From Shewanella seohaensis (GTDB lineage Bacteria; Pseudomonadota; Gammaproteobacteria; Enterobacterales; Shewanellaceae), in the NCBI RefSeq assembly GCF_025449215.1, contig NZ_CP104900.1, forward strand, positions 2,976,001 through 3,040,000: a DNA stretch of 64,000 nucleotides. The letters run 5' to 3'. The notes beneath the pieces were generated by a model. It saw only the letters and a list, made by a program, of their open reading frames with translations, had not been told where the DNA came from and did not search any database. Positions 1 to 64,000 of the stretch are shown piece after piece. The position numbers and the translations under genes were made by a program. The first letter of the stretch is position 1, and each line of letters opens with the position of its first letter.

Positions 1-258
1 TTTGTCATCCACACACCCAGTTCTGCCGCGGCCGCGACCGCTTTGGCGACCGTATTAGGAATATCAGTGAAACTTTAAGTCGAGGAAAAGATCGAAACCA
101 CGGTCGTGAATATCTTTCACCAATTGTGGGCCAAACAGGGTAAACATTTCTTTGCCCACTTTGAGGCGGCACATGTTGGGATCGAGTTGATCTATCAGTT
201 GTAAGGCGTGGTTTTTATTATCGTAATCAAGCGCTACGAGGATAGGTTTGGTCGTCAT
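1..258 (-). pseudogene. pyrF: Orotidine 5'-phosphate decarboxylase, 3' part outside window, frameshifted
   Basis: Decarboxylates OMP to UMP, the last step of de novo pyrimidine synthesis, in the cytoplasm. The N-terminus shows the family start PILVALDY and the catalytic-site stretch FLDLKFH. The next residues, DIPNTVAKAV, are present but one frame away: an extra T on the coding strand at about position 66 turns CAC-GAT into CAC-TGA. The gene then runs off the left edge. Two adjacent ATGs occur (261 and 258). GGAG lies 2 nt before the first and 5 nt before the second, so I prefer 258. It lies 42 bp downstream of lapB on the same strand. Identity is certain; the break is probably a sequence error, because FHDIPNT continues perfectly after one base is removed. 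Confidence 0.9.
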
Positions 259-300
259 CATCTCTCCAACTGGGTTACACTAACAAGGTATTTCTAAAGG

Positions 301-1461
301 TTATTCACCGTCTAAACCACGGATCCGTTTAATGGTGCCCCATTTTTTACAGGAGGGGCAATGCCAATACAGGGTGTGGGATGGGAAACCGCATTCTTTA
401 CAGCGATAACTTGGACGGAATTTAATTTGTTGTTCAACTAGTTGCTCAAGCATAGTCAAACTTTGTTTGGCTTGACCTTCTTCAGCTTGACGCAGGTGCA
501 TCTGCATTAAGTGCTGAAATCCCTTCATGGTGGGATGGCGATACAGGGCATCTAACACCATGTTTTCAGCAGCTTGTATCTCATCGAGACTAATCATATG
601 TTGAGCAAGCGCTACCACCACAGAGGCGCCCGCGCCTTCGGCCATCGCGCCCGCTAATAATTCTTGATAACCCTCTTTATCTTGGGTATCACGATACACT
701 TGTTTCGCCGTGGGTAAGGCATCGGCGAAGAGTTCTATGTCGGCCTTTTTCAGTGTCATCAGCATAGATTTGCACTGGTTGTAATCCTTAGCGTAGAGAA
801 ATTTTTTGGCGAGCGTGAGTAAGGCACGGCCGCACTTAGGATCTTGTTTTAATGCCTGTTGTAATAGCTTGATCTTGTCAGCATCATCACTGGTCTCGTC
901 CGCAAGCTGACAATAAAAATGGGCGATAATCGGTTTAAGCACCTGCTGGCGCTTTCGACTTAAGCGCTTGGTGATATCGATGGCTTTTTGCCATTCCTTA
1001 ATGACTTGATAAATGGCAATCAGCTGCGTCTCAGACTCTTCGCTATGGTCATCTTGACTCACCAAATTCAGGAAAATCTCTTCCGCTCGGTCGTAAAACC
1101 CCGCTGCAAGGTAATCTTTACCCAGTTCCATCATTGCAATATCGCGCTGCTCATTGGTGAGTGTGGGACGTGCGATTAAGTTTTGATGGATACGGATAGA
1201 GCGGTCAACTTCACCGCGTTTGCGAAATAGTGAACCGAGGGAAAGATGGGTGTCGATGGTTTCATCGTCCACATCGAGCATACTGATAAACAAGTCGACC
1301 GCTTTGTCTGACTCGTTCGACAACAGGAAATTCAAGCCGGTGAAATAATCACGACTTAATTGTTTACGCTGGTTACTCTGGTTTTGCCTTATGCTCCGCC
1401 GCCCCATATACCAACCGTAACCGGCAGCAATAGGAAGCAACAGGAAGAGGATCTCAAGCAT
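301..1461 (-). CDS. lapB: Lipopolysaccharide assembly protein LapB (YciM)
   Basis: Inner-membrane TPR protein that regulates LPS synthesis by promoting FtsH-dependent degradation of LpxC. At 386 aa it is close to the E. coli length (389). Residues 1-20 are one N-terminal membrane segment (LEILFLLLPIAAGYGWYMG), followed by Arg-rich residues. Degenerate TPR repeats fill the middle, and the C-terminus is a rubredoxin-type zinc site with CKECG (about 355) and CPSCKKWG (about 370). It lies 42 bp downstream of lapA on the same strand, and the ihfB-lapA-lapB-pyrF order is conserved in gammaproteobacteria. Both cysteine pairs needed for metal binding are present. Confidence 0.96.
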   Translation of the reverse strand: MLEILFLLLPIAAGYGWYMGRRSIRQNQSNQRKQLSRDYFTGLNFLLSNESDKAVDLFISMLDVDDETIDTHLSLGSLFRKRGEVDRSIRIHQNLIARPTLTNEQRDIAMMELGKDYLAAGFYDRAEEIFLNLVSQDDHSEESETQLIAIYQVIKEWQKAIDITKRLSRKRQQVLKPIIAHFYCQLADETSDDADKIKLLQQALKQDPKCGRALLTLAKKFLYAKDYNQCKSMLMTLKKADIELFADALPTAKQVYRDTQDKEGYQELLAGAMAEGAGASVVVALAQHMISLDEIQAAENMVLDALYRHPTMKGFQHLMQMHLRQAEEGQAKQSLTMLEQLVEQQIKFRPSYRCKECGFPSHTLYWHCPSCKKWGTIKRIRGLDGE

Positions 1462-1503
1462 ATTAGGCGTCTACACCTTGAGGAGTTTTAGCGGTTTGGA
1501 CCG

Positions 1504-1737
1504 TTAATTTTTTCTGGTCGCCGCTAAAGCCAATTTCAGTTTGACAATATAATAGCTGGCCACGAGCCAACTCAACATAAAGCCTGCAAAGAAAACCACG
1601 GCTAATACTACGGGTAAACGGTACTCACCCTGAGCCACAAAGTAGCTGATCGTCACTACTTGTTCATTACGCGCACCAAAAATCAATGCCACGATAAATA
1701 ACAGTGCCACAAGGACTGTCGCTACAAAAGATTTCAC
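1504..1737 (-). CDS. lapA: LapA (YciS) domain membrane protein
   Basis: Small inner-membrane protein that is co-transcribed with and works beside LapB in LPS assembly. I place the start at GTG 1737, not at the further-upstream ATG 1779, because AAGGGAG sits 6 nt before that GTG; this gives 77 aa. Two hydrophobic helices (VATVLVALLFIVALIFGARN and VVLAVVFFAGFMLSWLVASYY) flank a short polar loop (EQVVTISYF), the usual DUF1049/LapA layout. The C-terminus is basic and ends in TRKN. The gene lies between ihfB and lapB on the minus strand. Confidence 0.9.
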   Translation of the reverse strand: MKSFVATVLVALLFIVALIFGARNEQVVTISYFVAQGEYRLPVVLAVVFFAGFMLSWLVASYYIVKLKLALAATRKN

Positions 1738-1820
1738 GTCGCACTCCCTTAAACGCCTTTCAATTTTCTGATTATCCAAGAAATTTACTGAGCTGACCAG
1801 CTTTGCCTTGCATTAGATAT

Positions 1821-1847
1821 AAAAAAGCCCCCTGACGGAGGCTTTTT
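1821..1847 (-). terminator. Rho-independent terminator after ihfB
   Basis: On the minus strand AAGCCTCC and GGGGGCTT pair around GTCA and are followed by a T run. The A run on the other side could make it work in both directions. It sits 13 bp past the ihfB stop and would separate ihfB from lapAB. Confidence 0.75.
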
Positions 1848-1860
1848 GTAATGCGGTCAA

Positions 1861-2148
1861 TTATACATTAACTGCGTCAACGCGCTCACGCAGTTCTTTG
1901 CCAGGCTTAAAGTGCGGTACGTATTTGCCTTCCAGTTCAACTGATGAACCAGTCTTAGGATTACGACCTGTACGTGGTGCACGATAATGAAGGGAAAAAC
2001 TACCAAAGCCACGGATCTCGATACGGTCCCCGCCTTCTAATGTTGTTGCCATCTGCTCCAACATCTCTTTAATAGCGCTTTCTACTTCTTTTGCCGACAG
2101 CTGCGACTGCCTACTGGCAAGTTTTTCGATCAGTTCGGATTTAGTCAT
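1861..2148 (-). CDS. ihfB: Integration host factor subunit beta
   Basis: Beta subunit of the IHF heterodimer, which bends DNA by about 160 degrees and acts in recombination, replication and transcription. At 95 aa it matches the family. [11 protein letters not shown] opens the N-terminal helices, and the DNA-intercalating arm is seen as GRNPKTG followed by a [13 protein letters not shown] tail. The [20 protein letters not shown] stretch is the HU/IHF core. It lies 71 bp downstream of rpsA on the same strand, the standard enterobacterial and Shewanella arrangement. Confidence 0.97.
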
Positions 2149-2186
2149 CCTCTATCCCCTATAATCAAGCCAAACACAGTCACCTA

Positions 2187-2207
2187 ATGGGGAGAAAAAC
2201 TCCCCAT
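2187..2207 (-). other. Hairpin between rpsA and ihfB
   Basis: A perfect 8-bp stem (ATGGGGAG / CTCCCCAT) with a 5-nt loop lies 12 bp after the rpsA stop. On the minus strand no clear U tract follows, so it may be a weak terminator, an attenuator or an RNA-stabilising 3' structure. Confidence 0.5.
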
Positions 2208-2219
2208 ACAACAGGCGAA

Positions 2220-3887
2220 TTATTTGCGAGCCGCTTTGAACGCTTCAGCCATGGCATTGCTCATAGCAACGTCATCTTGCTTGTTCAAGTTAGCCATCGC
2301 TTCTTTTTCATCAGCTTCGTCTTTCGCTTTGATAGACAGGCTGATTGAACGGTTCTTGCGATCAACACCCATGAACTTAGATTCGATAGCATCACCTACT
2401 GAGTATACAGTAGATGCATCTTCGATGCGCTCACGGCTGATGTCAGCTACACGGATGTAACCTTCAACAGTGTCAGCTAGTTCAACAGTAACACCTTTAG
2501 CATCAACAGCAGAAACAGTACCGTTTACGATAGTACCTTTCTTCTTGTCAGCTAAGTATGCATTGAAAGGATCGTCTTCAGTCTGCTTAACACCTAGGCT
2601 GATACGCTCACGCTCTGGGTCAACTGACAGTACAACTGCGTGGATTTCGTCGCCCTTCTTGTAGTCAGATACAGCTTCTTCGCCAGTACCGTTCCAAGAG
2701 ATATCAGATAGGTGAACTAGACCGTCGATGCCACCGTCAAGACCGATGAAGATACCGAAGTCAGTGATTGACTTGATCTTACCAGTAACTTTGTCGCCTT
2801 TGTTGTAACGAGTTGCGAAGTCATCCCATGGGTTAGTCTTACACTGCTTAAGACCTAGAGAAATACGACGACGCTCTTCATCGATGTCCAGAACCAGAAC
2901 TTCAACTTCGTCACCTAGGTTAACAACCTTAGATGGGTGGATGTTCTTGTTAGTCCAATCCATTTCAGAAACGTGTACTAAGCCTTCAACGCCTTCTTCG
3001 ATTTCAACGAAGCAGCCGTAGTCAGTTAGGTTAGTGACGCGACCAGTTAACTTAGTGTTTTCTGGGTAGCGCTTGCTGATTTCTAACCATGGATCTTCGC
3101 CAAGTTGCTTAAGACCTAGTGAAACGCGAGTGCGCTCACGATCGTACTTAAGTACTTTAACGTTGATTTCGTCACCAACGTTGACGATTTCAGATGGGTG
3201 CTTAACGCGCTTCCAAGCCATATCTGTGATATGTAACAGACCGTCTACGCCACCTAAATCAACGAATGCACCGTAGTCAGTCAGGTTCTTAACGATACCC
3301 TTAACGGCTTGACCTTCTTGTAGGTTTTCTAACAGTGCATCACGCTCTGCACTGCTTTCTGATTCGATAACAGCACGACGAGAAACAACAACGTTGTTAC
3401 GCTTCTGGTCTAGCTTGATAACCTTGAATTCTAGTTCTTTGTTTTCTAGGTGAGCAGTGTCGCGAACTGGGCGAACGTCAACTAGAGAACCTGGTAGGAA
3501 CGCACGGATACCGTTTAGTTCAACGGTGAAACCGCCTTTAACCTTACCATTGATGACACCGATTACAGTTTCAGCATCTTCGTAAGCTTTTTCTAGAACG
3601 ATCCAAGCTTCGTGACGCTTAGCTTTCTCACGAGAAAGTTGAGTTTCACCGAAACCGTCTTCAACAGAGTCTAGGGCTACGTCAACTTCGTCGCCAACTG
3701 CGATTTCTAGAACGCCTTGAGCGTTTTTGAATTGCTCAGCTGGGATTGGGCTTTCAGACTTAAGACCTGCGTCAACCAGTACCATACCGTTTTCGATAGC
3801 AACGACAGTACCACGAACGATAGAACCTGGACGGAATTCCAGAGTTTGAAGGGATTGTTCAAATAGATCAGCAAAAGATTCAGTCAT
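2220..3887 (-). CDS. rpsA: 30S ribosomal protein S1
   Basis: Binds mRNA leaders and delivers them to the 30S subunit. At 555 aa it carries six S1 (OB-fold) repeats: two divergent N-terminal ones that bind the ribosome (from about residue 20) and four mRNA-binding ones recognisable by repeats of [38 protein letters not shown] and [19 protein letters not shown]. The start [13 protein letters not shown] is typical of gammaproteobacterial S1. It lies 100 bp downstream of cmk. Codon use is strongly biased, as expected for a ribosomal gene. Translational autoregulation is known for the family, but I did not resolve the leader structure. Confidence 0.98.
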
Positions 3888-3987
3888 GTTAATTTACTTT
3901 AAGTAATAAACCACAGCCCATCCTAGACGTGGAGTCAGTCAAATTATCCGTATCATCCTTAATACGAATACCTATCCAAACAATAAC

Positions 3988-4680
3988 TTAGTTAGTGTTG
4001 GATAATTTTTGGTTGATGTAGTTGAGCGCAAGCTCAAGTACTTCATCAATACCTTTATGGCTAGTATCGATAACGAGCGCATCCTCGGCAGGGACCAAAG
4101 GTGCCACTGGACGATTCATATCGCGGTCGTCACGCTCGATAATTTCAGCTAAAAGACGGTCGATATTAACATCGAAGCCCTTGTCCTGCAACTGATTATA
4201 GCGCCTTTGAGCCCGCTCCTCTGCAGAAGCAGTTAAATATAATTTAGCCGATGCCGTTGGGAAAACAACCGTGCCCATGTCGCGGCCATCGGCGATTAAT
4301 CCAGGTGCCGTTCTAAAGGCACGTTGACGGCGTAATAAGGCTTCCCGCACACGGGGAAATGCCGCCACTTTAGAGGCCGCATTTGAGCATTCTTGAGTAC
4401 GTATCGCAGTTGTGACGTCTTCACCTTCTAAGATCACTTGAACTGGATCTTTCTCGTTGCCGGTTAAAAATTTCACATCAAGGTGCGCAGCTAGGAGTGT
4501 GATGGATTCTTCATTTTCCAGTTCTACATCGTGGTGAATTGCAGCTAACGCAAGTACTCGGTAAATAGCACCACTATCAAGCAGTTGCCACCCAAGATGC
4601 TTAGCCAATAATTGACTAATTGTCCCTTTACCAGCACCACTTGGGCCGTCGATTGTGACTACAGGAGCCCGTTCAGACAT
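3988..4680 (-). CDS. cmk: Cytidylate kinase
   Basis: Phosphorylates CMP and dCMP to the diphosphates in nucleotide salvage. The 230-aa product opens with [19 protein letters not shown], containing the P-loop GPSGAGKGT at residues 12-20. Further marks are [10 protein letters not shown] for CMP binding, the [13 protein letters not shown] motif (about 125-137) and the LID-type stretch [10 protein letters not shown]. It sits between aroA and rpsA on the minus strand, a very widespread neighbourhood. Nothing unusual was seen. Confidence 0.97.
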
Positions 4681-4799
4681 ACATTCCTCCGCAAAAAATA
4701 ATCATCATCCGTGAGTTCTTAACTAGAGCCCCGAAAATGAGCGCGCCGCATTGTACAATACTATACAAATAAAATCCGTGGATTTTTTTATGAAGTTTA

Positions 4800-4821
4800 G
4801 AAGCCGCTCAAATGCGGCTTC
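4800..4821 (-). other. Hairpin downstream of aroA
   Basis: GAAGCCGC and GCGGCTTC form a perfect 8-bp stem around a 6-nt loop, 44 bp after the aroA stop on the minus strand. A real T run on the minus strand is missing directly after it (a run of A comes about 10 nt later). It may be a weak terminator or the cmk leader. Confidence 0.45.
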
Positions 4822-4864
4822 ATCATCTTGATATGACCCAAAGTCAGCCTCTTACAGAAAGCGG

Positions 4865-6144
4865 TTAGGCTTTGAGGCTGGCAAATTGGGCAAAATAGTC
4901 AGGAAAGGTTTTCGAGGTACAATCGGGATCATTGATGGTAATCCCGCAATCAGCAAACGCCATCATGGAGAAGCACATCGCCATGCGGTGGTCGTTATAA
5001 GTATCAATCTCTGCAGTATTGAGCACAGCTGGCGGCGTGATTTGAATATAATCATGCCCCTCTTCCACTAAGGCGCCCACTTTACGCAGCTCTGTGGCCA
5101 TCGCCGCTAATCGGTCGGTCTCTTTAATGCGCCAGTTATAAATGTTACGAATGGTGGTCGTGCCCTCAGCAAACAAGGCCGCGGTGGCAATGGTCATCGC
5201 AGCATCGGGAATATGGTTCATGTCTAAATCAACCGCAGTTAACGGTGCGCCACGGGCAATAATGTAATCATCGCCCCACTCAATATCGGCGCCCATTTTT
5301 TCCAGCACATCGGCAAATTTCACATCGCCCTGAATGCTTAAACGGCCAACACCAGTGACTTTCACTTCGCCGCCTTTAATGGCTCCTGCGGCTAAAAAGT
5401 AAGATGCAGAAGATGCATCCCCTTCCACTAACACTTTACCCGGAGACACATACTGCTGACCGGCCGGGATCTCAAAGCGGGCATAGTCATGGTTAATCAC
5501 CTGAACGCCAAACTGCGCCATCAAGGCTAAGGTAATGTCGATATAAGGTTTTGAAACCAGTTCACCTTTGACATGAATGTTCACACTGCCCTTAGCGAGG
5601 GGGCAACCATTAACAGCGCCGTTAAGAATTGGCTAGACAGATCGCCAGCAATTTCTACATCGCCACCGTTAAGCCCGGTTGCATTGATGGTCAGAGGCGG
5701 AAACCCTTCATTCTTAAGGTACACAATATTAGCGCCCAATTGTTTTAGGGCATCGACCAAGTCACCAATGGGACGCTCTTCCATGCGCGGTTCGCCCGTT
5801 AAGGTAAATTCGCCACGCCCTAAGGTCAGCGCAGCGCACAATGGACGCATAGCCGTGCCCGCATTGCCTAAAAACAGCGTTTGCGCGGTATCCGCCGAAA
5901 TAGCGCCACCTAAGCCAGTGAGTTCGCAGACAGTATTATTTTGCGATAAGCGGTATTCAATGCCCAACTGCTTTAAAGACGACAACATATGACGAATATC
6001 ATCGGAGTCGAGCAAATTGGTGAGCGTGGTGGTGCCTTTGGCTAAGGTCGCCAATAATAATGCGCGGTTAGAAATGCTTTTTGAGCCCGGAATGTTGATC
6101 TCACCGCGGACTTGCACAACAGGTTCAAGACGTAATTGCTTCAT
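4865..6144 (-). pseudogene. aroA: 3-phosphoshikimate 1-carboxyvinyltransferase (EPSP synthase), frameshifted
   Basis: Makes EPSP from shikimate-3-phosphate and PEP in the chorismate pathway. The N-terminal half (MKQLRLEPV...[46 protein letters not shown]) stops after [10 protein letters not shown]. The C-terminal half ([14 protein letters not shown]...DYITLTPP-type region, [22 protein letters not shown]) continues in another frame from about 5584. The shift lies in the five-G run at 5599-5603. Adding one base there restores [19 protein letters not shown] and a normal protein of about 426 aa. All substrate-binding motifs are otherwise present. As written the strain would be an aromatic auxotroph, so a base-calling error is the simpler reading. 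Confidence 0.93.
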
Positions 6145-6579
6145 GAATAAATCTTCTTTCTCTTAGGGCGTAACCATCGATGGTACGCAGACTGAAAATA
6201 GGTAAATGGCAACCTCACGCTACATGGCGTCAAGTTAAGATTACAAATTAAAGGAGATTGGGGACCTTGTTGGTGCTTCGTCGTTATAAAATTACCGATA
6301 GTGACGCAGGATTCAACCGTTTTTTACTAAAAAACGGCTTTTAAAACCGGAAAATTACTCAAGTCAGTCTAAAAATAACAAAAACACAAAATATCTGCGG
6401 TTAAATTGTGATCTAAAGCGTTTTTTGGCAGGCTTTTTTGCCAGATTAATTGGCCATAGTTCACAGTTTTTGCTTTAAATTTTTCATCTATCCACGCTAT
6501 TCTAGGTTTCAAACGATAAATCTCGCATATTCTGTGCAATTCATGTTGTCGCAATATAACCAAAAAGGTAGATGGAGCC
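6145..6579. other. Divergent intergenic region between aroA and the aminotransferase gene
   Basis: This 435-bp AT-rich region must hold the promoters for aroA (minus) and the aminotransferase (+). At 6317-6337 a 9-bp perfect AT-rich hairpin is visible (CCGTTTTTT, ACT loop, AAAAAACGG). I found no convincing TyrR box or riboswitch. A 70-codon open frame at 6369-6581 on the minus strand has no coding character. Confidence 0.5.
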
Positions 6580-7770
6580 ATGTTTAACTCACTCGTCGCA
6601 ATGCCTGCGGATCCTATCCTCGGCCTATTAACCCAGTACCGTGAAGACTCACATCCTCAAAAAGTCGACTTAGGTGTGGGCGTTTATAAGGATCCCGCTG
6701 GAAACACTCCCATCCTTAATTGCGTGAAAAAAGCCGAAAAATTCCGTTTAGACACTGAAACCACCAAAGTGTATATCGGCCCAACCGGTTCGTCTCAGTT
6801 TAATACCCTGATAACAGAATTAGCCTTTGGCAGTGATCACTGCGCGATTATCGCCAACCGAATTCGTACAGTATCCACGCCTGGTGGCACGGGCGCCCTG
6901 CGCGTTGCCGGTGATTTTATTAAACGCTGCAATCCTAATGCTGTGCTATGGGTGAGCGATCCCACATGGGCTAACCATATAGGCTTGTTTGAAGCGGCGG
7001 GTCTGACCGTTAAAACCTACCCTTACTATGATTACGACACTAAATCGTTAAAGTTCGATGAGATGCTCAGCGCGCTTGCGCAGATTGGCCCGAACGATGT
7101 GGTGCTGTTCCATGCCTGTTGCCATAACCCGAGCGGGATGGATTTGACGACAGAGCAATGGGATAAAGTGGTTGCCCTCACCAAGGAGCAAGGTTTTACC
7201 CCGCTTATCGACATGGCTTACCAAGGTTTTGGTGATGGTGTCGATATCGATGCCTACGGCGTGCGTAAAATGGCCGCTGCGGTCGATAATATGATCCTGT
7301 GTAGCTCTTGCTCGAAAAACTTCGGTCTGTACCGTGAGCGTATCGGTTCATGCTCTGTGGTTGCAAAAGATGCAAACACGGCAAACATCGCGCAATCTGT
7401 ACTGCTTTACGTGGTTCGCTGCCTCTACTCCATGCCGCCAGCCCACGGCGCGGCAATTGTCGAAACTATTCTAGGTTCGGCAGAATTAAAGCAAGAGTGG
7501 TTAGATGAGCTCAAAGTAATGCGCGACCGTATCAACGGTAACCGCGCCATTTTAGTGGAAAAACTCAAAACCAATGGCGTGGATCGCGACTTTAGCTTTA
7601 TCGCACGCCAAAAAGGCATGTTCTCTTTCCTAGGGGTTAATCCTGAGCAAGTGGCGCACCTGCAGAAAGAATTCAGCATTTATATGGTGGGTTCGAGCCG
7701 CATTAGCATTGCAGGCATTAGCGAAGACAATGTGGATTACTTAGCTAAGTCGATTGCCAAAGTACTGTAA
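6580..7770 (+). CDS. Aspartate/aromatic amino acid aminotransferase (class I, PLP)
   Basis: PLP enzyme moving amino groups between aspartate or aromatic amino acids and 2-oxoglutarate. The 396-aa product has the subgroup I-alpha layout: N-terminal PADPILGLLTQYREDSHPQKVDLGVGVYKD, the LFHACCHNPSG motif (about 188-198), the IDMAYQGFGDG stretch binding the cofactor ring, the Schiff-base lysine in SSCSKNFGLYRERIG (about 246) and a C-terminal SSRISIAGI arginine region. It could be called aspC or tyrB; sequence alone does not separate them. It stands alone on the plus strand, diverging from aroA and ending at a strong terminator shared with serC. The start ATG has GGAG only 2 nt upstream and AAGG 11 nt upstream, so the ribosome site is not ideal. 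Confidence 0.93.
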   Translation: MFNSLVAMPADPILGLLTQYREDSHPQKVDLGVGVYKDPAGNTPILNCVKKAEKFRLDTETTKVYIGPTGSSQFNTLITELAFGSDHCAIIANRIRTVSTPGGTGALRVAGDFIKRCNPNAVLWVSDPTWANHIGLFEAAGLTVKTYPYYDYDTKSLKFDEMLSALAQIGPNDVVLFHACCHNPSGMDLTTEQWDKVVALTKEQGFTPLIDMAYQGFGDGVDIDAYGVRKMAAAVDNMILCSSCSKNFGLYRERIGSCSVVAKDANTANIAQSVLLYVVRCLYSMPPAHGAAIVETILGSAELKQEWLDELKVMRDRINGNRAILVEKLKTNGVDRDFSFIARQKGMFSFLGVNPEQVAHLQKEFSIYMVGSSRISIAGISEDNVDYLAKSIAKVL

Positions 7771-7877
7771 CAAGACAGTTGGGATGAAGCGCCTAATTCG
7801 GCCTAAGTCCCCTAGCCTTCCTTTAGCTATTAATTAGTGCATGCTTTCATATCAACTTTAAGCTTTATGCAACCAAT

Positions 7878-7907
7878 AAAAAACGAATGCCTAGGCATTC
7901 GTTTTTT
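7878..7907. terminator. Bidirectional terminator between the aminotransferase gene and serC
   Basis: A fully symmetric hairpin: six A, CGAATGC, CTAG loop, GCATTCG, six T. It lies between two convergent genes and can stop transcription from both sides. Confidence 0.9.
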
Positions 7908-7991
7908 CTCACTTTACGCTGTTAATACTGACTTTAAACGACACGTATCAATCAGCGAGTTAAGCAAGTTAGGTAAACTTCACTACTTGGC

Positions 7992-9083
7992 TTAGCTATG
8001 CTTTGCCGCAAATTCGTTCATAAAGCTCACCAGCGCAGCTACGCCTTCAAGTGGCATCGCATTGTAAAGGCTGGCACGCATGCCACCAACGATTCGGTGC
8101 CCTTTTAAGGCCACTAGGCCCGCCGCTTCGGCCTCTTTTAAGAAGGCGCCATCAAGGGATTCATCCGCCAGTTGGAAAGTCACGTTCATTTGTGAGCGGT
8201 TTGCCGCGACGACACCATTTTTATAGAAAGGATTGGCATCGATACAGGCATACAGCATTTGCGCTTTTTGCTGATTGATTTTCGCGATACTGGCCACACC
8301 ACCTAAGGATTTGAGCCAAGCAAATACTTCAGCCGCTAAGTACCAAGCAAAGGTTGGCGGCGTGTTGAACATAGAGTCATGCTCAACGGCTAAACGGTAA
8401 TCCATGATGGATGATTGGGTTAAACTCGGCAGTTTCAACATATCATCACGCACGATCACAATAGATAAGCCCGAAGGACCAATGTTCTTTTGCGCACCAG
8501 CATAGATTAAGCCGTAACGACTGACATCGATTTCGCGAGACATAATGGTAGATGATAAGTCGGCGACAATCGGCCATGGACTGTCTAACTCATCAAAAAT
8601 TTCGATACCATCAACTGTCTCATTTGGGCAGTAGTGCACATAACGGTAATCGGCATCAATCTTATGCAGATCAGGCAGCACTACTGCATTGAGTCCATTA
8701 TGTTTTTCAACAATGTTAAGGCTATCAATTTGCGCGTCGCCCGCCAGCTTTTGAGCTTCGGCTAATGCTGCAGAAGACCATTGACCACTGACTAAATACA
8801 GGGCACGGCCTTGGTTGCCTAAAAAATTATTCACAACGGCAGAGAACTGACCGCGACCACCGCCGTGCATAAACAGCACATGATAGTTCTGTGGAATGTG
8901 CATCAGCTCGCGTAAATCCGCCTCAGCTTGCTTGGTCAGCGCGATAAATTCCTTACCTCTGTGGCTGACTTCCATCACGGAGACACCTAGCCCATTCCAA
9001 TCGAGTAATTCCTGTTGTGCTTTTTTCATTACCGCTGCGGGTAACATCGCAGGACCTGCACAGAAATTATAAATCGCGCTCAC
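7992..9083 (-). CDS. serC: Phosphoserine aminotransferase
   Basis: Converts 3-phosphohydroxypyruvate to phosphoserine, and also acts in the PLP route via 4-phosphohydroxythreonine. I chose GTG 9083 as start: AAGGAG lies 7 nt before it but only 1 nt before the upstream GTG 9089. This gives 363 aa beginning (M)[14 protein letters not shown], the family signature. Other marks are [13 protein letters not shown] for phosphate binding, [13 protein letters not shown] and the PLP lysine in [12 protein letters not shown] (about 199). The gene follows gyrA on the minus strand after a terminator. This gyrA-serC order is common in Shewanella and relatives. Confidence 0.96.
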
Positions 9084-9143
9084 TGCCACTCTCCTTATTT
9101 ACAAACCATGATATTAGAATTCATAAAATAAAACGTTGCCATG

Positions 9144-9176
9144 AAAAAAACGAGCGTCCAATTGGACGCTCGTTTT
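9144..9176 (-). terminator. Terminator after gyrA
   Basis: CGAGCGTCC and GGACGCTCG pair around AATT, with A and T runs on both sides. It sits 13 bp past the gyrA stop and upstream of serC, so the two genes are probably separate units. Confidence 0.88.
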
Positions 9177-9188
9177 CATACTCTCGAA

Positions 9189-11945
9189 TTAGTCTTCGTC
9201 TTGCTCGTCGTCAAGCTCTTCGTCTTCATCTAATTCTTCTTCCAGTTCATCCTCTAAAGACTCTTCATGAACAGAGTCACCTTCAGCGACAACTGGGACG
9301 ATTGGCATACCGTTTTCATCCAGCTCGACTTCATCTTCGTCGCCTTGGATCTCATCGATACGTTGCAGACCAACTACTTTTTCGTCACTTGCGGTACGGA
9401 TAATGGTCACACCTTGAGTGTTACGGCCGATGATTGACACACCGTTCGCCGGCGTACGGACTAAGGTACCTTTATCGCTGATCAGCATGATTTCATCATT
9501 GCCGCCAACTTGTACCGCGCCAACAACCGCACCGTTACGCTCACTCACCTTGATCGATACCACACCTTTAGTCGCGCGGCTCTTCGATGGGTATTCAGAC
9601 AGTTCAGTACGTTTGCCATAGCCGTTTTCGGTCACGGTTAAGATAGCGCCATCGCCCTTAGGTACGATGAGAGACACCACTTTTTGACCTTCTTCAAGCT
9701 TGATACCGCGAACACCAGTCGCGCCGCGACCCATTGGACGCACACCCTTGAAGTTGATTTGTGGGTTGCCTTCTTCGTCCAGCACTGGGTTGCCGTTTTC
9801 ATCGAGCACGGCCACTTCTTCGCCTTCTTTAAAGCGAACCACTTTACCTTCGTTCGAGAACAACATGATCTCATCATCACCATTGGTGATATCGACACCG
9901 ATCAGTTGGTCACCGTCTTTCAGGTTCACGGCGATAATGCCATTAGCACGTGGGTTGCTGTAAGCTGTCAGCGCAGTTTTCTTCACGGTACCGTTAGAGG
10001 TCGCCATGATGATGTACTTATCTTCTGCGTATTCACGCACCGGTAGAATCGCAGTAATGCGTTCGCCATCGGACAGCGGCAGCAAGTTAACAATCGGACG
10101 ACCACGGGAAGTACGGCTCGCCAGCGGTAATTGATAGACCTTGAGCCAGTACATCTTACCGAAATCTGAGAAGCACAGAATGGTATCGTGAGTGTTGGCA
10201 ACCAGCAGTTTTTCAACGAAATCTTCGTCTTTCACCTTAGTTGCAGCTTTACCCTTACCACCACGGCGCTGGGCTTGGTAATCGCTCAGCGGTTGGTATT
10301 TGGCGTAACCTAAGTGTGACAGGGTCACAACCACGTCTTCTTCGTTGATTAAGTCTTCAAGACTCATATCAATTTCATTGGCGTTGATGACAGTACGGCG
10401 AGCATCACCGTATTCAGCCAGAATTTCTTCTAACTCTTCTTTGATCACTTCCATCAAACGCTCAGGGCTGCGCAGAATAAACAGCAGACCCGCGATGAAC
10501 TCGAGCAACTCTTCGTATTCGGCGATGATCTTATCGTGCTCAAGACCAGTTAAACGGTGTAAACGCAGCTCTAGAATCGCCTGAGCCTGTTGCTCAGTCA
10601 GGTAATATAAGCCATCACGGATACCGAATTCTGGCTCTAACCATTCTGGACGCGCCGCATCGTCACCCGCTTTTTCAAGCATGCCCTGTACATTGCCAAG
10701 TGCCCAACCTTGCTCAACCAGTTTCACTTTAGCTTCGGCTGGTGTCGGCGATGCCTTGATCAGCGCGATAATAGGGTCGATATTAGCCAGCGCAATGGCT
10801 AGTGCTTCAAGGATATGGGCACGATCACGGGCTTTACGCAATTCAAATACTGTACGACGCGTTACCACTTCACGACGGTGAAGAATAAAGCATTCCAGCA
10901 TCTCTTTAAGGTTGAATAGCTTAGGTTGACCATTGGTCAACGCCACCATGTTGATACCGAAAGAACATTGCATTTGTGTTTGGGCATAGAGGTTGTTCAG
11001 GACAACTTCACCCACTTCGCCGCGTTTAATTTCGATAACGATGCGCATACCGTCTTTATCAGACTCATCGCGCAGACCGCTAATGCCTTCAATCTTCTTA
11101 TCTTTGACTAACTCGGCGATTTTCTCGATGAGTTTCGCTTTGTTAACCTGATAAGGGATCTCGGTAACGATAATGCGTTCACGACCATTATCTTCGGTTT
11201 CGACTTCAGCCAGCGCGCGCATAACGGCGCGGCCACGGCCCGTCTTATACGCATCGATAATGCCTTTACGGCCATTGATAATCGCCGCCGTTGGGAAGTC
11301 TGGACCTGGAATATGTTCCATCAACTGTTCGATAGACAGCGCAGGATCGGCGATCAGCGCTAAACAGCCCTTAACGACTTCGGTTAAGTTATGGGGCGGA
11401 ATGTTAGTCGCCATACCGACCGCAATACCCGATGAACCGTTGATTAACAGGTTAGGGACACGTGTCGGTAATACAGCAGGAATTTGTTCTGTGCCATCGT
11501 AGTTGGGCACATAGTCAACGGTTTCTTTTTCAAGATCGGCGAGGAGCTGGTGCGCTAACTTATCCATACGAATTTCGGTATAACGCATAGCCGCTGCGGA
11601 GTCACCATCGACCGAACCAAAGTTACCCTGGCCATCGACTAAGGTGTAACGCAGAGAGAAAGGCTGCGCCATACGCACGATAGTGTCATACACCGCCGAG
11701 TCGCCATGGGGGTGATATTTACCTATCACGTCACCGACAACACGTGCCGACTTCTTGTAAGGCTTGTTCCAATCGTTCTTCAATTCACTCATGGCAAACA
11801 GCACGCGGCGATGCACAGGCTTAAGGCCATCACGCACGTCTGGTAATGCACGTCCCACGATCACGCTCATGGCGTAATCAAGGTATGAATTCTTTAATTC
11901 GTCTTCAATATTAATTGGTGAAATAGATGAAGCCAGATCAGTCAT
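9189..11945 (-). CDS. gyrA: DNA gyrase subunit A
   Basis: A subunit of the type II topoisomerase that introduces negative supercoils. I start at ATG 11945 ([18 protein letters not shown], aligning with E. coli MSDLAREITPVNIEEELK), giving 918 aa. The catalytic tyrosine is in [11 protein letters not shown] (about 122). The quinolone-resistance region reads [11 protein letters not shown], i.e. Ser83 and Asp87 (E. coli numbering) are wild type. The GyrA box QRRGGKGK and six C-terminal blades follow. Blade 4 carries an insert of about 30 residues ([15 protein letters not shown]) absent from E. coli. The tail is very acidic (repeated E, D). The gene diverges from ubiG. Confidence 0.97.
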
Positions 11946-12054
11946 AAACTGCTCGATCCCCTGAAAATTAGCCGACAACGTATAATCCGTATCATTGAGC
12001 GGCCCAAAAACGTGATTTGGCATTCTAACACAGTTATTTAATGTCGCCAGACCT

Positions 12055-12077
12055 ATCCTTCGTGAATTGCGAAGGAT
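12055..12077. other. Inverted repeat in the gyrA leader
   Basis: ATCCTTCG and CGAAGGAT form a perfect 8-bp stem with a 7-nt loop, about 110 bp upstream of the gyrA start in the 385-bp gyrA/ubiG divergent region. It may be an operator or leader hairpin. The rest of that region shows no gene and no other clear site. Confidence 0.45.
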
Positions 12078-12210
12078 GTGGCTTAATAGATGAAAACACT
12101 GTCAATTTGCCCTTTTAAACCCGATAAAATCCGTTGTTAATGGCGAAATTGAGGCCAAGACTTGATTAATATCCGAGCAGAAAAACCGCTCTGCTTCACA
12201 AAGTGTTTAA

Positions 12211-13041
<831 letters not shown>

Positions 13042-13042
13042 G

Positions 13043-13717
13043 ATGAGCTTAGCTGAGGTTAAAGGGGTCTTATTCGACCTTGACGGTACCCTGGCCGATA
13101 CCGCGCCGGATCTGGTTCAAGCCCTTAACCTCAGTTTGTCTGATGTCGGTATCGCGGCAAAACCTTTAGCAGACATGCGTAGCGCCGCCTCCCATGGCAG
13201 CTTTGCCTTAGTCGATGCGGCGATTCCCGGCGCGGATGACGCTCTGCGCACTCAAGTACAGCAAGGACTCCTCGCACACTATCAAAGGATCAATGGCGAC
13301 CATTGCCAGTTGTTTGATGGTATCGCTCCCCTGCTCGATTGGCTCGAGTTATGCCGTGTGCCATTTGGGGTGATCACGAATAAACCCGCCCGCTTTACAC
13401 GCCCTCTATTACATAAACTTAAGCTCAGCTCGCGTATGCCAGTGATGATCAGTGGCGATTCGACTCGTTACCCTAAGCCTCACACCGCACCTATGCTATT
13501 GGGCGCGCAGCAGCTGCAGTGCCAGCCACAGCAAATACTCTATTTAGGTGATGCTGAGCGGGATTTACTCGCGGCCCAAGCGGCTGGCATGCTTGGCGGT
13601 GTGGCGTTGTGGGGATATTTAGGTGAGGCCGATACACCCGATGCATGGCCTGCCTATGCGCAGTTTAACTCACCATCGAGTTTGCATTCGGCCTTAAGCC
13701 AAGCATTGGCCAAATAG
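13043..13717 (+). CDS. HAD-family phosphatase (Gph-like; possible MurNAc-6-phosphate phosphatase MupP)
   Basis: The 224-aa haloacid dehalogenase superfamily phosphatase has the nucleophile motif LFDLDGTLADT (Asp about 12 and 14), motif II in GVITNKPARFT, a motif III lysine near SGDSTRYPKP and motif IV YLGDAERDLLAA. It is usually annotated as phosphoglycolate phosphatase. The gene abuts ubiG (1 bp gap), as mupP does in Pseudomonas, where MupP dephosphorylates MurNAc-6-phosphate in cell-wall recycling. That role here is inferred from position only. No partner recycling genes (amgK, murU) are in the window. Confidence 0.8.
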   Translation: MSLAEVKGVLFDLDGTLADTAPDLVQALNLSLSDVGIAAKPLADMRSAASHGSFALVDAAIPGADDALRTQVQQGLLAHYQRINGDHCQLFDGIAPLLDWLELCRVPFGVITNKPARFTRPLLHKLKLSSRMPVMISGDSTRYPKPHTAPMLLGAQQLQCQPQQILYLGDAERDLLAAQAAGMLGGVALWGYLGEADTPDAWPAYAQFNSPSSLHSALSQALAK

Positions 13718-14002
13718 CGGTAACGGATTGACCAAGGTTAACGGCCCAACCGAATCCGATTAACGGCGAAATAATGCGCCCTTCGCTGGTAATGCAATTT
13801 AGGTTAAGGGTCAATCCTTGCGATCGCGATCGCTGCTTATTTTAGCGATCGATCACACTGTGAAATTTGCACAAAAAAACGTCATCAATGTCGCACGCTA
13901 ATCTCAATTTGAGCTTCTGGGTTAGTCATCACTAACGCTTTTCTTTATCCTCAAGATATCCACAAGATACCCCCTGAATTGAGACTTGCAAATAGCGTCA
14001 AA

Positions 14003-14018
14003 CCTCACTATCTTGTAT
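14003..14018 (+). promoter_or_regulatory. NrdR box 1 (upstream, weaker)
   Basis: CCTCACTATCTTGTAT matches the NrdR consensus acaCwAtATaTwGtgt at 11 of 16 positions. It starts exactly 31 bp before box 2, the three-helical-turn spacing described for NrdR box pairs. Confidence 0.7.
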
Positions 14019-14033
14019 CTCAGATTATTTAAA

Positions 14034-14049
14034 ACACCATATCTTGTGT
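14034..14049 (+). promoter_or_regulatory. NrdR box 2 (strong)
   Basis: ACACCATATCTTGTGT matches the NrdR consensus at all but two positions. It lies 155 bp before the nrdA start. NrdR binds paired boxes as an ATP/dATP-sensing repressor of ribonucleotide reductase genes, so nrdAB and yfaE are probably under its control. Confidence 0.8.
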
Positions 14050-14204
14050 ATAGGTAGCAATCAGACACACTAGAAGTTCCCCGTTAAATCGACTATCTCC
14101 TGCATAGTCAGCAGTATTAAGGGTTTTCAGGTTGATTGTTTTACAAGGAAACGTACGGTGACTTAGTTCACCTGAACAGATATCAGAACCAAGGCCTCTC
14201 TTCA

Positions 14205-16493
14205 ATGAATAGCAATATGACAGTCACAAAACGCTGTGGTGCACGTGAGACAATCGATCTCGACAAGATACACCGCGTAATTACTTGGGCAGCCAAGGGA
14301 TTAAAAAACGTTTCTGTTTCTGAAGTTGAACTTCGCACGCATTTACAGTTTTTCGACGGGATCCCAACCGAAGCTATCCACGAAACGATCATCAAATCTG
14401 CGGCGGATTTAATTTCCCCAGAATCACCGGATTATCAGTTTCTGGCTGCGCGCTTAGCCGTATTCCATTTACGTAAGAAGGCCTTTGGTCAGTTCGAGCC
14501 GCCAAAGTTATACGACCATGTGACTAAACTGGTTGAGCTTGGTAAGTATGATATGCATATTCTGCAGGATTACACCCGCGAAGAACTCGATATCATGGAT
14601 ACCTATATCGACCATTGGCGCGATATGAACTTCTCCTACGCGGCGGTAAAACAGCTCGAAGGTAAGTATCTGGTACAAAACCGTGTGACCCACGAGATCT
14701 ACGAGAGCGCCCAGTTCCTCTATATTCTGGTGGCGGCCTGCTTGTTTGCCCGTTATCCAAAAGAAACGCGCCTGCAATACGTTAAAGATTTTTACGACGC
14801 GGTATCGACCTTTAAGATTTCTCTGCCCACGCCAATCATGGCGGGTGTACGTACGCCAACGCGTCAATTCAGTTCATGCGTTCTGATTGAATGTGGCGAC
14901 AGCTTAGATTCTATCAACGCGACCGCCTCTTCTATCGTGAAGTATGTCAGCCAACGCGCAGGTATCGGTATCAACGCCGGTCGTATCCGTGCACTAGGTA
15001 GCCCAATCCGTGGCGGCGAAGCCTTCCACACGGGTTGCTTACCTTTCTACAAGTATTTCCAAACGGCGGTTAAGTCTTGCTCGCAAGGCGGCGTTCGTGG
15101 TGGTGCTGCGACCCTCTTCTACCCTATTTGGCACTTAGAAGTGGAATCCCTGCTGGTACTGAAAAACAACCGCGGTGTCGAAGATAACCGTATTCGCCAC
15201 TTAGACTACGGCGTACAGCTCAACAAGCTGATGTATCAACGTCTGATCAAAGGCGAAAACATCAGCCTGTTCAGCCCATCAGACGTGCCAGGTCTTTACG
15301 ATGCCTTCTTCGAAGATCAAGACGAATTCGAACGTCTGTACCTGCAATATGAGCAAGACAGCAGTATTCGTAAGAAGACATTGAAAGCAGTTGAACTGTT
15401 CTCATTGATGATGCAAGAGCGTGCTTCAACGGGCCGTATCTACATCCAAAACGTCGACCACTGTAACACCCACAGTCCGTTCGACTCGAAAGTCGCTCCG
15501 ATCAGACAATCTAACCTTTGTCTTGAAATCGCGTTGCCGACCAAGCCATTGAACAACATTGACGATCCAAACGGTGAAATCGCGCTCTGTACACTGTCAG
15601 CATTAAACTTAGGTGCGATCAAAAACTTAGCCGAGCTTGAACCATTAGCCGATTTAGCGGTACGTGCACTGGATAACCTACTGGATTACCAAGATTATCC
15701 AATCAAAGCGGCTGAAATTTCATCGATGAACCGTCGTACCTTAGGTATTGGTGTTATCAACTTCGCTAACTACTTAGCGAAGAATGGCATGAAGTACTCC
15801 GATGGTAGCGCGAACAACCTGACTCACAAGACCTTTGAAGCGATTCAATTCTATCTGCTTAAGGCGTCAATGAATCTGGCAAAAGAGCAAGGTGCGTGCC
15901 CATTATTTAATGAGACCACTTACGCCCAAGGTATTTTACCTATCGATACCTACAAACGTGATTTAGATAAGATTTGCAGCGAGCCATTGCATTTAGACTG
16001 GGAAACACTGCGCCAAGACATCAAACAGCACGGTTTACGTAACTCGACCCTGTCTGCGCTGATGCCGTCTGAAACGTCATCACAGATCTCAAACGCGACT
16101 AACGGTATCGAACCTCCACGCGGTTTGATCAGTGTGAAAGCCAGTAAAGATGGCCAGTTAAAGCAAGTGGTGCCTGATTTTGATGAGCTGAAATACAACT
16201 ACGAGCTGCTATGGCAAATGCCAAGCAACGAAGGTTACTTACAGCTCGTGGGTATCATGCAAAAATTCGTTGACCAAGCAATTTCGGCCAACACTAACTA
16301 TGACCCAACGCGTTTCGAAGGCCGTAAGGTTCCGATGCAGACTCTGCTGAAAGACTTACTCAATGCCTATAAGTTAGGTGTAAAAACGCTGTACTACCAT
16401 AACACTCGCGATGGTGCATCGGATCAACACGATGACATTACCAACATAGAGAAAGAAGATGACGGCTGTGCTGGCGGCGCCTGCAAAATCTAA
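14205..16493 (+). CDS. nrdA: Ribonucleoside-diphosphate reductase class Ia, alpha subunit
   Basis: Catalytic subunit reducing NDPs to dNDPs aerobically. I start at ATG 14205 (MNSNMTVTKRCGARETIDLDKIHRV), which aligns with the E. coli N-terminus and gives 762 aa. The N-terminal ATP cone (VTKRCG...LDKIHRVITWAAKGL) senses ATP/dATP. Active-site residues are visible: the disulfide Cys in FSSCVLIECGD, Asn-Cys-Glu in RQSNLCLEIALP and the second Cys in GEIALCTLSALN. The C-terminal redox pair is in DDGCAGGACKI. nrdB follows 61 bp later. Confidence 0.97.
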   Translation: MNSNMTVTKRCGARETIDLDKIHRVITWAAKGLKNVSVSEVELRTHLQFFDGIPTEAIHETIIKSAADLISPESPDYQFLAARLAVFHLRKKAFGQFEPPKLYDHVTKLVELGKYDMHILQDYTREELDIMDTYIDHWRDMNFSYAAVKQLEGKYLVQNRVTHEIYESAQFLYILVAACLFARYPKETRLQYVKDFYDAVSTFKISLPTPIMAGVRTPTRQFSSCVLIECGDSLDSINATASSIVKYVSQRAGIGINAGRIRALGSPIRGGEAFHTGCLPFYKYFQTAVKSCSQGGVRGGAATLFYPIWHLEVESLLVLKNNRGVEDNRIRHLDYGVQLNKLMYQRLIKGENISLFSPSDVPGLYDAFFEDQDEFERLYLQYEQDSSIRKKTLKAVELFSLMMQERASTGRIYIQNVDHCNTHSPFDSKVAPIRQSNLCLEIALPTKPLNNIDDPNGEIALCTLSALNLGAIKNLAELEPLADLAVRALDNLLDYQDYPIKAAEISSMNRRTLGIGVINFANYLAKNGMKYSDGSANNLTHKTFEAIQFYLLKASMNLAKEQGACPLFNETTYAQGILPIDTYKRDLDKICSEPLHLDWETLRQDIKQHGLRNSTLSALMPSETSSQISNATNGIEPPRGLISVKASKDGQLKQVVPDFDELKYNYELLWQMPSNEGYLQLVGIMQKFVDQAISANTNYDPTRFEGRKVPMQTLLKDLLNAYKLGVKTLYYHNTRDGASDQHDDITNIEKEDDGCAGGACKI

Positions 16494-16512
16494 TCTTCAA
16501 TGTTAACGGTTG

Positions 16513-16533
16513 CGGGATCCCTTTGGGATCCCG
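16513..16533 (+). other. Hairpin between nrdA and nrdB
   Basis: CGGGATCCC, TTT loop, CGGGATCCC in inverse form a perfect 9-bp stem 19 bp after the nrdA stop. No T run follows, so it is not a standard terminator; it may stabilise the nrdA message or tune nrdB expression. Confidence 0.6.
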
Positions 16534-16554
16534 ACTTATTGGAATACTCGTACC

Positions 16555-17685
16555 ATGACCTACTCTACTTTTTGCCAAACACCCAACGATGCTACCCGTG
16601 AACCTATGTTCTTCGGACAATCGGTTAACGTCGCTCGTTATGACCAACAAAAATATGAAGTGTTTGAAAAACTGATTGAAAAGCAGTTGTCTTTCTTCTG
16701 GCGCCCAGAAGAAGTTGACGTGAGCCGCGATAAAATCGATTACAACTCACTGCCAGATCATGAAAAGCATATTTTTATTTCGAACCTGAAATACCAAACG
16801 CTGCTCGACTCTATCCAAGGCCGCTCGCCTAACGTGGCATTTCTGCCCTTAGTGTCGCTGCCCGAATTAGAAACTTGGATTGAGACTTGGTCTTTCTCCG
16901 AGACCATCCACTCGCGCTCATACACGCACATTATTCGCAATATCGTGAACGATCCTTCAGTGATTTTTGACGATATCGTGGTGAATCAAGAGATCCTGCG
17001 CCGCGCGACTGACATTGCCGAATATTACGATCACTTAATTAAACTCACGCAGGTTTACCACCTGTTAGGTGAAGGCACCCATGTGATCGATGGCGAGCCA
17101 GTCGAAGTCAACACTCGCACGCTAAAGAAAGCGCTGTACCTGTGCATGATGTCAGTTAACGCCCTCGAAGCGATTCGCTTCTACGTTAGTTTTGCCTGCT
17201 CATTCGCATTTGCTGAGCGTAAGCTTATGGAAGGTAACGCGAAAATTATTCGTCTTATCGCCCGTGACGAAGCGCTGCACTTAAACAGCACCCAGCATAT
17301 CTTAACCATTATGCAGGGCGGCAAAGATGATCCTGAAATGGCCGAAATTGCTGTGGAATGCCAACAGGAAGCGTACAACCTGTTCCTCAAGGCCGCCGAG
17401 CAAGAAAAAGAATGGGCAAAATACCTGTTCAAAGACGGCTCAATGATCGGTCTCAACGAGCAGATCCTCTGCCAATACGTTGAGTACATCACTAACCAAC
17501 GGATGAAGTCAGTTAACTTGCCACTGCCTTATGCCGAGCAGTCTAACCCACTGCCTTGGATGAAGAACTGGTTAGAAAGTGATGCAGTACAAGTGGCGCC
17601 GCAGGAAGTCGAAGTGTCATCTTATCTTGTCGGTCAAATCGATTCGGCCGTCGACAGTGATGAATTCCTCGATTTCGATCTCTAA
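16555..17685 (+). CDS. nrdB: Ribonucleoside-diphosphate reductase class Ia, beta subunit
   Basis: Radical-generating subunit with a diferric-tyrosyl cofactor. I start at ATG 16555 ([22 protein letters not shown]), aligned with the E. coli start, giving 376 aa. The iron ligands and radical tyrosine are visible in [17 protein letters not shown] (Tyr about 122), the glutamates in [29 protein letters not shown] and the ligands in [12 protein letters not shown]. The C-terminus [22 protein letters not shown] holds the peptide that binds the alpha subunit. The ribosome site is weak (TTGGAATAC), which fits coupling to nrdA. Confidence 0.97.
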
Positions 17686-17701
17686 CGGGATTTGATTGCT
17701 T

Positions 17702-18112
17702 ATGGCTAAATCGAACCTACTGTTAAACAACCCCTTTGCCAAGGCGCCCATTGTGCGCCTTCAAGGGCAACCTGTGCTGCTGTTTACCGAGCAGCACAAT
17801 TCGTTGTTGCAAGCACTCGAAGCCAAAAAAGTGACCATTTTCTCTGAGTGCCGCAGTGGTTTTTGCGGCGCTTGCAAGACCCGCATTATTAGCGGCAGTG
17901 TCAGCTATTTAACCGAGCCTTTGGCCGAGCTTAATGCCGACGAATGTCTGCCCTGCTGCTGTATTCCTAGCGAAGATTTAGAACTCGATTTATCCCCCGA
18001 AGGTGCTGCAGTGGTGACCTATGCTTACGGTAACAGTCGCGCCCAAACCCCATCGACGCGTAAAACCGCCAATCTCAAAGCTGTGCCACAGCAAGAAGTG
18101 GTCGAAGACTAG
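17702..18112 (+). CDS. yfaE: 2Fe-2S ferredoxin YfaE, diferric-tyrosyl cofactor maintenance
   Basis: Plant-type ferredoxin that supplies electrons to regenerate the NrdB cofactor. I start at ATG 17702, two codons inside a TTG-initiated frame; the product has 136 aa. The cluster motif is CRSGFCGACKTR (about 51-62) plus the distal CLPCCC (about 89-94). About 30 residues after the fold (RAQTPSTRKTANLKAVPQQ) extend beyond the E. coli protein (84 aa) and look disordered. Its position 16 bp after nrdB matches the nrdA-nrdB-yfaE operon of enterobacteria. Confidence 0.92.
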   Translation: MAKSNLLLNNPFAKAPIVRLQGQPVLLFTEQHNSLLQALEAKKVTIFSECRSGFCGACKTRIISGSVSYLTEPLAELNADECLPCCCIPSEDLELDLSPEGAAVVTYAYGNSRAQTPSTRKTANLKAVPQQEVVED

Positions 18113-18303
18113 CAGAGTCGTTTGCTACGGATTCGTATTGACGAATATCTCCCTGCATAACACCCACTGATAAGTAAAAGACAACATCTTTGCGGCTTCC
18201 CAAACGCTTTACCATTCGTCCTTGTTCGCTTGCCAAAAGATCATTATGTTATTGCTTTCCACTTACTTTATATTAGGTGGACCAGTTTATACCAAGGAGA
18301 GCT

Positions 18304-18759
18304 ATGGATAAGTTAATCGCAATCAGCTTGCTGCTTGTGTCAATGAGTGCATTTTCGAGTGAAGATAACCTCGTTGCCGAGATGAAAGACATGGATAGTA
18401 AGGTATTTGATTCATTTAATCGTTGTGCTGATGAGCAACAACTCAAGCTGCATGAAAGTTACTTTGCAGATAAGGTCGAGTTTTACCATGACAATGGTGG
18501 TGTCACTTGGAACCGCCAATCGATGATCAACAACACTAAAAACTATGCCTGCGGTAAATACACCCGCTCACTGGTTGAAGAGAGCTTTCAAGCCTATCCC
18601 ATCAAGGACTTTGGCGCGATAACTGAGGGCGTACATAAATTTTGCAGCAAAGAAACAGGCAGTTGTGACGGCAAAGCCAAATTTCTAATGGTCTGGCAAC
18701 ACGCCAATGGTCAGTGGCAAGTCACGCGGGTGGTAAGTTATGGGCATTTACCCAACTAA
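18304..18759 (+). CDS. Exported SnoaL/NTF2-like (DUF4440) protein
   Basis: I start at ATG 18304, where AAGGAG lies 6 nt upstream, giving 151 aa. Residues 1-18 form a signal peptide (KLIAISLLLVSMSAFS). The rest is an NTF2-like alpha-beta cone fold: the helix EMKDMDSKVFDSFNRCADEQQLKLHESYFADKV, then FYHDNGGVTWNRQSMINNTKN and the strand FLMVWQHANGQWQVTRVVSYGH. The cysteines in NRCAD, YACG, KFCS and GSCDG fit an oxidising periplasm. The substrate is unknown. The gene stands alone, with the IS element 45 bp downstream. Confidence 0.75.
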   Translation: MDKLIAISLLLVSMSAFSSEDNLVAEMKDMDSKVFDSFNRCADEQQLKLHESYFADKVEFYHDNGGVTWNRQSMINNTKNYACGKYTRSLVEESFQAYPIKDFGAITEGVHKFCSKETGSCDGKAKFLMVWQHANGQWQVTRVVSYGHLPN

Positions 18760-18800
18760 GCAGATAGCCCACTCATATAGATAAGCGTTTATCTTCATAT

Positions 18801-18803
18801 CAA
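18801..18803. repeat. Target-site duplication, left (CAA)
   Basis: CAA directly precedes the IS left end and is repeated directly after the right end at 20103-20105. A 3-bp duplication is usual for IS3-family elements. Confidence 0.8.
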
Positions 18804-18832
18804 TGTCTCGTCCTAAGATAGGTTGACAGTTT

Positions 18833-19636
18833 TTAGGCCAGCTCCAGTAGCTGGCCTTTTCTATTGTGCACCTGATTAGGGGTTGCCATATTCAAACTCA
18901 GATGCGGTCTCATATCGTTGTATATTGCTATCGATTCTCTAACAAGTATTTTCAGCTCCGCAAATGTCCTACATCGGTGCAGTAAAAACTCCTGCTTCAG
19001 TATGCCATTCACTCTTTCTGCTAATGCATTTTGGTAGCAATCATAACCATCCGTCATTGACGGCTGGATTTGGCTCGCCTGAAGCGCATTCTGATAAACA
19101 GCTGAGCAGTACTGTAAACCTCTGTCTGAGTGATGCACCGCGTTGCCGATATAGCGTTTATCTTTGATGGCCATTTTTAACGCTTTCACCACACTCTCGG
19201 CTTTCATGTCTTTACTCACGTGATGACCGACTATCTTACGCGAACTCGCATCGGTGACCAGTGACAGGTAGTGCACACCTTGGTCTGACTCAAGATAGGT
19301 GATATCACTGACCAGTACATGCCCTGCATCATGCAGTCCTTCCTCTTTCAGCAGATTAGGATGCTTCTTCATCCAGTGTTTGCTGAACGTGGTTTTTGTG
19401 TAGCTTTTCTTTGGTTTAAGCAGTAAACCTTCACTTCTCAAATAGGTAAAGAACCCATCTCGCCCGAGTTTAATATCGTGCTCAACCAGCCTGGATTTTA
19501 TCAACGTGTAGAGCTTACGGGCCCCTAACCTTGGCATATATTTACGCCAGTACTGGACCCAGTCTTGGATGACCGATAGCTCAGCTCTACGACTTTCCAT
19601 TCGAGCAACTGCCTGATAAATACCTTGCCTCGACAT
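18833..19636 (-). CDS. IS3-family transposase OrfB (DDE integrase core)
   Basis: The 267-aa product, read from the first ATG, has an N-terminal HTH_21-like segment (WRKYMPRLGARKLYTLI) and an rve integrase core with the DDE residues in VSDITYLE (about 111), HHSDRGLQY (about 170) and ALAERVNGILKQEF (about 207). The true product is probably an OrfAB fusion. The frame is open upstream of this ATG as INLAAACRAAG, typical of IS3 OrfB, and an A4G slippery site lies at 19681-19685 on the minus strand near the orfA end. Confidence 0.92.
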   Translation of the reverse strand: MSRQGIYQAVARMESRRAELSVIQDWVQYWRKYMPRLGARKLYTLIKSRLVEHDIKLGRDGFFTYLRSEGLLLKPKKSYTKTTFSKHWMKKHPNLLKEEGLHDAGHVLVSDITYLESDQGVHYLSLVTDASSRKIVGHHVSKDMKAESVVKALKMAIKDKRYIGNAVHHSDRGLQYCSAVYQNALQASQIQPSMTDGYDCYQNALAERVNGILKQEFLLHRCRTFAELKILVRESIAIYNDMRPHLSLNMATPNQVHNRKGQLLELA

Positions 19637-19665
19637 ACCCGCAGCACGACATGCGGCAGCGAGGT

Positions 19666-20061
19666 TTATTTCTCCGTTGCCTTTTGCTTGCCAGATGTAC
19701 CGGATAAGTACTTTTTTCTGAGGCCTGCTCCATATTCATTGTCCATGATATCAACCATGCCATTGAGGATTTGGTTACGCAGTTTCTCTTCTGCTAACTC
19801 ACGTTCAAGGCGCTTGATCGTTTCGGCAGGGGTTTCTTTTGACTTAGGCATAAGGGGATGCTGAAAAGGTTTCGACCAATCGAGTCTACCATGTTTTCTA
19901 AGCCAAACGAGTACCGTTGAACGGCCTTGAATACCAAAATGGGCTTGGGCTTGTTTGTACGTCATTTCGCCTTTTTCAACACGCTCTACAACGCCTAATT
20001 TAAAGGCTAAGGTGTAATCTCGTTGTGTGCGCTTACGGCTTGAGTTAATTGATGTTGTCAT
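19666..20061 (-). CDS. IS3-family transposase OrfA (helix-turn-helix)
   Basis: The 131-aa product has a basic N-terminus and a HTH_28/Tnp_1 fold (YTLAFKLGVVERVEKGEMTYKQAQAHFGIQGRSTVLVWLRKHG) that binds the terminal repeats. A leucine-zipper-like helix follows (ETIKRLERELAEEKLRNQILNGMVDIM) for multimerisation. It overlaps the extended orfB frame; -1 slippage on AAAAG near its end would make the OrfAB transposase. Confidence 0.9.
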   Translation of the reverse strand: MTTSINSSRKRTQRDYTLAFKLGVVERVEKGEMTYKQAQAHFGIQGRSTVLVWLRKHGRLDWSKPFQHPLMPKSKETPAETIKRLERELAEEKLRNQILNGMVDIMDNEYGAGLRKKYLSGTSGKQKATEK

Positions 20062-20110
20062 AAAGAAATCCTCTTTATGTCAACGTATTTCAGGACGAGA
20101 CACAATCAAC

Positions 20111-20141
20111 AAAAAAGCCTGAGTCTGACTCAGGCTTTTTT
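20111..20141 (-). terminator. Terminator after fadH
   Basis: GCCTGAG and CTCAGGC pair around TCTGA, with six A on one side and six T on the other. The IS element inserted 8 bp away, just outside it. Confidence 0.88.
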
Positions 20142-20161
20142 GTTAGTAAACCGCATAAAAA

Positions 20162-22179
<2,018 letters not shown>

Positions 22180-22344
22180 TCAAACATCCTTTTTAAACAA
22201 GTGATTTAAATGAGCATACCTTGAGTCAAATGTAAGCTCAACTGTTGCTAGGGGGTTAAAAGTTAAAATCCTTTACAATTGTGTTTAGCCAGTGAGGGGA
22301 TTTTCAGTTAGCATTGGCACATTCGATAAGCAAAGGAGTGGCTA

Positions 22345-24187
22345 ATGTCCGCTAACCCATCGTTTTTCAAGAGAATATGTTTATTTATATGGAACACCCT
22401 CAACGGGATCCGTAAATTCATACTCAACCTGATTTTTTTGGCTTCCTCGCCATCATCCTCATTACCATTGGCAGCAGTGAAGATATTCAGGTCGAAGATA
22501 ACTCAGCATTGGTGCTTAATCTGGCGGGCTCCATTGTCGATCAAAAACAGCAGGTCGACCCGATTGAAGCCGCACTTAAACAAGGCAATAACGGCAGTAG
22601 CGATGGCGAAATCCTGCTGGCAGATATTATCTATGTGATTGATAACGCGGCGCACGATAACAGGATCAGCACGATAGTCTTAGACTTAGCCGAGCTAAAA
22701 CGCGCAGGGATCAGCAAATTACAATCCATTGGCGATGCCTTGAATCGTTTTAAAGAAAGCGGCAAAAAGGTGGTGGCAATTGGAAACTATTACGAGCAAA
22801 ACCAATACTTTCTTGCCAGCTTTGCCGATACCATTTACCTCAATCCCCAAGGCAGCGTCTCCTCGATGGCTTAAGTATGTATAACCAATACTTCAAGTCT
22901 GCCCTTGAGAAGCTCAAGATAAAAGCCCACATTTTCCGCGTCGGCACCTTTAAATCCGCAGTAGAACCATACATGCGTGACGATATGTCGGATGCGGCCA
23001 GAGAAGCCAGTAGCGCCCTACTCGCCGATGTTTGGCAGAGTTACACTCAAACCGTGGTGGAAAATCGCCAAATCGATGCCAATACCTTAGTGCTCGACTC
23101 GGCAAATTACCTCGCGCAACTCGATAAGGCCGAAGGCGATTCCGCCACTATGGCCATCAATATGAAATGGGTCGATACATTAGCGACCGACGAAGAGTTC
23201 CGTAAAGTCATGCTCGATAGCGTGGGGAAAGAGAAGTCGGGTGACAGCTTCAAACAAGTCAGCTTTTACGACTATTTAACCCTAGTGACGCCTCTGCCAA
23301 GCTTCGTTGAGCAAGACAGTGTTGGCATTATCGTTGCCAGCGGTACTATTTTAAATGGCAGCCAACCCGCCGGCCAAATCGGTGGTGATAGCACTGCAGA
23401 GCTGTTACGCAAGGCGCGATTTGATAAGCATATCAAAGCGCTAGTACTTCGCGTCGACAGCCCTGGCGGTAGCGCCTTTGCCTCAGAGCAAATTCGCCAA
23501 GAATTACTCGCCCTCAAAGCAGCGGGTAAACCAGTGGTAGTGAGTATGGGTAGCCTTGCGGCGTCCGGTGGCTATTGGATTTCGGCCAGCGCCGATTATA
23601 TCTTCGCAACCCCAACCACACTGACGGGTTCTATCGGGATCTTTGGGATGATCACTACTTTCGAAGATTCACTCGCCAGCTTAGGCATTCATACCGATGG
23701 TGTATCGACCTCAGAATGGGCAGGTTTGTCAGTGACTCGTACCCTCTCGCCACAAATCGAATCGGTTATCCAGCGCCATATCGAGCGTGGCTATTTAGAC
23801 TTTATATCTCTGGTCGCTAAAGAACGTAAAATGACCTTAGAACAAGTGGATAGCATCGCCCAAGGCCGTGTGTGGAGTGGTAAAAAAGCCCTAGAGTTAG
23901 GTTTAGTGGATGAGCTTGGTGATATCGACCAAGCCGTTGCTAAAGCCGCTAAACTTGCGGATTTAAGCCTGTTCGACACCCGTGTGATTGAGCAAGAGCT
24001 CACGCCTGAGCAGCGTTTTGTACAGCAAATGTTTGCCTCTGTGTCGGCCTATTTACCCGCGTCACTCAGCCATTCAACACTGCTTGAGCAAATGCTGGCG
24101 CAATGGACGGGCAACTTAAAGACCATCGCGGCCTTTAACGATCCTAACCATGTGTATGTGTATTGTGACAGCTGTGCTATCAACTAA
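22345..24187 (+). pseudogene. sppA: Signal peptide peptidase SppA (protease IV), two frameshifts
   Basis: Inner-membrane serine protease degrading cleaved signal peptides. The start ATG 22345 has AAGGAG 7 nt upstream. The N-terminal anchor (WNTLNGIRKFILNLIF) breaks at the seven-T run 22433-22439; one more T gives LIFFGFLAIILITIGSSEDIQVEDNSALVLNLAG. A second 1-nt loss (CC at 22861-22862) interrupts QGSVSLDGLSMYNQYF. Repaired length is about 614 aa. The catalytic serine motif SMGSLAASGGYWISA and the tandem S49 domain RVDSPGGSAFASEQI are intact. It ends before a terminator; ansA follows, the same pairing as in E. coli. Confidence 0.92.
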
Positions 24188-24210
24188 CACAGACTCAAGA
24201 TGAAAGACAC

Positions 24211-24236
24211 AAAAGCCCGATACTTCGGGCTTTTTT
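24211..24236 (+). terminator. Terminator after sppA
   Basis: AAAAGCCCGA, a short loop and TCGGGCTTTTTT lie 24 bp past the sppA stop: a strong hairpin with T tract. Confidence 0.88.
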
Positions 24237-24297
24237 ATTGGGTTTATGCCTGCAAAATCGTATAATTAGCTCACTTGCAGCTAAGATAACGACAAGA

Positions 24298-25311
24298 ATG
24301 ACTAAACGCTCCATTTACGTCGCCTATACGGGCGGCACCATAGGCATGCAAAAAACCGCGAATGGTTTTGCTCCGGTGGCGGGTTTTTTGACCCAATGCG
24401 TCCAATCCATGCCCGAGTTTTACCATGACGAAATGCCTGAGTTTGTGATCCACGAGTACTGCCCGCTCATCGACTCATCAAACATGGCACCGACCGACTG
24501 GCAAATGATCGCCGATGATATCAAGGCCAATTACGATAAATACGATGGCTTTGTGATCCTCCACGGCACAGATACCATGGCCTACACCGCATCGGCCTTA
24601 TCCTTTATGCTTCAAGGTCTGTCAAAGCCTGTTATTGTCACTGGCTCACAAATTCCTTTGGCACAGCTGAGATCCGACGGTCAAACCAATCTGCTCAACT
24701 CTTTGTATATCGCCGCTAATTATCCGGTGGCGGAAGTGTGTTTGTTCTTTAATAACAAACTGTTCCGTGGCAATCGTTCTACCAAAGCCCACGCGGATGG
24801 CTTTGATGCCTTTGCCTCACCAAACTTCCCTTTACTGCTTGAAGCAGGGATCAAAATTAATCTGCGAGCAGGTAAAATTGCCACCCCAAGCGATAAACCG
24901 TTAGAAGTGGCTAATATCAGCCCACAGCCCGTCGGTGTGGTGACTCTCTATCCTGGCATTTCGACGCAAATTTTTGAGAATATTCTGCAGCAACCCGTTA
25001 AGGCGCTCATTTTACTGACCTTTGGCGTGGGCAATGCACCGCAAGATAAGGCATTACTCGATACCCTAAAGCAAGCGGATGAGCGTGGAATTGTGTTGGT
25101 GAACCTAACTCAATGTTTCCAAGGCAAAGTGAATATGGGCGGCTACGCTACGGGCAATGCCCTCGCCAAAGCGGGGGTGATCAGTGGTGCAGACATGACC
25201 ATTGAAGCCGCACTGGCGAAGTTGCATTATCTGCTGTCGAAAAACCTAAAGCCGAGCGAAATTAAAACTGCCATGTTGCAAAACTTGGTTGGTGAGCTCA
25301 GCCCCGACTAA
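24298..25311 (+). CDS. ansA: Type I L-asparaginase (cytoplasmic)
   Basis: Hydrolyses asparagine to aspartate and ammonia. I start at ATG 24298 (MTKRSIYVAYTGGTIGMQKTANGF), giving 337 aa; the upstream in-frame codons overlap the sppA terminator. The first catalytic threonine is in YTGGTIGM (about 12-15) and the second in VILHGTDTMAYTASALSFML (about 90). There is no signal peptide, unlike the periplasmic type II enzyme. It ends at a terminator 21 bp past the stop. Confidence 0.95.
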   Translation: MTKRSIYVAYTGGTIGMQKTANGFAPVAGFLTQCVQSMPEFYHDEMPEFVIHEYCPLIDSSNMAPTDWQMIADDIKANYDKYDGFVILHGTDTMAYTASALSFMLQGLSKPVIVTGSQIPLAQLRSDGQTNLLNSLYIAANYPVAEVCLFFNNKLFRGNRSTKAHADGFDAFASPNFPLLLEAGIKINLRAGKIATPSDKPLEVANISPQPVGVVTLYPGISTQIFENILQQPVKALILLTFGVGNAPQDKALLDTLKQADERGIVLVNLTQCFQGKVNMGGYATGNALAKAGVISGADMTIEAALAKLHYLLSKNLKPSEIKTAMLQNLVGELSPD

Positions 25312-25331
25312 ATATCGAAACGCTGCGCATG

Positions 25332-25357
25332 AAAAAGCCCACATTAGTGGGCTTTTT
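25332..25357. terminator. Terminator between ansA and the DUF1315 gene
   Basis: AAAAAGCCCAC, ATTA loop and GTGGGCTTTTT: a symmetric hairpin between convergent genes. Confidence 0.88.
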
Positions 25358-25382
25358 ATTGTTGAAGCATCAACTTCTGCGA

Positions 25383-25664
25383 TTACAGTTCGTCAGCTTT
25401 AAACTCGGCAATCGACTCGCCACGGAATTGTTTCTTCAACTCCGCCTTCGACAGCTCATTTAATTTTCCACCGGCAGCTATGGTGAAATGCTCCGTTTGA
25501 TCTAAGCGACGCGCCTGATAGAGCATCACCACTTGAAGAGTCGATTCACGCTGGGCTTCGGTCAATACAGTGCCATCTTCCCATTTGCCTAATTCAGCGG
25601 CGCTACGCAGCCTTTCATAGACTTCTTCGGGCATTTGGTCGATTACTTGATTAATGTCGGTCAT
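25383..25664 (-). CDS. DUF1315 (YeaC-like) protein
   Basis: The 93-aa soluble protein MTDINQVIDQMPEEVYERLRSA...GKWEDGTVLTEAQRESTLQVVMLYQARR matches the small acidic/amphipathic YeaC family found beside many gammaproteobacterial housekeeping genes. The function is unknown. No signal peptide or membrane segment is seen. It overlaps the upstream zinc-ribbon gene by 4 bp (ATGA), so the two are translationally coupled. Confidence 0.8.
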   Translation of the reverse strand: MTDINQVIDQMPEEVYERLRSAAELGKWEDGTVLTEAQRESTLQVVMLYQARRLDQTEHFTIAAGGKLNELSKAELKKQFRGESIAEFKADEL

Positions 25665-25978
25665 ACACTCTTTCGCTTATGTAATACGATTCTAACGCGG
25701 GTAATTAAATAGCCCACAAAACCAAAGACAAAACAGATGGCGCCAATGGTCGCGCGTAAGCCTTCGGCAGGCTCACCGCCCCAAAACCAAATCACTACCC
25801 CAGCAATAAACAGCGTCATGGCGACAAAGCTTTGGTTCATTAAGCTGCTGGATTTTTGGATATGACTGATCCGAGCGAGCGAGCTATTGTCACCATTGGT
25901 TTTTGCCTCACAATGCGGGCAAGCTGGCGCTTTGCTCGACATACGTTTTCGGCAGATTGGACATTCGATTAATGCCAT
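25661..25978 (-). CDS. Zinc-ribbon membrane protein
   Basis: The 105-aa protein has an N-terminal zinc ribbon (CPICRKRMSSKAPACPHC, two CxxC pairs at about 6-9 and 19-22), a polar linker and two hydrophobic helices (SFVAMTLFIAGVVIWFWGG and IGAICFVFGFVGYLITRV), ending in a basic tail (HKRKSV). This is a common architecture in Shewanella and Vibrio with no assigned role. It is coupled to the downstream DUF1315 gene (4-bp overlap) and begins 8 bp after the M14 peptidase gene, so the three may form one transcript. Confidence 0.75.
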   Translation of the reverse strand: MALIECPICRKRMSSKAPACPHCEAKTNGDNSSLARISHIQKSSSLMNQSFVAMTLFIAGVVIWFWGGEPAEGLRATIGAICFVFGFVGYLITRVRIVLHKRKSV

Positions 25979-25986
25979 AGTCGCAC

Positions 25987-27114
25987 CTATCTTAACTTAT
26001 CAACCACGGCGAGCATGGCAATCAATGACGCTTCGCCTAAATAAATACTGCGCTCTGGTGACCAACCCACAAACGGATCCTGCAGATTGTTGTTGTCTTT
26101 AAAAGGCATTTCTAAAGTGTTCGATAAGCAATCGAAGGTTTGCGCTACCCAATTAGAGGCCACGGTCAAGTTGGCTTGACCAGGTTCGTCTTTAGCGTAA
26201 CCAAACTCGGTTTGGAAATCGGCACTGGCCAAGGTTAATGCCTGACTAAAGTCAGCTTGCAGCTGTGCCAATCGCTCATTGTAAGCTGGCACGCCCTCAC
26301 AACCCGCGAGGAATACATAGGGCAGACCTTCATCACCATGGACATCGTAAAATAAATCGACGCCCGTTTGCTGCATCTTATGCACTACATGGTAGACCTC
26401 AGGGCTTCTTTCTAAGCTCGGGGTTTGCCATTCACGGTTAAGGTTAACCCCAATCGCATTGGTACGCAGATGACCTCTTACGCTGCCATCCGGGTTCATG
26501 TTAGGCACAATGTAAAAATTTGCTTTATCGAGCAACGCTTTTGCTGTTGGACAATCATTATCCAGCAGACGATTCACTAAGCCTTCGACTAACCATTCCG
26601 CCATGGTTTCACCGGGATGTTGCCTTGCTGTGATCCAAATATTGCGTTTATCAGGATTGCCATCGCCCACTTTCATCAGGGTGATATCACGGCCATCTAA
26701 GGTCAGACCTAAATGCTCAAGATTAACATCGGGATGCAATTGTGCGTTGCTGAGAAGATCTAAATGACGCTCATAGCTGTAGGGCGCAAAGTATGCGATT
26801 TGAATCGCATCACAATCAAGCGCTAACTGAATGCTCAGTTTGCCGTCGATATATTGGGTTGGCACACGGAACCAATGTTGGCGATCGTAGCTGGCGACCG
26901 CGTGATAATCTTGCCAGCCCTTAGGATAGGAAGCCGTGCCCGCATTGATGATATTCAAGGTGTATTGATTACCCACCTCACCTTCGAATCGGAAGTTGAA
27001 CCATTGATAAAACTCACCGCCCGCATCGGGACGGATTGCCAGTTGAATATCGTCTTTATTATCAAGATTAATGACTTGGATATTTCCGCCATCAAAATTG
27101 GCACTGATCCGCAT
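25987..27114 (-). CDS. M14-family zinc carboxypeptidase (cytosolic carboxypeptidase-like)
   Basis: Predicted zinc carboxypeptidase of the M14 branch related to eukaryotic cytosolic carboxypeptidases. I start at ATG 27114 (MRISANFDGGNIQV), since TAGGA lies 6 nt upstream; 375 aa. Residues 1-115 form the beta-rich N-domain typical of this branch (YQWFNFRFEGEVG). The zinc ligands are in ARQHPGETMAEW (His, Glu) and YDVHGDEGLPY (His). VNLNREW supplies the substrate arginine, and the catalytic Glu is probably in NTLEMPFKDN. There is no signal peptide, so it is cytoplasmic. The substrate is unknown. Confidence 0.87.
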   Translation of the reverse strand: MRISANFDGGNIQVINLDNKDDIQLAIRPDAGGEFYQWFNFRFEGEVGNQYTLNIINAGTASYPKGWQDYHAVASYDRQHWFRVPTQYIDGKLSIQLALDCDAIQIAYFAPYSYERHLDLLSNAQLHPDVNLEHLGLTLDGRDITLMKVGDGNPDKRNIWITARQHPGETMAEWLVEGLVNRLLDNDCPTAKALLDKANFYIVPNMNPDGSVRGHLRTNAIGVNLNREWQTPSLERSPEVYHVVHKMQQTGVDLFYDVHGDEGLPYVFLAGCEGVPAYNERLAQLQADFSQALTLASADFQTEFGYAKDEPGQANLTVASNWVAQTFDCLSNTLEMPFKDNNNLQDPFVGWSPERSIYLGEASLIAMLAVVDKLR

Positions 27115-27294
27115 AATGATTCCTACTTGGTTATTCATGTGAGGGTAATGATGCTAAATGCACATCTGCTTTAATGCCCGTTAGAATAAACCAAATCCGT
27201 ATCAGGGGAAAATGAAAGCGACTAAAATTGCCTAAGAAGCCAGCAGTCGCGCTTTAATTCATCAGTGCCAAGTTTGTTAGCCTTTCACTACACA

Positions 27295-27975
27295 TCAAGC
27301 AGAAAAACTGTATCCTTGACCACGGACCGTGTTGATTAATGTCCGCGGTAAACGGGTATTTGCCAGTTTGCGCCGCGTGTTACTGATATGCATATCTAAA
27401 TTGCGATCGAATCGGCCTAAGTCCTTCTGCAACACCGATTTTTGCAATTCCTGCTTAGTGATCACTTGCCCTTTACGTTCGAACAGATATTTAAACAGCC
27501 TAAACTCGGTTTGCGTCAGTTCCACGGCATTTTTACCTATGGTGATCCTATAGGCGGCTTCATCGAATTTGACTGGCTGAGCGGTCGCCTGCTCGATTGC
27601 CATTTGCGCCATGGGACGGGGAGATAATCGCCGCTCAAGAGCATGCAGACGCACTAGTAACTCTTTAATGCTAAAAGGTTTAGTTAGAAAATCATCCGCA
27701 CCAAGCTCGTAACTTCTGATCCTATCTTCCTCGTTGTCACGGGCAGAGAGCATCATAATCGGCGTCATACAGTCTCTCGCCTCTAATAGGGAAAAACCAT
27801 CCATTTGTGGCATCACCAGATCGAGCATAATAATGTCGGGTATAAAACTTCGGATCCGTTTCAGCCCTTCAATGCCATTTACGGCACATTCAACCTCATG
27901 TCCCTGTGTTTTCAGCGCCTCAGTTAACCAAACTCTGAATAATGGATCATCATCGACTAACAGTATTTTACTCAT
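27295..27975 (-). CDS. OmpR-family response regulator, orphan
   Basis: Two-component regulator without a kinase gene beside it. I start at ATG 27975 (MSKILLVDDDPLFRVWL), giving 226 aa. The receiver has the acidic pocket DDD (about 8-10), the phospho-Asp in PDIIMLDLVMPQMDGF (about 52) and the lysine in DDFLTKPFSIKELL. The winged helix shows VELTQTEFRLFKYLFERKGQVITKQELQ and a C-terminal TVRGQGYSF. It lies downstream of a TonB receptor gene on the same strand. The locus corresponds to the S. oneidensis regulator SO2426, linked to chromate and iron responses (from memory of that work). A Fur-like site lies just upstream. Confidence 0.88.
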   Translation of the reverse strand: MSKILLVDDDPLFRVWLTEALKTQGHEVECAVNGIEGLKRIRSFIPDIIMLDLVMPQMDGFSLLEARDCMTPIMMLSARDNEEDRIRSYELGADDFLTKPFSIKELLVRLHALERRLSPRPMAQMAIEQATAQPVKFDEAAYRITIGKNAVELTQTEFRLFKYLFERKGQVITKQELQKSVLQKDLGRFDRNLDMHISNTRRKLANTRLPRTLINTVRGQGYSFSA

Positions 27976-27989
27976 CCCTAAACACCAAA

Positions 27990-28008
27990 CGAGAATCAAT
28001 ATCATTTA
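27990..28008 (-). promoter_or_regulatory. Candidate Fur box upstream of the response regulator
   Basis: GAGAATCAATATCATTT resembles the Fur 19-mer (GATAATGATAATCATTATC; about 12 matches). It lies 15-33 bp upstream of the chosen start, where a bound repressor could block transcription. A candidate only. Confidence 0.4.
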
Positions 28009-28128
28009 TGTTACCATAACTAAAAATATGTCTCTAGCGTTAGAAGATGATTAAAAATCAGTTTTAGCTTAATTGTGATCAAGTTGGCAGCAATAGATAA
28101 CCACTTGTAACCTTTTGCACCAAAACAA

Positions 28129-28150
28129 AAAAGCGCCCGAAGGCGCTTTT
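28129..28150 (-). terminator. Terminator after the TonB receptor gene
   Basis: AAAAGCGCC and GGCGCTTTT pair around CGAA, 23 bp past the receptor stop on the minus strand; it separates the receptor from the regulator gene. Confidence 0.85.
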
Positions 28151-28172
28151 CTAGGCTGAGTTCTAGTTAATA

Positions 28173-30689
28173 TTAGAACTTAACAGTTACACCACCGTAA
28201 ATAGTACGGCCGATAGTATCGTAAACTTCTGGAACAGTACCGCCATCACTACCGTTAGATACGGTCAATGGTTTTTCATCGGTAAAGTTCTTCACGCCTA
28301 AGCTTACAGTTGCCATATCATTGATATGGTAAGTACCAGAAATGTTGTGATACAGGATATCACCCACTTTGTTACCTTCGCTCAGGTCACGCATGTCGCC
28401 GATATAACGGTTGAAGTACATTACGCTCCAATCGTCTTGACCAGCAGAGATGCTGAAGTTGTTACGTACGCGAGCATATGCACCGAAGTTACCATCGATA
28501 GTGCCGGTATAGTTTTCACCATCCTGCTCAAACTTCACTAAGTAAGTGGTATCGTTGACGACTTTCCAATCTAAGCCAATCAGCTCGAAGTTGTAGGCTA
28601 AGTTGAAGTCGATACCGCTAGTGTCTTGTGAACCTACGTTAGTTAACGCGTTGGTTAAGTTATCCAAATCGCCATTAGGGCCGATATTGAAAGTTTCACA
28701 AGCTGTTTGGTCACCAGCATAACAAGCATCTAAACCAGCTTGAGTATCCATACGCGCAATGGCGTTGTCTACTTTGAAGCGCCAGTAGTCAAGTGTCACT
28801 GACATACCATCGAGGTAGCTTGGTGAGTACACTAAACCAGCAGTGTAAGACTCTGACTCTTCAGGTTTCAAATCTGGATCTGAAGTACGGTTTACTAAGA
28901 TTTGTGGATCTTGAGCATTACCCCATGGATCATCTAAGTAGTCATATGAACCAGAGTTACCACCATATAGCTCAGCTACGCTTGGAGCACGGAAACCTGT
29001 TGCAGCTACGGTACGAACCATCAGCTCGTCAGTGGCATTGTAAGTTAAACCGATTTTCCAAGTAGTTGCTTTACCGAAAGTTGAGTAATCGTCTAAGCGC
29101 AGAGCAAATTCACCCGTTAGTTTTTCGGTGAATGGTACGCTAACTTCTTGGAAGATAGAGATAACGTTGTAGTTACCATCAGTTGGATCTTGTTGAGCAG
29201 AAGTACTCTCACCTGCGATAACCACTTCGTCTGGCGTGTAGAAACCACTTTCACGACGGTATTCAGCACCGATAGCGAAACCTACCGCACCAGCGCTCAG
29301 GTCGAATAATTCACCGTTCAGACCAGCAGACAGTGTTTGTTGCTCGTTACCGCCTTTCGCTTCTTCTGTGTAGCTAATGTCATTGATCATTTGCTGAGTT
29401 AATGGTGCACCACTGAACCATGCATCTGGACTTGCATAGATTGAGGTAGCCATATCAGAAGCATTGATTGAGTTTTCTACAGCAGTTTTAGCTTGGTTTT
29501 TACCGTAGGTGTAAGTGACATCCCAGTTCATACCAGTATGTACATCTAAAGTACCCGCTAAACCACCAGATAAGCGCCAAGTGTCAGTATCTTGAGTATA
29601 GATACGTGGACCTACGTCATTGGTACGGCGACGGTAGTTTACTAAACCTTTGTCGTCAGCTTTGATGCCAGCAGCAGTCATTGCGCTGTCTAAAGTGACA
29701 CAAGGCTCACCTGCTGGCACATGTGGGTCACCACATACGTTCAGCATAATGTCTGCAGGTTGAGCAGCCATTTGCTGATTTGAGCGACGGTTAGTGTAGA
29801 TAGCATCAGCGGTTAATACCACATCGTTACCTAACTCTTGAGTCATGTTTGCGAACAAACTACGACGCTCGCTTGGCGTTTGGTAGTAGCTATCTTGTGT
29901 AAAGTCATAGCCATAAGTACGGTTTACCCAGTTACCGTTAGCGTCTTGAACTTTACCGCCTAACGAACCTGTTGGGATGAATGAACTTGCACCTGGCTCA
30001 GTCCAGCTACGGTCACCTTGGATCACACCACGACGATCTGAGTAAGCTGCACCAAAAGTGTAGTTACCACCATCGGTGTTAAAGCCATACAGTGCACTCA
30101 CATCACCGTTTTGACCGTCACCTTTATCGGTACCGCTGCCGTTGAAGTCTAATTGGAAACCATCGAAATCTTTCTTAGTGATGATGTTCACTACACCGGC
30201 AATCGCATCAGAACCGTATACCGCTGAAGCGCCGTCTTTCAGGATTTCAACGCGAGCGATCATAGCAACTGGGATAGAGTTTAAATCCACAGCACTGTCA
30301 GCACCTGAACCAGAGTTCACCATGCGACGGCCGTTTAATAGCACGAGAGTACGTTGCGAGCCCATACCACGTAAGTCAACTTGTGCAACACCATCAGCAC
30401 CGTTGTTTGTGGTTGAACCAATCGCAGCACCCGCCATTGAAGTTTGAACTTGTAGCATTTGGTCTACAGAGGTAAAGCCTTCGGCTTTGATTGCAGCAGC
30501 ATCAATAACGGTAACAGGAGAAGCTGTTTCCATATCTTGACGTTGAATACGTGAACCCGTGACTTCAATACGCTCAACTTTTGCAGTTTCTTCAGCTGCA
30601 AATGCGCTTGATGCTACAAAGGTACCAGCAGCAATTGAGCTAACGACAGCTAAATTAATAGCCGACGCAACTTTGGTTCTTTTGATCAT
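28173..30689 (-). CDS. TonB-dependent outer-membrane receptor
   Basis: An 838-aa outer-membrane transporter driven by TonB. The signal peptide is at 1-31, ending in SSAFA. A TonB-box-like ERIEVTGSRI (about 39-48) is followed by the plug domain with VDLRGMGSQRTLVLLNGRRMV and GSDAIAGVVNIITKK. The remainder is a 22-strand-type barrel with FRAPSVAELYGG and SESYTAGLVYSP, ending in aromatic Phe (GGVTVKF) as the insertion signal. The start has AGGGAG 9 nt upstream. The ligand cannot be told from sequence. It is longer than siderophore receptors of the FhuA type and resembles the large receptor expansions of Shewanella. An orphan regulator gene lies downstream. Confidence 0.93.
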   Translation of the reverse strand: MIKRTKVASAINLAVVSSIAAGTFVASSAFAAEETAKVERIEVTGSRIQRQDMETASPVTVIDAAAIKAEGFTSVDQMLQVQTSMAGAAIGSTTNNGADGVAQVDLRGMGSQRTLVLLNGRRMVNSGSGADSAVDLNSIPVAMIARVEILKDGASAVYGSDAIAGVVNIITKKDFDGFQLDFNGSGTDKGDGQNGDVSALYGFNTDGGNYTFGAAYSDRRGVIQGDRSWTEPGASSFIPTGSLGGKVQDANGNWVNRTYGYDFTQDSYYQTPSERRSLFANMTQELGNDVVLTADAIYTNRRSNQQMAAQPADIMLNVCGDPHVPAGEPCVTLDSAMTAAGIKADDKGLVNYRRRTNDVGPRIYTQDTDTWRLSGGLAGTLDVHTGMNWDVTYTYGKNQAKTAVENSINASDMATSIYASPDAWFSGAPLTQQMINDISYTEEAKGGNEQQTLSAGLNGELFDLSAGAVGFAIGAEYRRESGFYTPDEVVIAGESTSAQQDPTDGNYNVISIFQEVSVPFTEKLTGEFALRLDDYSTFGKATTWKIGLTYNATDELMVRTVAATGFRAPSVAELYGGNSGSYDYLDDPWGNAQDPQILVNRTSDPDLKPEESESYTAGLVYSPSYLDGMSVTLDYWRFKVDNAIARMDTQAGLDACYAGDQTACETFNIGPNGDLDNLTNALTNVGSQDTSGIDFNLAYNFELIGLDWKVVNDTTYLVKFEQDGENYTGTIDGNFGAYARVRNNFSISAGQDDWSVMYFNRYIGDMRDLSEGNKVGDILYHNISGTYHINDMATVSLGVKNFTDEKPLTVSNGSDGGTVPEVYDTIGRTIYGGVTVKF

Positions 30690-30989
30690 GAATGAATGCT
30701 CCCTAGATCTTACTATTATTTTTATGCTTACAGCTTGTACAACAATTTGCTGTACGACTGTTGCGCTTGATACTGAGGATTCACTTTCATTCAGTCAATC
30801 TTCATTTTTTAACCTTAAAAACTATTTTGTTTATTATTTTGCCTCTTATTGTAAAATATTTGTTTAATTGCAATCTTGAATGCTAACTCACTTCTATTTA
30901 CAGCATTAAAAACCGTATAACCCAGTAATTAATAGCGATTAAAACTGTTAAAAAAATAACATTTAACAAACATCCGCGAACCTCAAAAG

Positions 30990-31005
30990 TGTGACGTGCG
31001 TCACT
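30990..31005. promoter_or_regulatory. Candidate CRP site upstream of the TonB receptor gene
   Basis: TGTGA-N6-TCACT matches the CRP core TGTGA-N6-TCACA at 9 of 10 positions. It sits in a larger 26-bp near-palindrome (30985-31010) flanked by AAAAG and CTTTT. It lies 300 bp before the receptor start, so the promoter would have to be far upstream. Confidence 0.55.
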
Positions 31006-31610
31006 CTTTTTTGATGAACAACTATCTAACACACAGAATAATGTGCCGATTAATTATGAAGAAATATGCATATTGGTAATCATTGCAACAGAAAGAATCG
31101 TGTAAATATCAGGGATTTCACAGTACGCACTGATACAAAATGAATAAGTTGTGATTTTTATGCACCGCAAGTGTGCAATACACACAAATGCAACAATTCA
31201 TCGCCAATTTAGAACAAGCATAAATATGAGGTGCTTTAGGATGAGATAAGGGTTTAAAAGCGGAAATAAACAGCATCTACGGAATAAGAAAGCGTTGAAC
31301 TACACTACTCTGAATGCTGTTTTTATAAACAATACAAATGTCATTTCGAGTTGTTTCAACTCAACATATAAATACATTTGTTTTATTTTTGTTAATTCAT
31401 TAGATTAAATATTATTTATAAACCAAAATAAGATTGTTATTTAACCGAATAAACTTAAATAAAAACAGCACTCAAATGACTAGTCCGCGCCATAGTCAAT
31501 TAAGTGAAACCGCCATTCATTAAATAATATTCATCTTGATGATTTGGATGTGGTTCGTTCTAACGGCAACATTATCTGGTGACAAAAAGGACAATAATAA
31601 AATCGGTAAA

Positions 31611-31640
31611 AACAAAAAGCGGCCAAGGCCGCTTTTTGTT
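31611..31640 (-). terminator. Terminator after ruvB
   Basis: A 30-nt perfect inverted repeat (AACAAAAAGCGGCC and its complement, AA loop) lies 24 bp past the ruvB stop. Confidence 0.9.
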
Positions 31641-31663
31641 AACAAGGTCATCCTTCTTGGATG

Positions 31664-32668
31664 TTACTCTGGTTTTATCATGCCAAAATGCAGATAGGCT
31701 CTGGTTGTAGCAATGCGACCGCGTGGCGTTCTTTGGATAAAGCCTTGTTGGATAAGGAAAGGCTCCAATACATCTTCAATGGTTTCACGCTCCTCACCAA
31801 TAGCTGCGGCGAGGTTATCAAGCCCTACAGGGCCTCCCATAAACTTATCGATAATGGCAAGCAGCAGTTTTCGATCCATATAATCGAAACCTTCGCCATC
31901 GACATCGAGCAAATCAAGCGCCTGCTCCGCAACTTTTTGCGTCACAGCGCCGTCGTGTTTCACTTCCGCATAGTCACGCACTCGGCGCAGTAAACGGTTG
32001 GCGATCCTCGGTGTTCCCCGTGAGCGTTTGGCAATTTCGGTGGCCCCTTCACTATCAATCGCCAATCCCATCACTTGCGCCGAACGGGTCACAATAGTGC
32101 TTAAATCTTTAACATTATAAAACTCGAGCCGAAGTGGAATGCCAAAACGCGCCCTTAGCGGAGAGGTTAACGCCCCTGCCCGCGTGGTCGCCCCCACTAA
32201 GGTGAACGGCGGAAGATCCAACTTTATTGAGCGTGCAGCAGGCCCTTCACCAATCATAATATCCAACTGATAGTCTTCCATCGCAGGATAAAGAATTTCT
32301 TCGACGACAGGACTTAAGCGGTGAATTTCATCGATAAAAAGCACATCACCCGCCTCAAGATTGGTGAGCAGAGCCGCCAAGTCCCCGGCTTTCTCAAGCA
32401 CAGGCCCCGACGTCGATTTGATATTCACCCCCATTTCATTAGCCACGATCATGGCTAAGGTGGTTTTACCTAACCCCGGCGGGCCGTAGATCAGCATATG
32501 GTCTAAGGCTTCTTCGCGATTCTTTGCCGCCTGAATAAACACTTTTAATTGGGCACGCGTATCATCCTGCCCAGTATATTCATCGAGCAATTTAGGGCGC
32601 ATGGCCCTGTCGATAACATCATCTTGACCTTGCAGCTGCGGCTGGATCAGTCTATCTGCTTCAATCAT
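31664..32668 (-). CDS. ruvB: Holliday junction DNA helicase RuvB
   Basis: Hexameric AAA+ motor that drives branch migration with RuvA. The 334-aa product has Walker [10 protein letters not shown] (about 60-68), Walker [10 protein letters not shown] (about 110), sensor 1 GATTRAG (about 161) and sensor 2 arginine in [15 protein letters not shown] winged-helix C-terminus follows, with [13 protein letters not shown]. It is the last gene of ruvC-ruvA-ruvB, with 120 bp between ruvA and ruvB. Confidence 0.98.
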
Positions 32669-32788
32669 TTACCTATTCCTGTTACCGCATCGACATACGG
32701 CACTTGCTATTTTGGTGCAGTTGCAACCTAACTGGCTGCAAAAATCGCGTACCGCAATATAACACTAGCCTTAATGAAAACCATGCCA

Positions 32789-33406
32789 TTAGAGCATCGA
32801 TTTTAACGCGGCCTTAATCAAGGTCTCACTGTCCATGCCTTCTTTATAGGCGGCAGAAACGGCTTTACTCGCCTGTGGTGGTTTATAGCCGAGGGAGATC
32901 AAGGCTGAAATTGCATCCTCTTCGGCACTGTTGACCGTAGGAGCCGGTGAATAGTTAGATTGCAGTACGAACTCACGCTCAGAGCCTACGGATGCCTCCA
33001 TTAAGCTCTTCAATTTATCGCGCATCTCAACCAATAAACGTTCGGCGGTCTTTTTACCGACACCGGGTAATTTCACCAGCGTCACTATATCATCGCGCTC
33101 GACACAGCCCACAAACTCGCTGGCAGTCATGCCAGAAAGAATGGTTAACGCCAGTTTAGGGCCCACGCCGTTGGCCTTGATAAGCAAACGAAACAGTGAG
33201 CGCTCTTGTTTAGTGATAAAGCCGTAAAGCAGTTGGGCATCTTCACGCACCACAAAATGGGTATACACTGTGGTCGGTTGATTGACCTCGGGGAGTTCAT
33301 AGAAGCTGGTGAGGGGCATCTGTAACTCGTACCCCACGCCATTGACATCAATCAACACCTCTGGCGCTTGCTTTTCAATTAACACGCCACGTAAACGACC
33401 TATCAT
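32789..33406 (-). CDS. ruvA: Holliday junction DNA helicase RuvA
   Basis: Tetramer that holds the four-way junction and recruits RuvB. I start at ATG 33406 ([28 protein letters not shown]), giving 205 aa; the longer frame runs into ruvC. The acidic-pin OB domain is N-terminal. The tandem helix-hairpin-helix motifs are [18 protein letters not shown] and [19 protein letters not shown]. Domain III at the C-terminus ([21 protein letters not shown]) binds RuvB. The ATG overlaps the ruvC stop by 4 bp (ATGA). Confidence 0.97.
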
Positions 33407-33924
33407 CTGTACCGTCCATATGTTCTTGTTGTCGCTCGGCCGCTTAAGGCGACCAAACTTTGATTGGTGTGATAATGACATACCGCAACGCCGAGCGCAT
33501 CCGCAGCGTCGGCCTGTGGCGCCGCGGGCAGCTTAAGCAATTGCTGGATCATATGTTGAACCTGTTCTTTCTTGGCTCGCCCCGTTCCGACCACCGCATT
33601 CTTAATTTGGGTGGCACTGTATTCGGCAACGGGTAAGTTGGCCACTGTCGCAGCCACGATGGCCGCACCACGGGCTTGGCCCAATTTCAAGGCCGAGTCT
33701 GCATTCTTGGCGAGAAACACCCGCTCAATCGCAAATTCATCGGGTTGATATTGGCGAATAATTTCGCTGATCCCATCAAAGATTTGCTTGAGTCTTAATG
33801 GTAAATCCTCACCCGAGGTGCGAATGCAGCCGCTGCCCAAATAAAGTTGCTGCCGCCCTTGGCATTGGATAACGCCGTAACCTGTGATCCGAGAACCTGG
33901 GTCAACCCCTAAAATAATCGCCAT
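33403..33924 (-). CDS. ruvC: Crossover junction endodeoxyribonuclease RuvC
   Basis: Holliday junction resolvase. The 173-aa product has the metal-binding acidic residues in [13 protein letters not shown] (Asp7), FAIERVF (Glu, about 66) and [16 protein letters not shown] (Asp, about 138 and 141). The RNase H fold is complete. It is first in ruvC-ruvA-ruvB and coupled to ruvA through an ATGA overlap. No SOS (LexA) box was recognised upstream. Confidence 0.97.
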
Positions 33925-34091
33925 GCTATCCCTAATGCCTGTGCTCGACTTAATTCAACCTAGATAACGGCGGTTGTAAGCCGAGCAACAGCGCAAAAAA
34001 CATCAATAAATCAAAGGTAAATCTAAGGTGACCCTATAAGCAAGATGCGGTGTCTAAACGCTGGTTCAAAGCTCAGTGTTAAACGCTTGCT

Positions 34092-34139
34092 ATATGTAAG
34101 AACTGATCTATGTAAGAACCGCTCTATGCAAGAACCAAG
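34092..34139. repeat. Three tandem 16-bp repeats between yebC and ruvC
   Basis: Units such as CTATGTAAGAACCGCT and CTATGCAAGAACCAAG follow each other without gaps; the first copy is more diverged. They lie 53 bp after the yebC stop codon position, in the 273-bp gap. Function unknown. Confidence 0.7.
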
Positions 34140-34197
34140 CTCTGGCGAGCTCAGCTCCGGCCACCTACTAAGATAAAAATCAAATGACAGCTTGGGT

Positions 34198-34944
34198 TTA
34201 CCCTAAACTTTCCATAATCTCATCAGAGATTTCGGCATTATGATACACCTCTTGCACATCATCGTGCTCTTCGAGGGTATCGATAAGACGCATAAACTTC
34301 TCCGCCGTCTCGGCATCTAACTCGGCTTTAGTCGAGGCTATCATCGCAATTTCGGCGTTATCACTGACAAATCCCGCCGCATCGAGGGCATCTTTCACCC
34401 CATAAAACTCGGTCGGTTCGGTAAATACGTCAATTGCACCATCATCGTAACTCACCACATCTTCGGCGCCTGCTTCTAGCGCCGCGTCCATCAGGGCGTC
34501 TTCATCTGTGCCCGGCGCATAGGACAACACGCCGCGCTTAGTGAACAAATAGGCAACCGAACCATCGGTCCCTAAGTTCCCACCCGATTTACTAAAGGCA
34601 TTACGCACGCCGCTCACGGTACGGTTACGGTTATCTGTCATGGTCTCGACCATCACAGCGGTGCCGCCCGGACCATAGCCTTCGTAAATTATGGTTTCGA
34701 GTTGCTGACCTTCAAGCTCACCGGCACCACGTTTAATTGCGCGCTCAATGGTGTCACGGGTCATGTTGCCGCCGAGCGCTTTATCGATTGCGATACGCAG
34801 ACGCGGGTTTGAATCGGGATCTGAGCCACCTTCACGGGCAGAAACCGTTAACTCGCGGATAAATTTGGTAAAGAGTTTACCGCGTTTGGCATCTTGCGCT
34901 GCTTTGCGGTGTTTAATGTTGGCCCACTTACTATGACCTGCCAT
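34198..34944 (-). CDS. yebC: YebC/TACO1 family protein
   Basis: Members act as transcriptional regulators and, in recent work, as ribosome-associated factors that help translate difficult sequences. The 248-aa product starts [28 protein letters not shown], the family hallmark. It continues with [43 protein letters not shown] and the [15 protein letters not shown] motif. It sits between aspS and ruvC on the minus strand, a conserved neighbourhood in gammaproteobacteria. Confidence 0.95.
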
Positions 34945-35108
34945 GGGAGTTCTCCTCTACACATAGCCATTGCACATCTTATCAATAGCCTAAGGTAACC
35001 TTGACGGTACCTCTTGCGAGGTTCCTATAACCAATGTTCCTTTACACAAAGATTGACGGCAAATTCAGTGACGTCGATAACGCAGATATTGATAAGAAAT
35101 GACGGGGT

Positions 35109-35136
35109 AAAAATAGACCGAGGCTTGCGCCTCGGT
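35109..35136 (-). terminator. Terminator after aspS
   Basis: On the minus strand ACCGAGGC, GCAA loop and GCCTCGGT are followed by CTATTTTTA, 20 bp past the aspS stop. Confidence 0.75.
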
Positions 35137-35155
35137 ACTCGATAATCACTAAAGA

Positions 35156-36931
35156 TTAGTCTTCAGTCTTCGCGGCTTTCACCACGGAAATACCTAGTTC
35201 AGCTAATTGTTGTGGGTTAGCAAAACCTGGGGCATTAGTTAACGGACACGCCGCTGTGGTGGTTTTCGGGAAAGCCATCACATCACGGATTGAGCTTGCG
35301 CCCGTCATCAGCATGATAATACGGTCTAAACCGAATGCCAGACCCGCATGTGGTGGCGTACCGTAGCGCAGCGCTTCGAGTAAGAAGCCGAATTTCTCTT
35401 TCGCTTCTTCATCGGTAATGCCAAGGATACGGAATACCGCAGATTGCATCTCTTGGTTGTGGATACGAACTGAACCACCACCTAATTCACAGCCGTTTAA
35501 TACCATGTCGTAGGCATCTGACACACGGTTAGCCGGATTGGCTTCCAGCTCTTGTGGTGTCACGCCGCGTGGCGCAGTAAACGGATGGTGAACCGCGTGG
35601 AAGCTGCCGTTGATCTTCTCAAACATTGGGAAGTCAACCACCCACAGTGGACGCCATTGACCTTCGAGCAGATTAAAGTCTTCACCGGCTTTAAGACGCA
35701 GTGCGCCCATAGATTCAGCAACCACAGTCGCGTTATCGGCACCAAACAGGATGATATCGCCAGTTTGTGCGCCAGTGCGGCTGATGATTTCGTTCACAAT
35801 GCCTTCGTTCAAGAACTTAAGCACAGGTGATTGAATGCCTTCTAACCCTTGAGTCAGGTCGTTTAGCTTCATCCACGCTAAACCTTTAGCACCGTAAATA
35901 CCGACGAACTTAGTGTAATCATCGATTTGCTTACGGGATAAGCTCGCACCACCTGGAATACGCAGCGCCGCAACACGGCCTTCTTCGTCATTAGCTGGGC
36001 CTGAGAATACCGCAAACTCCACTTCTTTGAGTAAGTCAGCCACGTCAACCAGTTCTAATGGGTTACGTAAATCTGGCTTATCTGAACCGAAACGACGCAT
36101 GGCTTCGTTATAGGTCATACGTGGGAATTCGCCTAAATCGACGTTCAGCATCTCAAGGAACAGACCACGCATCATCTCTTCAGTCTTAGCCATCACCTGC
36201 TCAGACGTCATAAATGAGGTTTCGATATCGATTTGAGTAAATTCTGGCTGACGGTCAGCACGTAAGTCTTCGTCACGGAAGCATTTTACGATTTGATAGT
36301 AACGATCAAAGCCTGACATCATCAGCAACTGTTTAAACAGCTGTGGTGATTGTGGCAGCGCGAAGAATTGACCTTTGTAGGTGCGGCTTGGCACTAAATA
36401 GTCACGGGCACCTTCTGGCGTCGCCTTGGTCAGAATAGGCGTTTCGATATCTAAGAAGCCGTTTGAGTCGAGGAAACGACGCACTGCACTGGTCACTTTC
36501 GCGCGGAACATTAAGCGCTGCGCCATTTCTGGACGACGTAAATCTAAATAACGGTACTTTAGACGCTGCTCTTCACTGTTGTTTTGATAGTTATCTAAGC
36601 TCAGCGGCAGCGGCTCAGAACTGTTGATGATCGTCAGTTCTTTACCTAATACTTCAATTTCGCCGGTCTTCATTTGCGCGTTGACTTGGCTATCAGGACG
36701 GGCACGAACCACGCCTTTTACCTGCACACAAAACTCGGCGCGCAGCGTACTGGCCACATTGAACACCTCAGGTAAATCTGGATCGTAAACCACTTGGACC
36801 AGACCTTCTCTGTCTCTTAAATCTAAAAAGACTACGCCACCCAAATCACGGCTACGATTAACCCAACCTACCAAGGTAACTTCTTGTCCAACGTGAGACT
36901 TATTGACGTCTCCACAATAATGACTGCGCAT
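35156..36931 (-). CDS. aspS: Aspartyl-tRNA synthetase
   Basis: Class II synthetase charging tRNA-Asp. The 591-aa product has the N-terminal OB fold ([26 protein letters not shown]). Motif 2 is in [30 protein letters not shown], and the bacterial GAD insert lies near 300-400. Motif 3 is [27 protein letters not shown]. It matches the bacterial-type length (E. coli 590). yebC follows downstream after a terminator. Confidence 0.97.
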
Positions 36932-37115
36932 CTAACTCTATCCTTTATCCGGAAACCGGTGCTTTGGAAATAATCAAAACGAGATAAAAGCGGCATTATA
37001 GTCAAATAATGCCGATTACCAAAGTACTTCACTTTTAGGCGGTGAAGTATCAAACAGTTTTACGCCCTTGACTAGAGGCGAACGCACTATCTGCGTATAA
37101 GCGTTCAAAAAACCA

Positions 37116-39928
37116 TCAAGCTAGGCGGTAGCAACGGCCACCCGCCGTTTTGGCTTGATACATCAGTTGGTCAGCTTTCTTCATTAACTCGATGGCCGTA
37201 TCGCCATCGCGGGGATAAATGACCACGCCAATACTGATAGCCACCTCAACAGTCACCCCTTCTATGCTAAAAGGTGACGATAACGAGTGCAGAATATTAT
37301 CAGCAACTTGGGTCGCGGCATCGAGATCTTGCACACGATTTAGCAGGATCACAAACTCATCGCCACCGAATCGTGCCACTGTATCAGAATTGCGAATGGC
37401 TTTGGTCAATAATCCCGCCACTTTTAAAAGCAGTGCATCCCCCACAGGATGCCCATATTGATCGTTAATTTGTTTAAAGCCATCCAAATCGATAAACAAC
37501 AAGGCGAAATGGCTATGATCCCGCCGATGGGCAAGTAAGGCCTGTGACAATCTATCATCCAACAGTGCCCTATTAGGCAACTGGGTTAAGGCATCGTGAC
37601 TAGCAACATGCTGCAAACGCTTTTCGGCGGCAATTCGGCGAGTGATCTCAAGGTTTAAACGACGATTAACGACTAAAACCGCCACCATCACGCCAGATAA
37701 CACTAACGCCCCGAGCAATAAATAACAGATCCATTGCAGATATTGGCTGTTATCCGTCGTCAAAGAAAAGCTCACCCAATGGGAATAGATTTGTTGCTGC
37801 GTATGTTGATCGATTTGCGCCAACACGCGATTAATTAAGGGAACCAACGGTGCATACTGCGGGTTAAGTCCAAAGTGGCTGTGCTGATCGGCTAAGTCAC
37901 TGAGGAGTGACATTTTCAGCAACGGATATTGGCCCGTTTTTAGCTCCGAGGCCAGCGTCACGACCTTATCGATAAACACATCGGCATGGCCATCGTTGAC
38001 TGCCGAGAGTCCCGACTGGGTATCAGGCACCAGCACAAGTTTGAGCGAGGGCTGCAATGCCATCAGTTGCGCCACCAGATGATAGCCCTCCACCACTGCA
38101 ACCCTTTGTCCCGCCAATTGCGCCAGATTAAATACCGAGACTTGCTCAAGCTGCGACACTAAACCCCACGGCGATGGCCAGTAGGGATCGCTAAAGGTTA
38201 AAAATTGCTGGCGCTCGGCGGTTTGAGCAATACTGCCCGCCAGTGCAATCTCGCCTGAACGCAAGGCGCCAATCAGCGAGTGCCAATCGTCAAAGGCGAC
38301 GGGTTGAATATTAATCCGCAGTTGCTCGGCTAGCAGCTGGCTGACATCGCTATTAATACCCGCAAACTGGCCTTGCTCATCGCTAAACTCCATTGGCGGC
38401 CACTGTTTCAAGTAACCGAGTTTAAGCTCACCGAGTTGCGAGAGGTAATCTTGCTCACTGCTTGAGAGTTGAACGCCGTGTAATCCCTTCTGGTTAAAAA
38501 TGCGATCCTTAGGATTTAGCATCCATTTCTGCTCTACTTCGGCAAATTCCTGCATGCTAATACTGCGAAAACCATTAGCAATGCGCTGGGTTAAGCCGGG
38601 ATCGTCACTGCGGGTCAGTACATACACATCGGTCGGAAACTCAAGCTCAGGGTATTGATGAAATTCCGACCAAGCCTTATTTTGCAGCAAATAGTGAGAC
38701 GTCCATGCCCCCGCGGCAACAAAACCTGCAATCTCGCCCGAGCGCGCACCCGCTACCATGCTGTCCATATTTTCGTAATAACGCAGCGTGACATCGGGCA
38801 GCGCTTTACGCAGCGCCACTAAATATGGCGCTGTCGGCACAACACCGATACGTTTGCCTTTTAAACTCTGTAAATCTGTCAGTTGTTGCTGATATAAAAA
38901 CAGCCGACTCTTCACCGTGTAGAGTTGCCATGCGCGGGTTAAGCCGGTTTTCAATTCGTCACTTTCAGGGTAACCAATATGCGCATCGGCTAAACCCTGA
39001 CGCACATCATTGACACTGGCATTCATGTCGCCCGAGATAAAATCCACATTAATGCCGGTCTTCGCCGACCATAGTTGCCAGAGATCCACATAAAATCCAT
39101 GGGGCAAGCCATCGACGCCTAAATCGACAAAGGGCTCAACGCCTAGCTGCATCGCCACCACAAGACCCGCCTTTTGCCCGTGATAGCCTAACCAGCGGCG
39201 CTCGGTTTGTTGCACAAAACGTGCATCGAGTGAATGAAAGCCCTGATTAATCTTCTCGACTAAAGCTTGATTACCTTTCATCACCGCGGGGACAAACTGC
39301 ATGGCCTTGATTGGAATACGCGCACTGATGGGAAAACTGCCCGCAATTGCTTGGCTTGATGCAGGATCGCGCAGATAGCCATCGAGTCCAGCAAAGACGA
39401 CCGTTTCGCCCGCTGCAACACCCGCCAGCAATTTTTCTGGCTTTCATAATATTTGAAGACTAAATTCGGCTCGATACGGCGAAGCTCAGCCTCATGGGAT
39501 GAGCCACTCACAATCCCGATTTGGTAAGGAATAAGTTCCTGAATGGACTTTTTACCCTGCAAGGATTTATGCAGGTAAAGATAGGTACTGACATCGGCGA
39601 TAGGCTCCGCAAAATCAAACAACTGCTCACGCTCGGGCGTCTGCCCCATGCCGATATGCACTTGGGCTTTGCCCTGCTGCAACTGCTGCAATGACTCATT
39701 CCAGTGGCGAGCCACAAACACTAATGGTGTATTGGTACGCTTGCCCCATTCCTTCCACAGATCCACTAATAAACCCGTGGCTTCACCGTCGTTGTCGACA
39801 AACTGATAGGGAAAGCTGTCTTCCCCCATCACCACAATCAGTGACTCAGTCTGTCCTTGACTGGCGTTAACTGCGTTACTGGTGAGTATGCAACACAGGA
39901 TCACGATAAGCTGGAGCACTAACTTCAA
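37116..39928 (-). pseudogene. Diguanylate cyclase with three periplasmic SBP domains, frameshifted
   Basis: Predicted membrane enzyme making cyclic di-GMP in response to a periplasmic ligand. The start is TTG 39928 with AGGGA 6 nt upstream. A signal peptide is followed by three bacterial solute-binding (type 3) domains in tandem (starting near SLIVVMGEDSFPYQF, GLVVAMQLGVEPFVD and LKLGYLKQWPPMEFS). Then come one TM helix (ICYLLLGALVLSGVMVAVLV) and a GGDEF domain with RFGGDEFVILL. An RxxD inhibitory site (RNSD) lies five residues before GGDEF. A 1-nt loss in the T5 run 39432-39436 breaks the frame; adding a base gives YESQKKLLAGVAAGE and about 937 aa. Confidence 0.88.
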
Positions 39929-40076
39929 CTGGGGTCCCTAGTACTTGATGTACAATGTAAATACTTTGTTATTGATGCATATTAGACAGAAATTTCGGGC
40001 AAATTACTAGCTGAGACTTGCTGCTAGTCAACGGGATTCGTTAAAATGCATGGCTGAATTTTCGAGATATTCCCAG

Positions 40077-40808
40077 ATGAACGCTTCCCAAGATACTATC
40101 TACGCTCAAGCGAGCGAACACATTAGCGATTTCCAGTTTGATAATCGTGTCGCGGGTGTCTTTAGTGACATGATCCGCCGCTCGGTGCCTGGCTATACGC
40201 AAATTATCAATACTATTGGCGATTTTGCGGATCGTTTCGTCAAGCCTAATACCCAAGTCTATGATTTAGGTTGCTCTTTAGGTGCTGCCACCTTAAGCAT
40301 TCGCCGTCAAATCCAGGGCCGCGATTGCCGCATTATCGCCGTGGACAATAGCGAATCCATGGTGACGCGCTGCCAAGAAAACCTCAATGCCTATGTGAGT
40401 GATACTGAGGTTGAGCTGATCTGCGGCGATATTCGTGATATTCACATCGAAAACGCTTCTTTAGTCGTGCTTAACTTTACCCTGCAATTTTTACCGCCAG
40501 AGGACAGAGAAGCGCTGATCGCGAAGATTTATCACGGTTTGAATCCCGGCGGTCTGTTAGTGCTGTCGGAAAAAATTCGCTTCGATGATGCGCCTATTCA
40601 AAGTGTGCTCGAAGAGCTGCACTTAGACTTTAAACGCGCCAATGGCTACAGCGAGCTCGAAATCAGTCAAAAGCGCAGCGCGCTCGAAAACGTGATGAAG
40701 CCCGATACCTTAACGCTCCACCAGCAACGTTTGACTCGCCAAGGGTTTAGCCACTTTAGCTTGTGGTTCCAATGTTTTAATTTCTCTTCCATGGTGGCCA
40801 TCAAGTGA
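40077..40808 (+). CDS. cmoA: Carboxy-S-adenosyl-L-methionine synthase CmoA
   Basis: Makes carboxy-SAM from SAM and prephenate for the tRNA wobble uridine modification cmo5U. I start at ATG 40077 ([33 protein letters not shown]), giving 243 aa as usual for the family. The nucleotide-binding motif is [19 protein letters not shown] (about 64-82), followed by [14 protein letters not shown] and the [11 protein letters not shown] segment. The conserved [21 protein letters not shown] is near the C-terminus. cmoB overlaps its stop codon. Confidence 0.96.
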
Positions 40809-41797
40809 TCAGTTTCAGCTCCTTTTACCAACAAATTGCCGATTCCAATTTGCAGCATTGGCTCGAGACTTTGCCAGCCATTCTCGGCAAATGGCAAAGA
40901 GAACATAAACACGGCAACTTACCCAAGTGGGAAAAAGTGCTCAATAAGCTGCACTATCCTGCCCCAGATCAGGTTGATTTTGTCAGCAGTGTCACCGTCG
41001 GCACAGGCGAGCAACTCACGCCCGGCGAAAAGGAAAAGCTTGAGAACCTACTGCGCCTGTTTATGCCTTGGCGCAAAGGCCCTTTCCATATCCACGGCAT
41101 TCATATCGATACCGAATGGCGCAGCGATTGGAAGTGGGATCGCGTGAGTCCGCATATTTCTCCTTTGCAAAACCGCACAGTGCTCGATGTCGGCTGTGGC
41201 AGCGGTTATCACATGTGGCGCATGCTTGGCGCGGGCGCTAAACGCGTGGTGGGCATCGACCCTTCACCGCTGTTTTTGTGCCAATTTGAAGCCGTTAAGC
41301 GCCTAAGTGGTCAAAATCACCCGGTGCACTTATTGCCGCTAGGCATTGAAGAGCTGCCACCACTGGATGCATTCGATACGGTTTTCTCCATGGGCGTCTT
41401 GTATCATAGACGTTCGCCTATTGATCACTTGTTGCAATTACGTGATCAGTTACGTATGGGTGGAGAATTAGTGTTAGAGACTTTAGTAATAGATGGTGAT
41501 GAAAACGCCGTACTCGTCCCTCAAGATAGATATGGGAAAATGAATAATGTATGGTTTATTCCATCCGTCGCGGCCCTAATGCTCTGGCTAAAGAAGTGTG
41601 ATTTCACAGACATACGTTGTGTCGACACCGATGTCACCGCCCTAGCCGAACAGCGCCGAACCGATTGGATGCCGAATGAGTCACTGGTTGAATATCTTGA
41701 CCCTAACGATATCACTAAGACTATCGAGGGTTACCCCGCGCCGAAACGCGCAACGATTATTGCGGTGAAAAATCAACCCAATCAAGATTTGACCTAA
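40805..41797 (+). CDS. cmoB: tRNA U34 carboxymethyltransferase CmoB
   Basis: Transfers the carboxymethyl group from carboxy-SAM to 5-hydroxyuridine 34 of tRNA. The start is GTG 40805 overlapping the cmoA stop (GTGA); 330 aa. An N-terminal extension ([34 protein letters not shown]) leads into the methyltransferase fold. The motif I is [13 protein letters not shown] and [19 protein letters not shown] carries the CmoB residues. The C-terminus has [19 protein letters not shown], a family hallmark. Confidence 0.96.
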
Positions 41798-41880
41798 CGA
41801 GTTAACTCCAGTGGCCTAATACGCTTATGCCTAGGTAAACCCTAGGCATAAAACCCGTTTTAACGCCAATAGGAAGTACT

Positions 41881-42708
41881 ATGCTAAAGCAGTTGATCGC
41901 TATCGCCGTTGCCAGCAGCTTAATGGGATGCGCAGCGACAGAACCGACCGCCCACGCCCCCACACCACTCGATACTGATACTTTTAATACCCGTCTTAAT
42001 CAGCAGCAAGATCAGTTAGTGGCTGCGATTAATCAGCAATGCCAGCCTGCGGATTTAACCTCGCTTGCGACACTCAACAGCCAAGTCGAGCAGCTAAGTC
42101 TGCAAATCAATCACTTAAATCAAGCGGCGAAAAACCTCACCGCGCAAAAGCAGGCCGCGGTGGTGACGCCTGCGCCGAGCCAATGCCCCAAATCCGCCCT
42201 TGGGGATAAGTTTTTACTCGGTGAAATCGAAAATGTGTTTATCGATGAACTCAATGCCAGTTTTGCCACTCGCATTGATACCGGCGCAGAGTCCTCCTCC
42301 ATCGATGCCCGTAATATCACCCTGTTTGAGCGTGATGGCGCCCAATGGGTGCGTTTCGATGTGTTTACCCAAGGGGAAAAACAGCCCGCGACGAATTTCG
42401 AATCTAAGGTCGTGCGTTTTGTGCGGATCAAGCAGGACGCGAATGAAAAGGACGATCGCCGCCCCGTGATCCACGCGCACCTTAAGATTGGCCAATATTC
42501 CGCAGAGACAGATCTTAACCTCACCGACCGTAGTCACCTCGACTATCCCTTATTGCTCGGCCGTAAATTTATTAAAGATATCGCCGTAGTCGATGTCGGC
42601 CAGCGCTATGTGCACGGTAAAGCCAAACAGCCCAAAGCCACACCCAAACAACCCGATCCTGAGCAACCTAAAGCAGAGTCAGCTATCGTCTCCAGCGGCA
42701 AAAAATAA
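41881..42708 (+). CDS. Retropepsin-like aspartic protease lipoprotein (COG4067/DUF785)
   Basis: Often annotated as 'ATP-dependent zinc protease', though the fold is retropepsin-like. The 275-aa product has a lipoprotein signal with lipobox LMGC (Cys17) and no Asp at +2, so outer-membrane sorting is expected. A coiled-coil stretch (LNSQVEQLSLQINHLNQAAKNL) precedes the protease domain. The catalytic motif is FATRIDTGAESSSIDA (Asp133), and the DYPLLLGRKFIKDIAVVDV end forms the second strand. The C-terminal tail is rich in Lys, Pro and Gln. It begins the five-gene cluster, 83 bp after cmoB. Function is unknown; the family occurs beside ATP-grasp ligases. Confidence 0.87.
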   Translation: MLKQLIAIAVASSLMGCAATEPTAHAPTPLDTDTFNTRLNQQQDQLVAAINQQCQPADLTSLATLNSQVEQLSLQINHLNQAAKNLTAQKQAAVVTPAPSQCPKSALGDKFLLGEIENVFIDELNASFATRIDTGAESSSIDARNITLFERDGAQWVRFDVFTQGEKQPATNFESKVVRFVRIKQDANEKDDRRPVIHAHLKIGQYSAETDLNLTDRSHLDYPLLLGRKFIKDIAVVDVGQRYVHGKAKQPKATPKQPDPEQPKAESAIVSSGKK

Positions 42709-42880
42709 TAACCGCTTGAGCTTATTGGTCTGCCAGCTTGTGACATCGTCGCTCAATCTGACGCAGCCTGACGTAGCTAATACCCGCCACGCGCAATCTA
42801 ACGCGTGACGACGAGTTCGAACCGCTAATGCCGGGGTAATCCCACGCTTTTCGGCCATTGGCGCAACAAGGGAAACACGT

Positions 42881-44389
42881 ATGCATTCACGTAAACCTTT
42901 TTACATTTTGGTGGCATTACTATTTATTGTCGGTTTAAGTGCCAGCATCTATCGCGGCGTTAAGCATCAAGTGCCTTTTCTCCCCGGCGAGCAAGTGCAA
43001 AGCTGGGCGGTAGACGCCAAGATAAGCTTCGATGGCACAGGGGATGCAGCCGAAGTGTCCTTCTCTTTACCACAGGATCCCGCCTATGAAGTCTTGGTCG
43101 AGAACGCCAGCTCCCCAGGCTTTGGGCTGTCACTGAGTGATGATAAGGACGCGCGCCGTGCCAATTGGTCGATTCGCGAGGCCTATGGCAGCCAAGATCT
43201 CTATTATAAAGTGACCCTAGTGCCGACGGGCGTGACCCAAATCCACAGCGACGATATCCCCAGTCAACCAGAGCCTTACCTCTGGCCCGCGACCGAGAAG
43301 ACCGCCGCAGAGCAAGTAATTAACGAAACCTGGGCGCGCAGCGCATCGAACTTGTCCTTCGCACAGCAATTGATGAATGCAATCACGGCCACTAAGCGCA
43401 GCCAAAATATGGAGCTGTTGCTATCGAGCCAAACCGCGACGCAAGTGTTTTTGCATATGCTGCAAACCAAGGGCATTCCCGCCCGTGAAGTCAGTGGACT
43501 CTACCTTGAAGATCAGCGCCGCCGTCAATCCCTGTCGCCCTTTGTGGAAGTGTTCCATAACGGCGATTGGGTCTTGTTCGATTTGGTTAAGGGCAAGCAA
43601 GGCCGACCAGAGAACTTACTGCTGTGGGAACGTTCGGGCCATTCCGTGCTCGATGTGATGGGCGGAGTGAACTCGCAGGTGCATTTCTCGATGTTGCAAG
43701 ACACCCGCTCGGCATTAGCGACATCAATCGATATGATGATGAATAACAATGCCTTGGATTTTTCACTCTACCAATTACCGCTAGAGGAACAGAGTCTATT
43801 CAAGGGCATTTTATTGATCCCTATCGGGGTGTTGATGGTTGTGTTTTTACGGGTGATCATTGGGGTGAAAACCTCAGGCACCTTTATGCCTGTCCTTATC
43901 GCCCTCGCCTTTATTCAAACCAGTTTAGTTACGGGCTTAGTTGGCTTCTTACTGATCGTGGCCTGCGGCTTGATGATCCGCTCCTACTTATCCCAATTAA
44001 ATCTGTTGCTGATCTCGCGAATATCGGCGGTGATCATCGTCGTGATAGGCATTATCGGGGTCTTTACCTTGCTCTCCTATAAGTTTGGTTTAAGCGAAGG
44101 ACTGACGATTACCTTCTTCCCGATGATTATTTTGGCGTGGACCATCGAACGTATGTCTATCCTGTGGGAAGAAGAAGGCCCGAAAGAAGTGATAGTGCAA
44201 GGTGGTGGTAGCCTAATGGTCGCCACCCTCGCCTACTTAGCCATGAGCGCAAGTTGGGTACAACACTGGGTCTTTAACTTCCTTGGGATCCACTTAGTGA
44301 TCTTGGCCTTAGTGCTATTAATGGGCCAATACACAGGTTATCGCCTACTGGAACTCAAACGCTTTAAACCACTCGCGGGGGATGCCTAA
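42881..44389 (+). CDS. Inactive transglutaminase fused to seven TM helices
   Basis: The 502-aa product has an N-terminal TM helix (FYILVALLFIVGLSASI), a periplasmic transglutaminase-like domain (about 30-290) and a seven-helix membrane domain (about 305-480). In the transglutaminase region the segment SQTATQVFLHMLQTKGIPAREVSGLYL aligns with the catalytic Cys helix but has no cysteine. The catalytic His position reads SPFVEVF; only the Asp-like FDLV remains. The domain is thus probably a peptide-binding module. AAGGGA lies 8 nt before the ATG. The TAATG junction joins it to the ATP-grasp gene. This pair recurs in many Gammaproteobacteria. Confidence 0.88.
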   Translation: MHSRKPFYILVALLFIVGLSASIYRGVKHQVPFLPGEQVQSWAVDAKISFDGTGDAAEVSFSLPQDPAYEVLVENASSPGFGLSLSDDKDARRANWSIREAYGSQDLYYKVTLVPTGVTQIHSDDIPSQPEPYLWPATEKTAAEQVINETWARSASNLSFAQQLMNAITATKRSQNMELLLSSQTATQVFLHMLQTKGIPAREVSGLYLEDQRRRQSLSPFVEVFHNGDWVLFDLVKGKQGRPENLLLWERSGHSVLDVMGGVNSQVHFSMLQDTRSALATSIDMMMNNNALDFSLYQLPLEEQSLFKGILLIPIGVLMVVFLRVIIGVKTSGTFMPVLIALAFIQTSLVTGLVGFLLIVACGLMIRSYLSQLNLLLISRISAVIIVVIGIIGVFTLLSYKFGLSEGLTITFFPMIILAWTIERMSILWEEEGPKEVIVQGGGSLMVATLAYLAMSASWVQHWVFNFLGIHLVILALVLLMGQYTGYRLLELKRFKPLAGDA

Positions 44390-45333
44390 TGAATATTGCT
44401 TGGCCATGGGAGCTTCGCGCGCGCGGCGTGCTCAATATGAATAAGCGCAATATCGATTACATTGGTCGCTATAACCCGCGTAAATTTTATAAACGAGTGG
44501 ACGATAAGCTGCTCACTAAACAGTTGGCACTGGCCAATGATATTGCCGTGCCCGATTTAATCGCCGTTGTGCGTGAGCAGCACGAAATCGTGCATATTCC
44601 CGAGCGCGTTAAGGGCCGCACAGGGTTTGTGATCAAACCTGCCAAGGGCTCTGGTGGTAAAGGCATTTTAGTGATCACCCATATCGAACAGGGCCGTTAC
44701 TATAAACCCAGCGGGCACGAAGTCAGCCCATCGGAATTGGATAGACACGTGTCCAATATCCTCAGCGGCTTATTCTCCCTTGGCGGCAAACCCGATGTGG
44801 CGATTGTCGAGGGACTGATTGAATTCGATCCCGTGTTTGACGGTTACAGCCATGAAGGCGTGCCAGATATCCGCTTGATTGTCTTTAAAGGTTTTCCGGT
44901 AATGGGGATGCTCAGGCTCTCCACCGCCGCCTCCGATGGTAAGGCCAATTTGCACCAAGGCGCCGTAGGTGTGGGCGTTGACATTGCCACGGGAAAAGGG
45001 TTACATGCTGTGCAATTTGATGCTCCAATTGAGTTTCATCCAGACACAGGCAAAAAGCTCACCGATATCGTCGTCCCCCACTGGGAAAGCTTGCTGCATA
45101 CCGCATCGAGCGCATATGAAATGTGTGAGATGGGTTACTTAGGCACGGATATGGTGCTTGATCAGACTAAAGGCCCGCTGTTATTGGAACTCAATGCACG
45201 CCCGGGACTGGCGATCCAGATTGCAAATGGAAAAGGCATTTTGCCTAGACTTAAGCATGTCGAAGCCATGTCATCCCATTCAATGACAGTTGCAGAACGT
45301 GTAGCCTATGCAAAAATCCATTTTAACGGCTAG
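44389..45333 (+). CDS. ATP-grasp alpha-L-glutamate ligase-like protein
   Basis: The 314-aa cytoplasmic protein has the ATP-grasp fold: N-terminal MNIAWPWELRARGVLNMNKRN, the ATP-binding lysine and glycine loop TGFVIKPAKGSGGKGILVI (about 82-100), VAIVEGLIEFDPVFD and the metal-binding LLLELNARPGLAIQIANGKG (about 265-285). It should form an amide bond between a carboxylate and an amine, as RimK does. The substrate is not known. The start codon shares one base with the upstream stop (TAATG). Confidence 0.88.
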   Translation: MNIAWPWELRARGVLNMNKRNIDYIGRYNPRKFYKRVDDKLLTKQLALANDIAVPDLIAVVREQHEIVHIPERVKGRTGFVIKPAKGSGGKGILVITHIEQGRYYKPSGHEVSPSELDRHVSNILSGLFSLGGKPDVAIVEGLIEFDPVFDGYSHEGVPDIRLIVFKGFPVMGMLRLSTAASDGKANLHQGAVGVGVDIATGKGLHAVQFDAPIEFHPDTGKKLTDIVVPHWESLLHTASSAYEMCEMGYLGTDMVLDQTKGPLLLELNARPGLAIQIANGKGILPRLKHVEAMSSHSMTVAERVAYAKIHFNG

Positions 45334-47214
45334 CCTGTTTGGCTGGTGTTTATCCTCCTCGGTGCAGCCTATGCTGCGCCAAGTCCTGTGCCGCTGCTGG
45401 TAGAGCAGTGTTTGCGCCAACCCAATATCGATTTGGCAGGCGCCTTCGCCAGTTACGCCAGCACCCACCAGCTCCCAAGCTTAACATTGGCGGATAAAGC
45501 CCTAGTGTTAGAGCAGCAAACCATTGGGCTGAATAATGTCAACGACAGACTCACCTACTACCGAGGTTTGCCGTTGTCGGGGGATGAGCGCCAAGGTTTA
45601 CTGCAGTGTCAGTTGCGCTTGGCCGATACTCTGAGCGATTTGCTAAACCAAGCAGCATTTAGCCAACTGGCGTTTGAGCTGACGCAAACAGCATCGATAA
45701 ATCATGCTGCAGCAAGTCAAGAACAGGCCTTACTCGGCGAGCAATTAACGGCGTTATTGCGTCAACATTTATCCATTATGGATAAAGCCAAGCTGCACAC
45801 GGCGCAGGCCAGCATTCGCCAAGGTTTAGGTAACCAGCAATTCCAACTGGATATTCAAGCGGCTAACTGCCAGCTCACGGATGAAGTAGCGGAGGTTAAT
45901 ACAGCCAATAACGAGGAAGAAACGGCAAATTCGGGCACTTTCTCAGGGACTATCGCCAATTACCTGTTAAAGCAATCCAATGCCGAATGTCGGCAAACCC
46001 TGTGGCAAGCCTATCAAGGTCGAGCCAGGGAACATAATCAAGTCGCCTTACACCGTATTGCCGAGCTACGCCAACGCATTGCCAATGACGCAGGTTTTAG
46101 CGATTACGCCAGTTACAGCCTCAGCGATCAGCAACTCAATACCCCGGAATTAGTTAAAGCCTTTCTCGATAGCCAAACCGAAGCGATTCAAGTTGCCCCT
46201 TGGGATCTTGGCCGTACCTTATCGCAATTACCCAGTGCGCAAACCACCGCTCTCAATACCCGAGAGCTGCTCGACAACGCCTTAACAAGCTTAAGCGAAT
46301 ATGGTTTACGTTTTGAGGTGATTGGCGAGCATCTAGACTCGACAGCTACTCAAACAACACTTTCTCAAACGGCACTAGCACAAGCGCAGCAACAAATCCT
46401 CCGCGTTTACCATATGGATAGATTATTGGGAGAAGTGTATCTGGCTATCGGCGCTCAAGATAAAGTGAATAAACCTAGGAATGCCAGTCAACACACCCTC
46501 AGGCAAAATGTGATTGGACAGCAATTTGGTCAACAGGCGCTTGAGCTCCCCGCGACACTCAATAATTTCAAAGATATCGAACGCTTTACCCAAGCCCTCG
46601 CCGATGCAATGACCTCACTAGCGCGCGGCAGTCATTTTTACCTTAATAACACCTTAGGCCCGACGCTCGATACCACTCAATTACCGAGTTTTTGGCTCGC
46701 TAAGGCGTTACGCCAAGCGCTATTTCCCCAATTTGATACTCAATATATTCAGCCGAGGGAAACGCTCGCAAGCGCCTATGCGACGCAGCTTAAAGTCTTT
46801 CGCGCTAAGGTGGCACTTAACTTTTACCAGTCCTTAAACCAGCAAAGCTATCCGGATCTGCCTGCGGAGTTTAGCAAAAGCTTTGGGGCGAACTGGACAC
46901 AAGCGATTGATTACCCATACAGTTTCAATGCTATCGCCAACGAAGGCCCGCGTTATTATCAATCCCTGTGGCAAGCCAAACTCGCAACGCTTGTCCATCA
47001 ATCCACCCAAGACTGCCAAGATAAACTTGGGCTTTTTAATCTCCTCGTGGTCAATGAGACCGCACTCACCTTGAGCGAGCAACTGCGCGTCATACTTGGC
47101 GAACCCGTGGATGCCGCTGCGCTTATCCAAAGGATTATCCATGTCTCAGGATCTGAAAATCACCCATACACCACAACCGAAACACAAACTCACACTACCC
47201 ATTGCGCTTTTTAG
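45308..47214 (+). pseudogene. Exported M3-peptidase-like protein lacking the zinc motif, frameshifted at the signal peptide
   Basis: ATG 45308 starts MQKSILTASLFGW; one base (about 45344) is then missing, and the main frame continues as VFILLGAAYAAPSPVPLLVEQC. Restoring one T gives the signal peptide MQKSILTASLFGLVFILL with AYA cleavage and a protein of about 635 aa. REHNQVALHRIAELRQRIANDAGFSDYASYSL looks like the helical M3 (thimet oligopeptidase) fold. No HExxH occurs anywhere in the protein; the expected place reads FTQALADAMTSLARGSHFYL. It is probably a periplasmic binding or scaffold protein. It overlaps both neighbours and closes a five-gene run. Confidence 0.6.
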
Positions 47215-48339
47215 CGGTTTAGCCTTCTTTACCGCACAAAGTGCTTTCGCCAACACGCAAAGCTCCCCCTAAGTCACGCTGGGCTTGAGTACTCACAAAA
47301 GGTACTCAAGTCAAACGTCGCAGATAAAACCGAATTAAGCCAAAGCGACGTTGCGCAGCTTATTCAACAGAACCTTGAAACCCATCTCTATACACTCCCG
47401 CCTCGGGTGCAGGGCCATTATGGGATCCGCCTCTATCGCCTGACGGGCGATGAGCAATATGCTAACGCGGCGTTAGTCGATCTTTATGCGGTAACCGAAG
47501 CTCAAGCGTTTTATGCCTGCCAAATGGATAACCCTGAGTTTGTTCGCCAAGCCTCACAGAACGCCATCGCCGAACTGGGCAATGGTCCCAGAGCCAAGGC
47601 CCGTAAAAAAGCACTCGCACCCTTTCCTGAGTTTTTATTTTACTCCGATGTGCTATTGCGATTTGCCAGTCGAATCGATGAGTTAGGCTTTACAGGTCCT
47701 TGCCATAGCCAGATGATCCAAGCCCTTAAAAAGGCCGACTTACGACAAGGTTTGACCGATCCCGCGATGATAAAAGCCTGGGCGGCGCAGCTAATTAACT
47801 ATGTGTATTGGGCCAAACAATTGGGTGTAGGAGATTATCTAGAGGACTATAAAACAGCGTTTACTCGGGTTTATCCTGATTCGCAGGATGCCACACTCAG
47901 CAAAGCACAGTTTCGTAATAAGCTCTACGGCATGACGCATTTTATCTTTGCCGCGAGTGAATATTATCAGCATCGGGTGGATGCCACTGAGTTTGCATGG
48001 ATTTTGGACTACTTTGACGCCAACATTGAGCGAATTTTACAGGATGCGACTGACGATATTATTGCCGAAGTCGGCATTAGTTTTCTGCTAGCGGGCAAGA
48101 CAGACCATACTGTCGTGGCTCAAACTCGGACTTATATTGCCAATTCGTTCGACCCTGATAGTCAAATTATCCCCTCACCCAAGGGCAATCCTGACTTAGC
48201 CCTTGGCGAGCATCGCAATGTGCTTGCGATAATGTTGCTTAATTGGCCAGAAACGCTCTATCCCGGCCCCTATCTTAACGAACTTAACGCGACGAAAAAG
48301 TATTTACCTATGGGCGTCACTCCTAAGGTTATCGATTAA
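47141..48339 (+). pseudogene. Exported protein of unknown family, frameshifted
   Basis: ATG 47141 has a perfect AAGGA 6 nt upstream and overlaps the end of the M3-like gene by 74 bp. Residues 1-37 are a signal peptide (KLTLPIALFSGLAFFTAQSAFA). The frame breaks at the C5 run 47265-47269. One extra C gives SSPLSHAGLEYSQKVLKSNVADKT, continuous with the 310-codon frame and a protein of about 399 aa. The mature part is mostly helical, with Tyr-rich segments (YGIRLYRLTGDEQYANAALVDLYAVTEAQAFYAC; MTHFIFAASEYYQHRV). I do not recognise the family. It ends before a terminator, so it is the last gene of the cluster. Confidence 0.65.
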
Positions 48340-48365
48340 TCCATTACCCATAGTTCGTACTGATA

Positions 48366-48409
48366 AGAGGTTGTCACGCCGCAGCATTGCAACGCGATAA
48401 CCTCTTTTT
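48366..48409 (+). terminator. Terminator closing the envelope cluster
   Basis: AGAGGTTGTC and GATAACCTCT pair over 10 bp (one G-T), with a 20-nt loop and then TTTTT, 27 bp past the last gene. Confidence 0.75.
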
Positions 48410-48513
48410 CAATTAACAGGATAATAGTATTGAAAAAACGATCATAGCTCGCCACTATAAGCCTCAATCTATCGCTTTTTTAGAAACCTGTCGTTTTCGA
48501 CATGAGGACAACC

Positions 48514-49416
48514 ATGACTCGCGCGAAATCCACCCTTGAGCAATGGCGTATTTTACAGGCTGTCGTCGACTATGGCGGCTACGCGCAGGCGGCAGAAAAG
48601 CTCAATAAGAGCCAATCCTCACTCAATCATGCGGTGGCTAAGTTACAACACCAGCTCGGTATAGAACTACTCGAAGTTCGAGGCCGCAAAGCTTACCTGA
48701 CACCACAGGGCGAAGTATTATTGCGCCGTTCGCGCCATGTGACCCAAGCGGTCAATGAGTTAGAACAACTCGCTAGCAACCTTGAGCAAGGTTGGGAGCC
48801 CACACTTACCATTGCTCGCGAAATCGTCTATCCGATGGAAAGTCTAGTGTGCGCACTAAGTGACTTTTTGCCCCATAGCCGCGGCACTCGGATCATTATG
48901 TTGGACTCAGTCATCACAGGTACTCAAGAATTAATCCTTCAAAATAAGGTCGATATTGCAATTTGCGCCGGAATTCCACCGAAGGGCTATTTATCCGAGC
49001 CCCTGTGTGAACAGGAGCTGCATCTGGTTTGCCACCCGAGCCACCCCTTGGCTGAAATGGGCACCTTAGACGATGACAAGCTACTAGCGCAGCACCTGCA
49101 ACTGGTGATCAAAGACACGGGCCTGCAACCCAATGTTGATATCGGTTGGTTGAAGGCCGAGCAGCGCTGGACAGTATCGAACTTCCATGAGGCGAAAGTC
49201 ATTTTAAATCAGGGCATTGGTTTCTGCTGGATCCCATCTTTCCTTATCCAAGAGGAATTAGCCGCAGGTAAACTAGTGCGCTTACACCTCCAAGGCAGTC
49301 AGAAACGGCGGATTATGCTAAGCCTAGTGATCCCAAATCGTGACCAACAGGGCCCAGCTTCAAAACTGCTGGCCTCTTATCTCCTCAAACATCATGGTGT
49401 GAGTACAAGCGATTAA
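48514..49416 (+). CDS. LysR-family transcriptional regulator
   Basis: I start at ATG 48514 (MTRAKSTLEQWRILQAVVDYGGYAQAAEKLNKSQSSLNHAVAKLQHQLG), since AGGA lies 5 nt upstream; 300 aa. The N-terminal winged helix is at 1-65, followed by the dimer helix (RSRHVTQAVNELEQLASNLEQG) and a periplasmic-binding-like effector domain (TLTIAREIVYPMESLVCALSDFL...DIAICAGIPPKGYL). The effector is unknown. It stands between the envelope cluster and the convergent SprA-related gene and has no divergent partner, so its target is not evident. Confidence 0.88.
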   Translation: MTRAKSTLEQWRILQAVVDYGGYAQAAEKLNKSQSSLNHAVAKLQHQLGIELLEVRGRKAYLTPQGEVLLRRSRHVTQAVNELEQLASNLEQGWEPTLTIAREIVYPMESLVCALSDFLPHSRGTRIIMLDSVITGTQELILQNKVDIAICAGIPPKGYLSEPLCEQELHLVCHPSHPLAEMGTLDDDKLLAQHLQLVIKDTGLQPNVDIGWLKAEQRWTVSNFHEAKVILNQGIGFCWIPSFLIQEELAAGKLVRLHLQGSQKRRIMLSLVIPNRDQQGPASKLLASYLLKHHGVSTSD

Positions 49417-49594
49417 CCACTCTCACACTCTTCCACCGTGTGCGGCAAAACGAGCACCAGGCTAGCAGGGAATCATTGTGGGTTTATCCTTTTAATGGCG
49501 ACTGAACTTGTCATGCAGAACATGGCTTAAGCGATTGGTCTTAATAGGCAAACGCTAGTTAGTTAAAATTTGCGGGCATTTCGAAAATGAGAGG

Positions 49595-51734
49595 CTAGAC
49601 ATTCACATCTAAGAAGCGTGGACGATGCAGTGCTAAGGTTTGAGGATTGAACAGGCCGCGTGTATTTTGACCGCTTGAGGACTCGAGCGCCAATCCATTG
49701 GACATAATACTACCTTGCTCGTAGCTAGACGAATCACTTATCCGCTCAAGTGAAACATCATCCGAACCTGATTGATTAACTTCACTGTTTCCCTTACTCG
49801 CCAGCGTTGCCACGGCGACCGAGCCATAAAAACGCACCGCATTACTGCCGTTTGTTGTGTGACTCGATGTACCCTTGTTGTCGCGAGACGACGCCAACCG
49901 CTGCATAGCAACCTCTGGCGCTTCATCCTTATTTGATACGGCGCCGAACGCTAAGGTCGCCGTTGGCGGCTCGATGGTATCTGTCTTATCAACTTCAGAG
50001 GTATTTGCTGCATCTGAGGTTTTACTCGATGCGACCTGCGCCGCAATGGCTTGTTTAATCTTATCAATCACATCTGTTACAGGTGCCGATGGTTCCTCTT
50101 GGGGCGCTCCGATATTACCATTAGCATCAATCTTGCCTGTGACTTGAATTTGCCGCTCCTTAAGCGGTGGTAAACCTTCAATCTGTGCCTCGGCGCCAAT
50201 CAGCGTTTCCGTTGTCGGTTGATCAACTATCTGCTGCTGACGTTCCTCTGCAAGTTTCGCCTTGGCCTCATTCATTTTCTGCAGCGCCTCTGCGGCAACA
50301 CGAATATCCGCCGAAGAAGGATCAACGGGTGCCATCGCCGCTGCATAGACCTGCTTCATCTTATTGATGGTCGCCAGAGGATCGCCAGGTACTATCGACA
50401 CATCGATTTGCACCTCACCGTCAGTCGCATATCGCTGACCATCGGCACCTTTTTCATACTTGAAACTGGGGCTTTGAGCATATTGACCGCCCACACTCGC
50501 ATGGGCATGTTCATGGGCTTTGACTTCTGTGTCCCTTGATTTTAATGCGTCCACTTGGGCTTTTTGCTGCTCAATTGCCTTTTCTTGCGCCTCCTTCGCT
50601 ACGTCTTGCTGACGAGTTTGCTCATCCTGTGTCTGCTGAGCTTGTTTAGTTTGCTCTGCTTTGGCAAAAACCTCGGCTAACGCTTGCTGCTTTTGCTCCT
50701 GCTCTTGTACCGCCTGTGCCCTTGCCTGCTTGGCTTGTTCATCTCGCGCATCTTTAGCTTGAATTTGTTCTGTTTGAGTCTGCTGTTGTTGCGTTTGAGC
50801 ATTTGGGGTAATTCCAGTACCGACTTGGCCACTTTCACCCGAGGGTTCACTAAAGACACGGCTCAACTGCTCGCTTAAACCGCTGGAATGATTGCTATCA
50901 GGAAGCGCATTTGAATTGGCAAAAGCTGAAGCGCTGGAATGTGACGCTTTGCCTGTCGCATCTGCACCAGCAAATTCAGTCGCAAAAGGAGTCACCACTG
51001 CACTTGAGGCATTTGGATTAATGCTATTTGACCCGGTTGAGCCAATATTCGTAGCGACCGCTGTCGATGTAGAGAAAATATTGGCGCCCCCACACTTTCG
51101 GAGCCAACATTACTGCCAGTCGTGGCAATTGTGGCCGCAAGGCTTGGGGCCGGAGGAGAAAAAGGCGTAACAGCACCACTTGGGGCGCTAAAACCTACAT
51201 CCGATGCCCCTAAGGTTGAAACTGATGGCTGTGTGGCTATAGCTGCAATTTGCCCTTCCCTCATTCCGCTAATGGAGCGAGGGCCTGTGAGTAAGCTAAA
51301 GCTAGTTGAAGCATCTAAGCTTGTATTTAACGGAGTCGAAACAGTCTCGTTAGAATGGAGTTGTGCCTTGGCATTTCCACCGAGTGCGGTGAAAGCCTTC
51401 TGAACAGATCCAGTATCAACATGAGATGAAATCGGAGGACTAGCAGGTTTGACATCCGTCAATGAAGCGGGCAGTGTCGTACTGATTGGCATAGCTTGGT
51501 CCATCACAGCCCCGAGGCTGCTTAGTGATGGTGCAAGTGCCCCACTCGCTTCGAGTTTTGGCGCATTTAGGTTAAGGGTTGAAGCGGAGAACGTTGCGAC
51601 CGCCTGACCATTTCCCCTTGATAAGTCTGACCGCCTTGAGGTTTTACGCCTTTTGCTGGCTCAATAGACTTATCCGCGCCCAAAAACGAAGTGGATGGCG
51701 CGCCAATTTGTGCTGACAGCGCCATAACCGACAT
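49595..51734 (-). pseudogene. SprA-related HExxH putative metalloprotease, two frameshifts
   Basis: The C-terminal third carries the SprA-related domain: VKAHEHAHASVGGQYAQSPSFKYEKGADGQRYATDGEVQIDVS, with HEHAH as a zinc motif, then PGDPLATINKMKQVYAAAMAPVDPSSADIRVAAEA. Before it is a long Gln/Glu/Ala coiled coil (QQQQTQTEQIQAKDARDEQ). The N-terminal half is a low-complexity Ser/Thr/Ala/Gly segment. The start is ATG 51734 (AAGG 7 nt upstream). The frame is broken at C5 51087-51091 and C4 51614-51617; one base at each restores GGANIFSTSTAV and YQGGNGQAVATF and about 713 aa. Role unknown; no signal peptide was found. Confidence 0.75.
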
Positions 51735-51736
51735 AA

Positions 51737-52000
51737 CTATACCTTGATGTTAATTATCGAACCTATGGTTTCTGACTCTCGCTGGAGTACCTCGGTCGAT
51801 GCCTCACCTTGTCGCAATGATTCATTCGCCGCCAGTAACGCCGAAGTTTTATCGGGCTCATCTACCGCCTTAGCGGTTTCTGTCGGCGCAGCACTTTGCG
51901 ATGGGCTGGGTTTGGCCACATCAATCGTTGCCTGCGTGAGCCCTGATTGAGCCGTTTGCAAGCCTTGCAGACCGGAAGCATAAGCAGATTGGATTTGCAT
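51737..52000 (-). CDS. Small flagellar rod-like protein
   Basis: The 87-aa product MQIQSAYASGLQGLQTAQSGLTQATIDVAKP...SLRQGEASTEVLQRESETIGSIINIKV has ends similar to FlgB/FlgC-type rod and hook proteins: an Ala/Leu-rich N-terminal helix where NIAN would be and a C-terminal helix ending in INIKV. The middle is Pro/Ala/Ser rich. Families of such small pieces often lie beside SprA-like genes. It ends 2 bp before the SprA-related start, so the two are probably one transcript. Function is unknown. Confidence 0.6.
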   Translation of the reverse strand: MQIQSAYASGLQGLQTAQSGLTQATIDVAKPSPSQSAAPTETAKAVDEPDKTSALLAANESLRQGEASTEVLQRESETIGSIINIKV

Positions 52001-52124
52001 AGGAGTATTCCTGCATCTGGTGATGATTGGATTAATTATTAACCAACTCTAGTGCGAAGTACAGATTTATCGCCCCTTCTAGCGGCATTTTCGAGCGCAT
52101 TTCTGCAGGATATTCGCACGCCAT

Positions 52125-53240
52125 TTAACCCGCAATCCAAGCCGATTCCCAATCCTTAAAAACCGGATTAAATCCCCGAAGGCGCATCTGAGTCATGACT
52201 TGCTCAACGGTACGTTCATCGCTTATCTCAAACTGATCTAATTGGCTCTCTGGCGCCTGATAACCACCAGGTTGCGTTGAACTCCCCGCACTCATTTGTG
52301 TTATCCCAAGTGGCAGTAAATTATCCCGAAGTGATGGCGCCTCGCGTGTCGATAAACTGATATCAAGTTGCTGATTAAAAAGCCTGAAGGCACAGATCAA
52401 TTGTACCAGTCCAAGATCGGTTAAATGCACTTTTGGTGTTATGCCGCCGGTACAAGGCCGCAAACGAGGTAACGAAATACTAAAGCGAGTCCGCCAATAA
52501 TGCCGTTCTAAATAGTCCAAATGATGCCCCATCAGTAAGGCATCGAGTCGCCAGTCATCCAAACCCAATAACACGCCTAGGCCAATCTTATCGACACCTG
52601 CGCTGGCAACGCGGTCGGGCGTTGCGAGCCGATACGCAAAGTCCTGCTTATTGCCTCGGGTGTGATGCTTAGCATAGGTCGCCGCTTGATAGGTTTCCTG
52701 ATACACCATCACAGCATCAAGCCCTAGCTCGACAAGCTGGCGATAATCAATCTCTTCAAGCGGCTGAACCTCCATAGCCAAATAACTAAACTGCTGTTTT
52801 ACAATGGGTAACACGCGCTTAAAGTAATCTATCCCCACTTTGGTTTCATGCTCACCCGACACCAGTAAGATGGAGTCAAAACCACGGGATTTAATAATCG
52901 CCATTTCGGCCGCAATTTCCTGCTCATTGAGCACTTTACGCTTTAACTTATTGCTCATGCTAAAGCCGCAATAGTCGCACTCGTTGGCACACAGATTTGA
53001 CAGATATAACGGCAAATAGAGTCCAATATTGGCCCCAAAGCGTTGCCGAGTGAGCGCCGCCGAGCGCTGCGCCATCTCTTCGATATAGGGCTCTGCTGCT
53101 GGAGACAACAAGGCGAGTAAACTCTCTAGATTACCCTCGGGTTGCATCAGGGCGCGCTCAACCTCCGCTGCCGTGCAGGAATATAACGCCAGCAATAACT
53201 TATCCCGTTCAATGCGGGCAAATTGGTCGACAAAACTCAT
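52125..53240 (-). CDS. thiH: 2-iminoacetate synthase (tyrosine lyase) ThiH
   Basis: Radical SAM enzyme splitting tyrosine to dehydroglycine and p-cresol for the thiazole. The 371-aa product has the 4Fe-4S motif [11 protein letters not shown] (about 87-97, CxxxCxxC). [14 protein letters not shown] and [17 protein letters not shown] are ThiH-type, and the C-terminal biotin/thiamin-associated domain has [17 protein letters not shown] and [12 protein letters not shown]. Its start overlaps thiG by 4 bp. It is the last gene of the thi operon. Confidence 0.95.
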
Positions 53241-54001
53241 TGCTGCAAGAATCCCGTTAATGGGCTGGTGTGTACAGCCTGGGTTTGCACTCGGCCAAGC
53301 CCCGCTTCAAAGGCGCGTCGCCCGCAATCTACTGCATCCTTAAAGCACAGCGCCATTTCAATGGGAGAAGCACTGCTCGCAATGGCGGTATTAACCAGCA
53401 CGGCATCGGCTCCCAATTCCATCGCGTGCGCCGCATGGGATGGCGCGCCGATCCCCGCATCAATCACCACAGGCACTTTTGCCTGCTCAATAATCATCTT
53501 GATAAATGGCTCAGTCACCAACCCCTGATTGGTGCCAATTGGGCTTGCCAATGGCATCACGGCGGCGCAGCCGACCTCTTCTAAGCGGCGACACAGCACA
53601 GGATCGGCATGCACGTAGGGCATCACGATAAACCCGCGTTCACACAGGGTTTTGGCCGCCGCTAACGTCTCGACCGCATCGGGCATCAAGTATTTAGGAT
53701 CGGGATGAATTTCAAGTTTAACCCATTGTGTTCCCAGCATTTCCCGCGCTAATTCGGCGGCGAATATCGCTTCTTTAGCATTACGCGCCCCCGAGGTATT
53801 AGGCAAGAGTCGCACGCCCGCTTGCCTAAGTGGCGATAGCAAATCATCAGCCCCTGTTTTTAAATCAATTCTTTTCATCGCAACCGTCACCAACTGCGAC
53901 TGAGACGCCTTAATTGACTCCAGCATCAGCTGACTTGAGCTGAATTTTCCTGTGCCCGTAAATAATCGTGACTCAAATTCCACGCCTGCAATCGTTAACA
54001 T
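53237..54001 (-). CDS. thiG: Thiazole synthase ThiG
   Basis: Builds the thiazole phosphate from dehydroglycine, deoxyxylulose phosphate and the ThiS thiocarboxylate. The 254-aa TIM-barrel protein starts [22 protein letters not shown]. The imine lysine is expected in [10 protein letters not shown] (about 46). [21 protein letters not shown] and the phosphate site [32 protein letters not shown] follow. It overlaps thiH (ATGA) and begins 1 bp after thiS. Confidence 0.97.
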
Positions 54002-54002
54002 C

Positions 54003-54206
54003 TTAACCTCCAGCTACAACGGCAAATACATCAATCTTATCCTCGTTTTGGCACTGGATAGATGACCATCGATGTTTTGGCACAACGGCCTCGTTAAGCA
54101 CTAAGGCAACCGAGTGTTGGCAAATATTTTGTGCTTCTAACAAGGCTTGTAAACTCAGTGGTTGTTGCAGTGTTTGGGGCACATTATTGAGATGAATTAA
54201 AATCAT
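54003..54206 (-). CDS. thiS: Sulfur carrier protein ThiS
   Basis: Small ubiquitin-like sulfur donor for the thiazole ring. The 67-aa product [26 protein letters not shown]...[15 protein letters not shown] ends in the functional GG (VVAGG), which is adenylated by ThiF and turned into a thiocarboxylate. It overlaps thiF by 4 bp (ATGA). Confidence 0.94.
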
Positions 54207-55219
54207 AACAAACCTCGATTAGGGACAGATTTGAATGAAACGGTTGCGGTCGAATGCTGGGTGTTAGCATTCGCATTTTCTAGGTGCTCGCTTGATTGGC
54301 GTTGCATGAATTCACTCGGCGTTAATGAATTCGGCTTTAATGAACTCGGTTTTAATCCGCACACCTCGCACTCGGGATCACGGGTTAATGCGGCCGAATG
54401 CCATTGCAGCAACTTGGCATCGAAGCGCCAAAATCGCCCAAGTAGCGCTCTCGTGGGGGCGATTAAATAACTTTCCTCTTCAAAAGTCTGATTGGCTGTT
54501 TGCTTTGTTGCAGAGGTTGGCGGCGTGGCTAGGAGCAACAATTGCATGGCTAGAAGCGCCTGCATCGATGCCATCACGCCGACACTGGGCCCGAGGACAC
54601 CTTGGCTGCTGCAGTTTTGTGGCGCGCGAGTACTTGAGGGGAAAACACAGTGATAACAACCGCCCATTGGGAAACGCTGTTGATCGACTGCAAACAGTTG
54701 GCCGTTGAAGGCAGCAATGGCGGCACTCACCAGAGGTAAGGCATGCTCAATACACAGCCGATTGACACAATGGCGCGCCGCAAGATTATCGGTACAATCA
54801 AGCACTAACCTAATCTCATCGCCATGGGCTAACAGACCAGAAAATACAGTGTTCGCAGACTCGAGAGTCAAATGCTCGGCAAAGGCATCAATCTCACAAC
54901 CTTGCGCCAATACGGTTAATTTCTGTTTAGCAATGAGGGCTTTGTGATGGCCAATATCGTCGTCACTAAAGAGTAACTGCCTTGGCAGATTGGTCAATTC
55001 CACCCTATCGCCGTCGACAAGCGTTAAGCGCCCAACACCGGCACAAGCCAAATACTGCGCCGCCAATTGCCCGAGGCCGCCGAGGCCTACGATAAGGACA
55101 TGGGCCTGCTTAAGCTGCAACTGGCCAGCCTCGCCGACCTCAGGTAAAAATATTTGCCGCGAATAACGAATAAAATCTTTATCGGCAAGGGATTGCGCCT
55201 GCTCTTGTGTCATGCTCAT
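54203..55219 (-). CDS. thiF: ThiS adenylyltransferase ThiF
   Basis: E1-like enzyme that adenylates ThiS. I start at ATG 55219 ([33 protein letters not shown]), since GGGAG lies 8 nt upstream and the ATGA overlap with thiDE fits; 338 aa. The ATP loop is [44 protein letters not shown] and [18 protein letters not shown] follow, and CYHCVFP with CEVCGL is the Zn site. The C-terminal tail ([19 protein letters not shown]) is Asn/Thr-rich and longer than in E. coli. Confidence 0.94.
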
Positions 55220-56913
55220 AAGCTTGACTCCCATGCTCGCGTCAATTCGGCATAGGCCATAACTGGATCATTTACTTCGGTAATCGCCCGCACAACGGCA
55301 ATATTGCTCACCCCAGTCGCTTTGACTTGGGCAAGATTCGAAGGTCCTATGCCGCCAATTGCCACTAAGGGATAGTGCGCATTTAACAGCTCAACATAAT
55401 GAGTGAGTTTACATAACCCCTGTGGCGCCGATGGCATTTGCTTGGTGGTCGTTGGGAAGATATGCCCAAGGGCGATGTAAGATGGTGCATGTTGATGGGC
55501 ACGCAGCAACTCGAAATAACCGTGGCTAGAGATGCCAAGAGCCAAGCCTGCTGCATGAATGGCGTGAAGATCCGTCACTGCCAGATCTTCTTGCCCAAGA
55601 TGGACCCCAAATGCGCCATGCTTTATCGCTAATTGCCAATGATCATTGATAAAAAGCTGCGCATCATAATGCTTACCTAAGGCAATCGCGGTTTGGATTT
55701 TTGCCTCAAGTTCGTCCGACGCCAGCACATTAGACTTTAGCGCATTAGACTTTATCCTGAGCTGTACCGTCTTCACGCCCGCCGCCAATAACTGTTCGAG
55801 TAACAGTAAGTTATCGACTACTGGATAAATCCCTAAGTCTGGATCAAGGCGCTTAAACGCGCCGCATTGCAAATCACTGGATTCACTCAAGCTGTTTTGA
55901 GAATAAGCTGTGACGTGAGGATACGCCGTTAAATTGTGCGGCCAAGCGGTACGCGCGAGTGGCCCAGGGCCTTGGCCAATCCCCTCCGCATAAGTTAAGC
56001 CTTGATTGACATAGGCTTTTGCTACCACAATCGCATCCTGCAATACAAAGCCAAAGGCTAACACCGAGGCGATGGCCGAAGACAAAGTACAGCCACTGCC
56101 GTGGTTATGGCGCGTGTTTATCCGCGCACTGCTGAGCCAAAAACCGCCATTAGCATCGAGCGGTGAGCAGCCAGTAACCTGATGACAAATCAGCAGATCT
56201 TCCGCCAAACGCTGATTATCTGCGGCGATGCGATGACTTGTGATATCGCTTTTTTGATCGCTTAAGAGATCACTGGTGTTAATGCCAGCACTTGTCTTAG
56301 CCGCAAAATCAATATCGCCGCCCTTGGCTAATACGCTGCACGCTAATTGCGCTGAGAGTTGCATTGCCGCAGCGGCGAATTCTGCTTTTGTGTGAATTGC
56401 TGACGCTTGTTTGTCTGTGTCGGCAGTTAGCCTTGCCAACTCCTGCACATTCGGCGTTATCAGGCTAATCAAGCCCTTAAAAGGAGTAAAATCCAGAGGT
56501 TTGCTCGCCGTGCTCTTATCGCCGAGCTCATCCCCACAGCTTGCAACCATTACAGGGTCGAGAATAACGGGGACGAGTGGAAATTGGGTTTTAAAACCAG
56601 CCAACCAGTCGGCAACTAAATGCACTTGCTGCTGATTTGAGAGTAAACCAATCTTAATCGCCTGAGGCGGTAGATCGGCTAACAGGGTCGAGAGCTGTGT
56701 GAGTAACATTGCCTCACTCACAGGCTCAACTAACGCCACCGTCACCGAACTTTGGGCCGTTAACGTGGTGATCACGCTGCATCCATGGCCGCCCAAATCC
56801 TTGATGGTGGCTAAGTCGGCTTGGATCCCCGCGCCGCCACCGCTGTCTGAACCGGCAATGGTCCAGACGATAGGTTTAGGCGCCACGTAGCTAACATGTT
56901 TAGCTGGGGTCAT
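55216..56913 (-). CDS. thiDE: Bifunctional HMP-P kinase / thiamin-phosphate synthase ThiDE
   Basis: Fusion of two thiamin enzymes that are separate in E. coli. I start at ATG 56913 ([23 protein letters not shown]), where GGAGG lies 7 nt upstream; 565 aa. ThiD is N-terminal (about 15-305): [40 protein letters not shown] and [13 protein letters not shown] with the anion-hole GSGC. ThiE is C-terminal (about 355-560): [53 protein letters not shown] and [10 protein letters not shown], and [14 protein letters not shown] as the phosphate site. It sits 2 bp after thiC. Confidence 0.94.
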
Positions 56914-56915
56914 TA

Positions 56916-59219
<2,304 letters not shown>

Positions 59220-59300
59220 TTACGGACTCAATAACGACTAAATCGATGGGTTAATACAGGGCAAAAGGTGGCCGCTGATACGATTTAATGGATGTTATTA

Positions 59301-59394
59301 TGCTTGTTTCCTTCGCAGGTTTTAACCTGATCAGGTTCAACGGATCCCGAATAAACGGTCTCAGCCAAGAGGCACTCCGACAAGATGGGCAAAA
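59301..59394 (-). promoter_or_regulatory. TPP riboswitch (THI element)
   Basis: On the minus strand the aptamer starts near GTCGGAGTGCC, contains the conserved core GGCTGAGA and then GGGATCCGTTGAACCTGATCAGGTTA before CCTGCGAAGGAA. These are the hallmarks of the thiamin-pyrophosphate aptamer. It lies about 170 bp upstream of thiC and should lower expression of the whole operon when TPP is high. Confidence 0.95.
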
Positions 59395-59564
59395 GTATAG
59401 GCAGAAGCGCAGCGAACAAACAAGCGTAATTTTAGGATAAAAATTAAATTAACAATCAAAAATAAAGAATTCATAATGCATTGTATTTAAATATTTTTAA
59501 TTCAAATCCATCTTACAATCTATGATTTCTACTATTTTTGGTGAAAATTTATCATCACTATTTT

Positions 59565-60746
59565 TTAACCTTTTGGCCGCTTTACCATCATTTTATCGAG
59601 ATGCGCCTTAATGGCATCATCAATTTCTAGGTTCATTTTCTTGCCACTGCAATCAAAGGGGAAACCTAAATTCTCGGCATAGGGATTAATTTGGGTGCCC
59701 ACTTTGACGACCCGATAGCAGGTATCCCCTTTACGGACAATTCGATTAGGATCCAGTTCTAAATCCAAACTGCTGGGGCCGCTAAAATCGTCTGCATTGG
59801 GCACAATCAACACCTCCATCTCAGGGCTCATTTCAGACAAATTAGACCGTTTAGAGTAATGATTTGCCTGCTCTAACACTAAATCATCCAAGGCTTGCTC
59901 ACGCTGGCGCTCAAAATAGCGCTGGGTAAATAATCCCACGCTCCCTGCCGCCCCGCCGCCGCTTTGCTCGTTTGACGCTGACGGCTCTGTACTGGCCGCT
60001 TGTGTCGAGCTTGATTGGATTTCTGCCTTTTGAGGTTTAACAGCCTCTTTTGCACTCTTCTGGGTTTGGCTTTGTGTTGGAGCGTTAGGTGTTGAGGCGT
60101 TAGGCGCTGATGTGTTCGGCACTGATGTGCTTGGTACTGATGCTTTTGATTCTGTTACTTTTGATGCTTTTACTTCTGATAATTGGGCGCTGACTTCAGG
60201 AGGTTTTGTAATCTGCTCAGTGGGTTTTGGCATCGATTTTACCGTATTAGGTGCTGAAGTTATTGGCTCGCGAGAAACCGCAGGCTCTTCCACAGAAGAA
60301 TCTTTAGCCGAATCCACAGGAGCGGTTTGCGTTGGCGGCGCATAAATAAAATATGCCTTTAATGCTTTGGTTGCAGTTCGTGCATTGGCTGAAGTTGTTG
60401 TAAACGACAGCCCTAACTGCTCCGACTGGGTTCGCCATAAAAAAATTAGCAACAACAGCAGTAAACCATGGCCCAAGATGACCCAAAGCAATAACTTAAG
60501 ATTGAAATAATGCGACCACTCTCGCCAACTTAAGCCTAAATTGGGTTGGAATGCGCTATCGCTCTCTCTTTGGTTAGCCTCACTCAAATTGAGGTTTATT
60601 GCACTGCCCAAAGGCTCTGCATGGGCGCTAAAAGCCGTAGCACAAAATGGCATCGCGGAGAATGCTACGATCTCGTCGTTTGTCACGCGGCGGTGCGCAA
60701 CAAAACTGAGATCATCTTCTGGGGTAATAGTCGAACGAACAGGCAA
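59565..60746 (-). CDS. Membrane-anchored Pro/Ala/Ser-rich hypothetical protein
   Basis: The 393-aa product starts at TTG 60746, where AAGGGA lies 6 nt upstream. One TM helix (LKLLLWVILGHGLLLLLLIFLW, about 83-104) is followed by a low-complexity linker rich in Ala, Ser, Thr, Pro and Lys (about 140-270). A small folded C-terminal domain comes last (FTQRYFERQREQALDDLVLEQANHY...KGDTCYRVVKVGTQINPYAENLGFPFDCSGK). The two cysteines in that end could form a disulfide in the periplasm. The layout is like TonB/TolA-type spanning proteins, but I see no TonB signature. Not recognised. It follows the thi operon region on the minus strand, probably with its own promoter. Confidence 0.65.
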   Translation of the reverse strand: MPVRSTITPEDDLSFVAHRRVTNDEIVAFSAMPFCATAFSAHAEPLGSAINLNLSEANQRESDSAFQPNLGLSWREWSHYFNLKLLLWVILGHGLLLLLLIFLWRTQSEQLGLSFTTTSANARTATKALKAYFIYAPPTQTAPVDSAKDSSVEEPAVSREPITSAPNTVKSMPKPTEQITKPPEVSAQLSEVKASKVTESKASVPSTSVPNTSAPNASTPNAPTQSQTQKSAKEAVKPQKAEIQSSSTQAASTEPSASNEQSGGGAAGSVGLFTQRYFERQREQALDDLVLEQANHYSKRSNLSEMSPEMEVLIVPNADDFSGPSSLDLELDPNRIVRKGDTCYRVVKVGTQINPYAENLGFPFDCSGKKMNLEIDDAIKAHLDKMMVKRPKG

Positions 60747-60934
60747 AATCCATCCCTTAGTACTTTATGGACAAAGTACTTAACAAATCCATGATTACTA
60801 CGGGGGATTAGAGAAAGCGCACCGCACAAAGTTCCAGGGCGTTGACATTAATCGGTCGTAAATAGGCACCATAATGTTGTACAACTAGATAAGAGCTCGC
60901 CTAAGTCTCAGTTGATAATGTTAACCCTAAAATA

Positions 60935-60960
60935 AATTAGCTTACACGTGTAAGCTAATT
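60935..60960. promoter_or_regulatory. 26-bp perfect palindrome, candidate FabR-type operator
   Basis: A perfect inverted repeat with the core AGCTTACACGTGTAAGCT lies 62 bp upstream of the annotated hemolysin III frame. The core resembles FabR sites of fatty-acid genes (AGCGTACA/TGTNCGCT type). The downstream gene is a YqfA homologue, and yqfA belongs to the FabR regulon in E. coli as I recall. Confidence 0.7.
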
Positions 60961-61052
60961 ATGGCTTTCCAATTTACCAACTGATAGACTCAATCATTAT
61001 CACCATCGAGTGGATCAACAGCATGCCAAGCCAGAGTTTGATAGAGCCGCAA

Positions 61053-61706
61053 ATGAGTCATGAAAAACCCTTGAATATCAGTGGGTATAGCCTTAGTGAA
61101 GAGATAGCCAATAGCATAAGCCATGGCCTAGGGGTGATCGCGGGTATAGTAGGCTTAGTGTTTATGATCCTCAAAGGCGCCGACCATCTCACCAATATTC
61201 AGCTCACAGGTGTTATTATTTATGGTGCAAGCCTCATCCTGTTGTTTTTAAGTTCTACCCTGTATCACAGCGTGACGCATGTGGGCTGGAAACATAAACT
61301 CAAGATTGCCGATCATTGTGCCATTTACTGCTTAATTGCAGGCACCTATACCCCGCTGATGTTAATCAGCCTGCAAGGACAGCTTTCCACCATTATCCTC
61401 ACGGCGATTTGGTCTTTGGCTATTGGTGGGATTTTATTTAAGACCTTGTTTATTCATCGCTTTAAAAAAATGAGCCTAGTGCTCTATTTAGTGATGGGTT
61501 GGCTGTGTGTGACTGTGATGGGCGATTTGACGGCGGCGATGTCACCGCTAGGATTTAAGCTTCTGCTATTGGGCGGGTTGTTTTACACCTTAGGGGTGAT
61601 CTTCTATGTCGGTAAACGCATTCCGTACAATCACGCGATTTGGCATTTATTTGTATTGGCGGGCGCGATGAGCCATTTTTTTTGTATTTATTTAACCGTG
61701 ATCTAA
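61053..61706 (+). CDS. Hemolysin III / YqfA (TrhA, PAQR-type) membrane protein
   Basis: I start at ATG 61053 (MSHEKPLNISGYSLSEEIANSISHGLGVIAG), which aligns with E. coli YqfA; 217 aa. Seven helices run from IAGIVGLVFMIL to GAMSHFFCIYLTV. The conserved histidines and Ser are in SISHG, LSSTLYHSVTHVGWKHKLKIADHCAIYCLIAGTYTP and AIWHLFVLAGAMSHF, a predicted zinc-binding site of the PAQR superfamily. These proteins are tied to membrane fluidity control rather than true hemolysis. A long palindrome lies upstream. The window holds no other fatty-acid gene. Confidence 0.9.
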   Translation: MSHEKPLNISGYSLSEEIANSISHGLGVIAGIVGLVFMILKGADHLTNIQLTGVIIYGASLILLFLSSTLYHSVTHVGWKHKLKIADHCAIYCLIAGTYTPLMLISLQGQLSTIILTAIWSLAIGGILFKTLFIHRFKKMSLVLYLVMGWLCVTVMGDLTAAMSPLGFKLLLLGGLFYTLGVIFYVGKRIPYNHAIWHLFVLAGAMSHFFCIYLTVI

Positions 61707-61729
61707 CCGCTAAGACTGCCTTTCCTCAC

Positions 61730-61755
61730 AAGCCATCCTTAGGATGGCTTTTTTA
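61730..61755. terminator. Terminator between yqfA and the NUDIX gene
   Basis: AAGCCATCC, TTA loop and GGATGGCTT followed by T5, between two convergent genes, 24 bp past the yqfA-type stop. Confidence 0.88.
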
Positions 61756-61796
61756 TGTCTGCGCGTTGAGCCAATTTGACCATCAAGCATGGCTTT

Positions 61797-62326
61797 CTAC
61801 AGCAACTCTTCAACGATTCGTTTAAGCAGAAAGGTTTCCCTGTCGATGGATTGCCCTTTATTGGCAAACGTCCGTAGGATCGCTTCATTATGGGCAATAG
61901 CCTGATGGATATTGATCCACTCTGGGCGCATCCCATTTTTTATCTCATGGGCTTCGAGTCTTGGCTCACCCAAGCCGCGTTCGCCAAGGCTCATATCGAT
62001 TTCGCAAAGATAGCAGTAAGAGTCCATATGCATCACGTTTGCCCCCTCACGAAACCAGGAACGATATTCCTCATAACGGCCAAAGGGCGCTAACACTCTG
62101 GCGGCAATGGCGCCGGTTTCTTCCTGCAATTCGCGGATAAGTCCAACTTCGATACTCTCGCCCTTATCCACCCCACCGCCAGGCAAACCATAATCGCGAT
62201 ATTTCTGGGTATAGAGCAGCAAAATATCTTCCCCGACAACACTATGGCACGGGCGGCTTGGCGATAAAAAATCTTCGCCTGTTTAAGATTGAGATTGGCA
62301 GCTTGGGTGGACTTCAATAAACGCAT
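61797..62326 (-). pseudogene. NUDIX hydrolase, frameshifted
   Basis: The Nudix box GGGVDKGESIEVGLIRELQEETGA is complete (GX5EX7REUXEEXGU pattern), so it should hydrolyse a nucleoside diphosphate linked to another moiety. The N-terminal part MRLLKSTQAANLNLKQAKIFYRQAARAIVLSG is in another frame. The break is the C4 run 62231-62234; one more base gives LSGEDILLLYTQKYRDYGLPGGG and about 176 aa. GRYEEYRSWFREGANVMHMDSYCYLC suggests a MutT/ADP-ribose type, but the substrate is open. Confidence 0.82.
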
Positions 62327-62440
62327 AATAAAACTCAAGATTAATGGCCTATTAGCATAAACCAACTCGGTGGATTTACAGAGCAAAACCGTTTTAACGC
62401 CAAGATGTAGCGCTCAATGGGCGCATGTTGGCCTATGAGG

Positions 62441-63283
62441 TTAACAATTCAGTTGCTGCAAAATGTGCTGATAGGCCGCCACAATTTGGGGTTTGTTGGG
62501 CATGCGATGCTCAGGAATACGCTGATAATGGCCGATGGTTTGGTCAAGATAACGCTTGGCCTGACGGGTTTTATCTGCATCTAACCCTTGCCACATGATT
62601 GAGCCCGTCGCACTTAAGGGCACAGCTTCAGTTGTTTTTGAGCTGGCATTCGTCTTTGATCTAGCATTTGCCTGCGTTAAATGCAGTATCTCGTAGAAAC
62701 GTTGGTTTTCTTCGAGTAAATATTCCTCTTTAAGGGATAAGCCCAATTCCGCCAACGCGCTGCGCACATGGTAATTATGATGCACGGGACACAAAATAAA
62801 TTCGAGCTGGCAGGCGCCTTGACTAAGGTCATGATTGCTCGAATCATTTCCACTGTGAGCATTACTTTGACTTTGCTGATTCGCCACAATGCTGCGAACC
62901 AATTCAACCAATAACTCACCACCGACACCCGCAATAATCACTAAGTGCTTGGCTTGCTTGCCGTATTGCGCCAGTGGCAAGGCCGCCACATCGAGGCAAT
63001 GCACTTGCCATTCACTTTGGGCATGGGTGGTTTGCTCAGTTGCGGTTTGCTCAGTTGCATTTTGAGGGTTTGAGATAGGCAGCATAGGGAAAAACCTTGC
63101 TAACTCATGGCTGAGTTGCTGCATCAAGGGCGCGACACAATCGACAAAATGTACCTTAGGTGCGGCATTTCTTTGCAGTAACAACATGCCGAGTAAACCA
63201 TGATCGCAGCAGCAGTCCCAGATATGATCGTATCCAGGCCCCACCATTCGATTGATCTGCTGTAATCGCTGACTGATTTTCAC
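62441..63283 (-). CDS. TrmK-like tRNA (adenine-N1)-methyltransferase family protein
   Basis: COG2384 relative of TrmK, which methylates A22 of tRNA. I start at GTG 63283, where GGGGAG lies 6 nt upstream, giving 280 aa. The SAM site is IWDCCCDHGLLGMLLL (about 21-36), unusual for its three cysteines. IIAGVGGELLVELV and EFILCPVHHNYHVRSALAELG are typical. Compared with TrmK it carries inserted Gln/Ser/Asn-rich stretches (TATEQTTHAQSE, QSQSNAHSGNDSSN). The catalytic role is inferred from the family only. Confidence 0.8.
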   Translation of the reverse strand: MKISQRLQQINRMVGPGYDHIWDCCCDHGLLGMLLLQRNAAPKVHFVDCVAPLMQQLSHELARFFPMLPISNPQNATEQTATEQTTHAQSEWQVHCLDVAALPLAQYGKQAKHLVIIAGVGGELLVELVRSIVANQQSQSNAHSGNDSSNHDLSQGACQLEFILCPVHHNYHVRSALAELGLSLKEEYLLEENQRFYEILHLTQANARSKTNASSKTTEAVPLSATGSIMWQGLDADKTRQAKRYLDQTIGHYQRIPEHRMPNKPQIVAAYQHILQQLNC

Positions 63284-63323
63284 CACTCACTCCCCAACGC
63301 GTTGATATCGCTGCCCATATCGG

Positions 63324-63354
63324 CTTAAGTCTTAAGCCCCTTAAGCCCTTAAGC
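63324..63354. repeat. Four CTTAAG motifs between trmK-like and GH97 genes
   Basis: CTTAAG occurs at 63324, 63331, 63340 and 63349, a tight cluster in a 260-bp divergent region. It could be a binding array or simple expansion; nothing else supports a role. Confidence 0.5.
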
Positions 63355-63545
63355 ACAATAAGAAAGCCAAGAAAGTCGCGCATTCTACCCGAGTCAGCAG
63401 TTAAAACCCATCTCTTTACGCCTTGCGTTCGGCCTGCCGCCAACCCGCTCGCTATGGTGAATACGTATGCAAAGCATTGCGAGCAAAAAGCCATCGCCAC
63501 TAGTATGCATTGACCCATATACACTATAAAAACAAGGATCAGGGA

Positions 63546-64000
63546 ATGTTCAGCAATCCTCTTACCCACGCACGCCACATCAACTCGCCAACGCCAAATC
63601 GCCGCCCTTGGACCGCCAGCCTATTCACGCCTAGCTTGCTCGCACTCAGCATTGGCAGCCTGCTCAGCACCAGTGCCACAGCACAGACCCTCAACCTGAG
63701 CTCCCCCGATAAGCAAATCGTCTTGAGTCTGAGTGATGATACGGGCCGTCCCGAATACCAAGTCCATTTTCATGGCAAATCGATTATCGAACCGAGCCGC
63801 TTAGGGTTAGTCTTTGCCTCATTGGGCGAATTAGGCCAAGGTCTACGCATTAAATCGAGCCACACCGCCAGCGCCGATGAAAAATGGCAGCAACCTTGGG
63901 GTGAACAAGAGTGGATAAAGGATCAACACAATCAACTGAGCGTGGTATTAACCGACGGTAAAATCGACTTAAACCTCGAGTTTAAAGCCTTTGACGATGG
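63546..64000 (+). CDS. GH97 family alpha-glucosidase (SusB-like), 3' end outside window
   Basis: Glycoside hydrolase family 97, periplasmic or outer-membrane enzyme cleaving alpha-glucans. The start ATG 63546 has AAGGA 7 nt upstream. A signal peptide with a long basic n-region (MFSNPLTHARHINSP...SLLALSIGSLLSTSATAQ) is followed by the typical N-terminal domain: SSPDKQIVLSLSDDTGRPEYQVHFHGKSIIEPSRLGLVF, WQQPWGEQEWIKDQHNQLSVVL and FKAFDDG. The catalytic barrel lies beyond the edge. The extended n-region suggests the true start might be later. Confidence 0.85.
   Translation, partial: MFSNPLTHARHINSPTPNRRPWTASLFTPSLLALSIGSLLSTSATAQTLNLSSPDKQIVLSLSDDTGRPEYQVHFHGKSIIEPSRLGLVFASLGELGQGLRIKSSHTASADEKWQQPWGEQEWIKDQHNQLSVVLTDGKIDLNLEFKAFDD

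Follow-up and report, generated by a model that had tools for sequence, protein, structure and literature searches.

The five consecutive genes at 41881..48339 on the plus strand of the window, i.e. of the 64,000 nucleotides from Shewanella seohaensis that were analysed, rather probably constitute an extended rlo operon, in which rloABC-like genes are followed by genes for two exported accessory proteins. These proteins would take part in the processing of a periplasmic peptide, and one of them, termed M3L, would be an oligopeptidase that turned into a peptide-binding protein. The five-gene cluster had been noted in a preliminary description of this DNA and is confirmed here; all five genes lie on one strand between cmoAB and a lysR gene. 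The tRNA modification genes cmoA and cmoB (40050..41797, plus strand, both recognized as equivalogs) form a conserved left border, and the gene of a LysR-type regulator (48502..49416, plus strand; PF03466/PF00126) is the usual right border.

The first three genes resemble the published rlo system

The first gene (41881..42708, plus strand) encodes a retropepsin-like aspartic protease (PF05618, 131 bits) that, judged by eye, has a lipobox-like N-terminus and thus appears to be an exported lipoprotein; its DTG active site motif is present in all 37 aligned RloA-like copies. The second gene (42881..44389, plus strand) encodes an inactive transglutaminase fused to seven transmembrane helices (PF14402, 362 bits; PF14400, 177 bits). 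Cys (184-185) and His (219-220) are missing in 37 of 37 RloB-like copies from what we take to be the core motif positions of transglutaminases. The adjoining third gene (44389..45333, plus strand), which overlaps the second by 1 bp, encodes an ATP-grasp or alpha-L-glutamate ligase-like protein (PF14397, 327 bits; TIGR02291, 448 bits at a cut-off of 314). The description of these three products as lipoprotein retropepsin, dead 7-TM transglutaminase and ATP-grasp ligase, and of the 1-bp overlap, is therefore correct. The NCBIfam cut-offs are not reached by RloB (317 of 900 bits) and by RloA1-3 (107 of 250 bits with the best RloA model), and we regard the three genes as homologues of rloABC in the same gene order, and not as named equivalogs. 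A 2009 amidoligase paper reportedly contains an earlier prediction relating to this trio.

The rloABC operon was described in 2025 in Pseudomonas aeruginosa, and according to the main text of that report (PMC12239564) it shares with the window the order and domain make-up of the three genes, the RloA signal peptide and the dead transglutaminase carrying seven transmembrane helices, with the difference that M3L and DUF3541 are added in the window operon. That main text contains no word starting with "oligopeptidase", "metallopeptidase" or "DUF", and in our literature searches the Rlo names were not found together outside a single publication, nor did any of the titles listed concern rlo operons with M3L or DUF3541. 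The RimBK/RimABK ribosome modification system likewise pairs a retropepsin with an ATP-grasp protein (PMC12239564), but RimB, whose target is RpsF, resides in the cytoplasm, whereas the window retropepsin is a predicted lipoprotein with a 7-TM partner. In vitro, RloA is reported to cleave stretches of 8 or 10 Glu and to leave those of 6 or fewer uncut, and the growth defect of a mutant without three RloA proteases is reported to be rescued by deletion of rloB or rloC (PMC12239564). The phenotypes reported concern cell shape, biofilm, wall antibiotics and vesicles (PMC12239564, PMC12096838). A hypo-osmotic phenotype likewise counts among the features of the Rlo system. In S. vesiculosa HM13, 1.9-fold more and also larger vesicles were observed (PMC12096838) upon disruption of hm2192, which was an uncomplemented single crossover with possible polarity in a gene whose identity as rloB rests on annotation. 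The question of the RloB/RloC product is tied to biofilm formation, tolerance to wall antibiotics and vesicle release.

The distal genes are linked to the trio in several families

Linkage of the complete five-gene set was observed in 34 of the 44 Shewanella loci and, outside Shewanella, in four genomes of two other families (G049, G439 and G475 of family f15; G531 of f6), and is new here. A lack of linkage of the distal genes beyond close relatives had been named in the preliminary description as a refutation, and such a lack was not observed: the whole set is linked in f15 and f6, and M3L is linked also in g295 (two of three genomes) and in f20 (G479), where it again follows rloC. Five genera from four families have M3L behind rloC, in most of them with a start that is able to overlap rloC. 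The cmoAB genes are located upstream in 44/44 Shewanella loci, and the LysR border is not seen in 11/44, two of which stop at a contig end. Judged by this conserved synteny, the association of the five genes exceeds chance.

The proposed tie of the distal genes to the trio is supported by synteny, but M3L can be kept without it: M3L stands alone between cmoB and lysR, with rloABC and DUF3541 absent, in 10 of the 44 loci and in 13 of 58 loci of a wider set, and M3L without rlo also occurs in three f20 genomes. As M3L persists in these cases, it should have some rlo-independent use, and its dN/dS values in rlo-less loci (0.094-0.188, five pairs) indicate purifying selection there. One could therefore regard M3L as an operon hitch-hiker with its own job in the envelope, with only DUF3541 belonging to the Rlo pathway. 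We judge this to be rather unlikely, since M3L occupies the position after rloC in all the genera mentioned, since in f15/f6 an HExxH version of it sits between rloC and the DUF3541 gene, and since so long a hold on one slot would not be expected for a pure hitch-hiker.

M3L of Shewanella is an M3A-type oligopeptidase homologue without zinc ligands

The fourth gene (45308..47214, plus strand) had been described as encoding an M3-like protein without HExxH, and this we can confirm. The AlphaFold2 model of M3L (pLDDT 85, pTM 0.86) has thimet oligopeptidase and neurolysin as best PDB matches (Foldseek E 2e-15, TM 0.66, rmsd 6.9 A), and the protein is thus predicted to adopt the full-length thimet oligopeptidase fold of M3A peptidases. 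With M3A oligopeptidases such as thimet oligopeptidase, neurolysin and OpdA, it shares this fold and a one-segment sequence match (E 5e-7), but it differs from them in being exported and in lacking both HExxH and the distal Glu. HExxH was not found in any of 63 Shewanella M3L ORFs, nor in the six of g295/f20, while HExxH and distal Glu were present in all four canonical M3 controls. In f15 and f6, the rlo-linked M3 proteins have HExxH and a Glu at +29 in four of four copies. The Pfam M3 model scores 137-153 bits with the f15/f6 proteins (three scanned), 59 and 39 bits with two f20 proteins, 27 bits with that of the window and 22 bits with that of S. xiamenensis, and it does not match the one g295 copy scanned. 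The label "two catalytically dead enzymes" is therefore appropriate for the window, but not for the M3 protein of f15 and f6, which keeps the zinc-ligand residues. In a tree of 22 sequences, M3L forms one clade versus four canonical M3 proteins (100/100), and the dead copies within it also form one clade (96/93). Because the dead copies share one clade and the rlo-linked copies of f15/f6 keep HExxH and Glu, the Shewanella M3L is, as read from these sequences, a pseudoenzyme that descends from a secreted oligopeptidase encoded in this operon. That an rlo-linked M3 protein has zinc-ligand residues in f15/f6 and is dead in Shewanella is a new observation.

Is the dead M3L still of any use? Of all genes in the cluster, M3L evolves fastest (dN/dS 0.09-0.31 in 17 pairs with or without rlo, versus 0.01-0.08 for cmoB), it is frameshifted in this assembly, and it is split in locus L109, all of which would agree with a functionless gene that decays on its way out. 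Such a decay is nevertheless very improbable, as M3L is otherwise a single open frame in the loci examined, is under purifying selection, has 34 invariant columns in 25 sequences, is modeled with a confident full-length fold and is present in all 30 Shewanella genomes of the order survey (at most three candidates were scored per genome and G049 was missed, so that M3L counts of this survey are lower bounds). It is also conceivable that the dead fold gained another activity or a non-peptide ligand, with the conserved residues marking a new site, and the 38 invariant columns in 45 sequences that persist despite the lost zinc ligands would suit such a change; however, a new catalytic motif could not be recognized by eye, and we give this possibility little credit. 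A role in peptide binding is what we prefer for M3L.

Outside Shewanella, a strong M3L match was obtained in only 3 of 60 RloB genomes (58 of the 175 of the order plus two of the class, with four known M3L carriers left out). The M3L profile, which included f15/f6 sequences, matched something in 60/60 genomes, and this search was judged by score alone. The next best score was 107 bits, and the longer ORFs at this score are presumably OpdA.

In the surveyed genomes, DUF3541 is found only together with RloB

The product of the fifth gene (47141..48339, plus strand) had been said to be of no recognized family, which is not the case: it contains the whole DUF3541 domain (PF12060) with 480 bits at a gathering cut-off of 28.2. 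In the order survey of 394 genomes, 199 of which have RloB, all 63 DUF3541 carriers also have RloB, a count that is confounded by kinship as it comes from 7 genera. The two further carriers of the class survey (G240 and G422, the latter with a 52-residue fragment) have RloB as well. That DUF3541 occurs only with RloB in the surveyed genomes is new, and it gives DUF3541 a first functional context; no text naming DUF3541 was found in the literature search. The reverse does not hold, as 136 of the 199 RloB genomes lack DUF3541, and rlo without neighboring DUF3541 was seen in 5/58 loci. As most RloB genomes are without DUF3541 and few have a strong M3L match, neither protein is a core part of the Rlo system.

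Wherever rlo is absent, DUF3541 is absent as well (13/13 loci). On the cmoAB tree, rlo changes four times and DUF3541 follows in about three of these changes (sign test p 0.25); with so few changes, a co-loss of both is suggestive only. In the assemblies of G001, G003 and G035, which were counted as rlo-bearing, rloB is interrupted and DUF3541 open. Stand-alone DUF3541 copies differ from the window copy in that 14 of 15 form a separate clade (100/100), outside of which the copy of G240 is found, and no neighboring family is shared by more than 4 of the 15 stand-alone loci examined.

The DUF3541 protein is predicted to be all-alpha (AlphaFold2, pLDDT 89, pTM 0.87). A fold search yielded no match with an E value at or below 0.001, with a highest TM of 0.44 among the 50 matches listed, and the resemblance to helical toroid glycosidases/lyases is weak and non-significant. 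This resemblance, together with the phenotypes concerning shape, biofilm, wall antibiotics and vesicles, could be taken to mean that RloBC modifies a wall or surface polymer, that no peptide is involved and that the distal proteins act on the polymer. We consider this unlikely in view of the in vitro cleavage of poly-Glu by RloA and of the M3 oligopeptidase homologue with zinc ligands that the same operon encodes in f15/f6.

A possible periplasmic peptide pathway

A peptide pathway would begin in the cytosol, where RloC may make or attach an acidic peptide that RloB would then present or move across the inner membrane, and the periplasmic cut would be the task of the RloA lipoprotein. Ancestrally, and still in f15 and f6, a secreted M3A-type zinc oligopeptidase would digest the short fragments, whereas in Shewanella, g295 and f20 the zinc ligands were lost and M3L would most likely bind such peptides as receptor, carrier or regulator. 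DUF3541 may be a periplasmic partner that acts either on what Rlo makes or on the target of that product and that is useful only where RloB exists. The earlier idea of one pathway in which a peptide is made, exported, held and cut is compatible with the RloABC data (PMC12239564). A more specific version, which we put forward tentatively and which may well not apply, is a two-step periplasmic cascade in which RloA and then a secreted thimet-type oligopeptidase would act on an acidic peptide of non-ribosomal origin that RloC synthesizes and RloB passes on; in Shewanella and related bacteria, the dead M3L would be the receptor and, with DUF3541, would read the peptide rather than destroy it. In f15/f6 the operon encodes an oligopeptidase homologue whose zinc ligands are intact, which points to a peptide product; the substrate preference of this M3 protein could reveal what the Rlo product is, and the dead M3L is a possible bait for fishing out the peptide.

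Export signals and reading frames of the distal genes

The distal proteins had been described as secreted. Strong N-terminal hydrophobic stretches, scored with a crude cut-off of our own rather than with a signal-peptide predictor, are present in 43 of 46 M3L and 35 of 36 DUF3541 sequences, and as nearly all copies have them, export of both families is likely. In this assembly, however, the signal-peptide regions are out of frame: that of M3L starts from the ATG at 45308, with the body in frame from 45346, and that of DUF3541 starts from the ATG at 47141, with the body in frame with 47272..48339. The overlaps of 26 and 74 bp that had been noted use these two ATGs and do not lead into the gene bodies here, but in-frame starts with a possible upstream overlap exist for both distal genes in 36/36 rlo-bearing Shewanella loci examined (34 named loci plus G024 and G015). 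A comparison with two near relatives, in which the genes are intact, revealed a one-base shift within each distal signal-peptide region. Relative to G024, the window has further single-base losses, several of them in G/C runs, plus indels in diverged stretches, and because such losses occur across the window, an assembly or sequencing error appears to be the likelier cause of the two frame shifts. Phase variation was set aside on the same grounds and because the relatives are intact, although this rejection is not proven. A phage origin of the distal genes was also considered and rejected, as there was no PHROGs match. A promoter scan gave 8 promoter-like sites versus 9.7 expected, and 15 terminator-like sites were found versus 9.6 expected (sd 3.7), one of which is located at the rloC-M3L junction (45327..45347).

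Gene content and reading frames

The five genes at 41881-48339 all lie on the + strand, flanked by cmoA-cmoB and a lysR gene. Judged by their sequences, the first three are homologues of RloA, RloB and RloC, encoded by the Pseudomonas aeruginosa envelope operon rloABC (PMC12239564). Gene 1 codes for a retropepsin that is a lipoprotein (PF05618), gene 2 for a transglutaminase that is catalytically dead and carries 7 TM helices (PF14400, PF14402), and gene 3 for a protein of the ATP-grasp type (PF14397, TIGR02291). The first two score below the NCBIfam thresholds set for RloA and RloB proper. The fourth gene, M3L (in frame from 45346, end at 47214), matches PF01432 over a short stretch only (27.4 bits, cut-off 27). 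The fifth (47272-48339), assigned to no recognised family in the preliminary description, clearly belongs to DUF3541 (PF12060, 480 bits). The ATGs on which the 26-bp and 74-bp overlaps described there depend (45308, 47141) are out of frame with the bodies of genes 4 and 5 in this assembly. Both genes are intact in the near relatives G024 and G015. The window shows further single-base losses relative to G024, several of them within G/C runs, which makes base-calling error a likelier cause of the frame shifts than a biological one; diverged stretches hold both kinds of indel. The in-frame bodies were used everywhere, and no base was restored. A transporter-domain/diguanylate cyclase gene (by eye) at 37116-39928 (-) is split into two overlapping ORFs, with a one-base difference from G024 near 39438.

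M3L, a dead peptidase with intact relatives

M3L is a pseudoenzyme; relatives of it with the catalytic residues in place are encoded in the rlo operons of other families. Its model (pLDDT 85, pTM 0.86) matches thimet oligopeptidase and neurolysin over the full length (E 2e-15, TM 0.66, rmsd 6.9 A). The HExxH motif is absent from all 63 Shewanella M3L ORFs (62 loci; three genomes counted twice and one gene in two pieces) and from all six copies in genus g295 and family f20, and it is kept in 4/4 rlo-linked copies of families f15 and f6 and in 4/4 canonical controls. All eight HExxH-bearing proteins have a Glu 29 residues past the first His, the spacing of thimet oligopeptidase. In a tree of 22 proteins that includes four canonical M3 proteins as a small outgroup, these are separated from all M3L (100/100). 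Every dead M3L falls into one clade (96/93), implying a single loss of catalysis. Pfam M3 scores are 137-153 bits for three scanned copies of the four from f15/f6, 59 and 39 for two f20 copies, 27 in the window and 22 in S. xiamenensis, and one g295 copy has no Pfam M3 match at E 0.01. With dN/dS values of 0.09-0.31 in 17 pairs, and of 0.094-0.188 in five pairs without rlo, M3L evolves quickly and yet is constrained, also where rlo is missing. Twelve copies, dead and intact ones together, share four invariant Cys, as would fit an exported protein.

Linkage across genomes

The related-locus search from the window gave 44 loci, every one from Shewanella; 34 have the order cmoA-cmoB-rloA-rloB-rloC-M3L-DUF3541, and ten have cmoA-cmoB-M3L-lysR without rloABC and DUF3541. 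When the window and 13 loci from further genomes are added, rloB and DUF3541 occur together in 40/58 loci, both are missing in 13, rloB is alone in five, and DUF3541 is never alone. Three added loci with interrupted rloB (G001, G003, G035) were scored as rlo-bearing; in these (L111, L110 and L109, respectively), DUF3541 is open and rloB is broken by stops or frame shifts in the respective assemblies. On the cmoAB tree, DUF3541 follows about three of four rlo changes, and the sign test gives p 0.25 because events are so few.

Outside Shewanella, the order rloA-rloB-rloC-M3-DUF3541-DUF3541 occurs in G049, G439 and G475 (f15) and in G531 (f6), where the two DUF3541 domains share one 701-residue ORF (L155:7007-9112) directly 3' of the HExxH-bearing M3 gene. 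The genomes G765 and G782 (g295) and G479 (f20) have rloABC-M3L without DUF3541, and three f20 genomes (G443, G462, G495; loci L219, L220, L221) have a dead M3L without any RloB match. The surveys sample order and class with one genome per species, and lists were matched by handle. Among 60 RloB genomes outside Shewanella (58/175 of the order and two of the class, with the carriers G439, G475, G765 and G782 excluded), only G049, G479 and G531 gave a strong M3L match, and M3L is therefore a rare addition to rlo. The M3L counts of the order survey are lower bounds, as three candidates were scored per genome, and G049 was missed.

In the order survey of 394 genomes, all 63 with DUF3541 fall within the 199 with RloB (198 above the family cut-off). 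In the class survey, DUF3541 is found in 3/369 genomes including the window's own, and both other carriers encode RloB too, G422 having only a 52-residue piece of DUF3541. At genus level, 7/7 DUF3541 genera lie inside the 36/114 with RloB (hypergeometric 2e-4, kinship ignored). In the loci fetched from families f11, f12 and f21, the DUF3541 gene is not next to rlo but stands by itself. Of 15 stand-alone copies, 14 form one clade (100/100), two of them from Shewanella genomes, and that of G240 sits outside this clade at the end of a long branch. Across these 15 loci, no gene family is found beside DUF3541 in more than 4. The DUF3541 model is all-alpha and confident (pLDDT 89, pTM 0.87). Foldseek found nothing at E 0.001 or better with this model, and the weaker matches include helical toroids and solenoids. 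Our literature search found DUF3541 by name in no text.

Proposed mechanism and published phenotypes

Beyond what was computed (the classes of the enzymes, their folds, the gene linkage and the missing catalytic residues), we infer a substrate and its flow: RloC would make or attach an acidic peptide, RloB would present or pass it, and RloA would cut it outside. In the ancestral operon, a secreted oligopeptidase would have cleared the pieces, an activity that the f15 and f6 proteins may retain; in Shewanella and kin, the former oligopeptidase M3L would now bind and no longer cut, and DUF3541 may work with the Rlo product. In P. aeruginosa, RloA is reported to cut poly-Glu stretches of 8 or 10 residues in vitro, and a mutant without three RloA proteases does not grow at low salt and is defective in shape, in biofilm and in its response to antibiotics; deletion of rloB or rloC in that mutant restores low-salt growth and, partly, the other traits, and rloB and rloC mutants themselves have milder defects (PMC12239564). 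In S. vesiculosa HM13, hyper-vesiculation hits include a Dcp homologue (M3 peptidase) and an inactive-transglutaminase 7-TM protein; the gene of the latter, hm2192, was disrupted by a single crossover, without complementation of that gene (PMC12096838). Insertions in Shewanella rloB may have polar effects on the distal genes, possibly also in the published mutant.

Further features of the genome

Outside the window, the same genome encodes a second retropepsin (L002, C1:3380375-3381184 (-)), lipoprotein-like by eye, with two tandem domains in one chain and a DTGA motif in each, which could act as a single-chain dimer. Within the window, a minus-strand ORF at 52125-53240 presumably resembles ThiH, and a TPP riboswitch is found at 59291-59389 (-) with 71.9 bits.
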